Positions 1 to 64,000 of a DNA stretch of 64,000 bases are shown here, one piece after another. The notes under the pieces were generated by a model. It saw only the letters and a list, made by a program, of their open reading frames with translations. It ran no database searches and was not told the DNA's origin. The stretch spans positions 1 to 64,000 of the forward strand of contig CALXBC010000002.1 of assembly GCA_944386455.1 (NCBI GenBank), given 5' to 3'. This DNA comes from an uncultured Clostridia bacterium. GTDB taxonomy: Bacteria; Bacillota; Clostridia; Oscillospirales; Ruminococcaceae. A program made the position numbers and the translations under genes. Position 1 is the stretch's first letter, and the number at the start of each line of letters is the position of its first letter.

Positions 1-185
1 CGGGTCGGTTCGCGCGGTGATTTCTCTATTCTTTCTTTTTATTCGTTCGCGGATTGCCAGCCGGTGCAGACCGGCCGCGTGTGGACGCGGAGCCAAACTC
101 GCTTCGCTCGGGTCGGTTCGCGCGGTGATTTCTCTATTCTTTCTTTTTATTCGTTCGCGGATTGCCAGCCGGTGCAGACCGGCCG
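1..185. repeat. 108-bp-period tandem repeat, about 1.7 copies
   Basis: Bases 1-77 recur almost exactly at 109-185, giving a period of 108 bp. The unit is GC-rich and has a short inverted core, CCGGtgcagaCCGG. A weaker partial third match (GCGGATTGCGAGCCGG) lies near 256-272. The first copy runs off the left edge, so the array may be longer. No credible gene lies in bases 1-285; short open frames here simply repeat the unit. It sits just downstream of the spoIVB stop codon. Confidence 0.8.
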
Positions 186-285
186 AAGAAGGGGAAACCT
201 GTTAATGGAATTTTATGCCCGCGGGAAAAATGTTGAAAAGAATACGATGTCAACCGCGGATTGCGAGCCGGAGTGCCTCCTTTTG

Positions 286-1536
286 TTAAGCCGCCGTATT
301 CTGTTCGTTGCTTTCTAAATCCTTGGAAAAGGTATACATGTTTTCTGCAAAGATACCATATCCCTTGGTTGGATCATTGATGAGCACATGAGTTACCGCT
401 CCGACCAGTTTGCCGTCCTGTATAATCGGACTGCCGCTCATGCCCTGCACAATCCCGCCTGCCTTTTCCAGCAGTTCGGGGTCTGTCACCTCAATCACCA
501 TGTTTTTTGTCATGTTGGTACTGCCGATATTTGCCTTTTCGATTCTGATTTCATACTCCTTGGGGGTCTGACCGTCCAGCGTTGTCAAAATGGTTGCTTT
601 CCCGGTCTTGACTTCCTGCTTCATGGCCAGCGGCATGGCTTTGGCATTTTTTGCGGGACAGTAATCCATCACCCCGAATACGCCCGTCTCATTGTTTAAC
701 AGCAGACTGCCCATTGCCGTTCTTGATACAAACGAGCCGCGCAGCTCGCCGGGCGCCCCCTTCTGTCCTTTTGTCACGCCATTGATGTTGACGTCTACGA
801 CCTCTCCCGACATCAGCGGCAGGATGTCTCCGGTGTCCACATCGCAGATTGCATGCCCCAGGCCGCCGAAGCAGCTGTTCGCAGGGTCATAATAGGTTAC
901 AGTGCCGATTCCTGCCGAGCTGTCTCTCACCCAGATTCCGGCCTTGTATTTTCCGTCTGAATTGGATAAAACCGGCTTCAGCTCAACAGTCATCTCTGTT
1001 CCGTCCCTTTTCAGACAGACCTTCAGCGTCTTTCCGTTGGAAGACGAAACCGCCTCGCCGACATCCTCATTGCTTAACATCTCTGTCCCATCAATACTGA
1101 TGATACTGTCGCCAAGCTTGATGCCCGCCTCTTTGGCCGGATTTTTTGAGCCGCTGTCCGTGATGACTTCATTGACCCCCACAACCAGCACGCCGTCGGT
1201 AAACATTTTGATTCCAAATGGCGTTCCGCAGGGGATCAGCATTTTTTCTTCCACTACGTCGATATGGGTGCTTTTTACGGGAATAATGCCAAAGAGCATG
1301 ATTTTCCCTGTTTTGGTCGCGTTTGCGTTTCCAGAGACCGCAGCAGTTCTGCCGTTCCCGGCTTCTTCCTTCATTTCCAATGGGATCTGGGTATGAAACG
1401 ATACCGTTTGTCCGTCCACCACATAATAGGTTTCCGGAAGCGTCATGTCCAGATAAATCGTCAGACCGAACAGGGCTGTCAGTACAACCGCTGTCAGGGA
1501 CGTAAAAATTTTAATACACTTTTTCAAGTGGAACAT
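286..1536 (-). CDS. spoIVB: SpoIVB-type sporulation serine peptidase (S55), PDZ domain
   Basis: Forespore-secreted signalling protease; in Bacillus it triggers processing of pro-sigma-K by the SpoIVF complex across the forespore membranes. The 416-residue product has an N-terminal membrane anchor (about residues 9-29), a PDZ domain (about 105-195) and an S55 peptidase domain. The candidate catalytic His is about residue 228 in GLGHAICD, and the catalytic Ser is about 367 in GMSGSP. Length fits the family. The ribosome site AAAGAGG directly abuts the ATG at 1536, which is too close. The TTG at 1527, nine bases after AGAGG and followed by AAAAAG, is a better start and would remove three residues. 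The gene stands alone, without the recN/argR neighbours seen in Bacilli. Its presence argues that the host forms endospores. Confidence 0.93.
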   Translation of the reverse strand: MFHLKKCIKIFTSLTAVVLTALFGLTIYLDMTLPETYYVVDGQTVSFHTQIPLEMKEEAGNGRTAAVSGNANATKTGKIMLFGIIPVKSTHIDVVEEKMLIPCGTPFGIKMFTDGVLVVGVNEVITDSGSKNPAKEAGIKLGDSIISIDGTEMLSNEDVGEAVSSSNGKTLKVCLKRDGTEMTVELKPVLSNSDGKYKAGIWVRDSSAGIGTVTYYDPANSCFGGLGHAICDVDTGDILPLMSGEVVDVNINGVTKGQKGAPGELRGSFVSRTAMGSLLLNNETGVFGVMDYCPAKNAKAMPLAMKQEVKTGKATILTTLDGQTPKEYEIRIEKANIGSTNMTKNMVIEVTDPELLEKAGGIVQGMSGSPIIQDGKLVGAVTHVLINDPTKGYGIFAENMYTFSKDLESNEQNTAA

Positions 1537-1759
1537 CCTCTTTCTTTTTAAATTTGAAATTCTGACCCTCTATTACTTTTTGACAGACGGGGCAAAATAT
1601 AATCGGTAAAAATATGTCGTTAGATATTTACAAATTTGACATTTCATAGTATGATAAAAAAGATATATACAATACATATATTGATACTGCGTGTGATATT
1701 TTAAATAAACAGACTGTTTTTGCAAATTTCAGCCTGTTATGAAAGGAACGATTCCTAAA

Positions 1760-2359
1760 ATGAAAGCTGTTTCCCGTTTTTTCAGCGTTTTGACTTATGG
1801 CGCTATGGTTTATACTGCTTTTACAGCCGTCGTTGCTGGGTTTATGCTGATCCCAAATGCACTGTATGCCCATTTTGGCTGGATGATTTTGGTATTTACA
1901 TTGGCCGGTTATCTGGCTGCAATCGTTTTGAATATTTTTAAACGAAAATGGACTTCCTTTTTTGTGCTCGCCGGGACAGGCATTGCCCGCGTATATGTCT
2001 CTTTTCTGCTGATCCAGCGCTCCGGTCTGGATATGCTTGTTTTTTACAAGCATCATCTTCCCGCGCTGCTGGTCGTTTTGTTTGCGCTGCTTTCAACTGT
2101 TTTTTACAAGATGCATCTGAAAAACGAACGCGGTGTTACGTTCCAGAAAACGCAAAAGGACAGGGAACTTATGGAGGAAAAAAAGGCGATGCAGGAACTG
2201 GAAGAGAGCGAAGATGCCCTGGAATCAGATGAGGGAGAAGCCGTGAGAGAGCTGGAGGAAAGAGAGAATCTTCGGGAACTGGATGAAGCGGAAACCATTG
2301 AGGAGCTTGAGGAAAGCGAACAGATTCATACGCCGGAGCAAACCAGGCCGGAAGTGTAA
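1760..2359 (+). CDS. four-helix membrane protein with Glu-rich repeat tail
   Basis: Unrecognised protein of 199 residues. The first ~115 residues hold four hydrophobic helices, suggesting an integral membrane protein. The remaining ~80 residues are strongly acidic, with short repeats of the type (R/Q)ELEE(S/R)E, and probably form a soluble charged helix. The start at 1760 is preferred because AAAGGA at 1742-1747 lies 12 bases upstream. An in-frame ATG at 1739 would add seven residues but has no ribosome site. It is followed by a hairpin and then trmB. No function can be assigned; possible roles are scaffolding or cation binding at the inner membrane face. Confidence 0.7.
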   Translation: MKAVSRFFSVLTYGAMVYTAFTAVVAGFMLIPNALYAHFGWMILVFTLAGYLAAIVLNIFKRKWTSFFVLAGTGIARVYVSFLLIQRSGLDMLVFYKHHLPALLVVLFALLSTVFYKMHLKNERGVTFQKTQKDRELMEEKKAMQELEESEDALESDEGEAVRELEERENLRELDEAETIEELEESEQIHTPEQTRPEV

Positions 2360-2391
2360 AATTTGTTGATGGATATAACTGGCTAAAAAAT

Positions 2392-2436
2392 AAAAACAGC
2401 CGAAGCCGTGTATCACCCGATACGGCTTCGGCTGTT
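2392..2436. terminator. hairpin between membrane protein and trmB
   Basis: A 14-bp perfect stem, ACAGCCGAAGCCGT at 2396-2409 pairing with 2422-2435, with a 12-base loop. Downstream on the plus strand is only GTTTG, but the upstream A-run gives a good U-tract on the minus strand. It therefore works best against antisense transcription and is a weaker plus-strand terminator. It ends only about 6 bases before the trmB ribosome site (GAGGAG at 2442-2447), so it could also act as an attenuator. Confidence 0.65.
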
Positions 2437-2457
2437 TGACAGAGGAGCGGCAACGAC

Positions 2458-3135
2458 ATGAGAATGCGAAAAAAGAAATGGGCACTGCCCGAGCTTTTGA
2501 CCTGCGGCTTTTTTATCGAGCACCCGCAAGAGTTCAGGGGACGCTGGAAGGAACTGTTTCCCCGGCAGGACATACCGATGCGGCTGGAGCTGGGCTGCGG
2601 CAAGGGAACCTTTGCTGCGCAGATGGGGCTGCAGGAGCCGGACGTTAATTTTCTGGGAATTGATCTGATCGACGATATGCTTGGTGTGGCCCAGCGGAAT
2701 ATCAAAAGGATATATAGTGAAGCACAGCGCCCGATCGACAACATTCGGCTGACTGCATGGGACATTGAGCGGCTTTCTCTGATCATGGACGAAAATGACT
2801 GCTTTGAGCGAATGTATATCAACTTCTGTAATCCATGGCCAAAAGCAAAGCACCGCAAAAAACGGCTGACCCATCCCAAACAGCTTGCGCTGTACCGCCG
2901 GCATCTGGCGCCGGACGGTGAGATCTGGTTTAAAACAGACAGCGATCTGCTGTTTCAAGACAGCCTGACCTATTTTCGGGAGAGCGGCTTTGCAATCATC
3001 TACCAGACACTGGATCTGCATCATTCTGACTTCCAGGGCTTTACTCCGATGACGGAGCATGAAAAAATGTTTACAGAAGAAGGGATTTCCACCAAATTTT
3101 TAATTGCCAAAATACAAACGCCGTCAGGAAACTGA
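2458..3135 (+). CDS. trmB: tRNA (guanine-N7-)-methyltransferase
   Basis: Methylates N7 of G46 in the variable loop of tRNAs with S-adenosylmethionine. The product has 225 residues, normal for the family. A Rossmann-fold motif LELGCGKG (about residues 43-50) binds SAM. Other TrmB hallmarks are FLGIDLID, the RMYINFCNPWPKAKHRKKRL segment, GEIWFKTDSDLLF and the C-terminal TEHEKMF...G region. GAGGAG lies 10 bases before the ATG. The stop codon lies inside a terminator-like hairpin, of which a second copy lies ~310 bp downstream on the far side of a dispersed repeat. Confidence 0.96.
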   Translation: MRMRKKKWALPELLTCGFFIEHPQEFRGRWKELFPRQDIPMRLELGCGKGTFAAQMGLQEPDVNFLGIDLIDDMLGVAQRNIKRIYSEAQRPIDNIRLTAWDIERLSLIMDENDCFERMYINFCNPWPKAKHRKKRLTHPKQLALYRRHLAPDGEIWFKTDSDLLFQDSLTYFRESGFAIIYQTLDLHHSDFQGFTPMTEHEKMFTEEGISTKFLIAKIQTPSGN

Positions 3136-3144
3136 TCCTGACGG
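3116..3144. terminator. trmB terminator-type hairpin, copy 1 of a 29-bp direct repeat
   Basis: CCGTCAGGA and TCCTGACGG pair across AACTGA, overlapping the end of trmB. The 29-bp segment 3116-3144 is repeated exactly at 3452-3480, so the two copies frame the 300-bp repeat element. There is no long U-tract immediately after this copy. Confidence 0.7.
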
Positions 3145-3150
3145 TCTTAT

Positions 3151-3450
3151 AGACTGTCAAAAAACGGTAAAAAATAAAAAATCGTCACGCAGGCGGACAT
3201 GCACCGCCGGAGCAGTCTTGACAAACTGCGGGATTTGTTATTGGCTCCTCATAGCACCTCGATGCGGCTGCCGCTGCTGCGACAGCGCGGCCATGACATA
3301 CGGCCGCGAGCGGAGAGGTGTCATCCAAAAGCGATTCGGCGAATCGCTTTTGGATGGAAAAGAGGGGAGTCGGGGGAAAAACACAGAACAAGGCTTTGCC
3401 GCAGTGATTGTGTTTTTCCCTCGAAAGCGTGTCGATTTTTTCGATACGCT
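3151..3450 (+). repeat. dispersed ~300-bp structured element, copy 1
   Basis: This intergenic block matches the reverse complement of 63076-63378 over essentially its whole length. Shared parts include a GGCGG/CCGCC hairpin near 3193-3209, a CGGCC/GGCCG hairpin near 3290-3306, and a 33-base palindrome (15-bp arms, 3-base loop) at about 3325-3357. There is also a terminal hairpin of the type GCGTGTCG...CGATACGC at 3427-3449. The outer ends carry a loose inverted repeat resembling TGTCGAAAAA. Open frames exist on several strands but look like by-products of the palindrome. A MITE-like element or structured RNA is likely; neither a transposase nor a promoter is evident. Confidence 0.8.
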
Positions 3451-3451
3451 T

Positions 3452-3480
3452 AAACGCCGTCAGGAAACTGATCCTGACGG
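3452..3480 (-). terminator. hairpin copy 2, downstream of AIM24-family gene
   Basis: Second exact copy of the 29-bp segment at 3116-3144. Read on the minus strand it lies shortly after the stop of the gene ending at 3498 and forms CGCCGTCAGGA...TCCTGACGGCG followed by TTTAAG, so it can serve as that gene's terminator. Confidence 0.6.
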
Positions 3481-3497
3481 CGTTCACGGTCTTGTTT

Positions 3498-4181
3498 TTA
3501 GTTGTTTCCGGTCGGGAAAAACGGCCGCAGTGCGCTTGCAACGGAATTGACCGGCATGGTTTGCAGCAATACATTGCCCGGTCCGGTGATAATGGTGTTG
3601 AAAAAGCCTTCACCGCCCAGCAGCTTGTTTTTCAGTCCCGGCACCGACTGGATGTCCATCGTACAGGTGGCGTCCATTGCCGCGACGAATCCGGTGTCCA
3701 CAATGATTGATTGGCCCGGCCCCAGTGTGTATTCCACCACTGCACCATCGATCTCGACAAAAGCAGTGCCATTCCCGTCCAGCCGCTGCATAATAAAGCC
3801 CTCACCGCCAAAAAATCCCGCGCCGAACCGCTTCTGGAAGTGGATGGAAAGGGTGACGCCTGCCTCGGAAGCCAGAAACGCAGATTTTTGTACCACCATT
3901 GGCCGGTCAGGCGTGATCTGAAACGCACGGATAGACCCCGGAAAACTGGAGGCAAAGGCAATCATTCCCGGACCGCCGGCAGCGGTGTAGATGTTCTGGA
4001 AAACCGCCTCGCCGGCGAACATTCTGCCAAGCGCTTTGCCGAAGCCGCCGTTCGATGATGTCTCCATCTGCATATTGGGAGACATCCAGCTCATGGAACC
4101 GCGTTCGGTAATCATCCGTTCTCCGGGGGCAAGCTGACAGATCACCACGGGAAGCGGCGTGCCCTGAATATCATATGTCAT
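3498..4181 (-). CDS. AIM24 / TIGR00266 family beta-barrel protein
   Basis: Cytosolic beta-rich protein of 227 residues belonging to the AIM24 family (TIGR00266); its biochemical role in bacteria is unknown. Typical features are a Gly-rich segment (GGFGKALGRMFAGEAVFQNIYTA), the GGEGF motifs (FFGGEGFIMQRL and LLGGEGFFNTIITGPGNVLLQTMP), and alternating hydrophobic strands without a signal peptide. AGAAAGGAATGG precedes the ATG. The ATG inside this ribosome-site context is out of frame and probably not used. Neighbouring genes do not suggest a pathway. Confidence 0.9.
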   Translation of the reverse strand: MTYDIQGTPLPVVICQLAPGERMITERGSMSWMSPNMQMETSSNGGFGKALGRMFAGEAVFQNIYTAAGGPGMIAFASSFPGSIRAFQITPDRPMVVQKSAFLASEAGVTLSIHFQKRFGAGFFGGEGFIMQRLDGNGTAFVEIDGAVVEYTLGPGQSIIVDTGFVAAMDATCTMDIQSVPGLKNKLLGGEGFFNTIITGPGNVLLQTMPVNSVASALRPFFPTGNN

Positions 4182-4216
4182 ACAAAACCATTCCTTTCTG
4201 TTTTGGCTGTTTATAT

Positions 4217-4882
4217 TCAGCTGCCGGCGGTTTCAAAGTGGAACCGTTTTTCCAGCTGCCGGAATATGAGAGTCAGAATTGTGTTCATCAACAAATAAAT
4301 CACCGCCGCAAAAAGATACGGCGTCACACTGGCAAGAGAGTTGACCTGTCCCTTGGCGGTTTCCAGCAGGTCAATGACGCCCACCGCATAGACCAGTGCG
4401 GTATCCTTGATGAGAATCATGCTTTCATTGCTGACAGATGGCAGCGCCACCCGGATCATCTGGGGAAATACCACATGAAACAGCGTCTGTGATTTGCTCA
4501 GTCCCAACACCTTGGCTGCTTCATGCTGTCCCTTGTCGACCGCAAGGAATCCGCCGCGGAAGATCTCTGCAAAATAGGCTGCATAGTTGAGGGAAAATGC
4601 CACGACCGCTGCCCAGAAGCGGCTTTCAATTGCAATATATTTCCCGATCACCGGGAGAAATGGTACGCCAAAATAGATAAACAGCAGCTGGAGCAGCAGT
4701 GGTGTGCCCCGCATAATGAATATGTAAGCCCTTACCAGCCAGACAAGCGGCTTGATATGGGTGCGCATCAACAGTGTCAGCACCATCCCGAGCGGGATCG
4801 AAGCGGCAATAATAATCAAAAACAACAGTATGGTGGTTCCGGTGCCTTTCATCAGAACAGACAAAAGGTTCAAATAATCCAT
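4217..4882 (-). CDS. polar amino-acid ABC transporter permease (HisM/GlnP type), orphan
   Basis: Inner-membrane permease of the polar amino-acid uptake family, about 221 residues with five predicted helices. The EAA loop is visible as EAAKVLGLSKSQTLFHVVFPQMIRVALPSV, and the N-terminal segment GTGTTILLFLIIIAASIPLG is typical. The start at 4882 (MDYLNLL) is chosen because GGAAAGG lies 12 bases upstream. A longer frame to 4939 has an Arg-rich leader and overlaps the next gene's stop. Neither the ATPase nor the binding protein is adjacent, so partners must be encoded elsewhere or the transporter is incomplete. Confidence 0.88.
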   Translation of the reverse strand: MDYLNLLSVLMKGTGTTILLFLIIIAASIPLGMVLTLLMRTHIKPLVWLVRAYIFIMRGTPLLLQLLFIYFGVPFLPVIGKYIAIESRFWAAVVAFSLNYAAYFAEIFRGGFLAVDKGQHEAAKVLGLSKSQTLFHVVFPQMIRVALPSVSNESMILIKDTALVYAVGVIDLLETAKGQVNSLASVTPYLFAAVIYLLMNTILTLIFRQLEKRFHFETAGS

Positions 4883-4935
4883 GGAGTTCAGCATCCTTTC
4901 CATTATACATCTCTGCCGCCGCTGACGGCGCCTTT

Positions 4936-5502
4936 TCATCGGCAGGTGCGGCGCTCATAGCAAAGCTCAGTCAGCTCACCGCTGTACCGGGCGGAAACCA
5001 AGGTCAGCCAAAGTGTATCGGCTCTGTCATGAAACAGCCGGATGCCGTTTCCAAGCAGCACCGGCAGTACAGTAATCCGATATTGATCGATCAGATCACA
5101 GGATATCAGCTGATTGGCAATGTCTGCCCCGCCGCAGATCCAGATGTCCTTTCCGCTTTCCTTTTTGAGGCGGGAAATGAGCGCGGCAGGCTCCTGACAG
5201 GTAAAACGAATCTGGTCTGAACCGCCGTTTCTGTGTGTGATCACATAGGCCTGCAGCCCGTCATACGGCCACTTGCCGCGGGACAGCCCGGTTACAATTT
5301 GGCAGTAGGTGGTGTGCCCCATAACAATGGTGTCTACCGTTTGAAGAAACGTGGAATAGCCGTCGTCCCCTGTGCCCGAGGCGGCTGCTTCCATCCAATC
5401 CACACCGCCGTCCCGGTCTGCAATAAAGCCATCCAGACTCATACCGATATACAAAACCGTTTTCCGTTGGTTTTCCCGTTTCTCCATTTTATTTTCTTTC
5501 AT
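4936..5502 (-). CDS. dihydrofolate-reductase-like (RibD C-terminal) protein
   Basis: NAD(P)H-dependent reductase-fold protein of 188 residues from the RibD C-terminal/DHFR-like superfamily (YyaP/YwjB type). Motifs include VLYIGMSLDGFIAD near residue 16, DTIVMGHTTYCQI in the middle, IWICGGADIANQLI (nucleotide-binding GG), and LPVLLGNGIRLF near the C-terminus. The natural substrate of this subgroup is unknown. The ATG at 5502 is used by default; a second in-frame ATG at 5487 is possible. Divergent from the Rrf2 gene. Confidence 0.87.
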   Translation of the reverse strand: MKENKMEKRENQRKTVLYIGMSLDGFIADRDGGVDWMEAAASGTGDDGYSTFLQTVDTIVMGHTTYCQIVTGLSRGKWPYDGLQAYVITHRNGGSDQIRFTCQEPAALISRLKKESGKDIWICGGADIANQLISCDLIDQYRITVLPVLLGNGIRLFHDRADTLWLTLVSARYSGELTELCYERRTCR

Positions 5503-5629
5503 GTTTTACAGCCTGCCCACTTCTTTTCATTATCAGGTCAAAGCACATGTTTTATTATATCATATTTTGCAGGATTTACAAGAGATATTCGCAAAGAGAT
5601 CTGCCAATTCGGCGGGATTTATCTGTGAT

Positions 5630-5657
5630 TGCGCAAAAAAGCAAAATATGCTATTAT
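5630..5657 (+). promoter_or_regulatory. candidate sigma-A promoter for the Rrf2 gene
   Basis: TTGCGC (5630-5635) and TATTAT (5652-5657) are separated by 16 bases, about 30 bases before the Rrf2 start. Rrf2 regulators often autoregulate, so an operator could overlap it; none is obvious. Confidence 0.5.
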
Positions 5658-5687
5658 GAAAGCAGGATCAGGAAAGGAAGCAACGGA

Positions 5688-6092
5688 ATGAAGCTATCAT
5701 CCAAAAGCTGGTACGGAGTACGTCTGATGACTGCGCTCGCCTCAGCCGGGCGCGAGCAGCCGCTTTCTCTTCGTCAGGCAGCGCAGCAGCTGGAGATTTC
5801 TCCCAAATATCTCGAACAGATTGTGTCGGCGCTGACCAAAAACGGTCTTCTCACAGGTATCCGCGGTACACAGGGCGGATATTTGCTGTCGGAGCCGCCG
5901 CAGTCGATTCGTCTGGGAGATATCATTCGCGCGACAGACGGCTGTATTTTGTCTGCCGACTGTCCTCAAAAGGATAAGGAGCGATCGGAAAGCCTGGCAT
6001 CAGACTGCGGCTGGCGGCAGTTTTTTCATGCGGTTGAAGCTGCGGCCGACAGTATTACACTTGCTGATATGATCAAGGAGAGAGACAAATGA
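5688..6092 (+). CDS. Rrf2-family transcriptional regulator
   Basis: DNA-binding regulator of 134 residues. The N-terminus MKLSSKSWYGVRLMTALA and the winged-helix segment LSLRQAAQQLEISPKYLEQIVSALTKNGLLTGIRGTQGGY are characteristic, as is IRLGDIIRATDG. Three cysteines follow (about residues 85, 91 and 106). This resembles the IscR/NsrR Cys triad, although the spacing C-x5-C-x14-C is longer at the second interval, so Fe-S sensing is possible but unproven. AGGAAAGGA lies 10 bases before the ATG; a longer frame upstream has no ribosome site. The last codons overlap the GNAT gene by 4 bases, so the two are translated together. Confidence 0.9.
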   Translation: MKLSSKSWYGVRLMTALASAGREQPLSLRQAAQQLEISPKYLEQIVSALTKNGLLTGIRGTQGGYLLSEPPQSIRLGDIIRATDGCILSADCPQKDKERSESLASDCGWRQFFHAVEAAADSITLADMIKERDK

Positions 6093-6871
6093 CAAACAGC
6101 CGAATTCTGGAAATTGCACTGCAGCAGTCTGCTGTTGACCTAAACTGCGCGCCGCAGGATTTTTGCTCCGGCACCGCCAAAGTGGTGCTGTCACGGGCCA
6201 ATCCGCAGGCCAGGCGCTATCTGAAACTGCCGTTTTTCTGCGACATGGTTTCCTATGGCAGCAATGTGGTGGTCTCGGCGGACGAGCGAATCAAAGACTT
6301 TATGGAAACTTACATCCGCCGCTGTCCGCCGGAGCATTGCTTTGAGACCCCGCAGCTGCATCTGCTGGAGCGAGAGTTCCAGAAATACGGTCAAAGCGTC
6401 TGTTTTATGGCGGAGTATTTTCTGCCGGACCTGGATCGGCTGAAACCGCTTTCCTGTCCGCTGGAAATGCGTTTGCTGACCCCTCACGATTTTGCAGAGC
6501 TGTACCTGCCGCAATGGTCGAATGCCTTGTGCCGGAAGCGAAAGGAACTGGACCGTCTGGCTGTTGCCGCTGTCGACAACGGGACGATCGTCGCACTCGC
6601 GGGAGCGTCGGCCGACTGCGATACGATGTGGCAGATTGGAATCGATGTGCTGCCCGCATACCGCAGACAGGGAATTGCAGCTGCACTGACGGCAAAGCTG
6701 GCTCTGGAAATTCTGGCACGAAACAGGGTGCCGTTTTACTGCGCGGCATGGTCAAACATCCCCTCTGTCCGAAATGCTGTCCGGTCAGGCTTCCGCCCGG
6801 CATGGGCGGAGCTGACGGCCATGGACATCAAAACTGTCAGCGATCTGCAAAAAGAACAGGAGAACGGATAA
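6089..6871 (+). CDS. GNAT-family N-acetyltransferase
   Basis: Acetyl-CoA-dependent acyltransferase of 260 residues. The C-terminal half carries the GNAT core: strand IVALAGASADCDTMWQIGIDVLP, the acetyl-CoA pyrophosphate-binding motif YRRQGIAAALTAKLALEIL (about residues 190-209), and YCAAWSNIPSVRNAVRSGFRPAWAEL, which is the end-of-domain pattern. The ~120-residue N-terminal extension resembles GNAT proteins with a helical front domain. The start overlaps the Rrf2 stop (ATGA), implying translational coupling and a function under Rrf2 control. Substrate unknown. Confidence 0.86.
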   Translation: MTNSRILEIALQQSAVDLNCAPQDFCSGTAKVVLSRANPQARRYLKLPFFCDMVSYGSNVVVSADERIKDFMETYIRRCPPEHCFETPQLHLLEREFQKYGQSVCFMAEYFLPDLDRLKPLSCPLEMRLLTPHDFAELYLPQWSNALCRKRKELDRLAVAAVDNGTIVALAGASADCDTMWQIGIDVLPAYRRQGIAAALTAKLALEILARNRVPFYCAAWSNIPSVRNAVRSGFRPAWAELTAMDIKTVSDLQKEQENG

Positions 6872-6951
6872 ACTGATTTTTGCGGTTCTCAGGCAGATAA
6901 AAGAAGCGCAAAAAAGGGGAGAGCAGGGCGGACGGTTTACTTGAAATTATC

Positions 6952-7188
6952 TTGGAAATTATATTTGATGGAGTATTTGAAGCTGCTGGCTCAAAGCGGG
7001 TGCCGCTGCCGGTGCGCATCTTTTTGACGGGAATTCTTGCGCTGTTTTATCTCGGCCTGATTGGATTTATAGTTTGGGTTGGGATTTATTCGAAAAGCAA
7101 GATCCTGATGGCGGTATCGGCAGTGGTTGTGATTGGCTCTGCCGTTTTGGTCTGGTGTCTTGTCAGACGCAGAAAGCAGCGGAAATAA
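6952..7188 (+). CDS. small two-helix membrane protein (TTG start)
   Basis: Unrecognised 78-residue protein. A soluble N-terminus MEIIFDGVFEAAGSKRVPLP is followed by two transmembrane segments (about residues 22-44 and 51-70) and a basic tail RRRKQRK. It begins with TTG, and the only good ribosome site (AGGGGAGAG near 6914-6922) lies ~30 bases upstream. The true start is therefore uncertain, or translation is weak. Hydrophobic patterning and the positive-inside tail support a real gene. Confidence 0.55.
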   Translation: MEIIFDGVFEAAGSKRVPLPVRIFLTGILALFYLGLIGFIVWVGIYSKSKILMAVSAVVVIGSAVLVWCLVRRRKQRK

Positions 7189-7234
7189 GGGGAAAAAGAT
7201 CACTGCGATATGATTTGATAAAAGGAATCCATTT

Positions 7235-8581
7235 TCAAGGGTCATGGTGCTTGTTTTTTGTTTGCTCCCATTCCTTTGTCCGCCGAAACACGGTTTTGCT
7301 CAGCAGCAGGACTGCCGTCATGTTTGGCAAAAACATCAGCAGGTTCAGTGTGTCCGATATGGCCCAGACGAAGGGAAGACGAATCACCGACCCAGCGATG
7401 ACAGCAAGAAAAAACAGAGCCTGGTACAGCCGCAGCAGCTTTTTGCCGGAAGATAAATAGCTCAAACAGCTGGAGCCGTAGCAATACCACCCCAGTATGG
7501 AAGAAATAGCAAAAAAGAAAATACTGATTGCGATAAAGCCGGCCGCAAACTGTCCCGTTACAGAAGAAAACGCGGCTGTTGTCAGCGCGGCGCCGTTCAG
7601 GCCGCTGTCCCACAGCCCCGAAGTTAAAATCACAAGGGTGGTCAGTGTACACATTACCACGGTGTCAAAGAACACCTCAAAAATACCCCACAAGCCTTGT
7701 TTGGCGGGACTTTCCGCCTCTGCGCTGCCGTGTGCGATCGGCGCGGAGCCAAGGCCGGCTTCGTTGGTAAATATGCCCCGCGTCACGCCAAAACGGATGG
7801 CATTGGCAACCGTGTATCCTAAAATCCCGCTTCCCGCTGCCCGGAAATGGAACGCAGATGTCACAATCAGCGATAAGGCCTGCGGGAGCTTTTGGGCATT
7901 GGCACTGATGACAAACAGACATGCCCCAAGATAGAACAGCGCCATAAATGGCACCAGCTTTTCACATATTTTTGCAATCGATTTGATCCCGCTGAAGGCC
8001 GCAAAAGAGACGATAACCGCAACGACCAGCCCTACGAGCGGCTTTGACAGGCCAAACGCCGAATGGAGTGCATCCGATACCGAATGGGACTGGACCATAT
8101 TTCCCACTCCAAAGGAAGCCAAAAGGCATACGACGGCAAATAAGGCAGCCAGCTTCGGCATATGCAGTCCGTTTTTGATATAGTACATCGGACCGCCGCG
8201 CAGGCTGCCGTTCTGATCCTTTATCTGATATTCCACCGCAAGCAGGACCTCGGCATATTTGATAATCATGCCGAAAAAAGCGCTTACGATCATCCAAAAA
8301 ATAGCGCCAGGCCCGCCGCTGACAATAGCGGTGGCCACTCCCACAATGTTTCCGGTCCCCAGCGTTCCTGCAAGTGCCGTGGAAACAGCCTGGAACGGGG
8401 TGATCCCGTCTTTGGCTTCTTTCCTGCGGCCGCGGGTAAAAAGGCTTCCAACCGTTGCACGGAGCGCCTGTCCCAGCCTCCTGAACTGAAAGAAGCGGGT
8501 CCCAAAGGAAAGATACAGCCCCGCTGCCAGCAGAGCAATTACCATGGCAGGCGTCAGATAAGCGTTTATTTTTTCCAGCAT
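7235..8581 (-). CDS. AGCS-family sodium:alanine/glycine symporter
   Basis: Integral membrane symporter of 448 residues taking up alanine or glycine with sodium. Family hallmarks are TALAGTLGTGNIVGVATAIVSGGPGAIFWM (about residues 67-96), RGGPMYYIKNGL, and RGIFTNEAGLGSAPIAHGSAE near residue 270. About 10-11 hydrophobic helices are evident. The start at 8581 has a weak ribosome site (GGCGGTG). It is convergent with the small membrane protein and divergent from the tRNA region. Confidence 0.95.
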   Translation of the reverse strand: MLEKINAYLTPAMVIALLAAGLYLSFGTRFFQFRRLGQALRATVGSLFTRGRRKEAKDGITPFQAVSTALAGTLGTGNIVGVATAIVSGGPGAIFWMIVSAFFGMIIKYAEVLLAVEYQIKDQNGSLRGGPMYYIKNGLHMPKLAALFAVVCLLASFGVGNMVQSHSVSDALHSAFGLSKPLVGLVVAVIVSFAAFSGIKSIAKICEKLVPFMALFYLGACLFVISANAQKLPQALSLIVTSAFHFRAAGSGILGYTVANAIRFGVTRGIFTNEAGLGSAPIAHGSAEAESPAKQGLWGIFEVFFDTVVMCTLTTLVILTSGLWDSGLNGAALTTAAFSSVTGQFAAGFIAISIFFFAISSILGWYCYGSSCLSYLSSGKKLLRLYQALFFLAVIAGSVIRLPFVWAISDTLNLLMFLPNMTAVLLLSKTVFRRTKEWEQTKNKHHDP

Positions 8582-8658
8582 CGTGTGTTCACCGCCAATT
8601 CTGTTTTAGTTATATATATGCGGACAGGGAAAAAAATAGTTTTCCTGGAAGAAAAGTC

Positions 8659-8687
8659 TTGATTTTTTGAAAAAACCATGATATAAT
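8659..8687 (+). promoter_or_regulatory. strong promoter for tRNA region
   Basis: TTGATT (8659-8664), a 17-base spacer and TATAAT (8682-8687). Transcription would begin close to the tRNA-like remnant at 8700 and run through the intact tRNA-Ala. Confidence 0.75.
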
Positions 8688-8699
8688 AGTTACCGTTAT

Positions 8700-8735
8700 G
8701 GGCCTGTGGCGCAGTTGGGAGCGCAACTGAATCGG
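8700..8735 (+). pseudogene. 5' tRNA remnant (acceptor and D arm only)
   Basis: GGGCCTG followed by TG and GCGCAGTTGGGAGCGC reproduces the acceptor 5' strand and D arm of the intact tRNA-Ala 89 bases downstream. The next bases could pair as AACTG/CGGTT with only a 3-base loop, so the anticodon loop is shortened. The variable region, T arm and 3' acceptor strand are missing. The segment up to 8788 contains a degenerate echo (TGAATCGGTTACA versus TGAATCAGTTAAA). It looks like a partial duplication or recombination scar at the tRNA gene. Confidence 0.6.
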
Positions 8736-8788
8736 TTACACACCCCGATGCTGCAAAAATTGAATCAGTTAAAATGTGTTTCTCATAT

Positions 8789-8864
8789 GGGCCTGTAGCG
8801 CAGTTGGGAGCGTGCTTGAATGGCATTCAAGAGGTCGAGGGTTCGATCCCCTTCAGGTCCACCA
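8789..8864 (+). tRNA. tRNA-Ala (GGC)
   Basis: Complete cloverleaf of 76 bases including encoded CCA: acceptor GGGCCTG/CAGGTCC, D arm GCGC/GCGT, and anticodon arm CTTGA-ATGGCAT-TCAAG with anticodon GGC. The T arm is GAGGG-TTCGATC-CCCTT, then A and CCA. Confidence 0.95.
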
Positions 8865-8918
8865 TAACGCGCATATACGAACCCTGTTCATTATCAGGAA
8901 TGTATTTGCGGTAATTGT

Positions 8919-8965
8919 AAGAAAAGAACCAAGGCTATCATAACCTTGGTTCTTTTCTTAATTTT
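8919..8965 (+). terminator. strong terminator after tRNA-Ala
   Basis: A 16-bp stem AAGAAAAGAACCAAGG pairs with CCTTGGTTCTTTTCTT across a short loop, followed by AATTTTT. The A/T-rich base of the stem makes it usable in both directions, so it may also end the glycan operon arriving from the right. Confidence 0.85.
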
Positions 8966-9078
8966 TAGTCTTGCACTATTGTGTCTGAGCCTGTTATTTA
9001 TCGGCTCTTTGTCAACTAAAACAGCCGGGCGGGTTTGTATCTTATTTTTCGGCTTATACTGCGTTCTGTCACGCTTAT

Positions 9079-9918
9079 CTATTCCAAATTTAGAGTTTCT
9101 CCGCTTTTCACCGCGAAAAGCTTTCCGTCTTTTTCAAACCAGACAGAAACGGCATTCGGATTATATACGATACTGCAATCGGCGCTGAACTGCAAGCGAT
9201 GATATGCCTCGATATAATCATAAATTTGAATATTGGTCGCATACCAGATATCCGCCTTGTTTCCGACCTTTTCGCAAAAGTTTTCTATCACCTGCCAGTT
9301 GTGGTTTCCCTCAAATTCATAGCTGTGTCCCCAAAGATAAAACAGCCACGGTGCACGGGTCGGCGTTTCGTTCACAAACCGCTCCGAAAGTTTCATTAAA
9401 TTTGGGTTGTCATGATGGCATGTCGCTTTTAACCGCAGCCAATCGGTCGGAATATCAAAGCCTTCGGTATATTTTACCGTACGGGCATAAGTAATTCCGG
9501 CAGCGTGCAGACCCGCGATCAGCTCGTCGCTGTATGTGCCAAACGGATACGCCATCCCGCGAATCACTGTTCCAAACAAACACTCCAGCTGGATTCTGTC
9601 CGCCAGAACCTCATGAACAGCCGCAGGGAGAGGCAGTTGTTCCAAAAAAGGATGCGTTACGCCATGCACCGCAACCTCATGTCCGGAATCGGTATACAGT
9701 GCTTTTGCCTGCTTTTCCGTCATTCTGCGGTGTAGCTGCCCCGGCGGATAAACATGCCCCTCCGGCGCAAACAAACCGCTGTTCAGGTTAAAAGTGCCCT
9801 TTATACCATGCTGATCCATGATTTTCATCAGCCGGATATCCTGCTCCACCCCGTCATCATAGCTCAGTGTTAACGCTTTTTTCTTTCCTTCGGGGAATCG
9901 TAAAAAAACACTTCCCAT
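9079..9918 (-). CDS. NodB-type polysaccharide deacetylase
   Basis: Metal-dependent carbohydrate esterase (CE4 fold) of 279 residues without a signal peptide, thus probably cytoplasmic. Visible motifs are the first Asp pair SYDDG (about residues 19-23), the metal His pair HGVTH (about 85-89), and AYPFGTYSDE near 123. A short C-terminal beta extension (FSADCSIVYNPNAVSVWFEKDGK) follows the barrel. Last gene of the glycan operon, 7 bases after the oxidoreductase stop, with AAAAGGAG as ribosome site. In this setting it probably removes an acetyl group from an imported N-acetylated oligosaccharide; that substrate is inference. Confidence 0.85.
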   Translation of the reverse strand: MGSVFLRFPEGKKKALTLSYDDGVEQDIRLMKIMDQHGIKGTFNLNSGLFAPEGHVYPPGQLHRRMTEKQAKALYTDSGHEVAVHGVTHPFLEQLPLPAAVHEVLADRIQLECLFGTVIRGMAYPFGTYSDELIAGLHAAGITYARTVKYTEGFDIPTDWLRLKATCHHDNPNLMKLSERFVNETPTRAPWLFYLWGHSYEFEGNHNWQVIENFCEKVGNKADIWYATNIQIYDYIEAYHRLQFSADCSIVYNPNAVSVWFEKDGKLFAVKSGETLNLE

Positions 9919-9925
9919 AGATCAT

Positions 9926-11698
9926 TCACTCCTTTTGAAGCAATTCAAAACTGAACACGCGACATTCGTCGTTTCCCCATGTTTCTAAAAAGCGCGCGGT
10001 CACTGATGTTACTGTTCGTTCTTCCACCCACAAATACAACCTTTGGTGATAATCTGTAACCGATATGGTTTCGGTTGTTCCATCCGTCTGCTCCAACTCA
10101 AGGGTAAACGCTTTCATCAGTGTTTTAGGTAGATATGATTTCCCGAAGTCCAAAAACAGATTATGCTGCATCGGACGATTGAGCTTGCGTTCCCGCTCCG
10201 GAAGTGTAGAACGGTTCAAATCACTGTCAAAGATCAGCCGGATTCCGTGAATTTTCTGCGGGGAATCAAAGTGGTAGGAGGCATAACATCCTTTTTCCCC
10301 TGCCGCGGCATTGTCCGCTCCGCCAGATGAACGCTCCTGCCCGTTGCGCAAATTTTCAGCATTTTTCATATTTGAAACGAGCGAGGCTTTCCGGGTAAGC
10401 TCATTTATTCTTGCTGCAACAAAGGGCAGATGACAGTCGTTTCGCATCAGCTTTTGCTGCAAATCGTTTATATAACCGCAGATATCCCGCGGCATAAGTC
10501 CCTTTTGCACCGCCATTGCGGCGGCGGTTCCGACCGCCTGCCCAAGCGTTCCGCAGGTTGCCATCACCCGGGTGGAGCTCATGGCTGAATGCGTCACGCT
10601 GATATTCCGGCCGGCAAACATCAGATTTTCTATGTTTTTGGAATAAACACAGCGATAGGGAATTCCATACGGCGAGGGCGCCGGATGATATATGGTCGGC
10701 GGTTCTGTTCCATAAATACCGTCCGGGTTATGATCATCCATGGACCAGCCGCCGTAAGCAATGATATCATCAAACCGCCCCTCGGTCTCAACATCATTCT
10801 GCGTCATCACATAATCGCCGATATAGCGGCGGGATTCCCGCTTGCCGGGCAATATACCGATCCAGTCCAAATCAAAGCATTTGTTCTTTTCTTTGTTTTC
10901 CGGCGCATTTTTCAAATAATCCCATACACCATATGCGATTTTCAGCAGATCATCTCGCAAAATTTCGGTATCGTCAATCGTATTGGAGGTACCGCCTACT
11001 TCCAAAAACCAGAAGTTTTCACTGTCCATCTGCAAGGTGGGTGCACGAAACGGAAAACTTTCAGCGGTAAATTTTTTTGCCCACTTTGGGGGTACAAACT
11101 CCCGTTCTTCTGTATATTCTCTTGCCTGCAGCAGACAACTCATTCCCATGGTTTTGGCGTCTGCCTGATCTGGCGCAATGCTTTCTCCATACTCGTTTCT
11201 TGCCTCTCTGCCCATGCGGTATTCCGCGCCGGTAATCGGCGCCAAAACGCTGTCCCCGGAGCAGTCGGCAAAGATTTTCGCCTTTATTTTGTGAAATTTC
11301 TGGGTGGTCAGCTGCCAGCCGGTAATGCTTTGCAAACGGTTGCCGTTCATTTCTCCGTTCATACAGGAGCAGTTTAAAAACAACGTCAGCATAGGCTCGT
11401 TTTGCGCCATTTCCAGCATAACGCTGTCCCAGATGTGATAGTTTTTATAAGGGTTCCGGTAATAATTTTCTAACATCAATTCTTCTATCAGGCCAGTTTC
11501 CCGATTGTTTTCGCCATGCGCACCGCAAACCCACATTCTGATTTCAGAGGAGGCATTTCCGCCCAGCATCGGCCGGTCCTGCATCAGCGCAGTTTTCGCC
11601 CCGCTGCGCGCTGCCGCTACCGCGGCGCAGAGTCCCGCAATTCCGCCGCCGACCACACAAAAATCAAATTCATGCTCGATTGTATCAAAAAACTCCAT
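9926..11698 (-). CDS. FAD-dependent oxidoreductase (FAD_oxidored family)
   Basis: Flavoprotein of 590 residues. The N-terminal dinucleotide-binding motif reads FCVVGGGIAGLCAAVAAARSG (GxGxxG at about residues 17-22), followed by a family-typical LMQDRPMLGGNASSEIRMWVCGA segment. FADCSGDSVLAPITGAEYRMGREA and ENLMFAGRNISVTHSAMSSTRVMATCGTLGQAVGTAAA near residues 355-392 complete the FAD domain. About 140 residues at the C-terminus form a separate beta-rich domain that could bind sugar. Such proteins are frequent in glycan loci of gut Firmicutes and Bacteroidetes; the sugar oxidised is unknown. It lies between GH36 and the deacetylase, with short gaps. Confidence 0.87.
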   Translation of the reverse strand: MEFFDTIEHEFDFCVVGGGIAGLCAAVAAARSGAKTALMQDRPMLGGNASSEIRMWVCGAHGENNRETGLIEELMLENYYRNPYKNYHIWDSVMLEMAQNEPMLTLFLNCSCMNGEMNGNRLQSITGWQLTTQKFHKIKAKIFADCSGDSVLAPITGAEYRMGREARNEYGESIAPDQADAKTMGMSCLLQAREYTEEREFVPPKWAKKFTAESFPFRAPTLQMDSENFWFLEVGGTSNTIDDTEILRDDLLKIAYGVWDYLKNAPENKEKNKCFDLDWIGILPGKRESRRYIGDYVMTQNDVETEGRFDDIIAYGGWSMDDHNPDGIYGTEPPTIYHPAPSPYGIPYRCVYSKNIENLMFAGRNISVTHSAMSSTRVMATCGTLGQAVGTAAAMAVQKGLMPRDICGYINDLQQKLMRNDCHLPFVAARINELTRKASLVSNMKNAENLRNGQERSSGGADNAAAGEKGCYASYHFDSPQKIHGIRLIFDSDLNRSTLPERERKLNRPMQHNLFLDFGKSYLPKTLMKAFTLELEQTDGTTETISVTDYHQRLYLWVEERTVTSVTARFLETWGNDECRVFSFELLQKE

Positions 11699-11746
11699 GT
11701 TTTACTGTTTCCTTTCTGCAAGTTTCAAAGCAAAAAACACAGGCAG

Positions 11747-13687
11747 TTATTTTACCTGATACTGCCAAAACGCATAGCTTTTTTCTGCTTTCATCGCCAC
11801 CGGATATCTGCCGTCTGTCCCAGGATGACGCCCCAGCGTCACCTTATTTTTCGCATTGCTGCAAAGCAATTCCGTTTGCAGTACGGCGTTCGGCGGCAGC
11901 TTTAAGCCAAGATTAATTTCATCATACCTGCTCTGTTCCCGCAGCAGCAAAAGGTAACCGCTGTCCGGCGTGACAGCAAACTGAAACCCGGTTATCTGCA
12001 TACCGTCCGGCATTCTGCTCACCGGTATCACATCCGCTTTGTCCAACAAAGCGCGGTGCGCCTTATAAACCGGAATAATTCCGGAGAGCGCCTCCTTTTC
12101 CTCCTGTCCCAACCCGGAAAGCTCCATCCACATCAGCGGATTGGACGGCATCACAGAGGCGAACAGATAATCCATGCTATATGCAGCCGGGGCAAACGGA
12201 TCATTGCCATACTGCGCCATGTTCCTTTTGTTGTTCAACAATTCAAACTGAAATTTCCGCGCCGGCAGATATTTTGAAAGCTGCCATAAATTTTTTAAGG
12301 TGTGATGCGGATAATAGGTGCCCCAGTCGGTGTATCGGTTTTCCACAAATAATGTACCATATTCCCGGCGATACAAATAACCCAGCCGCCGCTCGGCCGT
12401 AATATCCTGGTTAAACATCACGTTGCCGTTTGATTGTTTCGTCACCGTTTCCAGCAGGCGGCAATAGTTTTCTTCTGCTTTTTTGCTTATAATATCAATT
12501 CCGTCCAGCTTAAAATAGCGGATATGCAAATCAGAATAAAACGCCAACAGCTGTTCCGCATCTTTTTTCCAGTTTTGATAGTCCTCCGAGGAATCGGGTG
12601 AGAACCAAAGGCCAAGCTCCACCCCATACCTTTTTCCATATTCAACCAAAGGGAGCAACCCGTTAGGAAATTTTACGGGATCAACAGCCCAAAATTCCTT
12701 TTTCTGTGCATAATAGCCGCCGCCCCAAATACCGTTTTCTCCAAGGCAGGAATTCATGGTAATTCCCTGCTGCCAGCCGTCATCTAACTGTACAACATCA
12801 ACGCCCAGCTCCGCAGCAGTTTCGATCTCCTGACAAACAAAGGCTTCAGAAAGCACGCCGTCTTGGTTTCGGTCTCCCCAAGTGTTTGACATGATAAAAG
12901 AAGGCTGTGTGTTCAAAAAGCTGCATTGCCTACGGTAAAGCTTCCGAAACGCCGGAATCAATTCCTCCGGTCTACCGACGCCGATTGTCACACCATAACC
13001 ATCGCACCCGCTATCCCCCGATTCAGCGCCAAACAGCCCGCTGCCGTACAATTGTATCCGTCCAGCTCGATCTGTAACTTTCAGACCTCCGGCCCCAATG
13101 GCCGATGACGGGCATGGTGAGTCCTTTATAAGCAGCAGTTCTTCTTCAGCTAAATAGTCCGTCAGCAGAAAAAGATTTCCCTCGCTGATGATTTCTTCTC
13201 CGTCCCACAGCAGTTGTTCCCGCTCACTGACCAATGTGTCATGGCAATCGGTCTGGTCCTGCAAACAAACCGACTTCAGACGAAAATGACAATGTTTTGG
13301 TAAAACCAGCTCGTCAAGCACATCATCGTCCAAAGAGATTTCCCCATAATAACGGCTGGATACAGTCAAAAACGGCAGTCGCGGATATATTTTTATCTCT
13401 GTCTTGACGGCATTTTTCCTGTTTTTATGGGTGATCACCGTCCGCAAACAGTCCTTTACGGTATCTGCTGTCAGTTCGACTGCCGGAGTCTGTTCCGCAT
13501 ATATTTTCCAGTGGCACTGCTCAGCATCCCTGCCCCAAAAATATTTCGTTTCTTTGTTGACGATTCCAGTCGATATTATACCGTCGCAGGCAATCTGATA
13601 CATACGCTCCACACAATCGTTTCCAATGGTCAAACAACCGTTTTCATAACTTGCGTAACAATCTTGATAGGTCTGTTGCTCTGGCAT
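11747..13687 (-). CDS. GH36-like alpha-galactosidase family glycosidase
   Basis: Clan GH-D glycosidase of 646 residues, without signal peptide. After a beta-sandwich N-domain (about 1-250) the TIM barrel begins at MSNTWGDRNQDG. Key features are DVVQLDDGWQQG, GVELGLWFSPDSS, and the nucleophile segment IRYFKLDGIDI (Asp about residue 399). VENRYTDWGTYYPHHT is where the acid/base Asp is expected. A C-terminal beta domain ends the protein. Ribosome site GAGG lies 7 bases before ATG. It has its own promoter overlapping the terminator of the upstream GH38 gene. The substrate is probably an alpha-linked galactoside or related sugar in the same glycan the GH38 enzyme attacks. Confidence 0.85.
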   Translation of the reverse strand: MPEQQTYQDCYASYENGCLTIGNDCVERMYQIACDGIISTGIVNKETKYFWGRDAEQCHWKIYAEQTPAVELTADTVKDCLRTVITHKNRKNAVKTEIKIYPRLPFLTVSSRYYGEISLDDDVLDELVLPKHCHFRLKSVCLQDQTDCHDTLVSEREQLLWDGEEIISEGNLFLLTDYLAEEELLLIKDSPCPSSAIGAGGLKVTDRAGRIQLYGSGLFGAESGDSGCDGYGVTIGVGRPEELIPAFRKLYRRQCSFLNTQPSFIMSNTWGDRNQDGVLSEAFVCQEIETAAELGVDVVQLDDGWQQGITMNSCLGENGIWGGGYYAQKKEFWAVDPVKFPNGLLPLVEYGKRYGVELGLWFSPDSSEDYQNWKKDAEQLLAFYSDLHIRYFKLDGIDIISKKAEENYCRLLETVTKQSNGNVMFNQDITAERRLGYLYRREYGTLFVENRYTDWGTYYPHHTLKNLWQLSKYLPARKFQFELLNNKRNMAQYGNDPFAPAAYSMDYLFASVMPSNPLMWMELSGLGQEEKEALSGIIPVYKAHRALLDKADVIPVSRMPDGMQITGFQFAVTPDSGYLLLLREQSRYDEINLGLKLPPNAVLQTELLCSNAKNKVTLGRHPGTDGRYPVAMKAEKSYAFWQYQVK

Positions 13688-13708
13688 TTTTACACCTCAT
13701 TTTTACCC

Positions 13709-13737
13709 ATTATATCAGAAAAAAACGCTGATCACAA
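13709..13737 (-). promoter_or_regulatory. promoter for GH36-oxidoreductase-deacetylase sub-operon
   Basis: On the minus strand TTGTGA (13732-13737), a 17-base spacer and TGATATAAT (extended -10, TATAAT at 13709-13714). The -35 box lies in the loop and stem of the preceding terminator, so the two signals overlap physically. Confidence 0.65.
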
Positions 13738-13749
13738 ACAGTATCAGCG
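13719..13749 (-). terminator. Rho-independent terminator after GH38 gene
   Basis: Minus-strand CGCTGAT, 10-base loop, ATCAGCG, then seven T residues (13719-13725). It closes the main glycan operon after the mannosidase gene, with read-through possible. Confidence 0.75.
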
Positions 13750-13768
13750 GTTTTTTCCGAATGTATGC

Positions 13769-13795
13769 TGAATAAATCAGGTTTTGATTTATTCA
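13769..13795. terminator. AT-rich perfect hairpin after GH38 gene
   Basis: TGAATAAATCA (13769-13779) pairs fully with 13785-13795 across a 5-base loop. No U-tract follows. It sits just downstream of the mannosidase stop and could stabilise the mRNA 3' end. Confidence 0.55.
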
Positions 13796-13812
13796 ACAGA
13801 CGTTACTTGTCA

Positions 13813-16812
13813 TCATTCCAAGGCCACCGTTACAATATCAAACGGACGATAGGATATAGCCTCACCTTTAGACAGCTCCGCCCCTGTTTGTATTTCAGAA
13901 AGATTGCACACCTTCGCTGTTTGATAATCAAACTGTGCCTCAAGCCGATTTTGTGTGGTTACGCCCAGCGCCTCATAACTGCGAACAATAACGGCGTTGT
14001 TGTCCTCTGCCTTTTTGACGCTTTCGATAATAACCTGCCGGTTGCTGTGCGCAATCAGACTGCATTCCTGCGGGAGCAGTCCGTCATGCGGCTCTGTCTC
14101 CGTTTCAATCAACGGCACGTTCAGCTCATATGCATATTTGATTGTTTCCAAACGATCAGCTACACCGTTGTTTATAAAAAGTGCATAGTTGAACTCATGA
14201 TGCCCACGGTCAACCTGCTCGGCGGGATAAAATGTGCTACGCAGTACATTCATTTCCAAAATGCCGTTTTTGGCATAATATCCGTATTTGCAGTCATTTA
14301 AAAGGGCAAAGCCGGAATTTATATCATTCACCTGTACCCATTTATGCGCCGGAATCTCGTATTGTGCCAGTTCCTCGCCGGTATTATTTTGGGTGCTGCG
14401 GGAAATATTTCCAAACTGGATGTCGCAATCCACCCGATCAAAGCAAATGTTTGGCGCAAATTGCAGCCGCAGCATTACATTTTCCTTTTTCCAATCTACC
14501 TCGCAATGAGCAAGCAACAAAGGACTGTCCTGTTGCAACCGAAGTTCCAGTGAAATATCAGATTTACCGTAACGGTACTGCTGTCTGCAAACAGCACATA
14601 TGTCCTCTTGGGCAAATTGTTGTGAAACAAATTCTGCCTGCTCAGGCTCATGACAGCGGTATTCATAAGGAAAATCCCACGCATCAGAATGTTCAGGTTT
14701 CTCCGGATAAAGCAGCAGCCTGTTGGACGGCGCTGCCAGCATTTCTTTTTTCCTCTTTTTGTCAAACATGGAAAGAATGCTGCCGTCAGACCCAAATTTT
14801 ACAACAAGCGAATCATTTTCCAGCACACCGCTTTCTGCATAAGCACCGGCTTGTGGCTCTGTTTTGTCTGCCTGCGCACTGTCTATCACGGTATATCCCA
14901 TTGCCGGAATCTCCGCTTTTATAAAGCCGCTGTCTGTTTTTACATATTCTGTTCTCGGAAAAGAAAGGGTGTTAAACAATATTTTCGGCTTTGCCGCATT
15001 TTCGGTGCTGATCTGTCCTGCCAATGCGTTGATTGCCTCATTCCGCAATGCTGTCGTTTCCTGCATCAAAATCTCATAACGTGCCTCTGATTCCTCATAA
15101 ACGCGGTCGATAGAAGAACCGGGCAAAATATCATGGAATTGGTAAAGCAGCACTTCTTTCCAGATATCCTCCAGCTTTTGCTGCGGATAGGAGAAATTGG
15201 CAACCCGGAGCGCCATGGCAGACAAAAACTCGGTGTCCCGCAGCAAAAACTCCATTTTACGGTTATATCGCTTATTTCTGGCGGCGGTTGTATAGGTTCC
15301 CTGATGCTTTTCCAAATACAGTTCTCCGCGCCATTCCGGATAATCGGTTTTTTCTCCCATACGGGCAAAAAAGTCCCGAATCATTCCCTGCTGCACCGGC
15401 GGCATTCCCGGCAAATGCTCCTCCCGCTTTAAATATTCCAGATGGTAGGGGCTGGGGCCGCCGCCGCCGTCACCGATTCCAAAGGGCAGCAGCATTTCGC
15501 CGTATTGTCCGCTGATTGCCATGCTCTCCTGACAGGCTTTGATAGAACAGGGGGCGGCCTCGCTCAAATAATTGCCCTCCGGCGGCATATGTACCAATAC
15601 CTTTGAGCCGTCCAGTCCTGTCCAGTAAAAGTTGGTATAAGGGAACCGGTTGTGTTCATTCCACGAAAGCTTAATGGTGGAAAAATAGTCAATGCCGCTC
15701 TTTTTCATAATCTGCGGTAAGGCGGCAGTATAGCCAAACACATCCGGGAGCCATGCAAAATCAACCGTTTGGCCAAACTCCTTTTTCCAATATCGGTTGC
15801 CGTATAAAAACTGGCGCACCAACGATTCCCCGCCGGCAAGGTTGGTGTCCGATTCCACCCACATGGCGCCCTGTAATTCCCATTTGTCTTCCTGAATCCG
15901 CTTTTTCACCCGCTCATAAAGCACCGGGTGATCCTCTTTGATCCACTGGTAAAGCTGCGCCTGGCTGGAACCGAAAATATATCCGGGATAGCGTTCCATT
16001 AAATCCAGTGCTGTGGAAAAAGTACGCGCTCCCTTGCGGCGTGTTTCCCGGATCGGCCAGCGCCAGCCCAAATCAATATGCGCATGGCCGGTTGCAAGCA
16101 CGGTTGTCGATTCGTCCCCGCCGACACGTGCATAATAGGCTCCGGCGATAGCGGATGCCTGTCGGTATTCCTCTTCCGTGTATTTGTTCAGGCAGGAAAC
16201 CGCTCGAAACAGCACATCCAACAGCTCATAATAGCGCGGCTCTGTTTTCTGGTTGGTTTCCAGCAGCAGCGCAAGAAGATGCAAATCATAATAAAGTGTT
16301 CTTGCCTGTTCATCACATACGGCGGCCCACGCTTCTTTTAAGGTTCCGTTGTCGCGATATACCCCAAACAGGTCGTTGCAGCCGGCGTCAATCCATACAT
16401 CCACACAATCTCCGCCTTCGGCGGCCTCGGAAAAAGGAACGATTCGTTTCCCCGGAAGCCCCATGCGTCGGTCAAACTCAGAATTGATATTGGTGATTGC
16501 ACGAAACGGATTTCCCTCAGCGTCATAAACCAGTCCCTCGCCATTCAGGTCGATGACCAAAACAACCTTTTTCCCTGTCGCCATTTCAGGCAGGCTGGCT
16601 GTTGCATGAAACCATGCGCAGTCAAAAAGCTGACCCCAGCTTTCGCCCGGCAGTACTGAAATTTTATTGCCGCTTTTTCTCTGCTGATAGGGGACCGGCT
16701 CTTTGGTCGTATATGCCGTCATCTGCAAATCACATATTTTTGTATAAACCCTATTTTTTAAATTTACAACCGCTGTTTTGCAATAATTCAGGCGATTTTC
16801 TTCATTAAACAT
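13813..16812 (-). CDS. GH38 alpha-mannosidase
   Basis: Zinc-dependent retaining alpha-mannosidase of 999 residues, no signal peptide, so acting on imported oligosaccharides. The GH38 core starts at ATGHAHIDLGWRWP, with zinc ligands H245 and D247. The nucleophile is in FAWLPDVFGYTAALP (D357). Further conserved segments are ELQGAMWVESDTNLAGGESLVRQ (ending near residue 337) and LYQFHDILPGSSIDRVYEE (zinc-binding His, near residue 561), followed by the all-beta C-terminal domain. Ribosome site AAGAGG is 8 bases before ATG. It closely follows the surface protein gene (21 bases). The presence of GH38 suggests an alpha-mannose-containing glycan such as a yeast mannan or N-glycan as the target of the locus. 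Confidence 0.95.
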   Translation of the reverse strand: MFNEENRLNYCKTAVVNLKNRVYTKICDLQMTAYTTKEPVPYQQRKSGNKISVLPGESWGQLFDCAWFHATASLPEMATGKKVVLVIDLNGEGLVYDAEGNPFRAITNINSEFDRRMGLPGKRIVPFSEAAEGGDCVDVWIDAGCNDLFGVYRDNGTLKEAWAAVCDEQARTLYYDLHLLALLLETNQKTEPRYYELLDVLFRAVSCLNKYTEEEYRQASAIAGAYYARVGGDESTTVLATGHAHIDLGWRWPIRETRRKGARTFSTALDLMERYPGYIFGSSQAQLYQWIKEDHPVLYERVKKRIQEDKWELQGAMWVESDTNLAGGESLVRQFLYGNRYWKKEFGQTVDFAWLPDVFGYTAALPQIMKKSGIDYFSTIKLSWNEHNRFPYTNFYWTGLDGSKVLVHMPPEGNYLSEAAPCSIKACQESMAISGQYGEMLLPFGIGDGGGGPSPYHLEYLKREEHLPGMPPVQQGMIRDFFARMGEKTDYPEWRGELYLEKHQGTYTTAARNKRYNRKMEFLLRDTEFLSAMALRVANFSYPQQKLEDIWKEVLLYQFHDILPGSSIDRVYEESEARYEILMQETTALRNEAINALAGQISTENAAKPKILFNTLSFPRTEYVKTDSGFIKAEIPAMGYTVIDSAQADKTEPQAGAYAESGVLENDSLVVKFGSDGSILSMFDKKRKKEMLAAPSNRLLLYPEKPEHSDAWDFPYEYRCHEPEQAEFVSQQFAQEDICAVCRQQYRYGKSDISLELRLQQDSPLLLAHCEVDWKKENVMLRLQFAPNICFDRVDCDIQFGNISRSTQNNTGEELAQYEIPAHKWVQVNDINSGFALLNDCKYGYYAKNGILEMNVLRSTFYPAEQVDRGHHEFNYALFINNGVADRLETIKYAYELNVPLIETETEPHDGLLPQECSLIAHSNRQVIIESVKKAEDNNAVIVRSYEALGVTTQNRLEAQFDYQTAKVCNLSEIQTGAELSKGEAISYRPFDIVTVALE

Positions 16813-16833
16813 ATCATGCCTCTTAGACCAATA

Positions 16834-17829
16834 TTATTCTTCCGGCTCACGCTTTCTTTTCCTGTTCAGAAGCAATAAAACAATAATGCCGGCAATGACC
16901 GCCGTTGCGGCAACGCTCCCCAAAACAATCCACAATCCGGCGGAATGATTTTTGCCGTCTTTGCCCGTCTGTTTGTCCCCCGCAGGCTGTGACGAGGTTT
17001 CTCCTGCCGAAGATTCACTCTCATCTGCCGGTTCTTCAGAGGATGTGGATTCCTCCGATGGTTTTTTCTCAGAGGACACTGTTTCCTCACCGGGTGTCTG
17101 TTCTTCATTCCAATCGGTGCTGCCGCTTTCCTCCTCCCAATCTGCATCCGGCAGAGTCGGAAGGGGAGGCTGCTCCTCGGTAACCTCCGGCATATCGGAT
17201 TTTTGATAAAAGCCGATGCTGTCCAGCCAAAGCTCCCTGCCGCTGAAATATTCGCAATCTGCATACAGATACATCCGCATAAACTGGTCGCGTCTCAGCG
17301 TGGCGCCTCCAGTGCTTTGAAAGGCATAAAAAGGGATCCAGACATAACCCTCAAATTTGCTGTTCACCCGAATCACATTGCCGTCTCTTACCTGTGATTC
17401 TGTGGTTTTTCCGCCTTTTTCGGTCATGTAAACGGTTTGCCCCGCCACAGCCTGTGCGCGGGAGGGCATATCAAACTGCAGCTTAAACTCCACATATCTC
17501 GGTCGTTGCGTGATCTCAGGCGTCCTAACATAAAAGCATACACCCTCTTTTAAAGACAAGTCGCGGCAATAGATCGGCAAATCAAATCGGATTCCCTTAA
17601 AGCTTTCTTCTGCTCCGGTCGCTTTAAAACTCAGTTTCAGACTTTTCCCTTTATCTGCATACCGGTTGCTGAGTTCGTAGCCAAAATCTGTATCTTTCAG
17701 CGTGACTGCGCCGGAATCCACCAGCTGTTCCACGCTGTCCTGCTCAAATTCAAAGGCAGGCAGCACCTCGGCTGCGGCGGGAAACACAAACAGCATACAT
17801 AGCACCAGAACACATATTACTTTTTTCAT
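16834..17829 (-). CDS. secreted, membrane-anchored single-module surface protein
   Basis: Protein of 331 residues: signal peptide (MKKVICVLVLCMLFVFPAAAE), one ~190-residue beta-rich module, a Ser/Glu/Pro-rich linker (about 235-295), a C-terminal transmembrane helix (about 298-322) and a basic tail. The module carries the same signature as the five modules of the 1302-residue protein upstream: FDMPSRAQAVAG, a short V(Y/F)MT strand, FEGYVWIPF and LWLDSIGFY. It is probably a carbohydrate-binding domain held at the outer membrane face. No known family was recognised with certainty. Ribosome site AAAGGAGAG lies 10 bases before ATG. Confidence 0.8.
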   Translation of the reverse strand: MKKVICVLVLCMLFVFPAAAEVLPAFEFEQDSVEQLVDSGAVTLKDTDFGYELSNRYADKGKSLKLSFKATGAEESFKGIRFDLPIYCRDLSLKEGVCFYVRTPEITQRPRYVEFKLQFDMPSRAQAVAGQTVYMTEKGGKTTESQVRDGNVIRVNSKFEGYVWIPFYAFQSTGGATLRRDQFMRMYLYADCEYFSGRELWLDSIGFYQKSDMPEVTEEQPPLPTLPDADWEEESGSTDWNEEQTPGEETVSSEKKPSEESTSSEEPADESESSAGETSSQPAGDKQTGKDGKNHSAGLWIVLGSVAATAVIAGIIVLLLLNRKRKREPEE

Positions 17830-17873
17830 CAGCAGGATACTCTCCTTTCATTGTAAAAACGCAACACGAGCTG

Positions 17874-19892
17874 TTATTTGACGATATTGTCTTTTATCAC
17901 CGTATTCAGCCCTACTCCGATAATGTCCACACACTCCTCCTGCTTGCCAAAACTCATATAGGCCGAGTTTTCCCATGTGTTACCGATAATCTGTACATTT
18001 TTTGCATTTTGTACATTAATCATACCGCGCTTTGGATTGTTGGAGCCATGCGGCTTATCGTTTACAAACCGGTTGCCGCGGATCACCACATCGGAGGAGG
18101 ATTGCACGCCAAAGGGCTGGGAAGGAAAATTTTTGAAAAGGTTGTTTTCAAAAATGAGGTTTTTAAAGACCGCCGCATTCACCGTACCACCCTTATTCAA
18201 TGCAGCAATATTGATCAGCGGCGTCCAGTCGCTGACATTGCATTCCTCAAAGGTATTGTTTCTGACAACCAGTCCGTCAACTCCGGTTCCCTCGCACCAG
18301 GATTCATGAATATCTGCCACAACAAGAATGGCCGCGCCTTGGGTGCGATAATAGGTGTTTCCCTCCACCAGTCCATTGCTGCTTCCCAGCAAGGTCCCAC
18401 GCGCTCTGTTGGAGCCAAACCGATTGTTTTTAATCAAATAATTGCTGCTGTTATATCTTGAGTTAAACAGGATACAGCCTTTTTTCGCTGTTTTTGGAAC
18501 TTCTTTGTCAAAGGTTACCTTTTTGATGTAGTTGCCCTCATCCTTTACCTCGGTAACCTTTGCAGAAAAACCGATCGGTTTGTAATCTGCGCTGTAAAAG
18601 GTAATGGTATCCCCCGGCTCTGCGCTCAGTCTGCGTGCAAGAATGGAATTGCCGACCAGCCGGTTGTTCAGTTCTCCCACATTGTCATGGATATTGATGC
18701 AGTCATCGCCGCTGGACTCAAAGGTACAGTCCTCAATCCTGCCGTTGCCCAGCGTATTTACAATATGCAGACAGTCCGCAGTCGCGCTGATATGCCGGTC
18801 GCTTCCGGGCTTAATTTTGACGCTGCAATCCAAAAACTGATAATGGTGGGTGCTGCTTGTCGCTTTAAACGCCATACCAGCTGAGGACCAGATATTGATA
18901 TTGCGCGCCGTAAAATCAGAGCATCCGCTGACAACAAAGGCGTCAGAACCATAGGAATAATGGCGGACCAGATAATATTCGCCGACAGACAGCGCATCCA
19001 GCTTACTTTTATAGGTCAGCCGCATTTTATTGTTGCCGATTTTTTCCTGCTTGGTGATGCCGGTCTGGTTGCCCCAGATGGCAAGGTTTACTTCGCTCCC
19101 GGGGGTCAGGTTTTCCAGCTTGTCACCGGACATTCGGTTAAAATCAAAAAAGGTAACGGTTGACGGGATGGTTTCACATTCCGGGAATTCCAAATCCACT
19201 GTATTTTCTCCCGTGGCAATCACTTTTACCACCGATGCAAGCCGGGATTTTTCCCAGTTCCAGTCAATGTTGATGTTTTTCACTTCAACCCGCTTGCAGT
19301 CTGTAAATTTCAGCCACATATACTGGTTTTGGAACACAAAAGTCGAACCCTGCCCGTCGATGATAACATCCTCAGCGCCGACCAATTCGTTTGGTACACT
19401 GCTTGAAAACTGATAGGTTCCCTTAGGGATCACAAGTTTGGTGCCCGGGTTCAGTCGACAATGGTTCAGCGCTGTCAGCAGGCCATCGGTGTTGTCACTT
19501 TTTTCGGCCGACATTCCAAAATCTGCTGCCGAAACAGTTTTCAAACCGCGTTCCGGCACCTTGATTTCAAATTTTACAGAAGAACTGATGGTTACTTTAT
19601 CCGTATGATACCCGACATTCGGGCGGGGGGCGGTACTGCTGGTTTCGGGGATATCGGGATCCGACGGATCAGCGTCCCAACCGGTATTTTCGCTTGGTAC
19701 AAAAGAGCTTTCCTGCTCTGAGCTTATCATACTTTCCATGCTTGACATATCACTCGACTCCTGTTCCGCTGTACTTGAACTGCTTTCTGATTGTACAAAA
19801 TTGCTTGAACTCCCGGACGGATTGTCCTTTGCCGGCGTACAGCCTGCCAAAAAGACCAACCCGAGCACTGCTGCAAAAAAACGTTTTTTCAT
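17874..19892 (-). CDS. right-handed beta-helix lipoprotein
   Basis: Extracytoplasmic protein of 672 residues. The leader MKKRFFAAVLGLVFLAGC ends in a lipobox (LAGC). A Ser/Glu-rich linker runs to about residue 95. The rest is a parallel beta-helix of the pectate-lyase/glycosyl-hydrolase type, with repeated short strands such as GNGRIEDCTFESSGDDCINIHDN, SSNYLIKNNRFGSNRARGTLLGS and DVVIRGNRFVND. The DDCINIHDN turn resembles the Asp-rich active-site turns of GH110/GH28-like enzymes. A glycosidase (for example alpha-galactosidase GH110-like) is therefore possible, but a binding role cannot be excluded. Ribosome site GGGAGGAAG. Confidence 0.8.
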   Translation of the reverse strand: MKKRFFAAVLGLVFLAGCTPAKDNPSGSSSNFVQSESSSSTAEQESSDMSSMESMISSEQESSFVPSENTGWDADPSDPDIPETSSTAPRPNVGYHTDKVTISSSVKFEIKVPERGLKTVSAADFGMSAEKSDNTDGLLTALNHCRLNPGTKLVIPKGTYQFSSSVPNELVGAEDVIIDGQGSTFVFQNQYMWLKFTDCKRVEVKNINIDWNWEKSRLASVVKVIATGENTVDLEFPECETIPSTVTFFDFNRMSGDKLENLTPGSEVNLAIWGNQTGITKQEKIGNNKMRLTYKSKLDALSVGEYYLVRHYSYGSDAFVVSGCSDFTARNINIWSSAGMAFKATSSTHHYQFLDCSVKIKPGSDRHISATADCLHIVNTLGNGRIEDCTFESSGDDCINIHDNVGELNNRLVGNSILARRLSAEPGDTITFYSADYKPIGFSAKVTEVKDEGNYIKKVTFDKEVPKTAKKGCILFNSRYNSSNYLIKNNRFGSNRARGTLLGSSNGLVEGNTYYRTQGAAILVVADIHESWCEGTGVDGLVVRNNTFEECNVSDWTPLINIAALNKGGTVNAAVFKNLIFENNLFKNFPSQPFGVQSSSDVVIRGNRFVNDKPHGSNNPKRGMINVQNAKNVQIIGNTWENSAYMSFGKQEECVDIIGVGLNTVIKDNIVK

Positions 19893-19918
19893 AAGCCTTC
19901 TTCCTCCCTGTTATCCAA

Positions 19919-20920
19919 CTAACCCACAATACCGCTGCGTTCAATGCTCTCGGTAAAATAACGCTGCAAAAAGACATACAAAATCACCAGCGGACCGATC
20001 ACAATGATATACGCCGCCTGTGTCAAAGCAGTCAGCAAATCATTGTCAATTGCGGCACCGCTTGAAATGTTATGGATAGTCACATCTATTTTTGCCTTTA
20101 ACTGCGGCAGCTGACCCGCCAGCGTCATGCTGCTGCGCATAAATGTGTTGGTAAAATAATAATCGTTCCAATACCAGACAACACAAAGCAAAGAAACAAT
20201 GACAAAAACGGGAACCGCCGCCGGAATTACAACCCTGACATAGGTTTTCAGCGGATTACAACCGTCAATCGCCGCCGCATCCTCCAGTTCTTTTGGTAAA
20301 TTGGAGAAAAACCGGCTGAAAATCAAGATAAACAGCCCGGAACGGATACCGGCGCCCAATGCCGCAGGAAGATACATGGAAATTTCTTTCCCCAGCAGGC
20401 TGTATGTCAGCGGTTCTCCGGTGAAAAGTCCGACCAGCTGCCCGATTCCGAAAAAGTCAAAATACTTAAATCCCACATAAGAAGATATCAGAATATTCTG
20501 CGGAGGCACAATAATCATCAGCACTACCAGGCCGAACAACAGGGCTTTGCCTTTAAATTTATATCTTGCCAGACCGTATCCTGCAAGTGAACAGGATACC
20601 AACGTACAAAAAGTGGAAACCAACGTGATTTTTGTCGTGTTCAGCATTGCGAGCGGATAGTCAAAAACATCCAGCAGCCGCTTGAAATTATACAAGGTCA
20701 AGCTTTTCGGGATCCAGACAACAGTTGGGTCGCTTAACTGTTCAGAGGGCCGAAAGGCAACGCTGAACATATAAAGCACCGGAAACAAGGTGACAACCGA
20801 CAGACAAATCAGCATCAGCATCCGGTAAATCCCACCAAGCCGCTTACCGATCAGGTTGGCTCTCTTTTTGGTGTTTTGCCGCCGCGTTTCTGCGTCAGTG
20901 TGAAATAGCAATGATCTCAT
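19919..20920 (-). CDS. carbohydrate ABC permease, MalG type (pair 2)
   Basis: Inner-membrane permease of about 333 residues. Six hydrophobic helices and the EAA loop LPKELEDAAAIDGCNPLKTYVRVVIPAAVPVFVIV place it in the MalG/CUT1 family. The start at 20920 is chosen because AGAAAGG lies 13 bases upstream; an ATG at 20932 lies almost on top of it, and the open frame continues to 21061. A 141-base gap with no gene separates it from its partner permease. No ATPase gene is in the locus, so a shared MsmK/UgpC-type ATPase encoded elsewhere is expected. Confidence 0.9.
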   Translation of the reverse strand: MRSLLFHTDAETRRQNTKKRANLIGKRLGGIYRMLMLICLSVVTLFPVLYMFSVAFRPSEQLSDPTVVWIPKSLTLYNFKRLLDVFDYPLAMLNTTKITLVSTFCTLVSCSLAGYGLARYKFKGKALLFGLVVLMIIVPPQNILISSYVGFKYFDFFGIGQLVGLFTGEPLTYSLLGKEISMYLPAALGAGIRSGLFILIFSRFFSNLPKELEDAAAIDGCNPLKTYVRVVIPAAVPVFVIVSLLCVVWYWNDYYFTNTFMRSSMTLAGQLPQLKAKIDVTIHNISSGAAIDNDLLTALTQAAYIIVIGPLVILYVFLQRYFTESIERSGIVG

Positions 20921-21061
20921 CTTTATAACCATACCTTTCTGGGGCTTTTGTGCGGTTTTGGGCAAGCAACGCGCAGACCAAAATTTCGACTTGCTGCTTG
21001 TCAAAAAGACACAAAAGCGAAGTTTGGAAGGAATGCGGTGCATTTCTTTCAAACTTTTCAC

Positions 21062-21949
21062 CTACTCCGAATAACTGAATGTTTTTCTGGACAACAGCCA
21101 GAATACAAATGCGACAATAATAAAGACTGTAATAAAATAAATACTGGCCATTGCCGAGCCCAGTTCAATATCCAAGTTCTGTGTCAGCTTGGAAATATGC
21201 TTCATTACCGGGTTACCCGCATCGCTGAAAGAATCGACAACCGTATAAACAACATTTACAATAATCATCGGCGATATCATCCGGAAGGTGACCAGCCAAA
21301 AGGTCTCCCACTTGTTGGCGCCCTCCAGTTCCGTAACTTCATACAAATACCCGGGAATTCCTTTTAAGCCCGCAATAAACACCAAAATCTGAACGCCGGA
21401 TTTCCATGTCAATTCAAAAATATTGTTCACGACTCCCATGATTGTGCTGATCAGTCCCTCGCTCATCCCAAGGCTGATCAGCATCGGCTCCATAGAAAGC
21501 GCCTGAAACATCATCACAGACTGATCGCCGCTTAACGCCGCCGTTGCACTGCCCTCCACAGCTGCGGCAACCTGACCGCTGCTGATGATAACCGGCAGAA
21601 AAAAGGCCGCACGAAAAAAGGTTCTTCCATGAAAATCACTGCTGAGAACAACCGCTATCCCAAGGCTGAAAACCAAAATAAACGGTACCTCATACAGCAT
21701 ATCGGTCAGTGCATTCAAAAAAGCCGGTAAAAACTCACTGTTTCCCACAAAAGCGTCGATATAATTCTGAAAACCGGCCATTGACATTTTTACGCTGTTT
21801 TCCTGAAACTCCAGGGTGCTAAAGCTGTATAACAGCGTGTTGATAAAGGGCCGCAGGAAAAAGGTGATTGCGCCTATCACAAACGGCAGTGTAAACAAAA
21901 AGCCGGTTAATGCTTTTCTTCGCTCATAAGTTAATCCGGGCCGTTTCAC
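21062..21949 (-). CDS. carbohydrate ABC permease, MalF type (pair 2)
   Basis: Sugar permease of 295 residues with six helices. The EAA-like loop reads YEVTELEGANKWETFWLVTFRMISPMIIVNVVYTVVD. It begins with GTG inside the stop region of the DUF5696 gene (GTGA overlap), with GGGGGAA as ribosome site, implying tight translational coupling to DUF5696. Partner of the permease starting at 20920. Confidence 0.9.
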   Translation of the reverse strand: MKRPGLTYERRKALTGFLFTLPFVIGAITFFLRPFINTLLYSFSTLEFQENSVKMSMAGFQNYIDAFVGNSEFLPAFLNALTDMLYEVPFILVFSLGIAVVLSSDFHGRTFFRAAFFLPVIISSGQVAAAVEGSATAALSGDQSVMMFQALSMEPMLISLGMSEGLISTIMGVVNNIFELTWKSGVQILVFIAGLKGIPGYLYEVTELEGANKWETFWLVTFRMISPMIIVNVVYTVVDSFSDAGNPVMKHISKLTQNLDIELGSAMASIYFITVFIIVAFVFWLLSRKTFSYSE

Positions 21950-24177
21950 TGCAATTCCCCCTTTTCCAAAATCAAATAGTTCTTTGGCTCAACAGTATAT
22001 TTTCCGTTGGTTAACGTCTTATCCGTATCATTTAAAAGCAGTGCGGCGCCATTTTGATAAACAATCTGGATCAGACCCTCGCTGTTCCTTGTCCGGCTTT
22101 TTATGCCGCTTGACTCTGTCGCTTTGCGAAGTGCCTGCACCGCATTTAGCTCCGTTATCATCTGCTCGCGAAGCTGTTCATAACGGCAATGGAAAATTCC
22201 CGCCGCCGCTGTTTTGTCCGGTCGGATTTCCTGATTCCACATCAATGTATAAGAAAGGTCGCTGCCGCTTTCCAACGCTTTTAAAAAGGCGATAGAATAA
22301 TTTGCCGACTCATTGATAGCCGGGCTTGAATATGCCAGATAACCCTCCAGCACCATCTGATAAAAGGGGACATCCTCATCAAAAACAGAGTGTCTGCCGG
22401 AAGAGGTCGGGACATGATACACATAGTCCAAATACGGGAGCGCATAGGCATTTGCGCCGTTCGCCGTTAATTTGGCGCCTGACTTTTTCAGCTTGCTCAG
22501 CTGCTCTGTGACAGCCTTTTCTGTTACACTGCGCGGATACACAATTTTATCCTTGTAACAGGAATAAAGCAGGTTTGCCAACTCGCCCACATCCAAAGTG
22601 GCCTGCGCCGGCAGCTTTTTGATCAGCTTATCTGCAACATCAGACAATTTCTGCGGTGCAACCAAATACCTGGAGCCCCCCGGTGACAGCGGCTGATAGG
22701 TGCTTAACTGATACTCAAACAGCCGTGTGATTGCCTTTGACTGATTTCTCACCGCATCAAAGAAACGATTGACGCCGTTTCCGCCCTTGGAGAAGGTCAT
22801 CAGCCTTACGCTCTGATAAAGCTCTGCTCCGCTTGCCTCTTTCAGCCTGTCAAAGCCCTTTTGACCGCCTAAAATCCCCAGCGGCCGGAGTGACGACGTC
22901 ACCTTTCCCTTGACTTCATCCTTATGTGAATTTTTAAGGGTGACACGGGCTTTGGAAATCCCGGCTTTCTCTTTCATTTCTGCTAAAATATCAGTTAGCT
23001 GATCATAAGTTGTCAGTGCTGTCTGCGCATGATAAGGGATCCCCAAAAAGTTCTTTTTTTGCAGGGTGCTTTGCTCCGTCTGCAAAAAAAGCCCATCTCC
23101 CTTTGATGCTTTGGGCTGCCGCTCTCCAAACACGGCGTTTTGCACAGCTTCCGCCATGCCGGCAAGTTCTGCCTTTTCCCCGTTCAAAAAGCTGCAGGTC
23201 ATTACAATTTTATCATCCGGCAGCGGATTGCGATCAAACTCTTTGTTTTCATCTCCCGCTTCCAACGAGAAGGTATAAGAACGCCGAAGCTGAAAATCAA
23301 AATAAGCATGGTTATAGCTGGTAACCGTTTCTGAGGGAGCGGCGTTCAGATAAGCATATCCGCCGCCCTGCTCCAGATAAGCAACCATGGCACCATCCTG
23401 CATTTTTACGCCGCAGGCAGGAAGATAGATCTGCTCTTCCTCCGGCAAAAGAGTCATTTGCTCATAAGCGGCGTCTCTGCCGTAAACCTCCTGCCGATAA
23501 CTGCCAAAGGTGTTCTTTTGGTTGTTTAAATAAATCAAAGCACCGCTGCCGTCCGGCACAAGCAACCAGCCGGTATCCTGCATCGAGGCGGCGCACAGAT
23601 ACGGATACAACGTAATATTATAAATCAGATTATCAGCGGTTTCCTTTATTTCCGAAAACGCAATGCTCGCCTTGATGCCGGTATCGGTTAATTCCACTTT
23701 GATGGGGATGGTAATGCCAAGCTCCGGAAAATCATAAACAGCAACAAACCCACTATCCTGTATTTTTACCTGCAAGCCGTCTTTTCGGTAGCTGCCCGCA
23801 TGTGAATTGGTGGCGTTTTCGCTCCCGGCCTTGTCAATATACTGCACCCATAGCTGAGAGTACAAATTGGTACGGTTAATTCCTTTGGCAAAATCGTCCT
23901 CCTCTGCATCGGGCGGGTTGCTGCCCCATTCTTTCCCGCTTTTTTTGTCGGTCAGAGTAAAACGGCCGTTTTCGGCGTTTACCGCCAGAGAAAAATGCGT
24001 GTTCTCCGCTATCGTTTCATATTCTGCGTCGGTTGCTTCTTTCGCGTCAGAGCCGTCTGTCATCCAGCCGGGTACCGTATCTGACGAATCATCAGCCGCA
24101 AATGCTCCAAACCCAAATGTCAACAGTATGGCAGCGGCAAGCATCAACGCGGTACAGCGCCGCAATCTTATCTTCAT
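21946..24177 (-). CDS. DUF5696 secreted protein coupled to permease pair 2
   Basis: Extracytoplasmic protein of about 743 residues with a signal peptide (RRCTALMLAAAILLTFGFGAFA). The early conserved block FSLAVNAENGRFTLTDKKSGKEWGSNP and the internal PYLCAASMQDTGWLLVPDGSGALIYLNNQK match the DUF5696 family as I know it. The C-terminal part (residues about 390-690) looks like an alpha/beta barrel related to glycosidase folds. No enzymatic activity is established for the family. AAAGGA lies 12 bases before the ATG at 24177; the ATG at 24189 is almost on the ribosome site. Its stop overlaps the permease start, suggesting that it serves that permease pair as receptor or loading factor. Confidence 0.85.
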   Translation of the reverse strand: MKIRLRRCTALMLAAAILLTFGFGAFAADDSSDTVPGWMTDGSDAKEATDAEYETIAENTHFSLAVNAENGRFTLTDKKSGKEWGSNPPDAEEDDFAKGINRTNLYSQLWVQYIDKAGSENATNSHAGSYRKDGLQVKIQDSGFVAVYDFPELGITIPIKVELTDTGIKASIAFSEIKETADNLIYNITLYPYLCAASMQDTGWLLVPDGSGALIYLNNQKNTFGSYRQEVYGRDAAYEQMTLLPEEEQIYLPACGVKMQDGAMVAYLEQGGGYAYLNAAPSETVTSYNHAYFDFQLRRSYTFSLEAGDENKEFDRNPLPDDKIVMTCSFLNGEKAELAGMAEAVQNAVFGERQPKASKGDGLFLQTEQSTLQKKNFLGIPYHAQTALTTYDQLTDILAEMKEKAGISKARVTLKNSHKDEVKGKVTSSLRPLGILGGQKGFDRLKEASGAELYQSVRLMTFSKGGNGVNRFFDAVRNQSKAITRLFEYQLSTYQPLSPGGSRYLVAPQKLSDVADKLIKKLPAQATLDVGELANLLYSCYKDKIVYPRSVTEKAVTEQLSKLKKSGAKLTANGANAYALPYLDYVYHVPTSSGRHSVFDEDVPFYQMVLEGYLAYSSPAINESANYSIAFLKALESGSDLSYTLMWNQEIRPDKTAAAGIFHCRYEQLREQMITELNAVQALRKATESSGIKSRTRNSEGLIQIVYQNGAALLLNDTDKTLTNGKYTVEPKNYLILEKGELQ

Positions 24178-24201
24178 CTTTTTGACCATTCCTTTCCGGA
24201 G

Positions 24202-26334
24202 CTACAATCGGAACATAATCTCGTTAAACATGGTGGCAACAATGTTGGCAACCTGCTGAATTACAGCAAAGGACAGTACCAACACAAAGGCGCAGACGAC
24301 AATACCGGCTATGCTGAGCAAAATCGACCAGATTGTCTTGCCGGTGCTGTAATCATGAACGGCCTTTAACCCAATAATCAGCTGTGCCGCCGACCAGATC
24401 AGACCGACATAATAGATAAACTGTACCAGGATATATTCCTCGGCCACCACCATATTAGAAACAGCCGTTACCAAAAAGGATACCAGCGCATACGGCAGCA
24501 GCGCATAAGAGGAAACCACAAATACATCCCGCAAAAAGCCTTTGCCCTCCATCAGGCTGGACATTAGCCAGTTAATGACAATAAACGCAAGCGCAATCCC
24601 TATTGTCTGCACCAGCATCATGAAAATATTAAACTCGCCCAAATAATTGGCGTTAAATTCAAAGCCCGTATACCAAAACCGAACGACAGCTGTAAAGAAA
24701 AACAAAATCAGAACAAAAACACCGGAGGAAATTCTGCCATTCTTTTTATAGGCAAGTTCTTCGCATTCCGCAATCGGATGAAGCATGACCCGGAAAGGCG
24801 CGCCGATGGGAACAAGAAATTTTTTCATCATTCCGCCCGCCCGCGTTATCCGCCCGGCAGCCGGCAAGGCACACCGCTTTTTATGGTATATCCGTACTGC
24901 GGCAAAGATGAGCAGCGCAAGGCCGATCGCCACAAAAACCAGATAAAAATACTGCCGCACCATCTGGGTTCTGAATTGCCGGAACGCCTTGGAATAACCT
25001 GCCGTATCATTGGCCTTTTTATAGCTTTCCATAGCTCCGGTGTAATCACCCATCATAAACTTTCCGTCCCCGATGCCGCGGTATGCAACACTGAAATTTT
25101 CATCCAGCTGCGCTATTTTTTTCCAGGGTTCCAGCGTCTCGGTATAATTGCCGCTGTTATAGGTTTCAATCGTATCCTCCACCATGGCGCCGAATTCGGT
25201 CGGAGAAAACACCGTAATGCTTTGGGTTGTGTTATCCAGCACAAGGGTATCCTTACCAATGTTGTCAACTGCAACCGGATAGGTAAAATAACCAAGCTGG
25301 GAAGAATTTAGGCCGCCGTAAACAAACAGAAGCTGAAAATCACTGTCGTAGCGAAACACACGACCGCGTGCCAGATCCAGCGCACAGATATATCCGTCTT
25401 TATCAATACTGATATCCGTAAACCGGGTATAGACAAATTCTCCGTTTACAACAGACTCTAAGTCCCCAAACTTCCTGCCCTCCGGTATAGAGTTTTCGCT
25501 CAGAAAATTATATTTACAAAGTCGTTTATCCGCTTTTCCGGAATTATAAGACACCGTATAGATAAAACCCAACTCATCAATATCAAAATTCAAAAATTCA
25601 ACCGGGACATAGTTTGCCATATTGGAACGCTGTTCCTCGTTCATTAGACGTTTCCATGTCCAGTCAACCATCAGCTTTAAGCTGACGTTGACTTTATTGC
25701 TCCCGAAATATCGCTTAAATGTTCCGTCAGAAGAAAAGACCAGCGCGCCTTGCGTAATGCCGCGCACAATGGTAAAGATGCTGCCCGAACGGTCAACCAG
25801 TACTTTTTCGGGCTGAAACGCCACCGTACTGACATACTGCGCGGTATCCGGCTTGCCGATTTCCAATGTTACTTTTCCGTTTACATCGGCAACCAAAATC
25901 CGCCCGTTTTCTTTGTCGGCAATATACATTTTTCCATCTGCTGTTACAAATATGGAGCTGGGCTTGTTCAGAGTTGTTTCTTTTCCGTCTTTCTTTTGAA
26001 AAGACGGATATTTTCGTAAAAACCGATATTCCCGATCCAGTACTGAAATAACGCCGTCTGTCTGATCTACAATATAAATTTCACCGCGTTCTTCCTGAAC
26101 AAAAAGATCAATCGGATCATAAATCGCGTTTTCGCCCAAGGCGCTCAGCGTAACCTGTTTCACCGGATAATATCCATTTTGTGCCGCATAAGATACGCCG
26201 TTTCCGTCATAGTTGTATCCTTTATAGGGTGCCTCGGCCGCAAAACCGACCGTTGTCAGCAAAACACTGAATACAGTCAGACATATGACAGTATGTAAAA
26301 AATGTTTTTTCATATGAATTGCCATGCGATACAT
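24202..26334 (-). CDS. NHL-repeat, TPR and YIP1-domain membrane protein
   Basis: Membrane protein of 710 residues. After a signal peptide (about 9-32) comes an NHL-type beta-propeller: repeats such as GEIYIVDQTDGVISVLDREYRFL, GKMYIADKENGRILVADVNGKV and GYICALDLARGRVFRYDSDFQLLFVYGG. A short TPR-like stretch follows (about 415-465), then a transmembrane helix (about 482-502) and a YIP1-like four/five-helix domain (about 515-700). The propeller faces outwards. Such proteins co-occur with DUF5696 and CUT1 permeases in Clostridia and Paenibacillus (from memory). The ribosome site at 26334 is weak; ATGs at 26325 and 26313 are alternatives. Role unknown. Confidence 0.85.
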   Translation of the reverse strand: MYRMAIHMKKHFLHTVICLTVFSVLLTTVGFAAEAPYKGYNYDGNGVSYAAQNGYYPVKQVTLSALGENAIYDPIDLFVQEERGEIYIVDQTDGVISVLDREYRFLRKYPSFQKKDGKETTLNKPSSIFVTADGKMYIADKENGRILVADVNGKVTLEIGKPDTAQYVSTVAFQPEKVLVDRSGSIFTIVRGITQGALVFSSDGTFKRYFGSNKVNVSLKLMVDWTWKRLMNEEQRSNMANYVPVEFLNFDIDELGFIYTVSYNSGKADKRLCKYNFLSENSIPEGRKFGDLESVVNGEFVYTRFTDISIDKDGYICALDLARGRVFRYDSDFQLLFVYGGLNSSQLGYFTYPVAVDNIGKDTLVLDNTTQSITVFSPTEFGAMVEDTIETYNSGNYTETLEPWKKIAQLDENFSVAYRGIGDGKFMMGDYTGAMESYKKANDTAGYSKAFRQFRTQMVRQYFYLVFVAIGLALLIFAAVRIYHKKRCALPAAGRITRAGGMMKKFLVPIGAPFRVMLHPIAECEELAYKKNGRISSGVFVLILFFFTAVVRFWYTGFEFNANYLGEFNIFMMLVQTIGIALAFIVINWLMSSLMEGKGFLRDVFVVSSYALLPYALVSFLVTAVSNMVVAEEYILVQFIYYVGLIWSAAQLIIGLKAVHDYSTGKTIWSILLSIAGIVVCAFVLVLSFAVIQQVANIVATMFNEIMFRL

Positions 26335-26436
26335 AATTCGGTCGGTAAAGACCGACAGCCAATCTTGCTGTGTTTTACAAAATTGCCCGGTATCGCTCCT
26401 TTCCTTCTTTTTCCTGCGGTATCCGCTAACGGGCTG

Positions 26437-27291
26437 CTATTCCTTGATCCCGGAAAAAGCCATCGTTTCAATAATCTTACTTTGGGATACCACAAAGACA
26501 ATCAGCGGCAAAATCATCATAAACACCGCCGCTGCCGATCCGACCCCGATCCGCGCAGTACCTGACGCCACAATCTGGTTCAGCATAGTCGGAAGCAGTT
26601 TCAGCTTTTCTGTATAAACAAAGCTGGCGTTGCTGCCGTTCCACATTCCCTGTGACACCAAAATAATCAATGTTAAAACCGCCGGTTTCAGGTTCGGCGC
26701 CACAATCTGAAACAGCGTCCGATAATTGGACGCACCGTCCATTCTGGCAGCCTCCATAATAGTATCCGGAATCTGTATCATGAAATTTTTCAGCAAAAAC
26801 GCGCCCATCGGCGTTGCAACCGAGGGAAGAATCAGCGCAGTATAGCTGTCAATCATCCTAAAATTTGCCATCAGAATATACTGCGGAAAGGCGGTTACCG
26901 TTCCGCTGAACAACAGCGAATACGTAATAATTTTAAAAATCACCTTAGAACCGCGGAATTTCATTTTTGCCAGCGGAAAAGCTGCCAGCAGCGCAACAAT
27001 AACATGCAAAAATGTTCCGGCCAATGTAACAAAAAGGCTGTTAACCACATAACGGCCAAACGGAATCCAATCACCTCCGGCCGAGCGAAACATTGCAACA
27101 TAGTTTTCAAGTGTGGGCTTTACCACATAAAACCGCGGCGGAAAAACCATGATTTCCTCCAGCGGCTTGAGCGACTGGACAATTGCATACACAAAAGGCA
27201 ATATCATAAAAGCGCCTAACAGCAGCAAGACAATCAGAAACCCATAACTGCTCTGCTTTCTTCTGCGAGACAAGCGGCCTCTTTTCTTCAT
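26437..27291 (-). CDS. carbohydrate ABC permease, MalG type (pair 1)
   Basis: Permease of 284 residues with six helices. The EAA loop reads PDTIMEAARMDGASNYRTLFQIVAPNLKPAVLTLII. The N-terminal cytosolic stretch is very basic (KKRGRLSRRRKQ). AGAAAGGAATGG precedes the ATG at 27291; a five-codon frame starting within that site ends in TGA overlapping the true ATG. Partner of the permease at 28241. Confidence 0.9.
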   Translation of the reverse strand: MKKRGRLSRRRKQSSYGFLIVLLLLGAFMILPFVYAIVQSLKPLEEIMVFPPRFYVVKPTLENYVAMFRSAGGDWIPFGRYVVNSLFVTLAGTFLHVIVALLAAFPLAKMKFRGSKVIFKIITYSLLFSGTVTAFPQYILMANFRMIDSYTALILPSVATPMGAFLLKNFMIQIPDTIMEAARMDGASNYRTLFQIVAPNLKPAVLTLIILVSQGMWNGSNASFVYTEKLKLLPTMLNQIVASGTARIGVGSAAAVFMMILPLIVFVVSQSKIIETMAFSGIKE

Positions 27292-27341
27292 TTTTGAATG
27301 ACCATTCCTTTCTGGAAACTTCCACTAAACCAAAGCCGAAA

Positions 27342-28241
27342 CTATTCCTTTGCGACCTTGTGAATGACGCTGGATAACAGCTTGTTGGCAACTGCCATCA
27401 TAAAAAACAACACGACTGATATCGCCGAGGCATAGCCCAACTCATACCGCAGATTGCCATAATCCATGATATGGGTAACAATGGTGTTGGCCGCGTCATC
27501 AGTAGACGGAAAGCCCGCCAGCGCCACTGCCACCGTGCTGACCGAAAAGGACGCCGCTATCTGCATAACTGCGCCGAACTGGAGCTGCGGCCCCATAGAC
27601 GGCAGGGTGATATAAAACAGTTGCTGCCATTTGTTTTTCACGCCGTCAATCTCGCCGGCCTCATACATGGTTCTGTCAATGTTCTGCAAACCGGCAACAA
27701 ATGAAAGAAAGCCGGTGCCCAGACTCATCCAAAGCTGCACGATTATGATGATGGACAGCACATATTTGGGGTCGGTCAGCCATTGAATCGGCGTGCTGAT
27801 GATACCAAGCTGCATCAGCAGACCGTTTACGATTCCATAAGAGTCCCCGCTGAAAATATAGGCCCAAATCACATAAAGGTTTCCCGAAATACTGGGGGCA
27901 TAAAACAAAAAGGTGACAACCGTCCGCAGCCATCTGGACTGCTGGCTAATCATCCATGCCACAACAAAGCTGATGATATAGCAAAGTGGTCCTGTAATAC
28001 AGGCAAACACCAGTGTGTTGCTGATTGCCTTGATAAAACCATCGTCATTTAAAAAAAGCTGAATATAATTATCCACCCCGACAAAAGCAGGGAACTGCAC
28101 CATATCAAAATAGGTAAAACTCAGCACGATTGACGCTAGGATCGGGATTACCATAAAAAATGAAAACAGAATCAAAAACGGTGCCAGCATCACATAGGCA
28201 TCACGCGTTACCGTATCTCTGTTTTTTCTTTTCACGCTCAT
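27342..28241 (-). CDS. carbohydrate ABC permease, MalF type (pair 1)
   Basis: Sugar permease of about 299 residues with six helices. The EAA loop reads YEAGEIDGVKNKWQQLFYITLPSMGPQLQFGAVM. The start MSVKRKN at 28241 is preferred because GAGGGAG lies 8 bases upstream; an ATG at 28259 overlaps the previous stop (ATGA) but has no ribosome site. It directly follows the large solute-binding protein gene. Confidence 0.9.
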   Translation of the reverse strand: MSVKRKNRDTVTRDAYVMLAPFLILFSFFMVIPILASIVLSFTYFDMVQFPAFVGVDNYIQLFLNDDGFIKAISNTLVFACITGPLCYIISFVVAWMISQQSRWLRTVVTFLFYAPSISGNLYVIWAYIFSGDSYGIVNGLLMQLGIISTPIQWLTDPKYVLSIIIIVQLWMSLGTGFLSFVAGLQNIDRTMYEAGEIDGVKNKWQQLFYITLPSMGPQLQFGAVMQIAASFSVSTVAVALAGFPSTDDAANTIVTHIMDYGNLRYELGYASAISVVLFFMMAVANKLLSSVIHKVAKE

Positions 28242-28255
28242 ACCGGTTCTCCCTC

Positions 28256-31054
28256 TCATGATAAAACATATTTCTTCAGCTGATTGTTCTTTCGCTGAAT
28301 TTCCTGGTCAATCATACTGTTATACTGATAAATTGTGTGCCTTGCATTTTCGTTGTTATAAATCACCTTGCGAAAAGCATTGTTCAGCTGACGAGAAACA
28401 AAATAAGTTGCCGGTATTTTCGGCACCATATTTAATCTGTTTAGCTGCTCTGTCAACAGTTCCTTTTCCTGTTTGCCCCACGGCAACAGCTGCAGTGCCT
28501 CAATATTGGCCGTGTCATACCGGGCAATCGGGCCCAGCGCCGCCTCAATCTGGTTGCCAAATTCCGCCTGTGTATCGGCCTGGGTCAGCCATTTTAAAAA
28601 TTCCCATGCTTTTTCCTGCTTTTTGCTGGAGGCAAGTATAATTGCCGCCTCAGAAGCATTCCCCGCAATCGCGTTGCTGAGGCTGCCGTCAGCCAGCTTT
28701 GTCGCGGGCAGCGGTTTCATCTCCCACAGCCCGGTGATTTCCGGGGCGGCAGATTTCAGCTGTGTATACAAAACATAGCTTGCCATGCCCAGCGGCATTT
28801 CACCTGAACGGAACCGGTTTAAAAAGCTGAAGCTCACCGGCAGGGAATAAACGGTATAAAACTCTGTCCATTTGGTAAAGGCTGTTACCGCCTCTTCGCT
28901 GTTCAGAGCCGAGTGAGAAAGATCATCGCTGTAATAGCTGCCGCCGTTTTGATAAAGCAGTGTGGGGAAAATATCCTCTGTCAAACCGACGTTCATATTC
29001 TGTCCCTGTATAATCGGGATGATGGTAAACAAGTCATCCCATGTCTCGGGATAGGCGATCCCCAATTCTTCAAAAATGTCTGTTCGGTAAAACATCATGG
29101 GAAACGACTGGGTCAGCGGCAAGGCAAAAATGCCGCCCTGATAGGTAAAAGGCACCATGCTTTGCAGGTTGAAACGATCTGCAATCTGGGAAAAATCCTG
29201 AAACTGACGCAAATCAAGGAGCGCCCCCCGCGAAGCGTAATTAATCGGATCCGATACCCCGACAAAAAGGGAAACATCAGGTCCGCGACCGGCCATTACC
29301 GCCTCCAGCAGGCCGGTTTTTACCATGTTTATGTTCACACGTCCGCCCCGGTAAGAGTTTTCGGCCATTCGCTTAAGCAGCTGAGCCTGATCACGGCCGG
29401 CGCCTACCCAGATATTCAGTGCCTCCTCTTCTTTCTCCAAGACGCCGATCTCTGCATAATCAGAATAGAAAGTGGCGATAATATTGCGCACAAAATAGGT
29501 AAGCTGTGAGAAAAAGCCTACTGTTGGCTTGTCGACCGGAACGCTGTTCCCGCGGAGCTTTATATAGTCAATGCTGAGCGGCTGTGTTTCCAGGTTCATG
29601 GTCCACGCGCTCAACGATGTTATGTTCGAGTTAAAAGAGGTAATACTTTCCGGGATCCGCCCGGTGTTTTTCCGAAACTGTTTCAGCTGGGTCAGCAGGT
29701 TGTTCAAAATAGATGCGTCCATCCCGGAGGCAAAGGTTTCAGTCACCTTTTGGTGCAATGCCTGAATACGCGCAATGCTGTCATCCAGCTTTTCTTCCAG
29801 ATTTGGTACCAGCGCCTTTAAATCATAATCCCTAAAACGATCGGGAGCGGTGCCGGTCACCATAATAATTTCGCGGTAAATTTCATTCAGCGTCAGAATC
29901 TCCTGATACATCTCAGAGATGAAATTGCTGTACTTTCCAAGCACTGCCTCCATCCGCAGACGGTGGGTACCTTTTTCCAGATAAAACCGGTACGGCTCTT
30001 CGTCACCCAAGGTTTTCATCTGCCAGTTCCCGGAATACGGAAATTCTACTTCATTCAGTTGATCAAACGGTACTTCGCCATCCAATAAAATCCGGCGATA
30101 AACATACATACCGTTTTTTTCACTTTGCATTGCCTTGATGTCAATATAATACCAGCCGCTTTTTTCAATGTCGAACTGCCATTCTACCCACTGTCCCGCC
30201 TGCGACCAGTTGGTGCCTGACAAGGCGTTTAACTTCATTTTTTCCGGATCGCTGGGCTGTGTACTGGCATTCTGAATGTCATATTTCGGCTGAATCGAAG
30301 CGTCAGAGCGCAGACTGGGAGACTCTCCGTTTAAAACGCGGAAAGCGTCTGCGGCGCTGTCCTCTTTTCCTGTAAATGTTTTTTGATAATCCGGATAGGC
30401 TTTGGCCGGGACAGGATATTCCAGCCTGATTTCATGCAGAACAAACGGTGCTTTGTCCGAACGCAGTTCAAGCTCATGAACACCAGCCTCCAAATAAAAC
30501 AATGCCGGGGTCTGGTAGCTGCTGCCCTGTTCGTACAGCCATTGGGTCGTTTTCTGAAGTGCGACCTGCTGCTTGGGCATCATATCGTTTCCACGTTCGT
30601 CCTGCACAATCTTATCCAGTGTCCATGGCGTTTTCATTGCAAATTCGCCCGCCTCGCGGAACGGCAGCTTTCCGTCTATCCAAAAGGAAAGTTCAATTCC
30701 TTCCATATCCGCCTTGATCGGCGTATAGGACAGCTGTATCCCATAAAAGCCCGGCTCGGGTATTTCTGCCTGCCAGACAGCACCGCTGCCCTCTGTCAAA
30801 AATGTGGCGGTGTGTTTTTGCAGATCTATCTGCGCCGCGTCCGTTTCGGCAGCGCCCTGCAATACTGCATTTACAGTGTTTTTTGTCCTTGCCGCATTTG
30901 CATTTACCGACAGATATTCTTGATATGATGTAGGTCGGCCCGTCGCCGACGCCGCGTCCTGTACCTGCTGCTGCGTTTCGGCAGCAGCACAGGGCAGTAC
31001 AGCGTTTATTAGCAAAGACGCAGCCGCTATCAACACAAATCCTCGTTTAAACAC
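28256..31054 (-). CDS. large solute-binding protein with N-terminal binding modules
   Basis: Secreted protein of 932 residues starting with GTG (GAGAGG 8 bases upstream) and a signal peptide ending near LPCAAA-ET. Two beta-sandwich modules come first (about 85-220, GFYGIQLSYTPIK; and 285-390, GWYYIDIKAMQSEK with KGTHRLRMEAVLG). A helical stretch (about 390-520) follows. A type-1 extracellular solute-binding domain (about 545-920) begins LNIWVGAGRDQAQLLKRMAENSY and contains GRGPDVSLFVG, LPLTQSFPMMFYRTDIFEELG and ASSKKQEKAWEFLKWLTQ. The normal binding-protein size is about 450 residues, so this is a fusion that could bind polymer and deliver oligosaccharide. The cysteine in LPC is not in a canonical lipobox. 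Confidence 0.88.
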   Translation of the reverse strand: MFKRGFVLIAAASLLINAVLPCAAAETQQQVQDAASATGRPTSYQEYLSVNANAARTKNTVNAVLQGAAETDAAQIDLQKHTATFLTEGSGAVWQAEIPEPGFYGIQLSYTPIKADMEGIELSFWIDGKLPFREAGEFAMKTPWTLDKIVQDERGNDMMPKQQVALQKTTQWLYEQGSSYQTPALFYLEAGVHELELRSDKAPFVLHEIRLEYPVPAKAYPDYQKTFTGKEDSAADAFRVLNGESPSLRSDASIQPKYDIQNASTQPSDPEKMKLNALSGTNWSQAGQWVEWQFDIEKSGWYYIDIKAMQSEKNGMYVYRRILLDGEVPFDQLNEVEFPYSGNWQMKTLGDEEPYRFYLEKGTHRLRMEAVLGKYSNFISEMYQEILTLNEIYREIIMVTGTAPDRFRDYDLKALVPNLEEKLDDSIARIQALHQKVTETFASGMDASILNNLLTQLKQFRKNTGRIPESITSFNSNITSLSAWTMNLETQPLSIDYIKLRGNSVPVDKPTVGFFSQLTYFVRNIIATFYSDYAEIGVLEKEEEALNIWVGAGRDQAQLLKRMAENSYRGGRVNINMVKTGLLEAVMAGRGPDVSLFVGVSDPINYASRGALLDLRQFQDFSQIADRFNLQSMVPFTYQGGIFALPLTQSFPMMFYRTDIFEELGIAYPETWDDLFTIIPIIQGQNMNVGLTEDIFPTLLYQNGGSYYSDDLSHSALNSEEAVTAFTKWTEFYTVYSLPVSFSFLNRFRSGEMPLGMASYVLYTQLKSAAPEITGLWEMKPLPATKLADGSLSNAIAGNASEAAIILASSKKQEKAWEFLKWLTQADTQAEFGNQIEAALGPIARYDTANIEALQLLPWGKQEKELLTEQLNRLNMVPKIPATYFVSRQLNNAFRKVIYNNENARHTIYQYNSMIDQEIQRKNNQLKKYVLS

Positions 31055-31087
31055 ACCGTCACCTCTCGAAAATCTTACAAAATGCCT

Positions 31088-32632
31088 TTATTTTGCTTTT
31101 TTCAAAGCCTCATAATTCTTTTTCAAAGCCGCGTCCAGCTTGGGATAAATGCTTTCCACAATTTGGGACCACGGGCGGGTCAGCACCTCGTTGGTAAACG
31201 GATAATACTGTCCCTGGTCATAAAAGCCTACGCCGGTGGAACCATCTACACGCGGATACTTGGTATAGTCAGACTCCAGCGCAAGAATCAGATCAGACTG
31301 CTCACGCGGGATTTTATTTCGGTCATTGTTCATGTATTTTACCAGCTTGCGGCTGGTTTTGCGGTCGGTATAGTATTGGTCAGAGCTGACATATTTGGCA
31401 AGCGCGATATACAGAGCCGCTCCCTGCGGATTTTTGGCTTTGCTGGCAATGGTCCAGCTGGTCCAGCGGCCGTCCACATAGTTTTTGGAGGAGGCGTTGT
31501 AACGCGGTACAGGCACACACTCGATCAGCTTATCCTCCCACAGTTCAGCAAAGGTGCTTTCTGCGGTCCATGTATAATCGACCAGCATGGCAATATTGCC
31601 TTTGATAAATTCTGGCCGCATTTCATCTGCGCGAACATTGGAAACAACCTTGTATTTGTTGTTCATATCATACAGATAATTGGCCGCATCCGCGATTTTA
31701 GTATGCTTGAGATTATGGGTTACTGTGCCCTTGTTCGGGTCATAGTCAACAATTGCCACGCCGGTGCTGTACTGCATAGCAGAAGCACCCTCACCGCCAA
31801 AGCCGATACCGTACTGCTTCACCTTACCGTTTTGAGAAACTGTAAGTTCTCTTGCATAAGAAAGCATGGTGGCCCAGGTCCATTTGCCCGGATCCTTTTT
31901 ATAAACAGAAAGCGGTGTTTCCAGGTCATACAGTTCAAACAGCTGCGGGTTATACATTACCATCATCGGCAGTGAATAGCCGGAAACAGGATAATAGGTT
32001 TTTCCGTTGATCTTGAATTTATTGATGTATGAACGGGTATCGTTCCAGATCGAATCATTAAGATTCAGATAATCGGTGTACCCGTCAACCGGCTGAATAA
32101 AGTCAGACAAATAAGTTTTTGGGAATTTCCATGGCACATTGTAAAGCAAATCCGGCATTTCATCCGCCAAATACATAGCCAGCAGGTTAGTGTTATAATC
32201 ACCCCATGTTGTCTTGATCAGTTCAAAACTGCCGCCGTATGTATCCCTGTAAATATCCATTGCTGTCGGCAGATCTTTTCTGGAGGAGGTCCAGTCCTTT
32301 TCATCCTCATGCATACCGACAAACAGTTTGAGTTTTTTGTTGGAAAGCTTCACCTTCGGCAATGTGTATTTTTTATTGCTGTTTCCGTTCGGGTTATTGC
32401 CGGTGCTGTTTGTATGTCCACTCGGATTAGAACTGCTCGAATCCGTCTGAGAGGCAACATAACCGGTCTCCGAGCTTTCATCGGCGGCAGTACCCATTTC
32501 TGACGAAGTTTCTCCGACAGTTGATGAATTTGATACCGCAGAGCTGCTGTCCCCCGGCTTGCAGGCGGTAACGCTTGTCAGCATCGCCAATATGCAGGCA
32601 AGACTCAATATCCTTTTCGCAATTGTATTCAT
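31088..32632 (-). CDS. carbohydrate solute-binding lipoprotein
   Basis: Binding lipoprotein of about 514 residues. The leader is MNTIAKRILSLACILAMLTS with VTAC as lipobox, then a Ser/Asn/Gly-rich tether to about residue 75. Conserved binding-protein segments include LLAMYLADEMPDLLYNVPWKFPK, YYPVSGYSLPMMVMYNPQLFELY and GNIAMLVDYTWTAESTF. The ATG at 32632 has AGAAAGGAAG upstream; a longer frame to 32704 overlaps the previous gene. Together with the 932-residue protein it makes two binding proteins for two permease pairs. Confidence 0.92.
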   Translation of the reverse strand: MNTIAKRILSLACILAMLTSVTACKPGDSSSAVSNSSTVGETSSEMGTAADESSETGYVASQTDSSSSNPSGHTNSTGNNPNGNSNKKYTLPKVKLSNKKLKLFVGMHEDEKDWTSSRKDLPTAMDIYRDTYGGSFELIKTTWGDYNTNLLAMYLADEMPDLLYNVPWKFPKTYLSDFIQPVDGYTDYLNLNDSIWNDTRSYINKFKINGKTYYPVSGYSLPMMVMYNPQLFELYDLETPLSVYKKDPGKWTWATMLSYARELTVSQNGKVKQYGIGFGGEGASAMQYSTGVAIVDYDPNKGTVTHNLKHTKIADAANYLYDMNNKYKVVSNVRADEMRPEFIKGNIAMLVDYTWTAESTFAELWEDKLIECVPVPRYNASSKNYVDGRWTSWTIASKAKNPQGAALYIALAKYVSSDQYYTDRKTSRKLVKYMNNDRNKIPREQSDLILALESDYTKYPRVDGSTGVGFYDQGQYYPFTNEVLTRPWSQIVESIYPKLDAALKKNYEALKKAK

Positions 32633-32666
32633 TGGTTTCTTCCTTTCTGCGTGTTTTTCAATAGAA

Positions 32667-35600
32667 TCAATTTCGGGTAAAACGTCTTTTACGAAGAACC
32701 GCAAGCATCGCCAGCATCAGCAATACCAGTATGCCTGACAACACAAGCCATGTACGGTTTTCTCCAGTTCCCGCGTTGTCTCCCGGTTGAGGCTGACCAT
32801 CATTTTCGTTGTCCTGATCGTCATTACCGGCGTCATCGGTCTCCGGCTCAGATACTGTACCATCTCCCGGTTTTACCATTGTTTCAAAGCCGGTTGCAAG
32901 CCCATCATATCCGCATAAGGCATCGATGTAAAGCACACCGTATTGGTCGTAGCCCTTATCAGTGCTAAAGTACAGGCATCCGACCTGTGTAATATCCAAA
33001 CCGCTCCTGTCATAAGCGACAAAGCTTTCAAACGGAATGTTGACAAACCCGGTGAACCCGGCAGGGATACTGATGATCCCTTCGGTGGCTACGTCCTTGA
33101 TTTCTGTTTCGCCTTCCAGATTCGTCAGATAATATTCGGTCCCTTTGCCAATATAAGCGCGTGACGGCATATCTGCCTGAAGATTCAGATAGACAGATCC
33201 CTTTGGTGCAGAAACCCAAAATTCAACCCCGTCTTTGCTGCTCAAATCTTTTTTTGTGTTCAGCAGGGTCAAATTAGAGGCTTGCGGGAATTTCATCAGC
33301 AGGGAAGCGTCACCGTGAGAGAATATCTTTTTGTTTTGCTCTGCACTTCCGCCCAGCATTGACCACGTTACCACCTGACCGTCAAAGCCGAGCATCGCGC
33401 CGTCCTTTGCTATATCCGCCAGCTTTTGTTCTGCCTGTTCCAGCACCTCCAGCTTTGTCACAAGCGGCTGATACTCTTTCGGCAGTCTGTCATACCGCTG
33501 GCGCAGGGCGGCAACAACGCCGGTTTTTTCTTCGGTCACTTTGCCAAGCGCGGCAATTTCCTGATCAATCTCCGCAGCGGTTGCCTCATTGCTGTTGAAA
33601 AACACACCCTCCAGCATATTGTCATAGCAGCGCACAGCGTCAACCGTCAGTTCTGTGGCCTGAGTGAAAACAAAATAGCAGTTTTTAAACTTGCTGACAT
33701 CCTTGGTGTTTTTGGCGTCATACATTGAAAAACCGTCAAACGGTACGTTTAAAAAGCCTTCAAAATTTGCCGGTATTGTCAACACTGGCTGCCAGCCGAA
33801 ATTTCCGCCCAAATTTGTGCCGCTTATCCGTTTGTTCACAATATTGCCGTTCAAATCCGTCAGATAATAGGGACTTCCGGATTGCAGCAGCGCGCGGTCC
33901 GGCAAATCCGCCTGAATAAAGAACACCGCGGGTTTGGAGCCGGTTTTCAGATAAAACTCAATGCCTGCTTTTCCGGCGCTTGCAAGCTTGCCGTTGTTTT
34001 TAAAGGTAACTGACATGTAATTGCCGGAATCTGTTGTTGTAATGTGCAGTCCTGCATCTCCCTCAAATTTTTCATTTTTGGTAAAGGCGGTTTCAAAGGT
34101 GCCGTTCCCAAGCCCGGTCCAGTCGGTAAGCGCCCCATCTTCAAAATCAAGAATATATTTGCTGGGCTGAAGTTCCCTCAGCGTAGCCTCGGCGTCTGTC
34201 AATTGCCTTGCATTGGAGACCAACAACCGGATCTCCACCGGCAGAGCGTTGTACGCCTCTCTTGCGGCGCGAACCTCTGCTTTCTTTTTTAGTGTGATGT
34301 CTGTCAGTTGCCCGATAGTATCTTCTACGCCAAGCGCGCGGTCGAGGACTTCCTGTACTTCCTGTTCGGTATAGAATGTTTGCCCGACAACGCAGCTTGC
34401 GCGGACAGAATCCAGATAAAACGCGGTGTTGTCCACAATGTTAAAGATAAACTGTCCGATATTTACCGGATCAACTGCTTTGTTGCCATCAAACAGTTTC
34501 ATGCTGTCAAACGGAATATTAACGTAGCCTTCAAAATTCGCCGGTATTGTAATCAGCGGCTGATCATACGCGCCGACCTTTTTCTGGGAAATACTAAACT
34601 GCTGCGTCTGCTTGTCAGTATCGGTCAGGTAGTAATATTTCCCGGGGAAAATTCTTCCTCTGTTTGGCATATCCATCTGGATATTGACAACAGCGGGGGT
34701 ATCCCCGTTTTTCACCCAGAATTCAATGCCGAGCAGGCCTTGTGCGCTGCCTCTGGTCGGCAGCTTTAATTGAGTCAGAGTATCTTTACTCTCCACCGTT
34801 GTTTTTACATATAACGCCTGTTCACCGGTGTTTTTTACGTCGGTTACCGGCTCCGCTGTTCCGGTCGCTCCGATCGTTACCGTTGCCTCACCCGGTTCAA
34901 AATCAAGCATCAAGCCGCTGGACAGCAGAAAATGCAGTCTTTGCTCCGCCCGTTCCAGCTTGTCAAGATTGGCAACAACTGCCTTTTGCTCTGTGGTCAG
35001 CGCCTCATAATGACTTCTTGCTGTTTCGACCGCCGCTTTTTTGTCTGAGGTAATCACTCCCAAGCGGTCAATTTCATCAGTTACCTGCTTTGCAATCAGC
35101 TGATTCACAATCTGTTCCGCCGCTTCCAGACTCTCCAGATTAGTTACATATTTTCGTTCGGCCGCGCTTAACGCCTCATAATGCGCTCTTGCCGTTTCGA
35201 CCGCGCTTTTTTGTTCCAGGGAGGTGATTTTGCCCAAGCGATTAATCTCATCAACCACCTTTTGTGCGACCTTCTGATTTACTTCCTCTGACGTAAAAGA
35301 GTATAACACCAAGGGCGGAACATCCGGCCGTGATTCGCCGCCGTAAAAGCCCAGATTATCTATGTATATTTCGCGGTCCAATGCTTGATAAACCGTATAT
35401 TTCCACGCTTTTAAGACTTGCTTTGCCGCATCCGTCGGAAATTTGTTGCCGTTACACCGCAAAGCGTCTGTTGCAAAGGGAATATACACCCAGCCTTCAA
35501 AGCCGTCCGGTAATGTAACCACTTTGTCATACGCATCAAGCGATTTGATAAATTCCTGTTTTTTGGCAGTGATATTGCCGTCTTTATCAATTAAATAATA

Positions 35601-36575
35601 AGGTGCGGCTGCGGTGACTCCGTTGTTAGAATAGCTGAAATTATCACCGGTTCCTATTTGGTATCTTGTTTTAAAATAAAGCGCGTCCCCGGTGCTGTTG
35701 TCGCCTTTTTGAACCTTTGTCCAAAAACGAATGCCGGTAAGCATTCTCATTTTTCGCGGCTCTGTATTTACTGTAATATCCAGTTCCAGCGTCTTGGCCG
35801 CCACCGTCGGATTCATCATCAAGCTTTTTCCGGTGCCGGAAACATGATCCAGATAGGTCGCTTTTAATTCAGCCGGAACCTTTGTCAGACCTCCTGCCAC
35901 AAGCGGCGTTTCAAAGCCAAAGGTCGGCGGCAGTCCATCGGCAGCGCCAAGGCTGTCAATATAAAGCGCCGCTGTACCCAAGTGGGCACTGTTAAACCAG
36001 AAATACATTTTACTTGCCTTTGTGACATCTATCTCTTTCCCGAAACAGTCCAAACTGGCAAAGGGAATAAAAACATAGCCCTCAAAGCCTGCCGGAATGT
36101 TCCAACGTTCCACATCGGTCGCTCCCTGTTTTACTGTGGTCACGCGGTACTCTGTTGTTTGCCCGGTCGCACTGTCTGTCAGATAGTATGGTGTCCTTAC
36201 CGTCATACGGGCGCGGGCGGAAATGTCAAACTGTGTTCGTACATGCAGTGCGTTCTGCGAGGTATTTTTTACCCAGAACCGGAATCCGTCGTAAGCACTG
36301 ATATCCCGCGGCTGTCCGTTTTCTCTGAGATCAAAGCTGATGCTGCGCTCCTTGTCACCACCTGCCGGCAGTACCTCGGACTGAGTCAGCTTTAAACTGC
36401 TCCCGCCTTCGTCCTCAGCATATTCCGTGGAAGCCGCTGCTGTCACCTTGTCCCCGGGTGTCACGCCGCTCAGTTCATCCTCCGTCGTTTCTGCTCCTGC
36501 CAGCTGAAGGGTACCGATCAACATGGCAAAAGCAAGCAAAGCCGCCAGTCCCTTTTTCGCTTGCCTATTTTTCAT
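32667..36575 (-). CDS. giant five-module surface protein with helical linkers
   Basis: First gene of the operon, 1302 residues. After a signal peptide (…LLAFAMLIGTLQLAGAE) come five copies of a ~180-residue beta-rich module (about 40-235, 236-430, 585-770, 855-1030, 1090-1240). Each contains DMP-(S/N)RA-type residues or a variant, a YYLTD strand, a (P)AGFEGYV-IPF or related strand, and an ending like YIDSLG. Between them lie four ~55-residue helical linkers of the pattern EI..LG.IT..K...V..AR..Y..L...LV.NL..LE.AEQ.L. An acidic linker and one transmembrane helix with a basic tail end the protein; no LPXTG motif is present. It probably displays several glycan-binding domains away from the cell. 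GGGAGG lies 10 bases before ATG. Confidence 0.85.
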   Translation of the reverse strand: MKNRQAKKGLAALLAFAMLIGTLQLAGAETTEDELSGVTPGDKVTAAASTEYAEDEGGSSLKLTQSEVLPAGGDKERSISFDLRENGQPRDISAYDGFRFWVKNTSQNALHVRTQFDISARARMTVRTPYYLTDSATGQTTEYRVTTVKQGATDVERWNIPAGFEGYVFIPFASLDCFGKEIDVTKASKMYFWFNSAHLGTAALYIDSLGAADGLPPTFGFETPLVAGGLTKVPAELKATYLDHVSGTGKSLMMNPTVAAKTLELDITVNTEPRKMRMLTGIRFWTKVQKGDNSTGDALYFKTRYQIGTGDNFSYSNNGVTAAAPYYLIDKDGNITAKKQEFIKSLDAYDKVVTLPDGFEGWVYIPFATDALRCNGNKFPTDAAKQVLKAWKYTVYQALDREIYIDNLGFYGGESRPDVPPLVLYSFTSEEVNQKVAQKVVDEINRLGKITSLEQKSAVETARAHYEALSAAERKYVTNLESLEAAEQIVNQLIAKQVTDEIDRLGVITSDKKAAVETARSHYEALTTEQKAVVANLDKLERAEQRLHFLLSSGLMLDFEPGEATVTIGATGTAEPVTDVKNTGEQALYVKTTVESKDTLTQLKLPTRGSAQGLLGIEFWVKNGDTPAVVNIQMDMPNRGRIFPGKYYYLTDTDKQTQQFSISQKKVGAYDQPLITIPANFEGYVNIPFDSMKLFDGNKAVDPVNIGQFIFNIVDNTAFYLDSVRASCVVGQTFYTEQEVQEVLDRALGVEDTIGQLTDITLKKKAEVRAAREAYNALPVEIRLLVSNARQLTDAEATLRELQPSKYILDFEDGALTDWTGLGNGTFETAFTKNEKFEGDAGLHITTTDSGNYMSVTFKNNGKLASAGKAGIEFYLKTGSKPAVFFIQADLPDRALLQSGSPYYLTDLNGNIVNKRISGTNLGGNFGWQPVLTIPANFEGFLNVPFDGFSMYDAKNTKDVSKFKNCYFVFTQATELTVDAVRCYDNMLEGVFFNSNEATAAEIDQEIAALGKVTEEKTGVVAALRQRYDRLPKEYQPLVTKLEVLEQAEQKLADIAKDGAMLGFDGQVVTWSMLGGSAEQNKKIFSHGDASLLMKFPQASNLTLLNTKKDLSSKDGVEFWVSAPKGSVYLNLQADMPSRAYIGKGTEYYLTNLEGETEIKDVATEGIISIPAGFTGFVNIPFESFVAYDRSGLDITQVGCLYFSTDKGYDQYGVLYIDALCGYDGLATGFETMVKPGDGTVSEPETDDAGNDDQDNENDGQPQPGDNAGTGENRTWLVLSGILVLLMLAMLAVLRKRRFTRN

Positions 36576-36714
36576 CTGTTTATCCTCCCTTATCTTTACA
36601 ATTAGATGATATGTTCAGAGATAAAAACGGCGACAACCATTTTATATTTAGCCGCCGCTGTTAGTCGATTATTATGTCCTGCTGTTTTGGCAAAACCATA
36701 TTATTTTATAACAC

Positions 36715-36726
36715 AAACAATACATA
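36715..36726. promoter_or_regulatory. candidate regulator site in operon leader
   Basis: AAACAATACATA is the exact reverse complement of TATGTATTGTTT at 38370-38381 upstream of the regulator gene. It lies about 40 bases downstream of the predicted start of the main glycan operon, a position where a bound repressor would block transcription. Confidence 0.4.
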
Positions 36727-36770
36727 TTAACGATGCATCCGTCCTAATAAGTCACATTCTATTATTTATA

Positions 36771-36799
36771 AAGATACCATATAAAATCAGGCTTGTCAA
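36771..36799 (-). promoter_or_regulatory. main promoter of the glycan operon
   Basis: Minus strand: consensus TTGACA (36794-36799), 17-base spacer, TATCTT (36771-36776). Transcription would begin near 36764, leaving a ~190-base leader before the 1302-residue gene. The rest of the 506-base gap (36576-37081) is AT-rich and holds no gene. It contains TATGTATTGT at 36924-36933 and a loose CGGCG/CGCCG hairpin in the leader. Confidence 0.7.
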
Positions 36800-37081
36800 C
36801 TGTTTTTTAGATATTTTTTTCATTTATGCTCATATTTTTTACTTTTATATGGCTGAATTATGGCTGAATCGTGTATAATTATAAGAAAATGTGAAAAATA
36901 CGTATTTTTCCTAAAAGCCATATTATGTATTGTGATTTTATATTTTGTAATATTTATATGTCTTGTATAATTTACTTTTGCAAAACAAAAAGCCGCGTTT
37001 ACGGCACGGCTTTTCTCACTAATATATATTTTGATAGTATAATAAAAAAAGATAAACTGCACACATCGTTTTATTCAAACA

Positions 37082-38230
37082 TTAAGCCTGTCTGCTTTCC
37101 GGTATTTGTTCTGTCGGCTCGTTCTCCCGTTTTGCTTTTGAGGAATCACGCGGAATCAGCGTTACCGGCAGCAAAAGTTGCGTATATCCCGGCGAGATTT
37201 TCTCCTCCGTCTCACAGCATAGTTTTGCGGCCTGATAGCCAATACTATGAAAATCCTGTTCTACCGTTGAAATGGCCACCGAGTTTTTAGATGAAAGCGC
37301 GACATTGTCAAATCCAATCAAAGCGATATCATCCGGCACAACAATATTTCGCTTTTTCAGCGCGTGGAATACATCAAACGCGATCATGTCATTGGTGCAA
37401 AAAATTGCATCCGGCCGTTTTTTGATTGCCAACAGCTTATCCAGCGCCTTTGGGATCTCGTTCCTTAAAATATTGTCATCCAGCGATTTCAGCGCACAGA
37501 TATATTCCTCCCGAATGGTTAGTGAATGCTCGTGATGTGCAGCCTTATACCCCCTGATACGTTCCGGAGCATTAGGCCCCTTGTCCTCGTCAGCGTGCAG
37601 AACCGCGATGTTGCGATAGCCGTTTTGGATCAAATGCCCGGTTGCCAAATAACCGCCCATAAAATTATCAGAGCGCACAACATTGCCGCTCAGCCCATTC
37701 GGCAGCATATCCACAAAAACAAGATTGACACCCTGTTTTAACAAATCAAAATAAAACTGAATGTTGGCGTTTCCATGAAATGGTTTTACCATAATCGCCT
37801 TAAAGTTTTGTTCTATCAAAGAATTGATAATTTCGCGCTCTGTTTCATTATTTCCGTTTGCACTGTGTATGGTCAGATATTTGGACTTGGATTGTAAAAA
37901 TTCCTGCGCTCCGGCAATGATATCAAAAGTACGTGATGCAATCGTATCGCGGTTAATCACAAACGGAATAATATTTTGAGAATCCGCCTGCGGTTGTATG
38001 CTTTCTTTTACAGGGCTCGCCTCACCGACAAATGTCCCGCCTTTTCTCACCCGATAAATAACGCCGTCTGTCTGCAAATCCGACAATGCAGTTTGAACCG
38101 TAATCCTGCTGACACCGAACTTTTCGCAAAGCTGTTTTTCCGTAAAAAGCTTATCGCCAGGCTGCAGTCCGTTATCTGAGATATAGTCCAAAACAAATTG
38201 CGTGATTTTTGCATATTTTGGAACTGCCAT
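37082..38230 (-). CDS. GntR-headed, LacI-type sugar-responsive repressor
   Basis: Transcriptional regulator of 382 residues with AraR-like architecture. The GntR winged helix is at residues 1-70 (GDKLFTEKQLCEKFGVSRITVQTALSDLQTDGVIYRVRKGGTFVG). A LacI/ribose-binding-type effector domain spans about 90-370 (IIPFVINRDTIASRTFDIIAG, NLVFVDMLP, FMGGYLATGHLIQNGYRNIAVLHADED, DAIFCTNDMIAFDVFHALKKR). It is encoded just upstream of the operon in the same direction and likely represses it until an oligosaccharide binds. GAGGCGG lies before ATG. Binding sites are proposed on inverted ATGTATT half-sites. Confidence 0.92.
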   Translation of the reverse strand: MAVPKYAKITQFVLDYISDNGLQPGDKLFTEKQLCEKFGVSRITVQTALSDLQTDGVIYRVRKGGTFVGEASPVKESIQPQADSQNIIPFVINRDTIASRTFDIIAGAQEFLQSKSKYLTIHSANGNNETEREIINSLIEQNFKAIMVKPFHGNANIQFYFDLLKQGVNLVFVDMLPNGLSGNVVRSDNFMGGYLATGHLIQNGYRNIAVLHADEDKGPNAPERIRGYKAAHHEHSLTIREEYICALKSLDDNILRNEIPKALDKLLAIKKRPDAIFCTNDMIAFDVFHALKKRNIVVPDDIALIGFDNVALSSKNSVAISTVEQDFHSIGYQAAKLCCETEEKISPGYTQLLLPVTLIPRDSSKAKRENEPTEQIPESRQA

Positions 38231-38305
38231 AAAAACACCGCCTCTTTTTGTTCAGCAGAAAAATAAACTTCTGATTCGTCTGAATTTTATAGTACATATT
38301 GTTTT

Positions 38306-38434
38306 AATATTATAATACCACAGACTTTATTTACCCGTCAAGTAGTAAATCTATGATTTATTCTTTATTTATGTATTGTTTTCATGTCAAAAAATTAGGT
38401 ATTGTTTTTTTATGTCTGATGTATTATAATACAT
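38306..38434. promoter_or_regulatory. regulator upstream region with palindromic site
   Basis: Within the 400-base gap 38231-38630, a perfect 16-bp palindrome ATGTATTATAATACAT lies at 38419-38434. A related TATTATAATAC core is at 38309-38319 and TATGTATTGTTTT at 38370-38382. These are plausible autoregulatory operators of the GntR/LacI-type repressor. AT content is high and no gene is seen. Close to the IS fragment there is a small AGCATCC/GGATGCT hairpin near 38582-38600. Confidence 0.45.
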
Positions 38435-38630
38435 TTAAAACATTTTCAAGTTTTGCTTTTTCAGCCTTATAACCTCTGCACCACAAAAACAAAGAATCAT
38501 AAAGACTAACTATTAAAAGTCAATAGTGAATCTTGAAAAATTTGAGAATTGATGACAGTATAAAAAAGGTATAGTAAACAAAGCATCCGAAAGGATGCTT
38601 AAAGGCAAACAGATATGAAAGGATAAGGAT

Positions 38631-39119
38631 TTAAGCAGGCAATAAGTAAGGTTGCCCTGATTTCTGTAAAGCAAAGATAAGCCTGACTAATTTCTTAGCA
38701 GCGTGAGAAATCGCAACATTGTAATGCTTGCCCTCGGAACGCTTCTTTGCAAGGTAATCGGCAAAGGTCGGACACCAATTGCAAACAAACTTAGTTGCAT
38801 TGAAAAGAGCATAACGCAAATAACGCGAACCGCGCTTTTCCATATGTGCATAGCAGTTGTTAAGCTGACCGGATTGGTAAGTAGACGGTGAAAGACCTGA
38901 AAAAGCAAGTATTTTGTCAGGTGAATCAAAATTGTTGAAATCACCGACTTCAGCAATAATCATAGCCGCCATATTAAGACCAATGCCCGGTATTGAAGTA
39001 ATTGGAGAGTTAATCCTATCCATAATGGTTTTAATAGCTTCTTCAATTTCTGCAATTTCAACATCAAATTTCCGGATAAGCTTAATGGTGTGCTTAAGTT
39101 CAAGTGCTTTGGCAGGCAT
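38631..39119 (-). pseudogene. IS110-family transposase, C-terminal fragment
   Basis: The 162 residues match the C-terminal Transposase_20 half of IS110 enzymes: INSPITSIPGIGLNMAAMIIAEVGDFNNFDSPDKILAFSGLSPSTYQSG, then MEKRGSRYLRYALFNATKFVCNW and HYNVAISHAAKKLVRLIFAL. The N-terminal DEDD catalytic domain (about 200 residues) is missing; the frame runs only ~15 codons further upstream to a TGA. It is therefore inactive. An inverted repeat ACTGTAAAG/CTTTACAGT at 39225-39233 and 39270-39278 may mark leftover element sequence. The fragment separates the regulator from the divergent GH36 gene. Confidence 0.88.
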
Positions 39120-39343
39120 ATATGTGCCAATATGGTTTATTTTGATGCTATGTATCCACAGAACACTTCACCTTGTAACCTCGTTCTAAATAAACCGTCG
39201 GGCGGTATCTAACTCATTAACAATACTGTAAAGAGCTGCGGTAGGAGAAAAACACCAATCCACAACATCCTTTACAGTGTAGCACATTGTCCTTGGAGAG
39301 GGACACTAAAAACTACTACTTTATTATACGAGGAGATTATGCA

Positions 39344-41110
39344 ATGAAAAACCTTGAAGCTACCGGTTTATATCATTACAGTCTAAGCGGAGATGACAGC
39401 AGCTTTGACATCTCGCTGGATGTTCTGCCCATGGCAGACGGTATCGAAACTATAAAAATCAAGCTGTCAGCCGAACAGCCAGCCGTACCGCCTGTCCTAT
39501 ATCTTAACTGGGTCGTCCCGGATACCGATATTATCGGCATCTGGCACCCTGAAACCGCATCCCGGCGCGGTATTACCACCGAATGGTGGCTGCCGGAATG
39601 GAAGTCATACTCCGCCTCATCCGCCCCTGTTTTAAGCTTATTCAGTGCCTCCGGTCAAAACAGACATACCTTTGCGATTGCCGATGCCATGAATGTGATC
39701 AAATATCATGCCCGTATTTGCGAGGAAACCGCAACCCTCAAATGTAGCATCACATTTTTTGACACACCCACTGCGCCGTTGTCCGACTATGAAACCGAGG
39801 TGCGCATTGATATCCGCGACATTTTTTATGCACAGGCGCTCCGCGATGTCAGCGACTGGTGGGCGGCGCAGCCGGGCTATACCCCCGCCGCAGTGCCGGA
39901 TGTGTGCAAGCAGCCTTTGTATTCCTCCTGGTATAGCTATCACCAGCTATTCAACGCAAAGGAGCTGGAGGAAGAATGCAAGCTCGCTTATGATTTGGGA
40001 TGCCGTTCTGTTATATTGGATGACGGCTGGCAAACAGACGGGTTTAGCCATGCCTATTTCAGCTGCGGAGACTGGGAAGCCAGTGCAGAAAAACTGCCGG
40101 ATCCCGCAGCGCACGTCAAAGCGATTAACAGTATTGGCTTAAAATACATGTTCTGGTATGCGGTGCCGTTTATCGGAAAAGACAGTAAAGCGTGGACACG
40201 TTTTAAAAACAAATTCTTATCCGTTTCACATAACCGCGGTGCCGGTCTGCTGGATCCGCGCTACCCTGAGGTGCGAGAGTATCTTATCAATACCTATGAA
40301 GCAGCTGTAAAAAAATGGGGATTAAACGGATTTAAACTGGATTTTGTCGACCAATTCTGCCAGCCGAAAGAGGAGAATCCTCAAAACGACCCTGGGCGCG
40401 ATTATGCGTCTGTTCCGGAGGCCGTTGACCGCTTGTTCAGCGATATCATGACCCGTCTGCGCGCGCTTGATCCGGATATTATGATTGAATTCCGTCAAAT
40501 GTATATCGGACCGCTTATGCGAAAATACGGCAATATGTTCCGTGCAGGGGACTGCGGAAACGATGCACTTACCAACAAAATTCGTACCATTGACATCCGG
40601 TTGCTTGCCGGAAACACCGCCGTCCATTCTGATATGCTGATGTGGCACCCGGAGGATCCCGCCGAATCGGCTGTTTTACAGCTTTTGTATGTACTTTTCT
40701 CTGTCCCGCAAATTTCGGTAAGGATCGAAAAACTGCCGCAAAGACAGCGGAAGGCATTATCCTTCTGGCTTGATTTTTGGTGCCAAAATCGTGAGGTACT
40801 GCTTGGCGGAGAATTGCTGCCGTTCCATCCCGAAGTGCTTTATCCCGTTGTTGCCGCCAGAGACCAAAACACATTTATCGCCGCAGCTTATGCGCCAATG
40901 GTGATTCCAATGGAAAAGTCAGCGGATAATATTTTACTGGTCAACGCCACCCGACAAGCCGGCCTATATTTGAATGCTGTCGTAAATCTCGGTGAAAAGA
41001 CAGTCACCGTACAAGATTGCACCGGCAGGGTTATTGACCGGTACACCCTCAGTTTAAACGGCCTTCGCGCCTTTGACGTTCCTGCCTCCGGACTGGTTAC
41101 CATAGAATAG
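39344..41110 (+). CDS. second GH36-like alpha-galactosidase family enzyme
   Basis: Glycosidase of about 588 residues without signal peptide, oriented away from the main operon. Beta-sandwich N-domain to about residue 180, then the barrel: LYSSWYSYHQLFNAKELEEE, RSVILDDGWQTDGF, and the nucleophile segment WGLNGFKLDFVDQF (Asp near residue 333). The probable acid/base region is MFRAGDCGND near residue 407. It differs considerably from the GH36-like enzyme at 11.7 kb, so the two may have different specificities. AGGAG at 39331-39335 is 8 bases before the ATG. Its own upstream region contains IS remnants, so regulation by the neighbouring repressor is uncertain. Confidence 0.87.
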   Translation: MKNLEATGLYHYSLSGDDSSFDISLDVLPMADGIETIKIKLSAEQPAVPPVLYLNWVVPDTDIIGIWHPETASRRGITTEWWLPEWKSYSASSAPVLSLFSASGQNRHTFAIADAMNVIKYHARICEETATLKCSITFFDTPTAPLSDYETEVRIDIRDIFYAQALRDVSDWWAAQPGYTPAAVPDVCKQPLYSSWYSYHQLFNAKELEEECKLAYDLGCRSVILDDGWQTDGFSHAYFSCGDWEASAEKLPDPAAHVKAINSIGLKYMFWYAVPFIGKDSKAWTRFKNKFLSVSHNRGAGLLDPRYPEVREYLINTYEAAVKKWGLNGFKLDFVDQFCQPKEENPQNDPGRDYASVPEAVDRLFSDIMTRLRALDPDIMIEFRQMYIGPLMRKYGNMFRAGDCGNDALTNKIRTIDIRLLAGNTAVHSDMLMWHPEDPAESAVLQLLYVLFSVPQISVRIEKLPQRQRKALSFWLDFWCQNREVLLGGELLPFHPEVLYPVVAARDQNTFIAAAYAPMVIPMEKSADNILLVNATRQAGLYLNAVVNLGEKTVTVQDCTGRVIDRYTLSLNGLRAFDVPASGLVTIE

Positions 41111-41261
41111 ACAGATATTGACAATGGTGTTGCTTAAAAACAGATATGCAAATGCGAAGTCAGATACCAAATATTACAGCCTTGTTAACAAGACATCCTG
41201 TCCTGACATAAACTTGTAACCTAAAAACAATCTGTCCACATACCTCACTCTTCCCAACAAC

Positions 41262-41322
41262 AAAGGACCCGACAGCCTTCTCACGCCACTAACCGGCGCT
41301 CGAAGGTTCTCAGGTCCTCTTT
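41262..41322 (+). terminator. large branched hairpin after GH36 gene
   Basis: AAAGGACC pairs with GGTCC(T)CTTT, and inside it CCTTC with GAAGG and GCC with GGC, making a nested stem of about 60 bases. It lies ~150 bases after the stop at 41110. The remainder of the gap 41111-41493 contains no gene or other recognisable signal. Confidence 0.6.
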
Positions 41323-41493
41323 GCTTGTTCTGCTCAAAAATTTCGCACCGCGAATTTCCTCACAGAACTCCTCTAAATTTGATTTGACACCATGACAGAT
41401 TATCTGGCAGACTACGTCATATTAAAACTTATTGCAGAGAAACAAGGATAGTTTTTTCAGCTTCTATCATTTCCCCATGAGGTTTTTAAAATT

Positions 41494-42099
41494 TCATGGG
41501 GAATCGGAAAAATCAGGAGAAAGGGCAAAATTACTTGCTTCAAAATCTGAAATCTGTACCGTGGTTTTCCCTGCTTCTCCCCACCGTCCGGTCACGCAAA
41601 AAGCCATATGCTCCATATTGTCATCCTCAAAAAAGATTCCTTTCAGGTTGTTGATAATAACATTGATTGCTCGGTTAGAGGTATCCCAAACTTTAGTATT
41701 GTTGGTGCCTTTGGGCGTCACTATCTCAATCCAGACAAAAGCCTTTTCAAAATAGGGGATCGGGTGTGCCGCCGCTTTTTTAATCGCTGTATGTATCATA
41801 TTGACCCAGTGTTCTTCGACAGCAACAGTCATCTCTTTCAACATTGGCAACGGCTCGTCAAAGATAAGTGTTACTACAGTCCCGGTATTTTTGCCATTAC
41901 TTTGTATATCAGCAATTTTTTGTTTTTTCCTTTCTTCTATAGCACCATACTCTTCATAATCATATATGACCGCTAATAGCTGACTTCGTAAACGTAAAGT
42001 TAAATCATACATTCGATATAGTTGCTTGGGGATAAAAACTCCCTTTTGGGGCAGACAATTTTGAATGCAATCAAGTGATTTTTTAAGGTCTATATACAT
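41494..42099 (-). CDS. RusA-like unknown protein of mobile region
   Basis: Unidentified 201-residue protein. The C-terminal half (about 115-185) resembles RusA-type Holliday-junction endonucleases: WIEIVTPKGTNNTKVWDTSNRAINVIINNLKGIFFEDDNMEHMAFC has the spacing D...N......LKG..F.DD seen in that family. The N-terminal ~100 residues are not recognised. GGAGGG precedes the ATG. Its start overlaps the end of the next upstream gene by 17 bases, so it belongs to a three-gene unit with the serine recombinase. The RusA assignment is a pattern impression only. Confidence 0.55.
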   Translation of the reverse strand: MYIDLKKSLDCIQNCLPQKGVFIPKQLYRMYDLTLRLRSQLLAVIYDYEEYGAIEERKKQKIADIQSNGKNTGTVVTLIFDEPLPMLKEMTVAVEEHWVNMIHTAIKKAAAHPIPYFEKAFVWIEIVTPKGTNNTKVWDTSNRAINVIINNLKGIFFEDDNMEHMAFCVTGRWGEAGKTTVQISDFEASNFALSPDFSDSP

Positions 42100-42610
42100 A
42101 AAAACTTAATCCCTCCATATCAAGCAAATCTTGATACATTCTCAAAATAGGGCGGTCACGTTCCAGAAAAATAATCGCGTATTGTAGTTCTGTCGCTGTG
42201 AAAGCATCCAGTTTTTTCTTTAGAGCCAATTGCGACTTAGCAGCAGAAAAGAAATATACAAATTTCAACAGATCTGATGTAATATTGACAAAGTATCGTT
42301 TCGACTGACACTCATAATCTCCGCAAGCTGGGTCGCTGAGCAGCGTACCGACCTCGTTGTTACAAAAATAGAGGATTTTTGCTTTTTCATCTAAGATACT
42401 TTGAATATCGTCTGCCAGTGTTTCCGGCGTTGTCAGATATACATGCATATATTGCGAACGCAGCCGAATTGGTGCATGGGAAAACTTTACCGGGCGCTCC
42501 CGTTCTGAATAACTGCGATTGCCAATGAGTTGTCTGCGGTTCCACATGGTCTGGCGAATAATTTGGATAGCTGCTTTATCCCTTGTTTCGCTATTGCATA
42601 TAAACAGCAT
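42083..42610 (-). CDS. hypothetical protein behind serine recombinase
   Basis: Unrecognised 175-residue protein with a basic N-terminal third (RQTMWNRRQLIGNRSYSERERP), a few cysteines (ACGDYECQSK) and an otherwise helical C-terminus. No membrane segment or signal peptide. GAGG lies 8 bases before the ATG. The gene follows the recombinase stop by 22 bases and overlaps the RusA-like gene, which supports it being real and part of the same mobile-element unit. Confidence 0.55.
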   Translation of the reverse strand: MLFICNSETRDKAAIQIIRQTMWNRRQLIGNRSYSERERPVKFSHAPIRLRSQYMHVYLTTPETLADDIQSILDEKAKILYFCNNEVGTLLSDPACGDYECQSKRYFVNITSDLLKFVYFFSAAKSQLALKKKLDAFTATELQYAIIFLERDRPILRMYQDLLDMEGLSFYVYRP

Positions 42611-42632
42611 TCCGGTCGCCTCAATTGCTTCC

Positions 42633-43190
42633 CTACCATTCGTGTTTCCGTTTGTTTAACTGCCCGCTTTTCACAAAATCATAGCCGTATGGGTTTGTAC
42701 CGCCCTTAAAACGGCCATCTTCAACAAGCTGCCCTAATGCGGTTTTCGTCCGAATAGAGGTCTTTTCGCTTTCACCGTCCGCTTGCCAAAACCGAATGTA
42801 GTTCGTCAGCTTATCCGTATGATTGTCAAAACGCTGTTCGCCCTCCTGTGTGCTCCACACGCGAATCCCATTTTTCACAAACCATTCCACGACAAATGGC
42901 GTTTCGTCCGCTATACGGCCGATACGGTCAAAGAGGAATACCAGCAAGATGTCAAATTTTTTCTGCTTGGCATACTCTTTGATGATCTGCACTTTATCTC
43001 GATTTTCTGCGCGCACCTTATGACCGGAAATTCCGTCCTCTTGAAATTCCAATACGATAGGCCAGCCTCTTTCCTCGCAAAAGCGGTGACAGGCTTTGCG
43101 CTGCATAGGAATGTCCGCCCGACTTTTATCATCGTAATCTACCTGTTTGTCAGTAGACACCCTATATAAACAACAAACTCTGTTTTCCAT
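42633..43190 (-). CDS. serine recombinase, short or truncated
   Basis: Site-specific recombinase of 185 residues. The catalytic serine is in LYRVSTDKQ (Ser11-12 region). IPMQRKACHRFCEERGW, EFQEDGISGHKV and ILLVFLFDRIGRIADETPFVV are typical of large serine recombinases. The segment GTNPYGYDFVKSGQLNKRKHE is the start of the DNA-binding 'recombinase' domain, but the frame stops immediately (TAG). The usual ~300-residue C-terminal region with the zinc ribbon is thus missing. Probably a truncated integrase-like enzyme. AAAGGA lies before the ATG. Confidence 0.85.
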   Translation of the reverse strand: MENRVCCLYRVSTDKQVDYDDKSRADIPMQRKACHRFCEERGWPIVLEFQEDGISGHKVRAENRDKVQIIKEYAKQKKFDILLVFLFDRIGRIADETPFVVEWFVKNGIRVWSTQEGEQRFDNHTDKLTNYIRFWQADGESEKTSIRTKTALGQLVEDGRFKGGTNPYGYDFVKSGQLNKRKHEW

Positions 43191-43223
43191 AATTGATCCA
43201 TCCTTTCATTCTGAAAAATAAAA

Positions 43224-46200
43224 GTGAATCAATATGAAAGTGTTATGCAATTTTCAAGGTACATAGCGTCTATCACTACGGTAACCTGCTCGGCATTGAC
43301 AAAGGATACGCCGACCTACCCCGTCAATTTTGTCGTTATGCCGTCCGAGCACCAGTCTCCGGAAGATATGCCGACCATCGATTCGGTCAACTACCCTGAG
43401 AACTCGATCATATTCGCACCCAAGCTGCCGACGCTCGATGGGGCGTATCTGAATGGATGGTATACGGATGAGGCCTGCACCCAGCCCTTTGATTTCAGCA
43501 GCGCGCGGATGCCCGGAGAGGAAATGACCCTCTATGCCCGGTACATCTCTACGCAGGTGGAGGTGCATATCATGGAAAACGCCACCACCGAGCTGGAGAC
43601 GCGGCTGCTGCTCAATGGCAGCAAGCTGGGAGAACTGCCCAAAATCTCCGGCATGACCAGCACCCAGAGGCTGGTGGGCTGGTACGATAATATCGAGTAT
43701 ACAGGCGACCCGTACACGGCGGATACCATTATCCGGAGCGATACGGATATCTACCTTTACCCGCATATCGGCGAGAAGCTGGAGATCGGCATCACCGAGG
43801 ATCTGTTTACAAAGACTGAAAAGGAATACAACCGCAATCCTGTCAGCCTTGCGATGCCGGAGCTTTTTGAGTCCGCAGATTTTTACAGCAAGGGCTTTTA
43901 TACGCAGGATTTGCAGGTGCTGTTCCGCGAGCAGGGCGCGGCTGTCACGGAAGAATGGACCGAGGTGGCGAACCCTTACAGCATAAACAGCGACTGGCCG
44001 GTGCATGCAGGCGTTTATGACGTGCGCATCGTCTGGCCGGGGAACGAGAACTATAAGCCGGTGGATCTCTATCTGGAAGGCTATATCCGCATCAACAGGG
44101 CACCCTTCCCGACGACGGACGGAGCCGCTCTTTCCTTGCCGAGAGTACAGGGAGGCGTTTACAGTGTATCGGTACATCTGCCGGATAATTTCGACCGCTA
44201 CAACTTTACCGAGGATAACCAGGTGACCATCAGGCTGCAGTATATGCAGGAAAATGGAAACTTTGTGGATTATGCCTCCCATACCATGCCGATTTTTGAC
44301 GGCCAGTATGTGATGCACGATAAATATTTGTATACCTTTACAGTCAATCGCGATGAATTGGTCAATCCTGCGGATGACCTGAAGTTCGGCGGCACTCTCT
44401 TAGTCAGTGCGTGCCTGGAGATCTCCGATGGCTCCGACTACTACGGCACCACGACGGAATACAGCCTCGGCGGTCTGCTGTACCCCACTATAGATATGAT
44501 GAATTCGTCTGCAAGGACGGCGCAGGCGGCGGTGCAGGCAGCTTCTCCGCAGGCGGCGACGGCCTCTCCGCTCAGCAGCGACGCCGCGCCTGTCGATGAC
44601 GGCACCCTGCGGCTTACCGGCGAGGACGTCAAGACCATGGCGGGCAAGACCTTCGGCATCACCTTAAGCCTCGACAACCTCGACAGTACGGGGATATGGG
44701 GCCTGATGGCGGAGCTCGATTATGAAGATGGTTCCCCCTTTGAGATGATCGGCTATTCCGCAGGCAGCGCGTTCCCCAGGGAAGGCTTTACGATGCACAA
44801 TGACTGGAGCGCTGACCGCTATCAGTTCGTCGTGTCCAACAACAGCCAGACAAACATCACCTCGGAGGACAGTGTGATCACGTTCTGGTACAGGGTGAAG
44901 GATAACGCTGCAGCGGGGCATTATCCGTTGACGGTCACCCTGTCCGATGCCGTCAATGCCGCGGGGGCGAAAATCCCGTCGCAGACTGCGGAAATTGACG
45001 TGTGGGTCGCCACGGACGGCGACTTCACGGCGCAGACACCTGATGTCAAACTGATAGCGGAGGAGGATTATGTCTATACCAAGGACAACATCGCCGACAC
45101 GCTCTATGTCAACAGCAGCGTATCGGACGGCGGCACCCTTTCCTATCAGTGGTATGTCTATTCGGATAATGAGGAAAACAGCACGCCGGTAAACGGCGCC
45201 ACAGCCCCCCAATTTACGCCGTCGACCGACGCGGCCGGCATCTTCTGCTACTATTGCCGGGTGACCAATACCCTCTCCACGATTGCCGGGGAAAAGAAGG
45301 CGTATACCGATACCGTCAGTGTAAAGGTGGAGATATTGGAGAAGGAATCCGAAATTTATCTTAACCCCGGCCGAGGCGTTTTTGACAGTGGTTCCTCCGG
45401 CAAAGGTCTGTCCACCAAAAACGGAAGGATCCCGAACCTGGACGAGTATAATCCTACGCGGGACGCATATGAATTTACCGGATGGTACACGCAGGAGGAA
45501 GGCGGCGAGCGGGTCGACACCGATACGGTGTTCCGCAAAGACACTACTCTGTACGCCCACTGGGCAGTGACCGGGGAGCTGACCCACGCGCAGGCGCCGA
45601 AGATCGAGTGGGTGACGAAATCTGTCAAGGCAGAGGTGGGCGATGTCAACAACGGCCTTTATGTCGACGCTGTGTCGCCGGACGGCGGTACGCTTCTGTA
45701 CAGATGGTACCGGAGCGACACGGCCAGCAACGAAAACGGCACGCCGATTCCAAACGCCGAGTATTACAGATGTACGCCGGACACCTCGCAGGATGGCATC
45801 GTCTACTACTACTGCGTGATTACAAACCGCAATACAAATCCGGAGATTACCGGCAACCAGACCGCCACGATCAAAACAAAAGCCATCCCGGTCTATACCG
45901 GCACGGTGTATGTCACGCTGGATCCTCAGGGCGGCAGCGTCAGCCCCAATAAGGTTCCGCTGAAGTTCTATGACCAGAGCAGCGGCAGGATCAGGCCTGA
46001 CGGAAATCTGCCGATCCCCGAAAAGGAAGGCTATGCTTTCATGGGCTGGTACACGCAGCCGGAGGGCGGCACACAGATGACGCAGTACGATGATTTCGAG
46101 AATGCCATCACCCTCCATGCCCAGTGGAGCCCGGACGCCCTTACCCCTGTCATCGCCGATCAGCCGGATGATGTGGAGGAACAGATCATCAACACCGAAA

Positions 46201-48470
46201 TCTTTCTTCCGATGACCGTCCTTGACCCGACCGACGGCGGCGCCCTTTCCTACCAGTGGTACCGCTGCAACAAGGACGGCACCGGAGCACAGCCCGTGGA
46301 AGGAGCGACCGAAAGCTTCTGCATGGACATGGTCGACGAACCGGGCGCCTTCTATTACTACTGCGTGGTGACCAATACCAACAAGAACGTGCAAGGCCGC
46401 CAAACGGCTTCTGTGCAGAGCGATATCGCCCGGGTGACCGTTGTGGAGCCCACAGGTGTCGTAGACGCCAGGGAGCCGTGGCTTAACCGGGATGTCATGA
46501 ACGACGCCACATACGGCAAGGGCGCTCAGGCGGACGATCTGGTTTATTCCGCATCTGTAGACGACGGCGGCGTGCTGACCTACCAGTGGCACGTCAGCCT
46601 CGACGCAACCAGCGACGGCACAGCCATAGGCGGCGCCACCCAGAGCACTTTCACGCCGCCTACCGGCGAGGCCGGGACCTTCTATTACTACTGCGTGGCG
46701 ACCAACACAAACGAATACGCGTCCAATAACAAAACGGCGCAAAGCACCTCGGGCAGAGCAAAGATCACCGTTGTGGATGTGGAAGCGCCGGTTATCACCA
46801 CCCAACCCGCCAGCGCGGCGTACAGGGAAGGCGATACGGCTGAACCGCTGACCGTAGAGGTAAAAGCCCCGGATGGCTGCAGCCTCACCTATCAGTGGTA
46901 CGAAAACGAGTACCCGGATGTCGAGGGTGGCGTTGCCGTAGCCGGGGCTGATCAAAACAGCTTTGTGCCTGCTACGCAGATGGAACCGAATGAAGACTAC
47001 ATGTCCATATACTACTATTTCTGTGAAATCACCGCCGCCTACCCCGACGGCAAGACGCTGACCCTCTATTCCCAGGTTGTGGATATCACAGTCATAGGTT
47101 CATCCAGCGGAGAGTACATCATTACCTTTGACCCCAACGGCGGCAGCGTTTCTGAAATTTCCATGACCACCGTGAATCAGCAGCTCCTGTCTATGCCCGT
47201 GCCCGAGCGCATCGGCTATGATTTCGACGGCTGGTACACGGAAAAAGAGGGAGGCACCCATATCACCCTCAGCAACCGGATCTACTCCGGGGATGAGACA
47301 TTGTATGCCCACTGGATTAAAAACGGCCGGCCGGAGTACGCTCAGTCTCCTATCATTACGGCCCAGCCCCGGAACGCTCAATATTTTGCGGGCGATCCGG
47401 CGAGCCCCCTGACGGTGAAGGCAGAGGTGACGGACGGCGGCACCCTTTCCTACCAGTGGTACCAGAGCGCCGACGGCAGTACGACCGGCGGGGTCAAGGT
47501 GGGCACGAACAGCCCGAGCTTCACGCCCGATACATCTGCGGAGGGCACCTATTATTACTATTGCGTGATAACCAATACGAATAACAATGCGTACAATCCG
47601 ATTGTCATAGCCAAAACGGATGCGGCGTGCATAAAGGTAACGGTCAAATCCCATACGCATACGCCTACCCTGATTACGGGCAGGGACGCCACCTGCACCG
47701 AGGCAGGCAGCAAGCCTTATTATACCTGCACCTGCGGAATGTCCTTTGAGGACGAAGCATGCACCAAAGCGATAGCCGATGTGGACACCTGGAGGATCAT
47801 CCCGGTTCTGGGTCATAGCTTCGGGGCGTGGGAAACGGTGACGGAGGCTACCTGTACCCAGACCGGCACAGAAAAACACATCTGTTCCCGCTGTAAGACA
47901 GAAGAAACGCGCACAATCGAAAAGAAGGCGCACGAGTGGTCCGACAGCTATCTGGGTGAAAACGCGGATCCGCAGAAGCATTACCACGTCTGTGAGGTCT
48001 GCGGTACAAGGGACAACGGAGCAGAACACATCTGGAACGTCGATGCCGCGACAGAGCAGTCCGATAAGCATTGTACCGTGTGCGGCTATGTGACCGAGGC
48101 GCAGATTGGGCATATCCATCAGGGCACCCTGGTCGCGGGCAGGGACGCCACCTGCACCGAGGCCGGCAGCAAGCCTTATTACACCTGCACCTGCGGAATG
48201 TCCTTTGAGGACGAAGCATGCACGAGGATGATCACCGATCTGAACAGCTGGAGAACCATCCCCGCGCCGGGACATGACTTTGAAAACGGGAAATGCATCG
48301 TCTGCGGTGCAGCAGATCCCGACTATGAGCCGGCCAACTCTGGCGGTAACGAGGACAACGGCCCGCAGACCGGTGACAGCAGCAGTCTCGCACTGTGGAT
48401 CGCGGTGCTGTTCGTATCCGGCGGTGTGATGAGAAAGCTGTCGATCAAGAGAAAAAAGCAAGAGGAATAA
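43224..48470 (+). pseudogene. very large repeat surface protein, apparently 5'-truncated
   Basis: Open frame of 1748 residues starting at GTG without ribosome site or signal peptide; the first ~20 residues look like chance extension. Modules in order: InlB-type beta-grasp repeats (GWYTDE near residue 76 and GWYDN near 150); a cohesin-like domain (about 458-595, GDVK...GKTFGITLSLDNL); six Ig-like repeats containing (Y/R)QW(Y/H) and YYYCVVTNT; further GWYTQ/E repeats near 750, 938 and 1333. Next come Cys-rich CTEAGSKPYYTCTCG zinc-ribbon-like repeats (about 1495-1690). The C-terminus is a sortase-type signal PQTGD, a hydrophobic helix and a basic tail. The gene is intact over its body but lacks its secretion start, so it is probably inactive. 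It is GC-rich compared with the recombinase genes beside it. Confidence 0.7.
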
Positions 48471-48493
48471 CAAAAGCATCGTCTTAAAAAAGC

Positions 48494-48531
48494 AACGCCC
48501 GGATATCACCTTATCGCGATATCCGGGCGTT
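48494..48531 (+). terminator. terminator after repeat surface protein
   Basis: A 14-bp stem AACGCCCGGATATC pairs with GATATCCGGGCGTT across a 10-base loop, followed by GTTCTCC, so the U-tract is weak. It starts 24 bases after the stop codon. Confidence 0.65.
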
Positions 48532-48609
48532 GTTCTCCAGTTTGTGAGTACAAAGAACAAGCAGAATATCGAGTCTGCCGCTCCATCGCCCTGTCCCTGA
48601 CATCATAGA

Positions 48610-49604
48610 CTGCCGGCCGGTGCTTTCACACAGGCAACAGCGCTGTTGAGCGCTTCTGCAAATCATCGGGTCATGGTGATGTTTACAGACGGAGAAACCA
48701 CCACAGGACCGGATCCATCACCTATTGCGGCGGCAGCAAGAGCTATGGGGATTACAATCTACTGTATCGGGCTTGTCGGCAATCAGGTATAGATGTAGAT
48801 GCGCTCAATGACTGGGATACCGATCCGGATGTTACTCATGTGGCGATTGCACCTGACAGTTCTGATTTGGAGCAGATCTTTGCTGATCTTGCAGCAAACA
48901 TTTCCGTTCCGGGTGCGACCAATATTATAATCGATGAGTCACTTAATCCGGATTTTGTAATTACTGGCATGCCGGTTGTTTCGGTGGGGACAATTTCACT
49001 GTTGACGGATACTTCCTTCCGCTGGTCTATCAGCCAGCTTGGCGTAAGCGCCACTGAAAGTGCGACGGTTACTTTTCCGATTCAGCACGTCGCCGCTACA
49101 ACGGGCACTAAAAATATAAATCAGGATCTCACCTATACTGATATGCAAGGAAATGTAGTCAGCTTCAACAATCCATCTGTGTTTGTAGATTGTGAATCCT
49201 CTGTCTGTGCCGATCAGTGTCCTGTTTCGGTAAACGTGCCGATGGGAAGCTGCCGAGACTTTGTCGAATTTAATGCAGGAGATCTTGCATTGGAAGATGC
49301 AGGCAGGATTTTACAGCTGGACGTCAACCTTTTGAATGTTTGTCCGGGCAGACGGGTAGCGCTGGCCGTTGTACTCACAGAACTGGATCAGGTCGGTCAG
49401 CCCCAGCCGCGCGGTATGAAGGTCTTTACTATTCCTGCACACAATCTGCCAACTTGTTCGGATGTACTCGTCAGCTGTATCCGTTTCATTCTGCCGGAAA
49501 ACGGGACTTCACTTTGTACCGAACGCAATCTGAAAGCACAATTTATGGCACACTATATTGATAATGATTTTTCGTGCTGTTCCTGCGCAGTGACGGCAGG
49601 ATAA
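48610..49604 (+). pseudogene. vWA-domain surface protein remnant, truncated and frameshifted
   Basis: Conceptual translation shows a von Willebrand factor A fragment (AFTQATALLSASANHRVMVMFTDGETTTGPDPSP…MGITIYCIGLVG). Near 48785-48790 the frame breaks (stop TAG) and continues in another frame as IDVDALNDWDTDPDVTHVAIAPDSSDLEQIF. From there an open frame of 254 residues runs to 49604. It holds a beta-sandwich region and a Cys-rich C-terminal domain (VCPGRRVALAVVLTELDQ, FTIPAHNLPTCSDVLVSCIRFILPE, FMAHYIDNDFSCCSC). This is a type common in gut Clostridia. Start codon and the first half of vWA are missing, so the gene is dead. Confidence 0.75.
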
Positions 49605-49630
49605 ACCGGTCGATAAACCGAACGCAAATA

Positions 49631-49658
49631 AAAGGGAACGGTATCCCGTTCCCTTTTT
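49631..49658 (+). terminator. terminator after vWA remnant
   Basis: AAAGGGAACGG (49631-49641) pairs with CCGTTCCCTTT (49646-49656), followed by TTC; a classical short Rho-independent terminator. The following ~160 bases up to the barstar gene hold nothing recognised. Confidence 0.8.
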
Positions 49659-49818
49659 CAAAAAGCCGGTTCACTATGCCAACAAATTTTGCCCATGAAA
49701 TATTAAGGGACTGCCGCAAGGCAACAGATGCCGGCTTATGCTTTTGAAAAGTCTAAATCAATCGTTCCTATTGTGTCCCACAAATTTTATATTGAGATAA
49801 CATCTGCGATTAAATTAA

Positions 49819-50112
49819 CTAACTGACGATTTCAAACGTGATCTCCGGGCATTCCCTGTGAACGTCTTCAAATATACCCAGCAAACGGTTGGCATAGTCT
49901 CCATAGTATGCTTGATTCAGCCAGCCCGAGATTCCCTTTATGGATACTATGACAGAGCCGATACCATCCAAATCCCTCATGCAGTCCCAAAGTGCGTCCA
50001 GATTCGCTCCATAATAATCCGGAAACCGAAAGGCTGATTTGAGGGCTTCATGCAGCTCTTCGATGGAATGATAATTTGAAAAATCCAATTCGATGTGTTT
50101 CATTTTGCTCAC
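49819..50112 (-). CDS. barstar-family ribonuclease inhibitor (copy 2)
   Basis: Immunity protein of 97 residues. The conserved barstar segment FPDYYGANLDALWDCMRDLDG holds the Asp and Tyr/Trp residues that plug the barnase active site, and the C-terminus LLGIFEDVHRECPEITFEIVS is typical. It lies 47 bases after another barstar gene, with which it shares the YYGANLDALWDC core. It is the last gene of the barnase-barstar-barstar unit. Confidence 0.92.
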   Translation of the reverse strand: MSKMKHIELDFSNYHSIEELHEALKSAFRFPDYYGANLDALWDCMRDLDGIGSVIVSIKGISGWLNQAYYGDYANRLLGIFEDVHRECPEITFEIVS

Positions 50113-50159
50113 TCCGTTGATTTTGTTGTAAGATGTGAGACTGTAAAATAGCCACTAGC

Positions 50160-50441
50160 CTAACTGAGGACTTCAAACGTGATCTCCGGGCATTCCTTGT
50201 GAATATCCTCAAACACCTGAAGCAGTTTATTTATATATTCCCCGCTGTCTTTTCTGTTGAGCAGGTGAGAGATTCCGGTAATGCGAATCTTTAATGCCTC
50301 ACCTGAAAGATCATATAAACAATCCCAAAGGGCATCTAAATTTGCGCCGTAGTATTCTGGTAAACTCAAGCCTTCTTTTAAAACCCTGTGAATCTCATCA
50401 TAATACTGACATTTTGAAAAATCCAAATCTACTGTTTCCAT
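50160..50441 (-). CDS. barstar-family ribonuclease inhibitor (copy 1)
   Basis: Immunity protein of 93 residues with LPEYYGANLDALWDCLYDLSG and C-terminal LLQVFEDIHKECPEITFEVLS. It starts 12 bases after the barnase stop, consistent with coordinated synthesis of toxin and inhibitor. The second barstar downstream probably arose by duplication and may be tuned to another barnase or give dosage. Confidence 0.93.
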   Translation of the reverse strand: METVDLDFSKCQYYDEIHRVLKEGLSLPEYYGANLDALWDCLYDLSGEALKIRITGISHLLNRKDSGEYINKLLQVFEDIHKECPEITFEVLS

Positions 50442-50453
50442 ATTTAACTCCCC

Positions 50454-50963
50454 CTAAATAACTTCTATAAAGGTTCCATAATGACTTCCAGTAGTAAATA
50501 GCAAACCATCATTAGAAAACAGGATCCGTTTATCATTCCGATAGCCTTGTATGTAATCGATATCTGCTTCATACCAGATACGTCCTGGCGCAGACGGCAA
50601 TTTCCCATCACGATTACTATAGATATCACCGCCAATCATTTTTTCTGGAAAAACATCCGCTAAATTTCCCAACCTTGGAATCCACCCTTTTTCTTTTGCC
50701 TCTCGTTTAGTAATATAGTAATCCGGCAGCCTTCCGTAATGCTTGAGCCACCAGTCCGCGCCGCCTGTTCCCCTGGCCGTTGCTGTCCCCGCCAATATTG
50801 CGGGCAGCCGCGTCATGTAACAGCGGCAATATTCATGCAGCGGCGGCAAAAAAGATTCGGGTGTGGCAACCGCATAGATTCGGCCGTTATTTTCGTTGCA
50901 GGAAATACAAGTCTCCCGGCTTATCATGGTATTCCATTTCAGCCAATTTTTACTTACCACCAT
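50454..50963 (-). CDS. barnase-type ribonuclease toxin with MuF-like Cys motif
   Basis: Toxin of 169 residues. The C-terminal ~105 residues are barnase-like: YYITKREAKEKGW (K86), GNLADV, GGDIYSNRDGKLP, RIWYEADIDY (general base E132), DKRILFSND (R146) and GSHYGTF (H161), so the active site looks complete. The N-terminus carries a paired Cys motif, ETCISCNENNG...PPLHEYCRCYM (C19, C22, C46, C48), as found at the end of phage Mu gpF-like (MuF) proteins. The toxin may thus be a cut-down MuF polymorphic toxin or a phage-derived tail. AAAGGAG lies right before ATG. No signal peptide. Confidence 0.85.
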   Translation of the reverse strand: MVVSKNWLKWNTMISRETCISCNENNGRIYAVATPESFLPPLHEYCRCYMTRLPAILAGTATARGTGGADWWLKHYGRLPDYYITKREAKEKGWIPRLGNLADVFPEKMIGGDIYSNRDGKLPSAPGRIWYEADIDYIQGYRNDKRILFSNDGLLFTTGSHYGTFIEVI

Positions 50964-51017
50964 TTTCTCCTTTCATTCTATCAAAACTTGCTTTATGTGT
51001 AAAGCGGTTCTGTCCGT

Positions 51018-51047
51018 ATCATAGCACCAAGCTGCCGGGACAAACAA
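51018..51047 (-). promoter_or_regulatory. candidate promoter for barnase-barstar unit
   Basis: Minus strand TTGTTT (51042-51047), 18-base spacer, TGCTATGAT (TATGAT at 51018-51023, extended -10), about 55 bases before the toxin start. A second candidate, TTTACA-17-TAGAAT, lies closer, but would leave almost no leader. Confidence 0.5.
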
Positions 51048-51070
51048 GGACATCTTGATTGATGCGTCCG

Positions 51071-51126
51071 GCCTGCGGATAAATCCTGCGCAGGCGGTTT
51101 TATTTTATATGGATCCGTGCTATAAT
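51071..51126 (+). promoter_or_regulatory. hairpin and extended -10 promoter before rnr
   Basis: GCCTGCG (51071-51077) pairs with CGCAGGC (51089-51095), followed by a T-rich stretch, like a terminator with no upstream gene on this strand. It is followed at 51118-51126 by TGCTATAAT, an extended -10 element about 45 bases before the rnr start; no good -35 is present. Confidence 0.5.
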
Positions 51127-51170
51127 AAAAGCAGTACGAAAGCACAGCGTATAAAAAGAAAGGACATGGC

Positions 51171-53273
51171 ATGAATACAGTCAGAAAACAGATTTTGCAG
51201 GCGGCAAAGCGGGCGGGGAAAAAAGGACTGTCCCGGCGGGAGCTGCTTAAAAAAGCAAAGCTGACCAAAAAACAGCAGCCGTTTTTTTCCGAAACCGTAA
51301 AGCGGCTGACCGCCGGCGGCGAGCTTGTAGAAAAAAAGGGACGCATTTATTCCGCCAAGCAGGCCGGTCTGCATGAAGCAGTCGTCACCCGTATCCATCA
51401 GACCTTCGGCTTTGCCAGACAGCTTGACAACGATCAGGAAATTTTTATTCCCGGGAAATTTTTAAACGGTTCTCTGCCCGGCGACAAGGTGCAGGTTCGC
51501 TATATTCCGGCCCGGCATGAGGACGGGCCGGAAGGAGAGGTTGTTTCCGTACTGGAATACGGAAGCGGGGAGTTTGTCGGCGTTGTGGTCTCAGATCATG
51601 GGCGCATGGCCGTTCTGCCGGACACCTTCGCACGATTTCCTATTCCCGTGATGAAGGGAAAAAATACGGTGTGTCAGGCCGGAGACAAGGTGCTTGCAAA
51701 GGTCGTGCTGCGCGGCCTGCATCATGCCGACCATCGCTGCCGCGTGACAGAGCGCTTTGGAGACAGCCAGAATCCCGCAGTCTGCGCAGACGCCATGCTG
51801 AAAATCAGCGGCGTTCCCCAGATGTTTTCTGATGAGGCGCTTGCACAGGCGCAGCGGCTTGCGGCACAGGGCATCCTAGAGGAAGAATTTGACAACCGAC
51901 TGGACCTGCGGTCTGAACTTGTTTTCACCATTGACTCTGCGGATTCCAAGGACCTTGACGACGCGGTGTCCCTTGGCCGGATTGGAGAGGACTATCAGCT
52001 TGGCGTCCATATTGCGGATGTTTCCCATTATGTCAGAAAAGGTTCTGCGCTGGACAGGGAAGCCTTTGCGCGCGGGACAAGCGTTTATTATGCAGACCGC
52101 GTGATCCCCATGCTGCCCGAGGCGCTTTCCAACGGGATTTGTTCGCTCAATCCCGGCGAGGACCGTCTTGCGTTTTCTGCTCTGCTGACGCTCAGCCGCA
52201 CGGGCGAGCTGGTGGATTTCGATTTTCGCAAAACAGTGATTCGTTCCCGTGTAAAAGGCGTTTATTCAGAGATCAACCGGATTTTGGCCCATCAGGAGGA
52301 GGAACAGATTGCCCGGAAATATCAGGGCCTTTCGGAAACGCTTTTTCTGATGGAACAGCTGGCGGATATTCTGCACCAAAACCGAATCAACCGCGGTGCT
52401 CCTGAGATCGAAACCAGGGAAAGCAAAATCCTGATGGATGGAGACGATGTGGCCGATATCCGGCCCAGAACGCGCGGAAAGTCAGAGCGTATGATTGAAG
52501 AATTCATGCTGATGGCGAATGAAGCCGCAGCGGCACTGGGACGCAGGCTGGATCTGCCGTTTGTCTACCGGGTGCATGAGCCGCCGGAGCCGGAAAAGGC
52601 AGATACGTTGAAGGAAATTCTGCATACGCTCGGTATGCCGGTGCCCAAGCTCAAAGGGGAAATACAGCCCGGCCAGCTTGCGGCCGTTCTGAAACAGGCA
52701 CAGGGCGGAAAGTATGATATGCTGATCAACACCTATGTGCTGCGCACCATGTCGAAGGCAAAATACAGTGACGAGCCGCTGGGACATTTTGGACTTGTTC
52801 TGAAGGACTATGCACATTTTACTTCTCCCATCCGGCGGTATCCTGACCTGGCGATTCACAGAATATTGTCGACGGTGGTTTCCGGCCGGACTGCGGACGC
52901 TGTCCGCCGAAAATATCAGAAGTTTGCTTCTGATTCGGCAGCTCAGGCCACCCGCACGGAACTGCGTGCTGTCCAGGCGGAGCGGGACTGTGAGGACTGC
53001 TATAAGGCGGCCTATATGGCAAAGCATCTGAACGAGGTTTTTTCCGGCGTCATTTCCTCGGTTGCAGGACAGGGCATTTATGTGGAGCTGTCAAATACGG
53101 TCGAGGGACTGGTGCGAACAGAAAGCCTTGGAGACGGATACGCTTTTGACGGACTGCTTTCCATGAGGAACGCGCAGGGAAAGACTTACCGCGTGGGAGA
53201 TGAAGTGAGGATAATCTGTATTCGCGCCGATGTCAACAGCGGTCAGATCGATTTTGAACTGGCAGAATCATAG
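51171..53273 (+). CDS. rnr: ribonuclease R (RNB exoribonuclease)
   Basis: Processive 3'-5' exoribonuclease of 700 residues that degrades structured RNA and takes part in rRNA/tmRNA quality control. Domains: N-terminal helix-turn-helix/OB region (1-60), cold-shock domains (about 65-225), RNB catalytic domain (about 240-560) with FTIDSADSKDLDDAVSL carrying metal-binding Asp residues, ADVSHYVRKGSALDREAFARGTSVYYADRVIPMLPEALSNGICSLNPGEDRLAFS, EEFMLMANEAAA and FTSPIRRYPDLAIHR. A C-terminal S1 domain (about 610-700) ends the protein. Ribosome site AAAGGA lies just before the ATG. No smpB gene follows. Confidence 0.96.
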   Translation: MNTVRKQILQAAKRAGKKGLSRRELLKKAKLTKKQQPFFSETVKRLTAGGELVEKKGRIYSAKQAGLHEAVVTRIHQTFGFARQLDNDQEIFIPGKFLNGSLPGDKVQVRYIPARHEDGPEGEVVSVLEYGSGEFVGVVVSDHGRMAVLPDTFARFPIPVMKGKNTVCQAGDKVLAKVVLRGLHHADHRCRVTERFGDSQNPAVCADAMLKISGVPQMFSDEALAQAQRLAAQGILEEEFDNRLDLRSELVFTIDSADSKDLDDAVSLGRIGEDYQLGVHIADVSHYVRKGSALDREAFARGTSVYYADRVIPMLPEALSNGICSLNPGEDRLAFSALLTLSRTGELVDFDFRKTVIRSRVKGVYSEINRILAHQEEEQIARKYQGLSETLFLMEQLADILHQNRINRGAPEIETRESKILMDGDDVADIRPRTRGKSERMIEEFMLMANEAAAALGRRLDLPFVYRVHEPPEPEKADTLKEILHTLGMPVPKLKGEIQPGQLAAVLKQAQGGKYDMLINTYVLRTMSKAKYSDEPLGHFGLVLKDYAHFTSPIRRYPDLAIHRILSTVVSGRTADAVRRKYQKFASDSAAQATRTELRAVQAERDCEDCYKAAYMAKHLNEVFSGVISSVAGQGIYVELSNTVEGLVRTESLGDGYAFDGLLSMRNAQGKTYRVGDEVRIICIRADVNSGQIDFELAES

Positions 53274-53289
53274 CGTTTGAATCAGAAAG

Positions 53290-53327
53290 GGCGTCAGGCC
53301 GGAGCAGTAAAGTTCCGGCCTGACGCC
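53290..53327 (+). terminator. terminator between rnr and tmcAL (convergent)
   Basis: Perfect 14-bp stem GGCGTCAGGCCGGA/TCCGGCCTGACGCC across a 10-base loop, followed by TTGATTTATT. It serves rnr on the plus strand and could also end the tmcAL transcript. Confidence 0.8.
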
Positions 53328-53332
53328 TTGAT

Positions 53333-54499
53333 TTATTCTGTCACAATTATTTTTTCTGTGTAGTCGCGGCCGCATGGCGCGGGAGGAGAACAGGCAAGCC
53401 CCTGCAAATCCGTGGCGGTTTTCTCCAAATAAGCAAACCGCGGAAACTGCCGTTCAAGCGCCGCAAATGAGGTGACCAGCGGCAGAGACGAGCACCGGTC
53501 TATTTCTTTGAGCAGCTCCCGGCCGCGGCTGTTAAAGCCAAGGACCCGCAGATAAGCAGGCGGGCAGGTACAGTCTTCTGTCCGCATATCCAGCATGGCA
53601 TACCACAGGATCCGGCGCAGCCGTGCCAGAGGATACCGTCTGGTTTTGACCGCCGTCAGAAAAGCAGCGGTGCTGACAGCATCCCGTGCCGCTGTGTATA
53701 GTCTGTTCTCCAGTCCTTCCGTCACATCCGGCAGCCTGGCAAAATCTTCCGCCGTCATGCTCCTGAGACGCCACAGCACTGCTGCTTCCAGACGGGCAGG
53801 GTCGGCGGCATGGGCAGGCGAATATTGTCCTGAACTGCCGGGCGGCAAATAAGCAGAGATGTCGGCACCCTCTGCCGTCTGACGGCGAAGCCAGGACGCG
53901 CTGGCAAATTGCCCGGCAGGTGCTCCGTCGTGCGCGGCGCCCGCACGGCGGATCGTTTCAGCGCAAAATCCGGCCTGCAGTGATTCCATAGCCTTCAGAT
54001 ACTCGATCCCAAGTGTGTTATTGGGAGAGGAGAGCAATCCGGCTGCGGTTTCACCTGCCAGTTCTGAGACTGCCTTTTCCCGTGCGGCGGGATAGGAAAG
54101 CCCCTGCTTCAGAAAGCGCTGGAGCAGACCGCCTTTTTCGGCTTTCTGACAGGCTTCCGCTGTTTTTTTCAGTGCCTCGATGTCACCCGATTCACTGCCA
54201 AACGCGAGAACATCCAGACAGCCAGCTGCCCGGAGCAGCGCGACGGCACCGGAAGCAAACCGCTCTGCCGAGCCAAGCGCATAAGGCACCGGGAGCTCCA
54301 GCACCAGGTCGATCCCGTTTTGCAGCGCTGCTTCTGCCCGCTGCCATTTGGAAAGTTGAGCAGGCTCTCCACGCTGAACAAAGCTGCCGCTCATGACGGC
54401 AAGAATATGGCTGGCTCCTGCTGTTCGGACCTGCTCTGACAGATAGCGGTGTCCATTGTGAAAAGGATTAAACTCCGCGATGATTCCCGCTGTTTTCAT
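53333..54499 (-). CDS. tmcAL: tRNA(Met) cytidine acetate ligase
   Basis: ATP-dependent ligase forming N4-acetylcytidine at the wobble position of elongator tRNA-Met (YlbM family). About 388 residues from the ATG at 54499, which has AGAAAGGAAAACGG upstream; a longer frame to 54523 lacks one. HIGH-type nucleotidyltransferase motifs are GIIAEFNPFHNGHRYL (residues 4-19), VMSGSFVQRGEPAQLSKWQRAEAAL and DLVLELPVPYALGSAERFA. SSPNNTLGIEYLKAM in the middle is also diagnostic. Confidence 0.93.
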   Translation of the reverse strand: MKTAGIIAEFNPFHNGHRYLSEQVRTAGASHILAVMSGSFVQRGEPAQLSKWQRAEAALQNGIDLVLELPVPYALGSAERFASGAVALLRAAGCLDVLAFGSESGDIEALKKTAEACQKAEKGGLLQRFLKQGLSYPAAREKAVSELAGETAAGLLSSPNNTLGIEYLKAMESLQAGFCAETIRRAGAAHDGAPAGQFASASWLRRQTAEGADISAYLPPGSSGQYSPAHAADPARLEAAVLWRLRSMTAEDFARLPDVTEGLENRLYTAARDAVSTAAFLTAVKTRRYPLARLRRILWYAMLDMRTEDCTCPPAYLRVLGFNSRGRELLKEIDRCSSLPLVTSFAALERQFPRFAYLEKTATDLQGLACSPPAPCGRDYTEKIIVTE

Positions 54500-54540
54500 G
54501 CCGTTTTCCTTTCTGGCGCACAAATACGCGATCAGCGCCG

Positions 54541-55383
54541 TTAAAATGAATCATCAGCCGTCCGCCGATAAATCAGCAGGTCAAACCCGATTTCGGTAGA
54601 TAGTGCCGTGCATTGCTTCAGCCGCTCACAGCCGGATACGGGCGTTTTCCAGTAGTAGGGTGTCATCATAAAAAGCGCCTGGATCTGCTGCGGGTCTTCT
54701 GTAAACAGTTCTCCACGGACGGGGATGCGCTCCAAAAACGTAAAGCCATCATAAGCAGTATCGATCGTTTCATTTTCATATGGTGTGTCATACAGGACCT
54801 TTTTCAGCCCGAAAAGATGGCGGGGGCTCGGCACTGCGATCAGCAGACCGCCGCCCGGCCGCAGCACCCGTGCAAATTCGGCGGGTACGATCGGCGCGAA
54901 GACATTCATCATAAAGTCAAAAGTATGATCTGCCGCAGGAATGTCAAAGCTGCTGGCAACGGCGTACTCCGTCTGCTTGTCCTGTTTGGCCGCGGCCTTT
55001 ACTGCAAATTTGGAGATATCAAATCCTGCCGCTTTCGGTGAAAGACCCTTGCTGCGCAAGAAGCTGCCCAGCCGGGCGGTATAATAGCCCTCGCCGCAGC
55101 CCGCATCCAATATGACGGGATGTGAATTGTTATTCAGAATTTGCATGGCCGAAATATTGATGGCGTCGCTGAAAATCTCATAGAATCCGGCGCTTAGGAA
55201 CCGCCGCCGGGCGGCCACCATATCCCTGCTGTCGCCCGGGATCTTTGCATGCATTTTGCTGGACGGCACAAGATGGCAGTAGCCTTCGGCGGCAATGTCA
55301 AAGCAATGACGGGCAGGACAGCGCAATGTATTTCCATCGGTCTGAAGCGGTGCGTGACAGATTGGACAGCAAAACAGACTCAT
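54541..55383 (-). CDS. RlmA-like 23S rRNA guanine-N1 methyltransferase
   Basis: SAM-dependent methyltransferase of 280 residues. The N-terminal zinc ribbon has CPIC and CPARHC Cys/His ligands (residues 6-27), followed by the family-typical FDIAAEGYCHLVPS and GDSRDMVAARRRFLSAGFY. SAM site is VILDAGCGEGYYTARL (about residue 90), then AGFDISKFAVKAAAK, and VFAPIVPAEFARVLRPGGGLLIAVPSPRHLFGLKKVLYDTPY. RlmA enzymes modify G745 or G748 of 23S rRNA; which base here cannot be told. A hairpin ending in a T-run abuts the ribosome site GAGGG. Confidence 0.88.
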   Translation of the reverse strand: MSLFCCPICHAPLQTDGNTLRCPARHCFDIAAEGYCHLVPSSKMHAKIPGDSRDMVAARRRFLSAGFYEIFSDAINISAMQILNNNSHPVILDAGCGEGYYTARLGSFLRSKGLSPKAAGFDISKFAVKAAAKQDKQTEYAVASSFDIPAADHTFDFMMNVFAPIVPAEFARVLRPGGGLLIAVPSPRHLFGLKKVLYDTPYENETIDTAYDGFTFLERIPVRGELFTEDPQQIQALFMMTPYYWKTPVSGCERLKQCTALSTEIGFDLLIYRRTADDSF

Positions 55384-55385
55384 AT

Positions 55386-55415
55386 TAAAAAACCCTCAGC
55401 CCCCGAGCGGGGCTG
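55386..55415 (-). terminator. terminator/attenuator between UPF0340 and rlmA-like gene
   Basis: Minus strand CAGCCCC-loop-GGGGCTG followed by AGGGTTTTTT. The GAGGG after the stem is also the probable ribosome site of the downstream methyltransferase gene (start 55383), so termination and translation initiation share the same bases. Confidence 0.65.
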
Positions 55416-55424
55416 CTCCTTTCC

Positions 55425-55988
55425 TTACAGCAAGCTGTCATTATAAACGGCGCGTGCTCCTCCCACAAATTTCGGACGGGTACGGGCGCAGATAATCGTT
55501 GCTTCTCCAATTTTGGAAAGGCTGAGACGAACCGGAACTGCGACCCTTTTCAAATGCATTCCGATCAGCGTTCCACCGATATCCATGCCGCAAACCGCGC
55601 CGCAGTTCAGCTCTTCCACGGCGGCAGGCGCATCAAAGTGTTTCCATGCGGTCGTGGCGAAAGAACCGCCTGCCTTGGGCTGGGGGATCACATTGACCTG
55701 TTCCAGCCCGTATCGGCCGACCGCCTCGTTTTCGAGGATCAGCGCACGGTTGAGATGCTCACAGCACTGTGCCGCCAAATACAGCCCATGCTCTTGGACA
55801 ACCGGATACAGCCCCTCAAAAATTGCTTCTGCGACCTCGATGCTCGAATGGGTGCCGATTTTTTCTCCGGCAGCCTCGCTGCTGGAACAGCCAACGATGA
55901 CAATATCACCCGGCCGTGTGCTGGACAAGCCAACCAGTTCGGACATTGCAGCTTTGGCTTGCTGTCTGATTTCATCCAATAACATCAT
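55425..55988 (-). CDS. UPF0340 / TIGR01440 family protein
   Basis: Conserved Firmicutes protein of 187 residues (YwlG-like) with unknown biochemical activity. Diagnostic segments are VIVGCSSSEAAGEKIGTHSS (residues 30-49), GLYLAAQCCEHLNRALILE, VNVIPQPKAGGSFATTAWKHF and DIGGTLIGMHLKRVAVPVR. The fold is expected to be alpha/beta. GGAAAGGAATG precedes the ATG. No pathway partner is apparent among its neighbours. Confidence 0.93.
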   Translation of the reverse strand: MMLLDEIRQQAKAAMSELVGLSSTRPGDIVIVGCSSSEAAGEKIGTHSSIEVAEAIFEGLYPVVQEHGLYLAAQCCEHLNRALILENEAVGRYGLEQVNVIPQPKAGGSFATTAWKHFDAPAAVEELNCGAVCGMDIGGTLIGMHLKRVAVPVRLSLSKIGEATIICARTRPKFVGGARAVYNDSLL

Positions 55989-56342
55989 ATTGACTTCATT
56001 CCTTTCCAGACTATTATACTCCTTCCCGCGATGGTGCGCAATAAATTTTTCACAGCCAAAATCCGGCGGATTCTGTTCGGTTTGAACGAGAAGAGATCAA
56101 AAAATGGCGGAAACTGCAGAATGCGGCTGTTTGCCTGCAGGTATGCCATGCACCTTTGCGTTCTATGGATAATATGATGAAACAGCAGGCGCTTCGGCTC
56201 CCCGGCGGCTGCAGCAAAAAATGACAGCCGCAAAAACAATGCAAAAGGCTCCCCAAAAATTACAGCAAAATGATTAAAAAAAGATTTTGCGGCAACAATA
56301 AGAACAAGAAACAATACCCCAAGAAGAGGAGCGTGGACAGGA
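55989..56342. other. 354-bp gap between UPF0340 and mazF, no gene seen
   Basis: The stretch contains a GCGGCTG/CAGCCGC inverted repeat near 56209-56232 and only very short open frames with unconvincing composition. No MazE-like antitoxin with a SpoVT/AbrB or ribbon-helix-helix pattern can be read on either strand. Nothing else was recognised. Confidence 0.5.
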
Positions 56343-56723
56343 ATGTCTGTAAAACGGGGAGAAATTTATTATGCAGATTTAAGTCCGGTGGTCGGCTCGG
56401 AGCAGGGCGGTGTGCGGCCGGTTTTGATCGTCCAAAACGATATCGGAAATAAATACAGTCCGACGGTAATCGCGGCGGCGATAACCAGTCAGCGGGAAAA
56501 GGCAAAGCTGCCCACTCATATTGAAATCAATGCTCAAAACTGCGGCCTTGCCAAGAACTCTGTGGTACTGCTGGAGCAGATTCGCACCATTGACAAGCGC
56601 CGCCTGAAGGAAAAAATGGGTGCATTGGATGAACGGTCAATGTATCGGGTCAACTCTGCTCTTTCCATCAGCTTCGGGCTGGGCGGTACGGGCAGCAGCA
56701 CAGGCAGCCGCTATGCTACATAA
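56343..56723 (+). CDS. mazF: MazF/PemK-family endoribonuclease (EndoA)
   Basis: Sequence-specific mRNA interferase of 126 residues, closely like Bacillus EndoA (NdoA): [43 protein letters not shown] is the classical N-terminus. [30 protein letters not shown] and MGALDE follow. A Gly/Ser-rich tail ([10 protein letters not shown]) extends beyond the usual ~116 residues. GAGGAGCG lies 10 bases before ATG. No antitoxin gene precedes it, unlike Bacillus ndoAI-ndoA; the cognate antitoxin may be encoded elsewhere. Confidence 0.94.
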
Positions 56724-56826
56724 AGCAGGGACATAGCGGTCAGCCGGGAATATTTCTTGTTCTTTTCTCATAAACATGATAACAGGTAAGCTCTGCCTGA
56801 TTGCCCGGGAAAAGGAGAAGAGAAAT

Positions 56827-57987
56827 ATGCCAAGACGAAAAAACAGTGCAAAAGCAAAACGAATTGTTTCGGTGATTGCGGTCATCACCGCGATCCCTGT
56901 TTGCATTAAGCTGATGCTGATATCTCTGCCTTATGTGAATGCGGCAGCGTCAAGAGCTGTCCTTTTATCGGCCGGACTTGCCATGCCCGAGGGCGGACAG
57001 GCTGCCTTAAAGGAGCCAGCCGGCGATACTTCTTCTACGGTTTCAGTTTATGTCTCGGACAAGGAGGCTGCTTCCTCTGCGGCTGCGGTGGATTCTTCCG
57101 CCGCCTCGTCTGATGCTGCGTCCTCTGTTTCCGTCAATGTCCCGTCTGTGATCCCGGATGCAGGAGCGCTTCCGGCGGAAAAACGGGGCGGAAAAATTCT
57201 CAGACAGGCCTATGGCGGCGGCGGCTCGGGTGATCTTATTTCTCTTGCCAACGGACAGGTGCGAAACGGCACCTCGATCGCGACGGCTACCGTTAAACAG
57301 GAGCTTCAGAAAAAGCTGGAGCTGACCCTGACCAAAACCAAGGAGCCGCAGGTACTGATCTATCACACCCATGCAACCGAAAGCTATGAGACCGGGACAA
57401 GGGACTATTATGACAAGACCTTCAACTCCCGCTCCAGAGATGACAGCATCAATATGAATATGGTGGGAGAGCAGATCGCCGCCTATCTGGAGGCCGCGGG
57501 AATCGGCGTTATTCATGACAAAACACAGCACGACTATCCATCCTATACGGGCGCATATGAAAATTCCATGAAGACGATTCAGAAGCATTTAAAGGAGCAT
57601 CCTACCATTAAGGTGGTGCTGGACGTCCATCGGGATGCTATCCAGCGGCAGGACGGCACCCGTATTGCTCCGACCGCCACAATTAACGGGAAGAAAGCCG
57701 CCCAGATCATGATCATTGCGGGTGCAGAAAAGCAAGGAGACATTACCCACGACTTTTACAAAAATCTGCGGTTTGCCGCCTATCTCCAGACCGAGCTGGA
57801 AACTGCCTATCCCGGTCTGATGCGGCCGGTGGCGTTTGATTACCGCAAATATAACCAAAGCGCATCACCCGGCGCGCTGCTGCTGGAAATCGGCGGACAT
57901 GGAAACAGCTTGGAGGAGGCACGGTACACGGGTGAACTGGCAGGCAAAGCCATTGCACAGGCGCTGCTCAAGCTGGGCGCGGGCTGA
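56827..57987 (+). CDS. spoIIP: stage II sporulation protein P
   Basis: Peptidoglycan amidase/endopeptidase of the SpoIIDMP engulfment machine, 386 residues. N-terminal membrane anchor (about 10-30), a Ser/Ala-rich linker (about 75-125), then the amidase domain with zinc ligands in VLIYHTHATESY (His, Glu), VVLDVHRDAI (His), and LLEIGGHGNSLEEA (catalytic Glu). The ATG at 56827 has AAAGGAGAAG upstream. The longer frame to 56776 lacks a site. Together with spoIVB it supports endospore formation. It is followed closely by a small membrane protein gene. Confidence 0.95.
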   Translation: MPRRKNSAKAKRIVSVIAVITAIPVCIKLMLISLPYVNAAASRAVLLSAGLAMPEGGQAALKEPAGDTSSTVSVYVSDKEAASSAAAVDSSAASSDAASSVSVNVPSVIPDAGALPAEKRGGKILRQAYGGGGSGDLISLANGQVRNGTSIATATVKQELQKKLELTLTKTKEPQVLIYHTHATESYETGTRDYYDKTFNSRSRDDSINMNMVGEQIAAYLEAAGIGVIHDKTQHDYPSYTGAYENSMKTIQKHLKEHPTIKVVLDVHRDAIQRQDGTRIAPTATINGKKAAQIMIIAGAEKQGDITHDFYKNLRFAAYLQTELETAYPGLMRPVAFDYRKYNQSASPGALLLEIGGHGNSLEEARYTGELAGKAIAQALLKLGAG

Positions 57988-58015
57988 CGCGGAAAAATGA
58001 AAGGAAAGGAATCAG

Positions 58016-58402
58016 ATGAAAAAGGAAACCATACGGACAAGAAAAGCATTTTTTACAGGATTTATTATGACGCTGATATTGTGTTCCTTTGTCCTTTTTG
58101 CGAGTCTGGCGCTTTGGAACACCGCCAGAGATATGTTTGGCAGCGATGCTCCGCTGATTGAAGCAGAGGCGGGCAGAAGCCAGTCGCCTGAGGTGAATAT
58201 CAGAATTATTGACACCGAATACGAGGTGGAACTGTCTGGACTGAATCAAGCCGTAAGGCTGGCACAGAAATACTATCCGCTGGTTCCGCGCGGGCTGCGT
58301 GGAGCAGGCTATCTAATGGAAGGCCTGCAGCAGGGACTGGATGCGATCCAAAAGGCGCAGGAACGGACGGAACTCGGCGGAAAGATATTCTGCCAAAAAT
58401 AA
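58016..58402 (+). CDS. small membrane protein linked to spoIIP
   Basis: Unrecognised 128-residue protein: one N-terminal transmembrane helix (about 12-33) and a soluble extracytoplasmic part of ~95 residues (VNIRIIDTEYEVELSGLNQAVRLAQKYYPLVPRGLRGAGYLMEGL). GAAAGGAAAGG precedes the ATG, 28 bases after the spoIIP stop, so co-transcription is likely. A strong terminator follows. It may act in the same sporulation step, but this is inference from position. Confidence 0.65.
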   Translation: MKKETIRTRKAFFTGFIMTLILCSFVLFASLALWNTARDMFGSDAPLIEAEAGRSQSPEVNIRIIDTEYEVELSGLNQAVRLAQKYYPLVPRGLRGAGYLMEGLQQGLDAIQKAQERTELGGKIFCQK

Positions 58403-58465
58403 GCCTTGAGCACATCGATGATCCGAACCGCCTGTGCGACAATTTCGATACATTTTGACAGTCTG

Positions 58466-58515
58466 AAAGAGGTCTTTGCACTTGTAGCTGCAAGTGCAAA
58501 GACCTCTTTACATAT
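58466..58515 (+). terminator. strong terminator after spoIIP unit
   Basis: A 19-bp perfect stem AAAGAGGTCTTTGCACTTG/CAAGTGCAAAGACCTCTTT with a 6-base loop, followed by an AT-rich stretch. It closes the spoIIP operon. Confidence 0.85.
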
Positions 58516-58577
58516 TTTACGGTTATTTTAAAAGAATTCGGATATTTTTCTTTTGATTTTACACCAATGCGGTGTCC

Positions 58578-58601
58578 GGTTAACATAACCACAGTTATAA
58601 T
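58578..58601 (+). promoter_or_regulatory. -10 box and palindrome upstream of PHP gene
   Basis: GGTTAacaTAACC at 58578-58590 is a 13-bp palindrome placed just before TATAAT (58596-58601), within the promoter spacer, so it looks like an operator. No good -35 is present, consistent with activator control. The PHP gene starts 55 bases downstream. Confidence 0.5.
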
Positions 58602-58656
58602 AAAAGTGCAAATGTTTGCAAGACGAATCAAGACAAAATGAGAAAGGGAGAAAGCT

Positions 58657-60402
58657 ATGCTGAAAAAAACCACAGCCACAATTTTGGCGGCCGCTGTTAT
58701 GACAGGCGTTCTGATGACAGGGGTTTCAGCGCAGGAACAGGACGGAAAGGGCGTCCTGGACTTCACCATCGACAGTCCCTATGCCAGTGTAAACTGGAAA
58801 ACCTACGGGCAGTACAAAGCAGATTTTCACGCACACTCCAATGAAAGCGACGGTTCTCCGCAGCCAGCCGATACGATTGAGGAACACTACAAAAAAGGAT
58901 TTGACATTCTTGCTCTGACCGATCACAATGTTACCAACACTACATGGGACCGCCAGGATGACCCGACGGGCAAAGGCCGTACCTACCTGACGAGCCAGCG
59001 CCTGCAGGAGATCACTTACGGGACGGACAGAGACGGCCGCGGTATGGTCGCCATCCAGGACTCGGATGAACAGTCTGTAAGCGACCACCTGAACACCTTC
59101 TTCACTCCCTTTAACAATGAAGCGGGAGCAACGCTGGAGAGCAATATCGCCAAGACGCAGGAGCTGGGCGGCATCTGCCACATCAACCATCCCGGCCGTT
59201 ACTACGGCGGCAGCAACACCAGCGGCACTGCCGGCGAGGACGCTGCCAATAATCCTGTAAACATTAAAAAATATGTAGATCTCTTCATGAAGTATGATGC
59301 CTGTGTTGGCATGGAGATCATCAACAAGCTGGACGGCGATTCCTACTCCGACCGTATTCTGTGGGATAACATTCTTCAGGAGACCATGCCGGAAGGACGT
59401 TTCGTATGGGGCTTCTCCAACGATGATACGCACTCAAATGAAGCAACCGGCCACAGCTACAACATGATGCTGATGCCCTCCAATAACCCTGCCGAGGTGC
59501 GCAAGGCTATGGAGAACGGCACCTTCTATGCCAGTGCTCACGTTGCCAAGCGGGAAGGATACACCATCACCGATCACAGCATCATCAATAACTATCAGCC
59601 GCCGGTCATCACCAATATCGAAGTAGACCAGACAGAAGACACCATCACGATCGAAGGCGAGCTCTATCACACGATTGAGTGGATTGCCGACGGCGAAGTA
59701 ATTGCGACCGGCAACACCATTGACCTTAACGACTACGAAGGCAAAATCCATAGTTATATCCGTGCCCAGCTCAAGGGCGACGAGGGCATCAGCTTTACCC
59801 AGCCGTTCGGTATCTCTGCGGTGAATGCCGGCAATGCAAAGCTTAATGCTGACAAAGAACTGGCAGTCGTGGAAAACGGCGATACTGTCACCTGCACCGT
59901 GTCCCTGAAGGGCATCACCGGCATGAACAGCTTCGATGTGGCTGTGTCCTATGACAGCGACGTGTTTGAATTGGTTGAAGTGAAATCTATCCTGGAGAAT
60001 ACACTGGTTACGACCGATAAAAGCACGGATGGCGTTGCGCGCGCAATCATCGGCACGAACGGCAGCGTTTCCGGCGATGCGGACGTGATGCAGGTTGTTC
60101 TGAAGCTCAAAGAGGGCGCAGCCCCCGGTAATACAAACCTGGTTATCCAGAGCATCAATACAACGGCTACCAATGAGGATGGCACCTTTGAAGGGCCGGT
60201 TACCATCGCCGACGGGGAAGAAACCGTAGAGGTGGTCTCCTACCGTACAGCAGCGGACATCAATCAGGATGGCTCTGTTACTCTGTCCGACCTTTCCATC
60301 GCCCTGACAAAATATCAGACTGCGGATGCCGTCTGCGACATTAACCGCGATGGGCTTGTTGATACGGCTGACTTCATAATCCTGACGGAATATATTGCGT
60401 AA
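58657..60402 (+). CDS. secreted PHP phosphoesterase with cohesin-like domain and dockerin
   Basis: Extracellular protein of 581 residues: signal peptide (1-26), PHP metal-dependent phosphoesterase domain (about 48-300), a beta linker, a cohesin-like beta-sandwich (about 394-528) and a type I dockerin (about 533-581). PHP metal ligands are visible as DFHAHSNESDGS, LALTDHN, HINHPGR and FSNDDTH. The dockerin has two calcium-binding loops (DINQDGSVTLSDL and DINRDGLVDTADF), each with the D-x-N-x-D-G pattern. AGAAAGGGAG lies 8 bases before ATG. CehA-like PHP proteins hydrolyse phosphoesters; combined with cohesin and dockerin, a cellulosome-like assembly is indicated. The substrate is unknown. Confidence 0.88.
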   Translation: MLKKTTATILAAAVMTGVLMTGVSAQEQDGKGVLDFTIDSPYASVNWKTYGQYKADFHAHSNESDGSPQPADTIEEHYKKGFDILALTDHNVTNTTWDRQDDPTGKGRTYLTSQRLQEITYGTDRDGRGMVAIQDSDEQSVSDHLNTFFTPFNNEAGATLESNIAKTQELGGICHINHPGRYYGGSNTSGTAGEDAANNPVNIKKYVDLFMKYDACVGMEIINKLDGDSYSDRILWDNILQETMPEGRFVWGFSNDDTHSNEATGHSYNMMLMPSNNPAEVRKAMENGTFYASAHVAKREGYTITDHSIINNYQPPVITNIEVDQTEDTITIEGELYHTIEWIADGEVIATGNTIDLNDYEGKIHSYIRAQLKGDEGISFTQPFGISAVNAGNAKLNADKELAVVENGDTVTCTVSLKGITGMNSFDVAVSYDSDVFELVEVKSILENTLVTTDKSTDGVARAIIGTNGSVSGDADVMQVVLKLKEGAAPGNTNLVIQSINTTATNEDGTFEGPVTIADGEETVEVVSYRTAADINQDGSVTLSDLSIALTKYQTADAVCDINRDGLVDTADFIILTEYIA

Positions 60403-60501
60403 ATATCCTGCACAAACAGAAACTGCGGGAAAAGGGGATCGCCGGTTTCAGGCAATCCCCGATTCCTGTATCTTATTGATTTTGATAAAAGGATGATTTG
60501 C

Positions 60502-61194
60502 TTGAAAAAAATTGTTTGTTTACTGGCATGTTGTTGTCTCCTCTCTCTTGGCACATTAACCGCGTTCGCGGGGGAAACGGCTGTTCGCGTGACGGAGGAT
60601 CGGATTTCGCTCACTCAAACGCAAACGGAATTTGAAGCCGTGATCGAAATTGAACCTGAAAACGCATATGCCGGTGTGGAAATCGGCATAGCCTGTCCCG
60701 AAGGAGTCGCTGTGACTGCTTCTACCGGTTCAATCGGCGGGATGTCGGCCGGTCCGGTTCTGGCCAGAGGATTATATTGGACCAGCTTTTTTGAATCAGA
60801 CAATGATTTGTCCGGGACCATGAGAATCACTTTGCAGTTATCCTGTCCACAGACGCTGCAAAACGGAGAAATCAGCATAAAAGATATCAAAGTGATGACC
60901 AGACAAGGCACATCTGTAGTGACGGAAGAAGCAGCCTCAGACTGCAAAATTAAGATTACACGCAGTAATTCTGACGTTCCAGACACAGATATCGATCATG
61001 AGCATCCCGCAGATACAGGCGTGTCATCGGATGATACTGCTCCGGAACAAAACGAAACCGGTTTTGATCAGAAAGACAGTATTGATACAGGACTGAACGA
61101 TGGAATCTTTCTGCGGACGGTGGTCTTGTCAGCAGCATGCGGCGGTTTGATCATTGCGGCTCTTGTTCTTATTCGAGCAGATAAAGAAAAATAA
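60502..61194 (+). CDS. membrane-anchored cohesin-like protein (TTG start)
   Basis: Protein of about 230 residues: signal peptide (…LLACCCLLSLGTLTAFAGE), a cohesin-like beta-sandwich (about 25-145, with EFEAVIEIEPEN, GVEIGIACPEGVAV and GTMRITLQLSCPQ), an Asp/Ser/Glu-rich linker (about 150-200) and a C-terminal helix (about 206-225) with a basic tail. The ATG at 60493 abuts the AAAAGG site. The TTG at 60502, 9 bases further and followed by AAA AAA, is the likely start. It follows the PHP gene by ~100 bases and could dock its dockerin at the membrane. Cohesin assignment is by pattern only. Confidence 0.75.
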   Translation: MKKIVCLLACCCLLSLGTLTAFAGETAVRVTEDRISLTQTQTEFEAVIEIEPENAYAGVEIGIACPEGVAVTASTGSIGGMSAGPVLARGLYWTSFFESDNDLSGTMRITLQLSCPQTLQNGEISIKDIKVMTRQGTSVVTEEAASDCKIKITRSNSDVPDTDIDHEHPADTGVSSDDTAPEQNETGFDQKDSIDTGLNDGIFLRTVVLSAACGGLIIAALVLIRADKEK

Positions 61195-61282
61195 AAACGC
61201 CTTGTCGCTATCCTGTTAAAAGCAATTCCCGGAAGCTGGTTTGTGACAGAAATGCGTATGTGATACACTGTGCCCAACTGCG

Positions 61283-61314
61283 GAAACCGCCGAACGACGG
61301 TTTTCTTTCTTTTT
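61283..61314 (+). terminator. terminator before ilvD
   Basis: AAACCG (61284-61289) pairs with CGGTTT (61298-61303), followed by TCTTTCTTTTT. It ends the cohesin-protein transcript. There is no T-box signature in the ilvD leader. Confidence 0.6.
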
Positions 61315-61326
61315 AAGCGAAAAACC

Positions 61327-61355
61327 TTGCATCCCGCGGAGTTATTTGATAAAAT
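61327..61355 (+). promoter_or_regulatory. promoter for ilvD
   Basis: TTGCAT (61327-61332), 17-base spacer, TAAAAT (61350-61355), about 54 bases before the ATG. The leader has no obvious regulatory structure. Confidence 0.6.
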
Positions 61356-61408
61356 AAAACTGATAGGCATATTGATTATGCAAATAGCTTGATAAGGGAT
61401 GAGTAACG

Positions 61409-63067
61409 ATGAGAAGCGATAAAATTACAAAGGGCGTCAACGCGGCGCCCCAGCGGGCATTGCTGTATGCGCTTGGCCTGACGGATGAAGAGATCGGCAA
61501 GCCGCTGATCGGGATTGTCAGTTCCAAGAACGATATTGTGCCCGGCCATATGAACATCGATAAGGTGGTCGAAGCCGTAAAGCAGGGCGTTGCCATGGCT
61601 GGCGGCGTACCGATCGTGTTTCCTGCGATCGCGGTCTGCGACGGGATCGCGATGGGACATGAGGGCATGAAATATTCACTGGTGACCCGTGAACTGATTG
61701 CCGATTCGACCGAGGCGATGGCTACTGCACATCCGTTCGACGGTCTGGTCATGGTCCCTAACTGTGACAAAAACGTGCCCGGTCTGCTGATGGCCGCGGC
61801 CCGTCTGAATATACCGTCCATTTTTGTCAGCGGCGGCCCGATGCTGGCCGGTATCCTGCACGGACAAAAAATCAGCTATTCCAATGTCTCCGAGGCGGTC
61901 AGCCGGTACAAGGTCGGGGAGATCGATGACACCGGCCTGGCAGAATGTACCGCCAAGGCATGCCCGACCTGCGGCTCCTGCTCCGGCATGTTTACTGCCA
62001 ACAGCATGAACTGTCTGACCGAGGTGCTTGGCATGGGACTTCCCGGCAACGGTACCATTCCCGCGGTTTATTCCGAGCGTCTGCGCCTTGCCAAGGAAGC
62101 GGGCATGCAGATCATGGAGCTGGTGAAAAAGGATATCAAACCGCGTGACATCATGGTAAAGGACGCGTTTCTGAATGCGCTCACCATTGATATGGCGCTG
62201 GGATGCAGCACCAACAGCATGCTCCATCTGCCTGCGATCGCGCATGAATGCGGCATCACGCTGGACCTGGCGCTGGCCAACAGCATTTCGGACAAAACGC
62301 CGAATCTGTGCCACCTTGCGCCGGCAGGCAATCATTATATTGAAGAGCTCAACGAGGCAGGCGGCATCCGTGCAGTGATGCATGAGATTGACAAGCTCGG
62401 CCTGCTGCACACCGATTTGATGACCTGCACCGGGAAAACAGTGAAAGAAAACATTGAGGGTCAGGAAATCCGCGACACCGAGGTCATCCGTCCCGTTACC
62501 AATCCATATAGCAAAACCGGCGGTATTGCGGTGCTTAAGGGAAACCTTGCGCCCGACGGATGTGTGGTCAAACGCTCTGCTGTAGCGCCTGAGATGCTGC
62601 ATCACGAGGGCAAGGCACGGGTATTTGACTGCGAGGAGGATGCGCTCAATGCCATCTATGACGGAAAAATCAACCCCGGCGAGGTGGTTGTGATCCGTTA
62701 TGAGGGGCCAAAGGGAGGCCCGGGAATGCGTGAAATGCTCAACCCCACTTCCGCCATTATGGGAAGCGGCCTTGGCAACTGCGTGGCGCTGATTACCGAC
62801 GGACGTTTTTCAGGTGCGACCCGCGGCGCCGCAATCGGCCATGTTTCCCCTGAAGCGGCGGTCGGAGGACCGATTGCACTGGTGGAGGAAGGCGATATGA
62901 TCGAGATTGACATTCCCGCCAACACCATCAACGTCAAGGTATCCGATGAAGAATTGGCAAAACGGAAGGCTGCCTGGCAGCCCAGACAACCCCGCATCAC
63001 GACAGGGTATCTGGCTCGTTATGCAAAGCAGGTGACTTCCGGCGCTTCCGGTGCAGTACTGGAATAG
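61409..63067 (+). CDS. ilvD: dihydroxy-acid dehydratase
   Basis: Iron-sulfur dehydratase of branched-chain amino-acid synthesis, converting dihydroxy-isovalerate and -methylvalerate to the keto acids; 552 residues, the usual size. The cluster cysteines are in [11 protein letters not shown] and [20 protein letters not shown]. Other landmarks are [44 protein letters not shown] and [20 protein letters not shown] (near residue 450-470). AAGGGATGAG lies before the ATG. It stands alone with its own promoter, and its 3' flank is occupied by the dispersed repeat, then a terminator. Confidence 0.97.
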
Positions 63068-63075
63068 CAACAGCT

Positions 63076-63378
63076 GAGCGTGTCGAAAAAGTCGACGACG
63101 CTCTCGAGGGACAAACACAATCACTGCAGCAAAGCCTTGTTCTGTGTTTTTCCCCCGATTCCCCTCTTTTCCATCCAAAAACGATTCGCCGAATCGTTTT
63201 TGGATAACACCTCTCCGTTCGCGGCCGTATGTCATGGCCGCGTTGCCACAGCAGCGGCAACCACATCGAGGTGCTGTGCAGAGCACACAATAGATACCTC
63301 AGTGTATTAATGCTGCAACTGGCGGCGCATGTCCGCCTGCGTGACAATTTCTCATGATTTATCGTTTTTCGACAGACT
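63076..63378 (-). repeat. dispersed ~300-bp structured element, copy 2
   Basis: In reverse complement this matches the element at 3151-3450. The central palindrome (about 63171-63203) has arms ATCCAAAAACGATTC and GAATCGTTTTTGGAT, where the other copy has G/C in place of one A/T pair on both arms, so pairing is kept. The CGTGTCGAAAAA end, GGCGG/CCGCC hairpin and CGGCC/GGCCG hairpin are also present. CTGAG occurs at both borders (63074-63078 and 63376-63380) and might be a short target duplication. Confidence 0.8.
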
Positions 63379-63413
63379 GAGCCGTGTGCGCCTGATGGCA
63401 CACACGGCTTTTT
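63379..63413 (+). terminator. terminator downstream of ilvD and the repeat
   Basis: AGCCGTGTG (63379-63387) pairs with CACACGGCT (63400-63408), followed by TTTTTT. It lies directly at the border of repeat copy 2, more than 300 bases after the ilvD stop, as if the element had been inserted between gene and terminator. Confidence 0.8.
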
Positions 63414-63497
63414 TACGTTAACACTGATTGCGATGCAGATATTGCTCCGATAACGATCTATCAAGAGAAATTCACAGATGTCCTTTATGAAAGGAAC

Positions 63498-64000
63498 TTA
63501 ATTGTTTTGATGACCGCCGATATCGTTCCGGTAATGGCATCCTTCAAATGAAATATTCTTCACTGCTGCGTAAGATTGATTCAGCGCGTCGGTTAGATTG
63601 TCGCCGATTGCCGTAACCCCCAACACCCGTCCGCCGGACGTGAAGTATAAATCACCTTCCCGCTTTGTTCCCGCATGATAGACGGTTGCACCTGCTGTCT
63701 GACCGCCGGCATCCAGACCTGTGATTGGCAGTCCTGTCGGATATTTTTTCGGATATCCGCCCGATGCCATGACAACACAGGCTGCTGCTCCTTTTTTCCA
63801 GCGGATATCCAGGTCAGAGAGCCGCTCTTCGTCGATGGCAAGGAAAATTTCCATCAGATCGGTGTCCAGCAGCGGCAGGACGACTTGGGTTTCGGGGTCG
63901 CCAAACCGGCAGTTGTATTCAATTACTTTCGGTCCCTTCGGCGTCAGCATCAGCCCAAAATACAGACAGCCCTTGAATGGCCGTCCCTCTTTTACCATGG
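63498..64000 (-). CDS. purD: phosphoribosylamine-glycine ligase, C-terminal part
   Basis: Purine synthesis enzyme (GARS) joining glycine to phosphoribosylamine with ATP. Only the C-terminal ~167 residues are in the window; the 5' end lies beyond 64000. ATP-grasp hallmarks are GCLYFGLMLTPKGPKVIEYNCRFGDPETQVVLPLLDTDL and VVMASGGYPKKYPTGLPITGL. The C-terminal domain includes GATVYHAGT, GGRVLGVTAIGDNLTDALNQSYAAVKNISFEGCHYRNDIG. Confidence 0.95.
   Translation of the reverse strand, partial: MVKEGRPFKGCLYFGLMLTPKGPKVIEYNCRFGDPETQVVLPLLDTDLMEIFLAIDEERLSDLDIRWKKGAAACVVMASGGYPKKYPTGLPITGLDAGGQTAGATVYHAGTKREGDLYFTSGGRVLGVTAIGDNLTDALNQSYAAVKNISFEGCHYRNDIGGHQNN

What the first reader, a model, noticed from the sequence alone, without database searches (positions are those of the whole stretch)
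3151..3450. Two-copy ~300-bp non-coding element with covarying central hairpin
Seen: 3151-3450 and the reverse complement of 63076-63378 align along nearly their full length in unrelated intergenic sites. In the 33-base palindrome, one G:C pair in copy 1 is A:T in copy 2, changed on both arms. The terminal hairpin also stays paired (CGAT/GTCG versus CGAC/GTCG). Compensated change argues that folding, as RNA or as a cruciform/hairpin DNA, is selected, or that arms are corrected against each other. Ends share a loose TGTCGAAAAA inverted repeat. Inference: a MITE-like element or structured RNA family of this lineage.
Basis: seen in the sequence. Interest (0 to 1): 0.72.

Follow-up and report, generated by a model that had tools for sequence, protein, structure and literature searches.

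The report
Structured mobile element duplicating terminators
A short non-coding jumping element, apparently moved by an IS1182-type transposase, lands in gene terminators and duplicates the whole terminator hairpin, and it carries a conserved RNA-like fold that is found in related bacteria and absent from the Rfam RNA library.

Summary
The 302-bp unit (3150-3451) and its partner (63076-63379) are two of about 60 copies, in several size classes, in this 2.1-Mb genome. It is a MITE. It has terminal inverted repeats (CAGNCTGTCGAAAAA). Insertions carry direct repeats of 22-35 bp that are palindromes: intrinsic terminators, one complete copy on each side. Intact IS1182-family insertion sequences in related genomes have the same ends and the same whole-palindrome duplications, and a decayed IS1182 relic with an identical end survives in this genome. 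In all 44 duplications measured the duplicated segment is the palindrome itself, so the cut spacing follows the hairpin, not a fixed ruler. Wan et al. (PMC5678879) drew this as hypothetical 'pathway b' for IS1272, which instead deletes the palindrome. The interior is not neutral filler: 12 of 37 pairs in the L-type core, and 47 of 60 pairs across nine genera for the S-type sibling, show compensatory changes, and the + strand folds more stably in 22 of 22 copies. No Rfam family matches. Whether the fold acts as RNA or single-stranded DNA, and what it does, is unproven.

The parts
3116..3144 (+). left copy of the target-site duplication: terminator hairpin at the 3' end of the upstream gene (last bases 3145-3149 have diverged)
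   Evidence: exact 29-bp direct repeat with 3452-3480
3150..3451 (+). L-type MITE, copy 1 (302 bp)
   Evidence: TIR ends TAGACTGTCAAAAAA and TTTTTTCGATACGCTT; about 15 long homologues in the genome
3184..3212 (+). 5' stem-loop, including GGCGG-ACAUGCA-CCGCC (family hallmark loop GGACAUGYGCC)
   Evidence: aligned in S- and L-type copies; conserved across genera
3254..3321 (+). three-way-junction module
   Evidence: RNAalifold and pair counts on 18 copies: compensated pairs in the junction stem and one arm
   Evidence: 8 of 14 pairs with compensatory changes among 18 copies
3369..3424 (+). 3' long hairpin (GGGGGAAAAACACAG...GUGUUUUUCCCUC)
   Evidence: helices 6-9 of the S-type structure, compensated across genera
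3425..3451 (+). right-end terminal palindrome containing the right TIR (AAGCGTGTCGATTTTTTCGATACGCTT)
   Evidence: helix 10, 9 of 11 pairs compensated; the transposase-proximal end of most autonomous IS1182 elements read also folds back after the TIR
3452..3480 (+). right copy of the target-site duplication; the full palindrome AACGCCGTCAGGAAACTGATCCTGACGGCGTT runs to about 3484
63076..63379 (-). L-type MITE, copy 2 (304 bp)
63380..63409 (-). left terminator hairpin of copy 2 (AGCCGTGTGTGCCATCAGGCGCACACGGCT); the right duplicate is missing

Best explanation
The unit is a non-autonomous transposon (MITE) moved in trans by a DDE transposase of the IS1182 family. Shown: it has IS1182-type TIRs, many copies, insertion at gene ends in A-rich/palindrome/T-rich (terminator) sites, and duplication of the complete palindrome whatever its length (22-35 bp). 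Inferred mechanism: the palindrome is recognised as a hairpin or cruciform, the 3' ends of the element join each strand at the 5' foot of its stem-loop, and gap repair copies the whole hairpin on both sides. Because a terminator copy survives downstream of the element in either direction, insertion should cost the host little (inferred). Shown separately: the interior keeps a specific fold by compensatory change across genera, with the + strand favoured. Inferred: the fold is used as RNA, or as single-stranded DNA, in the life cycle of the element.
For: About 60 copies in the genome. 44 target duplications read in this and other genomes: all palindromic (paired fraction 0.62-1.0, mean 0.81, against a background mean of 0.42, with only 1.9% of random windows reaching 0.6), and the dyad lies within 1 base of the centre of the repeat in 40 of 44. 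Base composition outside the duplications fits terminators: 57% A before, 48% T after, background 25% and 26%. 39 of 42 copies lie within 110 nt of a gene end. Intact IS1182 IS (PF13751, E 3.7e-25) in a same-family genome: ends CAGCCTGTAGAAAAA / CAGCCTGTCGAAAAA, exact 29-bp palindromic duplication. Further autonomous elements with 22-34 bp palindromic duplications: L112, L114, L115, L116, L117, L140. A decayed transposase C-terminus (REKHAMRYTPCRGLSQVTN) with end CAGTCTGTAGAAAAA in the own genome. Fold. S-type relatives with palindromic duplications in six further genera. Strand asymmetry: + strand MFE lower in 42/42 and 22/22 S-type copies and 15/18 L-type cores. A congener MAG with one terminator and no element at the orthologous site.
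Against: No intact IS1182 transposase was found in this genome or in G001; both are drafts, and ISs are often lost at contig breaks. In G276 the IS1182 ISs present have different ends from the MITEs there, so the partner is not shown in every host. About a third of the copies have lost or degraded one hairpin copy. The site in the congener has a different hairpin sequence, so it is not an exact empty site. No transposition or transcription was observed. Insertion shows no preference for the orientation in which a neighbouring gene would transcribe the + strand (7 versus 15), which is no help to an RNA role by read-through.
Confidence: 0.92

Rival explanations
1. A chromosomal structured RNA (cis-regulatory element or small RNA) duplicated by ordinary recombination, not a transposon.
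For: Strong compensatory change and strand asymmetry; no coding capacity is apparent.
Against: TIRs, about 60 copies beside unrelated genes, whole-palindrome duplications, and autonomous ISs with the same ends and the same target habit.
Confidence: 0.04
2. A group IIC-like retroelement, which also inserts after terminators.
For: Both use terminator stem-loops as targets (established knowledge of bacterial class C introns, recalled, not tested by search).
Against: Class C introns lie 3' of one stem-loop and do not duplicate it. Here both sides carry the hairpin, the element has DDE-type TIRs, and no Rfam family reached its gathering score: two matches at E up to 0.1 in six loci and one at E up to 1 in the window region, all far below it.
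Confidence: 0.02
3. The compensated arms reflect correction of one palindrome arm by the other (quasipalindrome templating), not selection on folding.
For: The central palindrome has a 3-nt loop, so templated correction could operate there.
Against: Compensated pairs also lie in the junction stems, which enclose two other hairpins (columns 6-65, 13-58), and in stems in every part of the S-type element. G.U exceeds A.C in every alignment (31:3, 105:15 and 72:13 cells; by pairs p = 0.035, 0.18 and 0.002), which strand-symmetric correction does not predict.
Confidence: 0.1
4. Stem-loop replacing transposition as described for IS1272, with the flanking hairpins pre-existing rather than duplicated.
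For: Same family and same class of target (PMC5678879).
Against: Left and right hairpins are near-identical to each other and unrelated between sites; 16 of 35 are perfect repeats.
Confidence: 0.02

Closest known systems
IS1272 (IS1182 family), 'replacement by structure-dependent transposition' (Wan et al. 2017, PMC5678879)
   Same: IS1182-family transposase; TIRs of about 16 bp; targets defined as inverted repeats of varying size and sequence, often just downstream of genes.
   Different: IS1272 deletes the target stem-loop and leaves no duplication. Here the whole stem-loop is duplicated, the outcome those authors drew as a hypothetical pathway b. The element here has no transposase and keeps a conserved fold.
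Bacterial MITEs in general
   Same: Short, non-coding, TIRs, multicopy, target-site duplications, moved in trans by a related IS.
   Different: Duplications usually have a fixed short length (general knowledge); here the length follows the palindrome (22-35 bp). An interior fold held by compensatory change across genera is unusual.
Group IIC introns
   Same: Insertion at intrinsic terminators; structured RNA.
   Different: No duplication of the stem-loop, no DDE TIRs; no Rfam match here.
CRISPR repeat duplication by Cas1-Cas2
   Same: A palindromic repeat of roughly 30 bp is duplicated whole at each integration (works-like comparison from general knowledge only).
   Different: Different enzyme, no array, any terminator palindrome serves as target.

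Membership tests
MITE derived from the IS1182 family | non-coding, below about 500 bp, multicopy | tested here: met
   size classes from 176 to about 330 bp, about 60 copies
MITE derived from the IS1182 family | TIRs shared with an autonomous IS1182 element | tested here: met
   CAGNCTGT(A/C)GAAAAA in L109, L112, L114, L115, L116, L140; a relic in the own genome with CAGTCTGTAGAAAAA, identical to MITE left ends
MITE derived from the IS1182 family | same type of target duplication as the autonomous element | tested here: met
   whole palindromes of 22-35 bp in both
MITE derived from the IS1182 family | intact transposase in the same genome (common, not required, for a MITE) | tested here: not met
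   only a decayed C-terminal remnant found; draft genome, 97.8% complete. This leaves the current mobiliser unidentified
MITE derived from the IS1182 family | mobilised in trans by the IS1182 transposase | not testable with these tools
   needs a transposition assay
IS1272-type stem-loop replacement | target inverted repeat is lost and no TSD is made | tested here: not met
   TSDs equal to the full inverted repeat
known structured RNA family (Rfam 15) | match above gathering score | tested here: not met
structured RNA (new family) | compensatory base changes beyond shuffled and slid controls | tested here: met
   the A4 alignment was fitted to the model, A1 was not
structured RNA (new family) | transcribed | not testable with these tools
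   no RNA-seq

The most novel reading that the evidence does not exclude
The MITE carries a functional RNA that uses an IS1182 transposase as a vehicle: a mobile non-coding RNA family, absent from Rfam, spread over at least nine genera of one bacterial family by copying itself into terminators, with the RNA fold (hallmark loop GGACAUGYGCC) needed for its own mobilisation or for effects on the host genes whose terminators it duplicates.
Probability: 0.4. Interest if true: 0.82.

Novelty: new variant of a known kind. Interest (0 to 1): 0.64.

Why it matters
Most cut-and-paste enzymes cut the target with a fixed stagger. Here 44 sites show a duplication whose length is set by a hairpin, which implies that a transposase reads DNA structure and cuts at its feet. 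That was drawn as a hypothetical pathway for the IS1182 family and is now supported by many natural insertions, so it can be tested directly. It also explains how an element can fill terminators without breaking them. The conserved, strand-biased fold inside a transposase-less element is unexpected for a MITE and points to an unrecognised role of RNA or single-stranded DNA in its life cycle.

Tried and rejected
Rfam on the window region (E up to 1) and on six element loci (E up to 0.1): only matches far below gathering scores. Search for an intact IS1182 transposase in the own genome by profile and by protein: none, only a relic. Pattern for an autonomous-type palindromic end in G000 and G001: none. 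G001 hit to PF13751 (L111): the ORF looks like a different transposase and has no matching ends, rejected. Low-scoring module hits in G218, G049, G165 and G112 (35-42 bits) look like a different palindromic repeat and were set aside. G276 IS1182 copies as partner of the MITEs of that genome: rejected, ends differ. Read-through from the upstream gene as the reason for strand bias: not supported, no orientation preference. De novo RNAalifold on an unguided MAFFT alignment of the cross-genus copies gave only weak structures, probably because that alignment is poor at this divergence; the cross-genus claim therefore rests on the model-guided alignment with slid and shuffled controls. Literature searches found no report of whole-terminator duplication observed for IS1182 elements, or of this RNA; the library is partial, and ISfinder could not be consulted.

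Full report
What was checked. They are 86% identical. The compensated palindrome pair and the paired terminal hairpin are present as described.

Copy number. BLAST of the unit in the own genome gives about 15 long (about 300 bp) and about 26 short (about 220 bp) homologues that share both ends but differ in the middle. The right-end sequence alone occurs 56 times with at most 3 mismatches, 0 for the reversed control. The additional places include a 176-bp class (L060, L064, L073) and a class of about 310-330 bp (L059, L068) that carries the same three-way-junction module as the long class. The genus mate G001 also has many short copies.

Flanks. Most copies lie between two direct copies of a perfect or near-perfect palindrome that differs from site to site, for example AATCGTAGCCGCTATTAGCGGCTACGATT on both sides of L028. 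In 44 duplications from this genome, other genera and autonomous ISs, length ranges from 22 to 35 bp, all are palindromic, and the dyad coincides with the centre of the repeat within one base in 40. Outside the repeats the sequence is A-rich before and T-rich after, and 39 of 42 copies lie within 110 nt of a gene end. The targets are therefore intrinsic terminators (inferred from composition and position), and the duplication is the whole stem-loop. In copy 1 the stop codon of the upstream gene (by its motifs a trmB-like methyltransferase) lies inside the hairpin loop.

The mobiliser. Searching relatives for the IS1182 transposase domain PF13751 gave, in the same-family genome G009, an intact 1583-bp IS with ends CAGCCTGTAGAAAAA and CAGCCTGTCGAAAAA and an exact 29-bp palindromic duplication. 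Homologues occur in 24 of 245 genomes of the order, and L112, L114, L115, L116, L117 and L140 also show 22-34 bp palindromic duplications. At the transposase-proximal end, most of the autonomous elements read fold back after the TIR, the same architecture as the right-end hairpin of the MITE. The own genome holds only a decayed C-terminal remnant of such a transposase beside an end reading CAGTCTGTAGAAAAA, identical to left ends of MITE copies here.

The fold. The S-type element was aligned within the genus plus one outside copy, turned into a covariance model and found in 14 of 119 genomes of the family, nine genera at E below 1e-10. Palindromic duplications were read for S-type copies in six genera outside the own one. 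Across 22 of these copies, 47 of 60 pairs are compensated and 95.3% of cells pair, against 75.8% in shuffles and 38-46% when slid; this alignment was fitted to the model, so the slid and shuffled controls matter. The + strand folds more stably than the - strand in 22 of 22 cross-genus copies, 42 of 42 copies of a set drawn mostly from the genus and 15 of 18 L-type cores. G.U cells exceed A.C cells in all three alignments, significantly so by pairs in two. This points to selection on one strand, as RNA or as single-stranded DNA. No Rfam family matches.

How it works (shown and inferred). Shown: TIRs, target class, whole-palindrome duplication, kinship of ends with IS1182, conserved strand-biased fold. 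Inferred: the transposase joins the element's 3' ends at the 5' foot of each stem-loop of an extruded palindrome, and repair copies the hairpin. Wan et al. drew exactly this as a hypothetical alternative (pathway b) to the stem-loop replacement that they report for IS1272 (PMC5678879). Inferred also: one hairpin copy keeps its U-tract in each direction, so termination is displaced rather than lost.

What stays open. The currently active mobiliser, whether the element is transcribed, and what the fold does. Orientation relative to neighbouring genes is not biased toward transcription of the + strand, so read-through does not obviously explain the strand bias.

Noticed in passing
L033 (G000 contig 15, about 43858-44207): An S-type MITE has inserted in the palindrome that follows a copy of the three-way-junction module, duplicating that palindrome: a nested insertion showing that the module plus its palindrome also occurs outside the L-type element.
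   Followed up: partly
L163 (G000 contig 31, about 23750): Two module-bearing units lie close together and contain a stretch otherwise seen in L-type elements, suggesting that the size classes are mosaics made by recombination.
   Followed up: no
L065, L067, L070, L072: Solo copies of the right-end palindrome GAGCGTGTCGACTTTTTCGACACGCTC stand near gene ends without the rest of the element; they may serve as terminators or be remnants.
   Followed up: partly
L136 and L131 (IS1182 copies in G216 and G019): The palindromes on the two sides are different from each other, as expected after recombination between copies.
   Followed up: no
L144, L145, L146, L147, L149: Another palindromic repeat of related genomes (AAAAACAGTCCACCGGACTGTTTTT with a GGGGC/GCCCC hairpin) scores weakly with the module model; it may be a separate repeat family.
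   Followed up: no
L275, L277, L279, L281 (G276): A different IS1182 subfamily (ends CAGACCGCTGACAAAGTCC) sits at many contig ends, showing that such ISs break draft assemblies.
   Followed up: partly
63060-63075: Copy 2 in the window has lost its right-hand hairpin; the element abuts the neighbouring gene region directly.
   Followed up: yes
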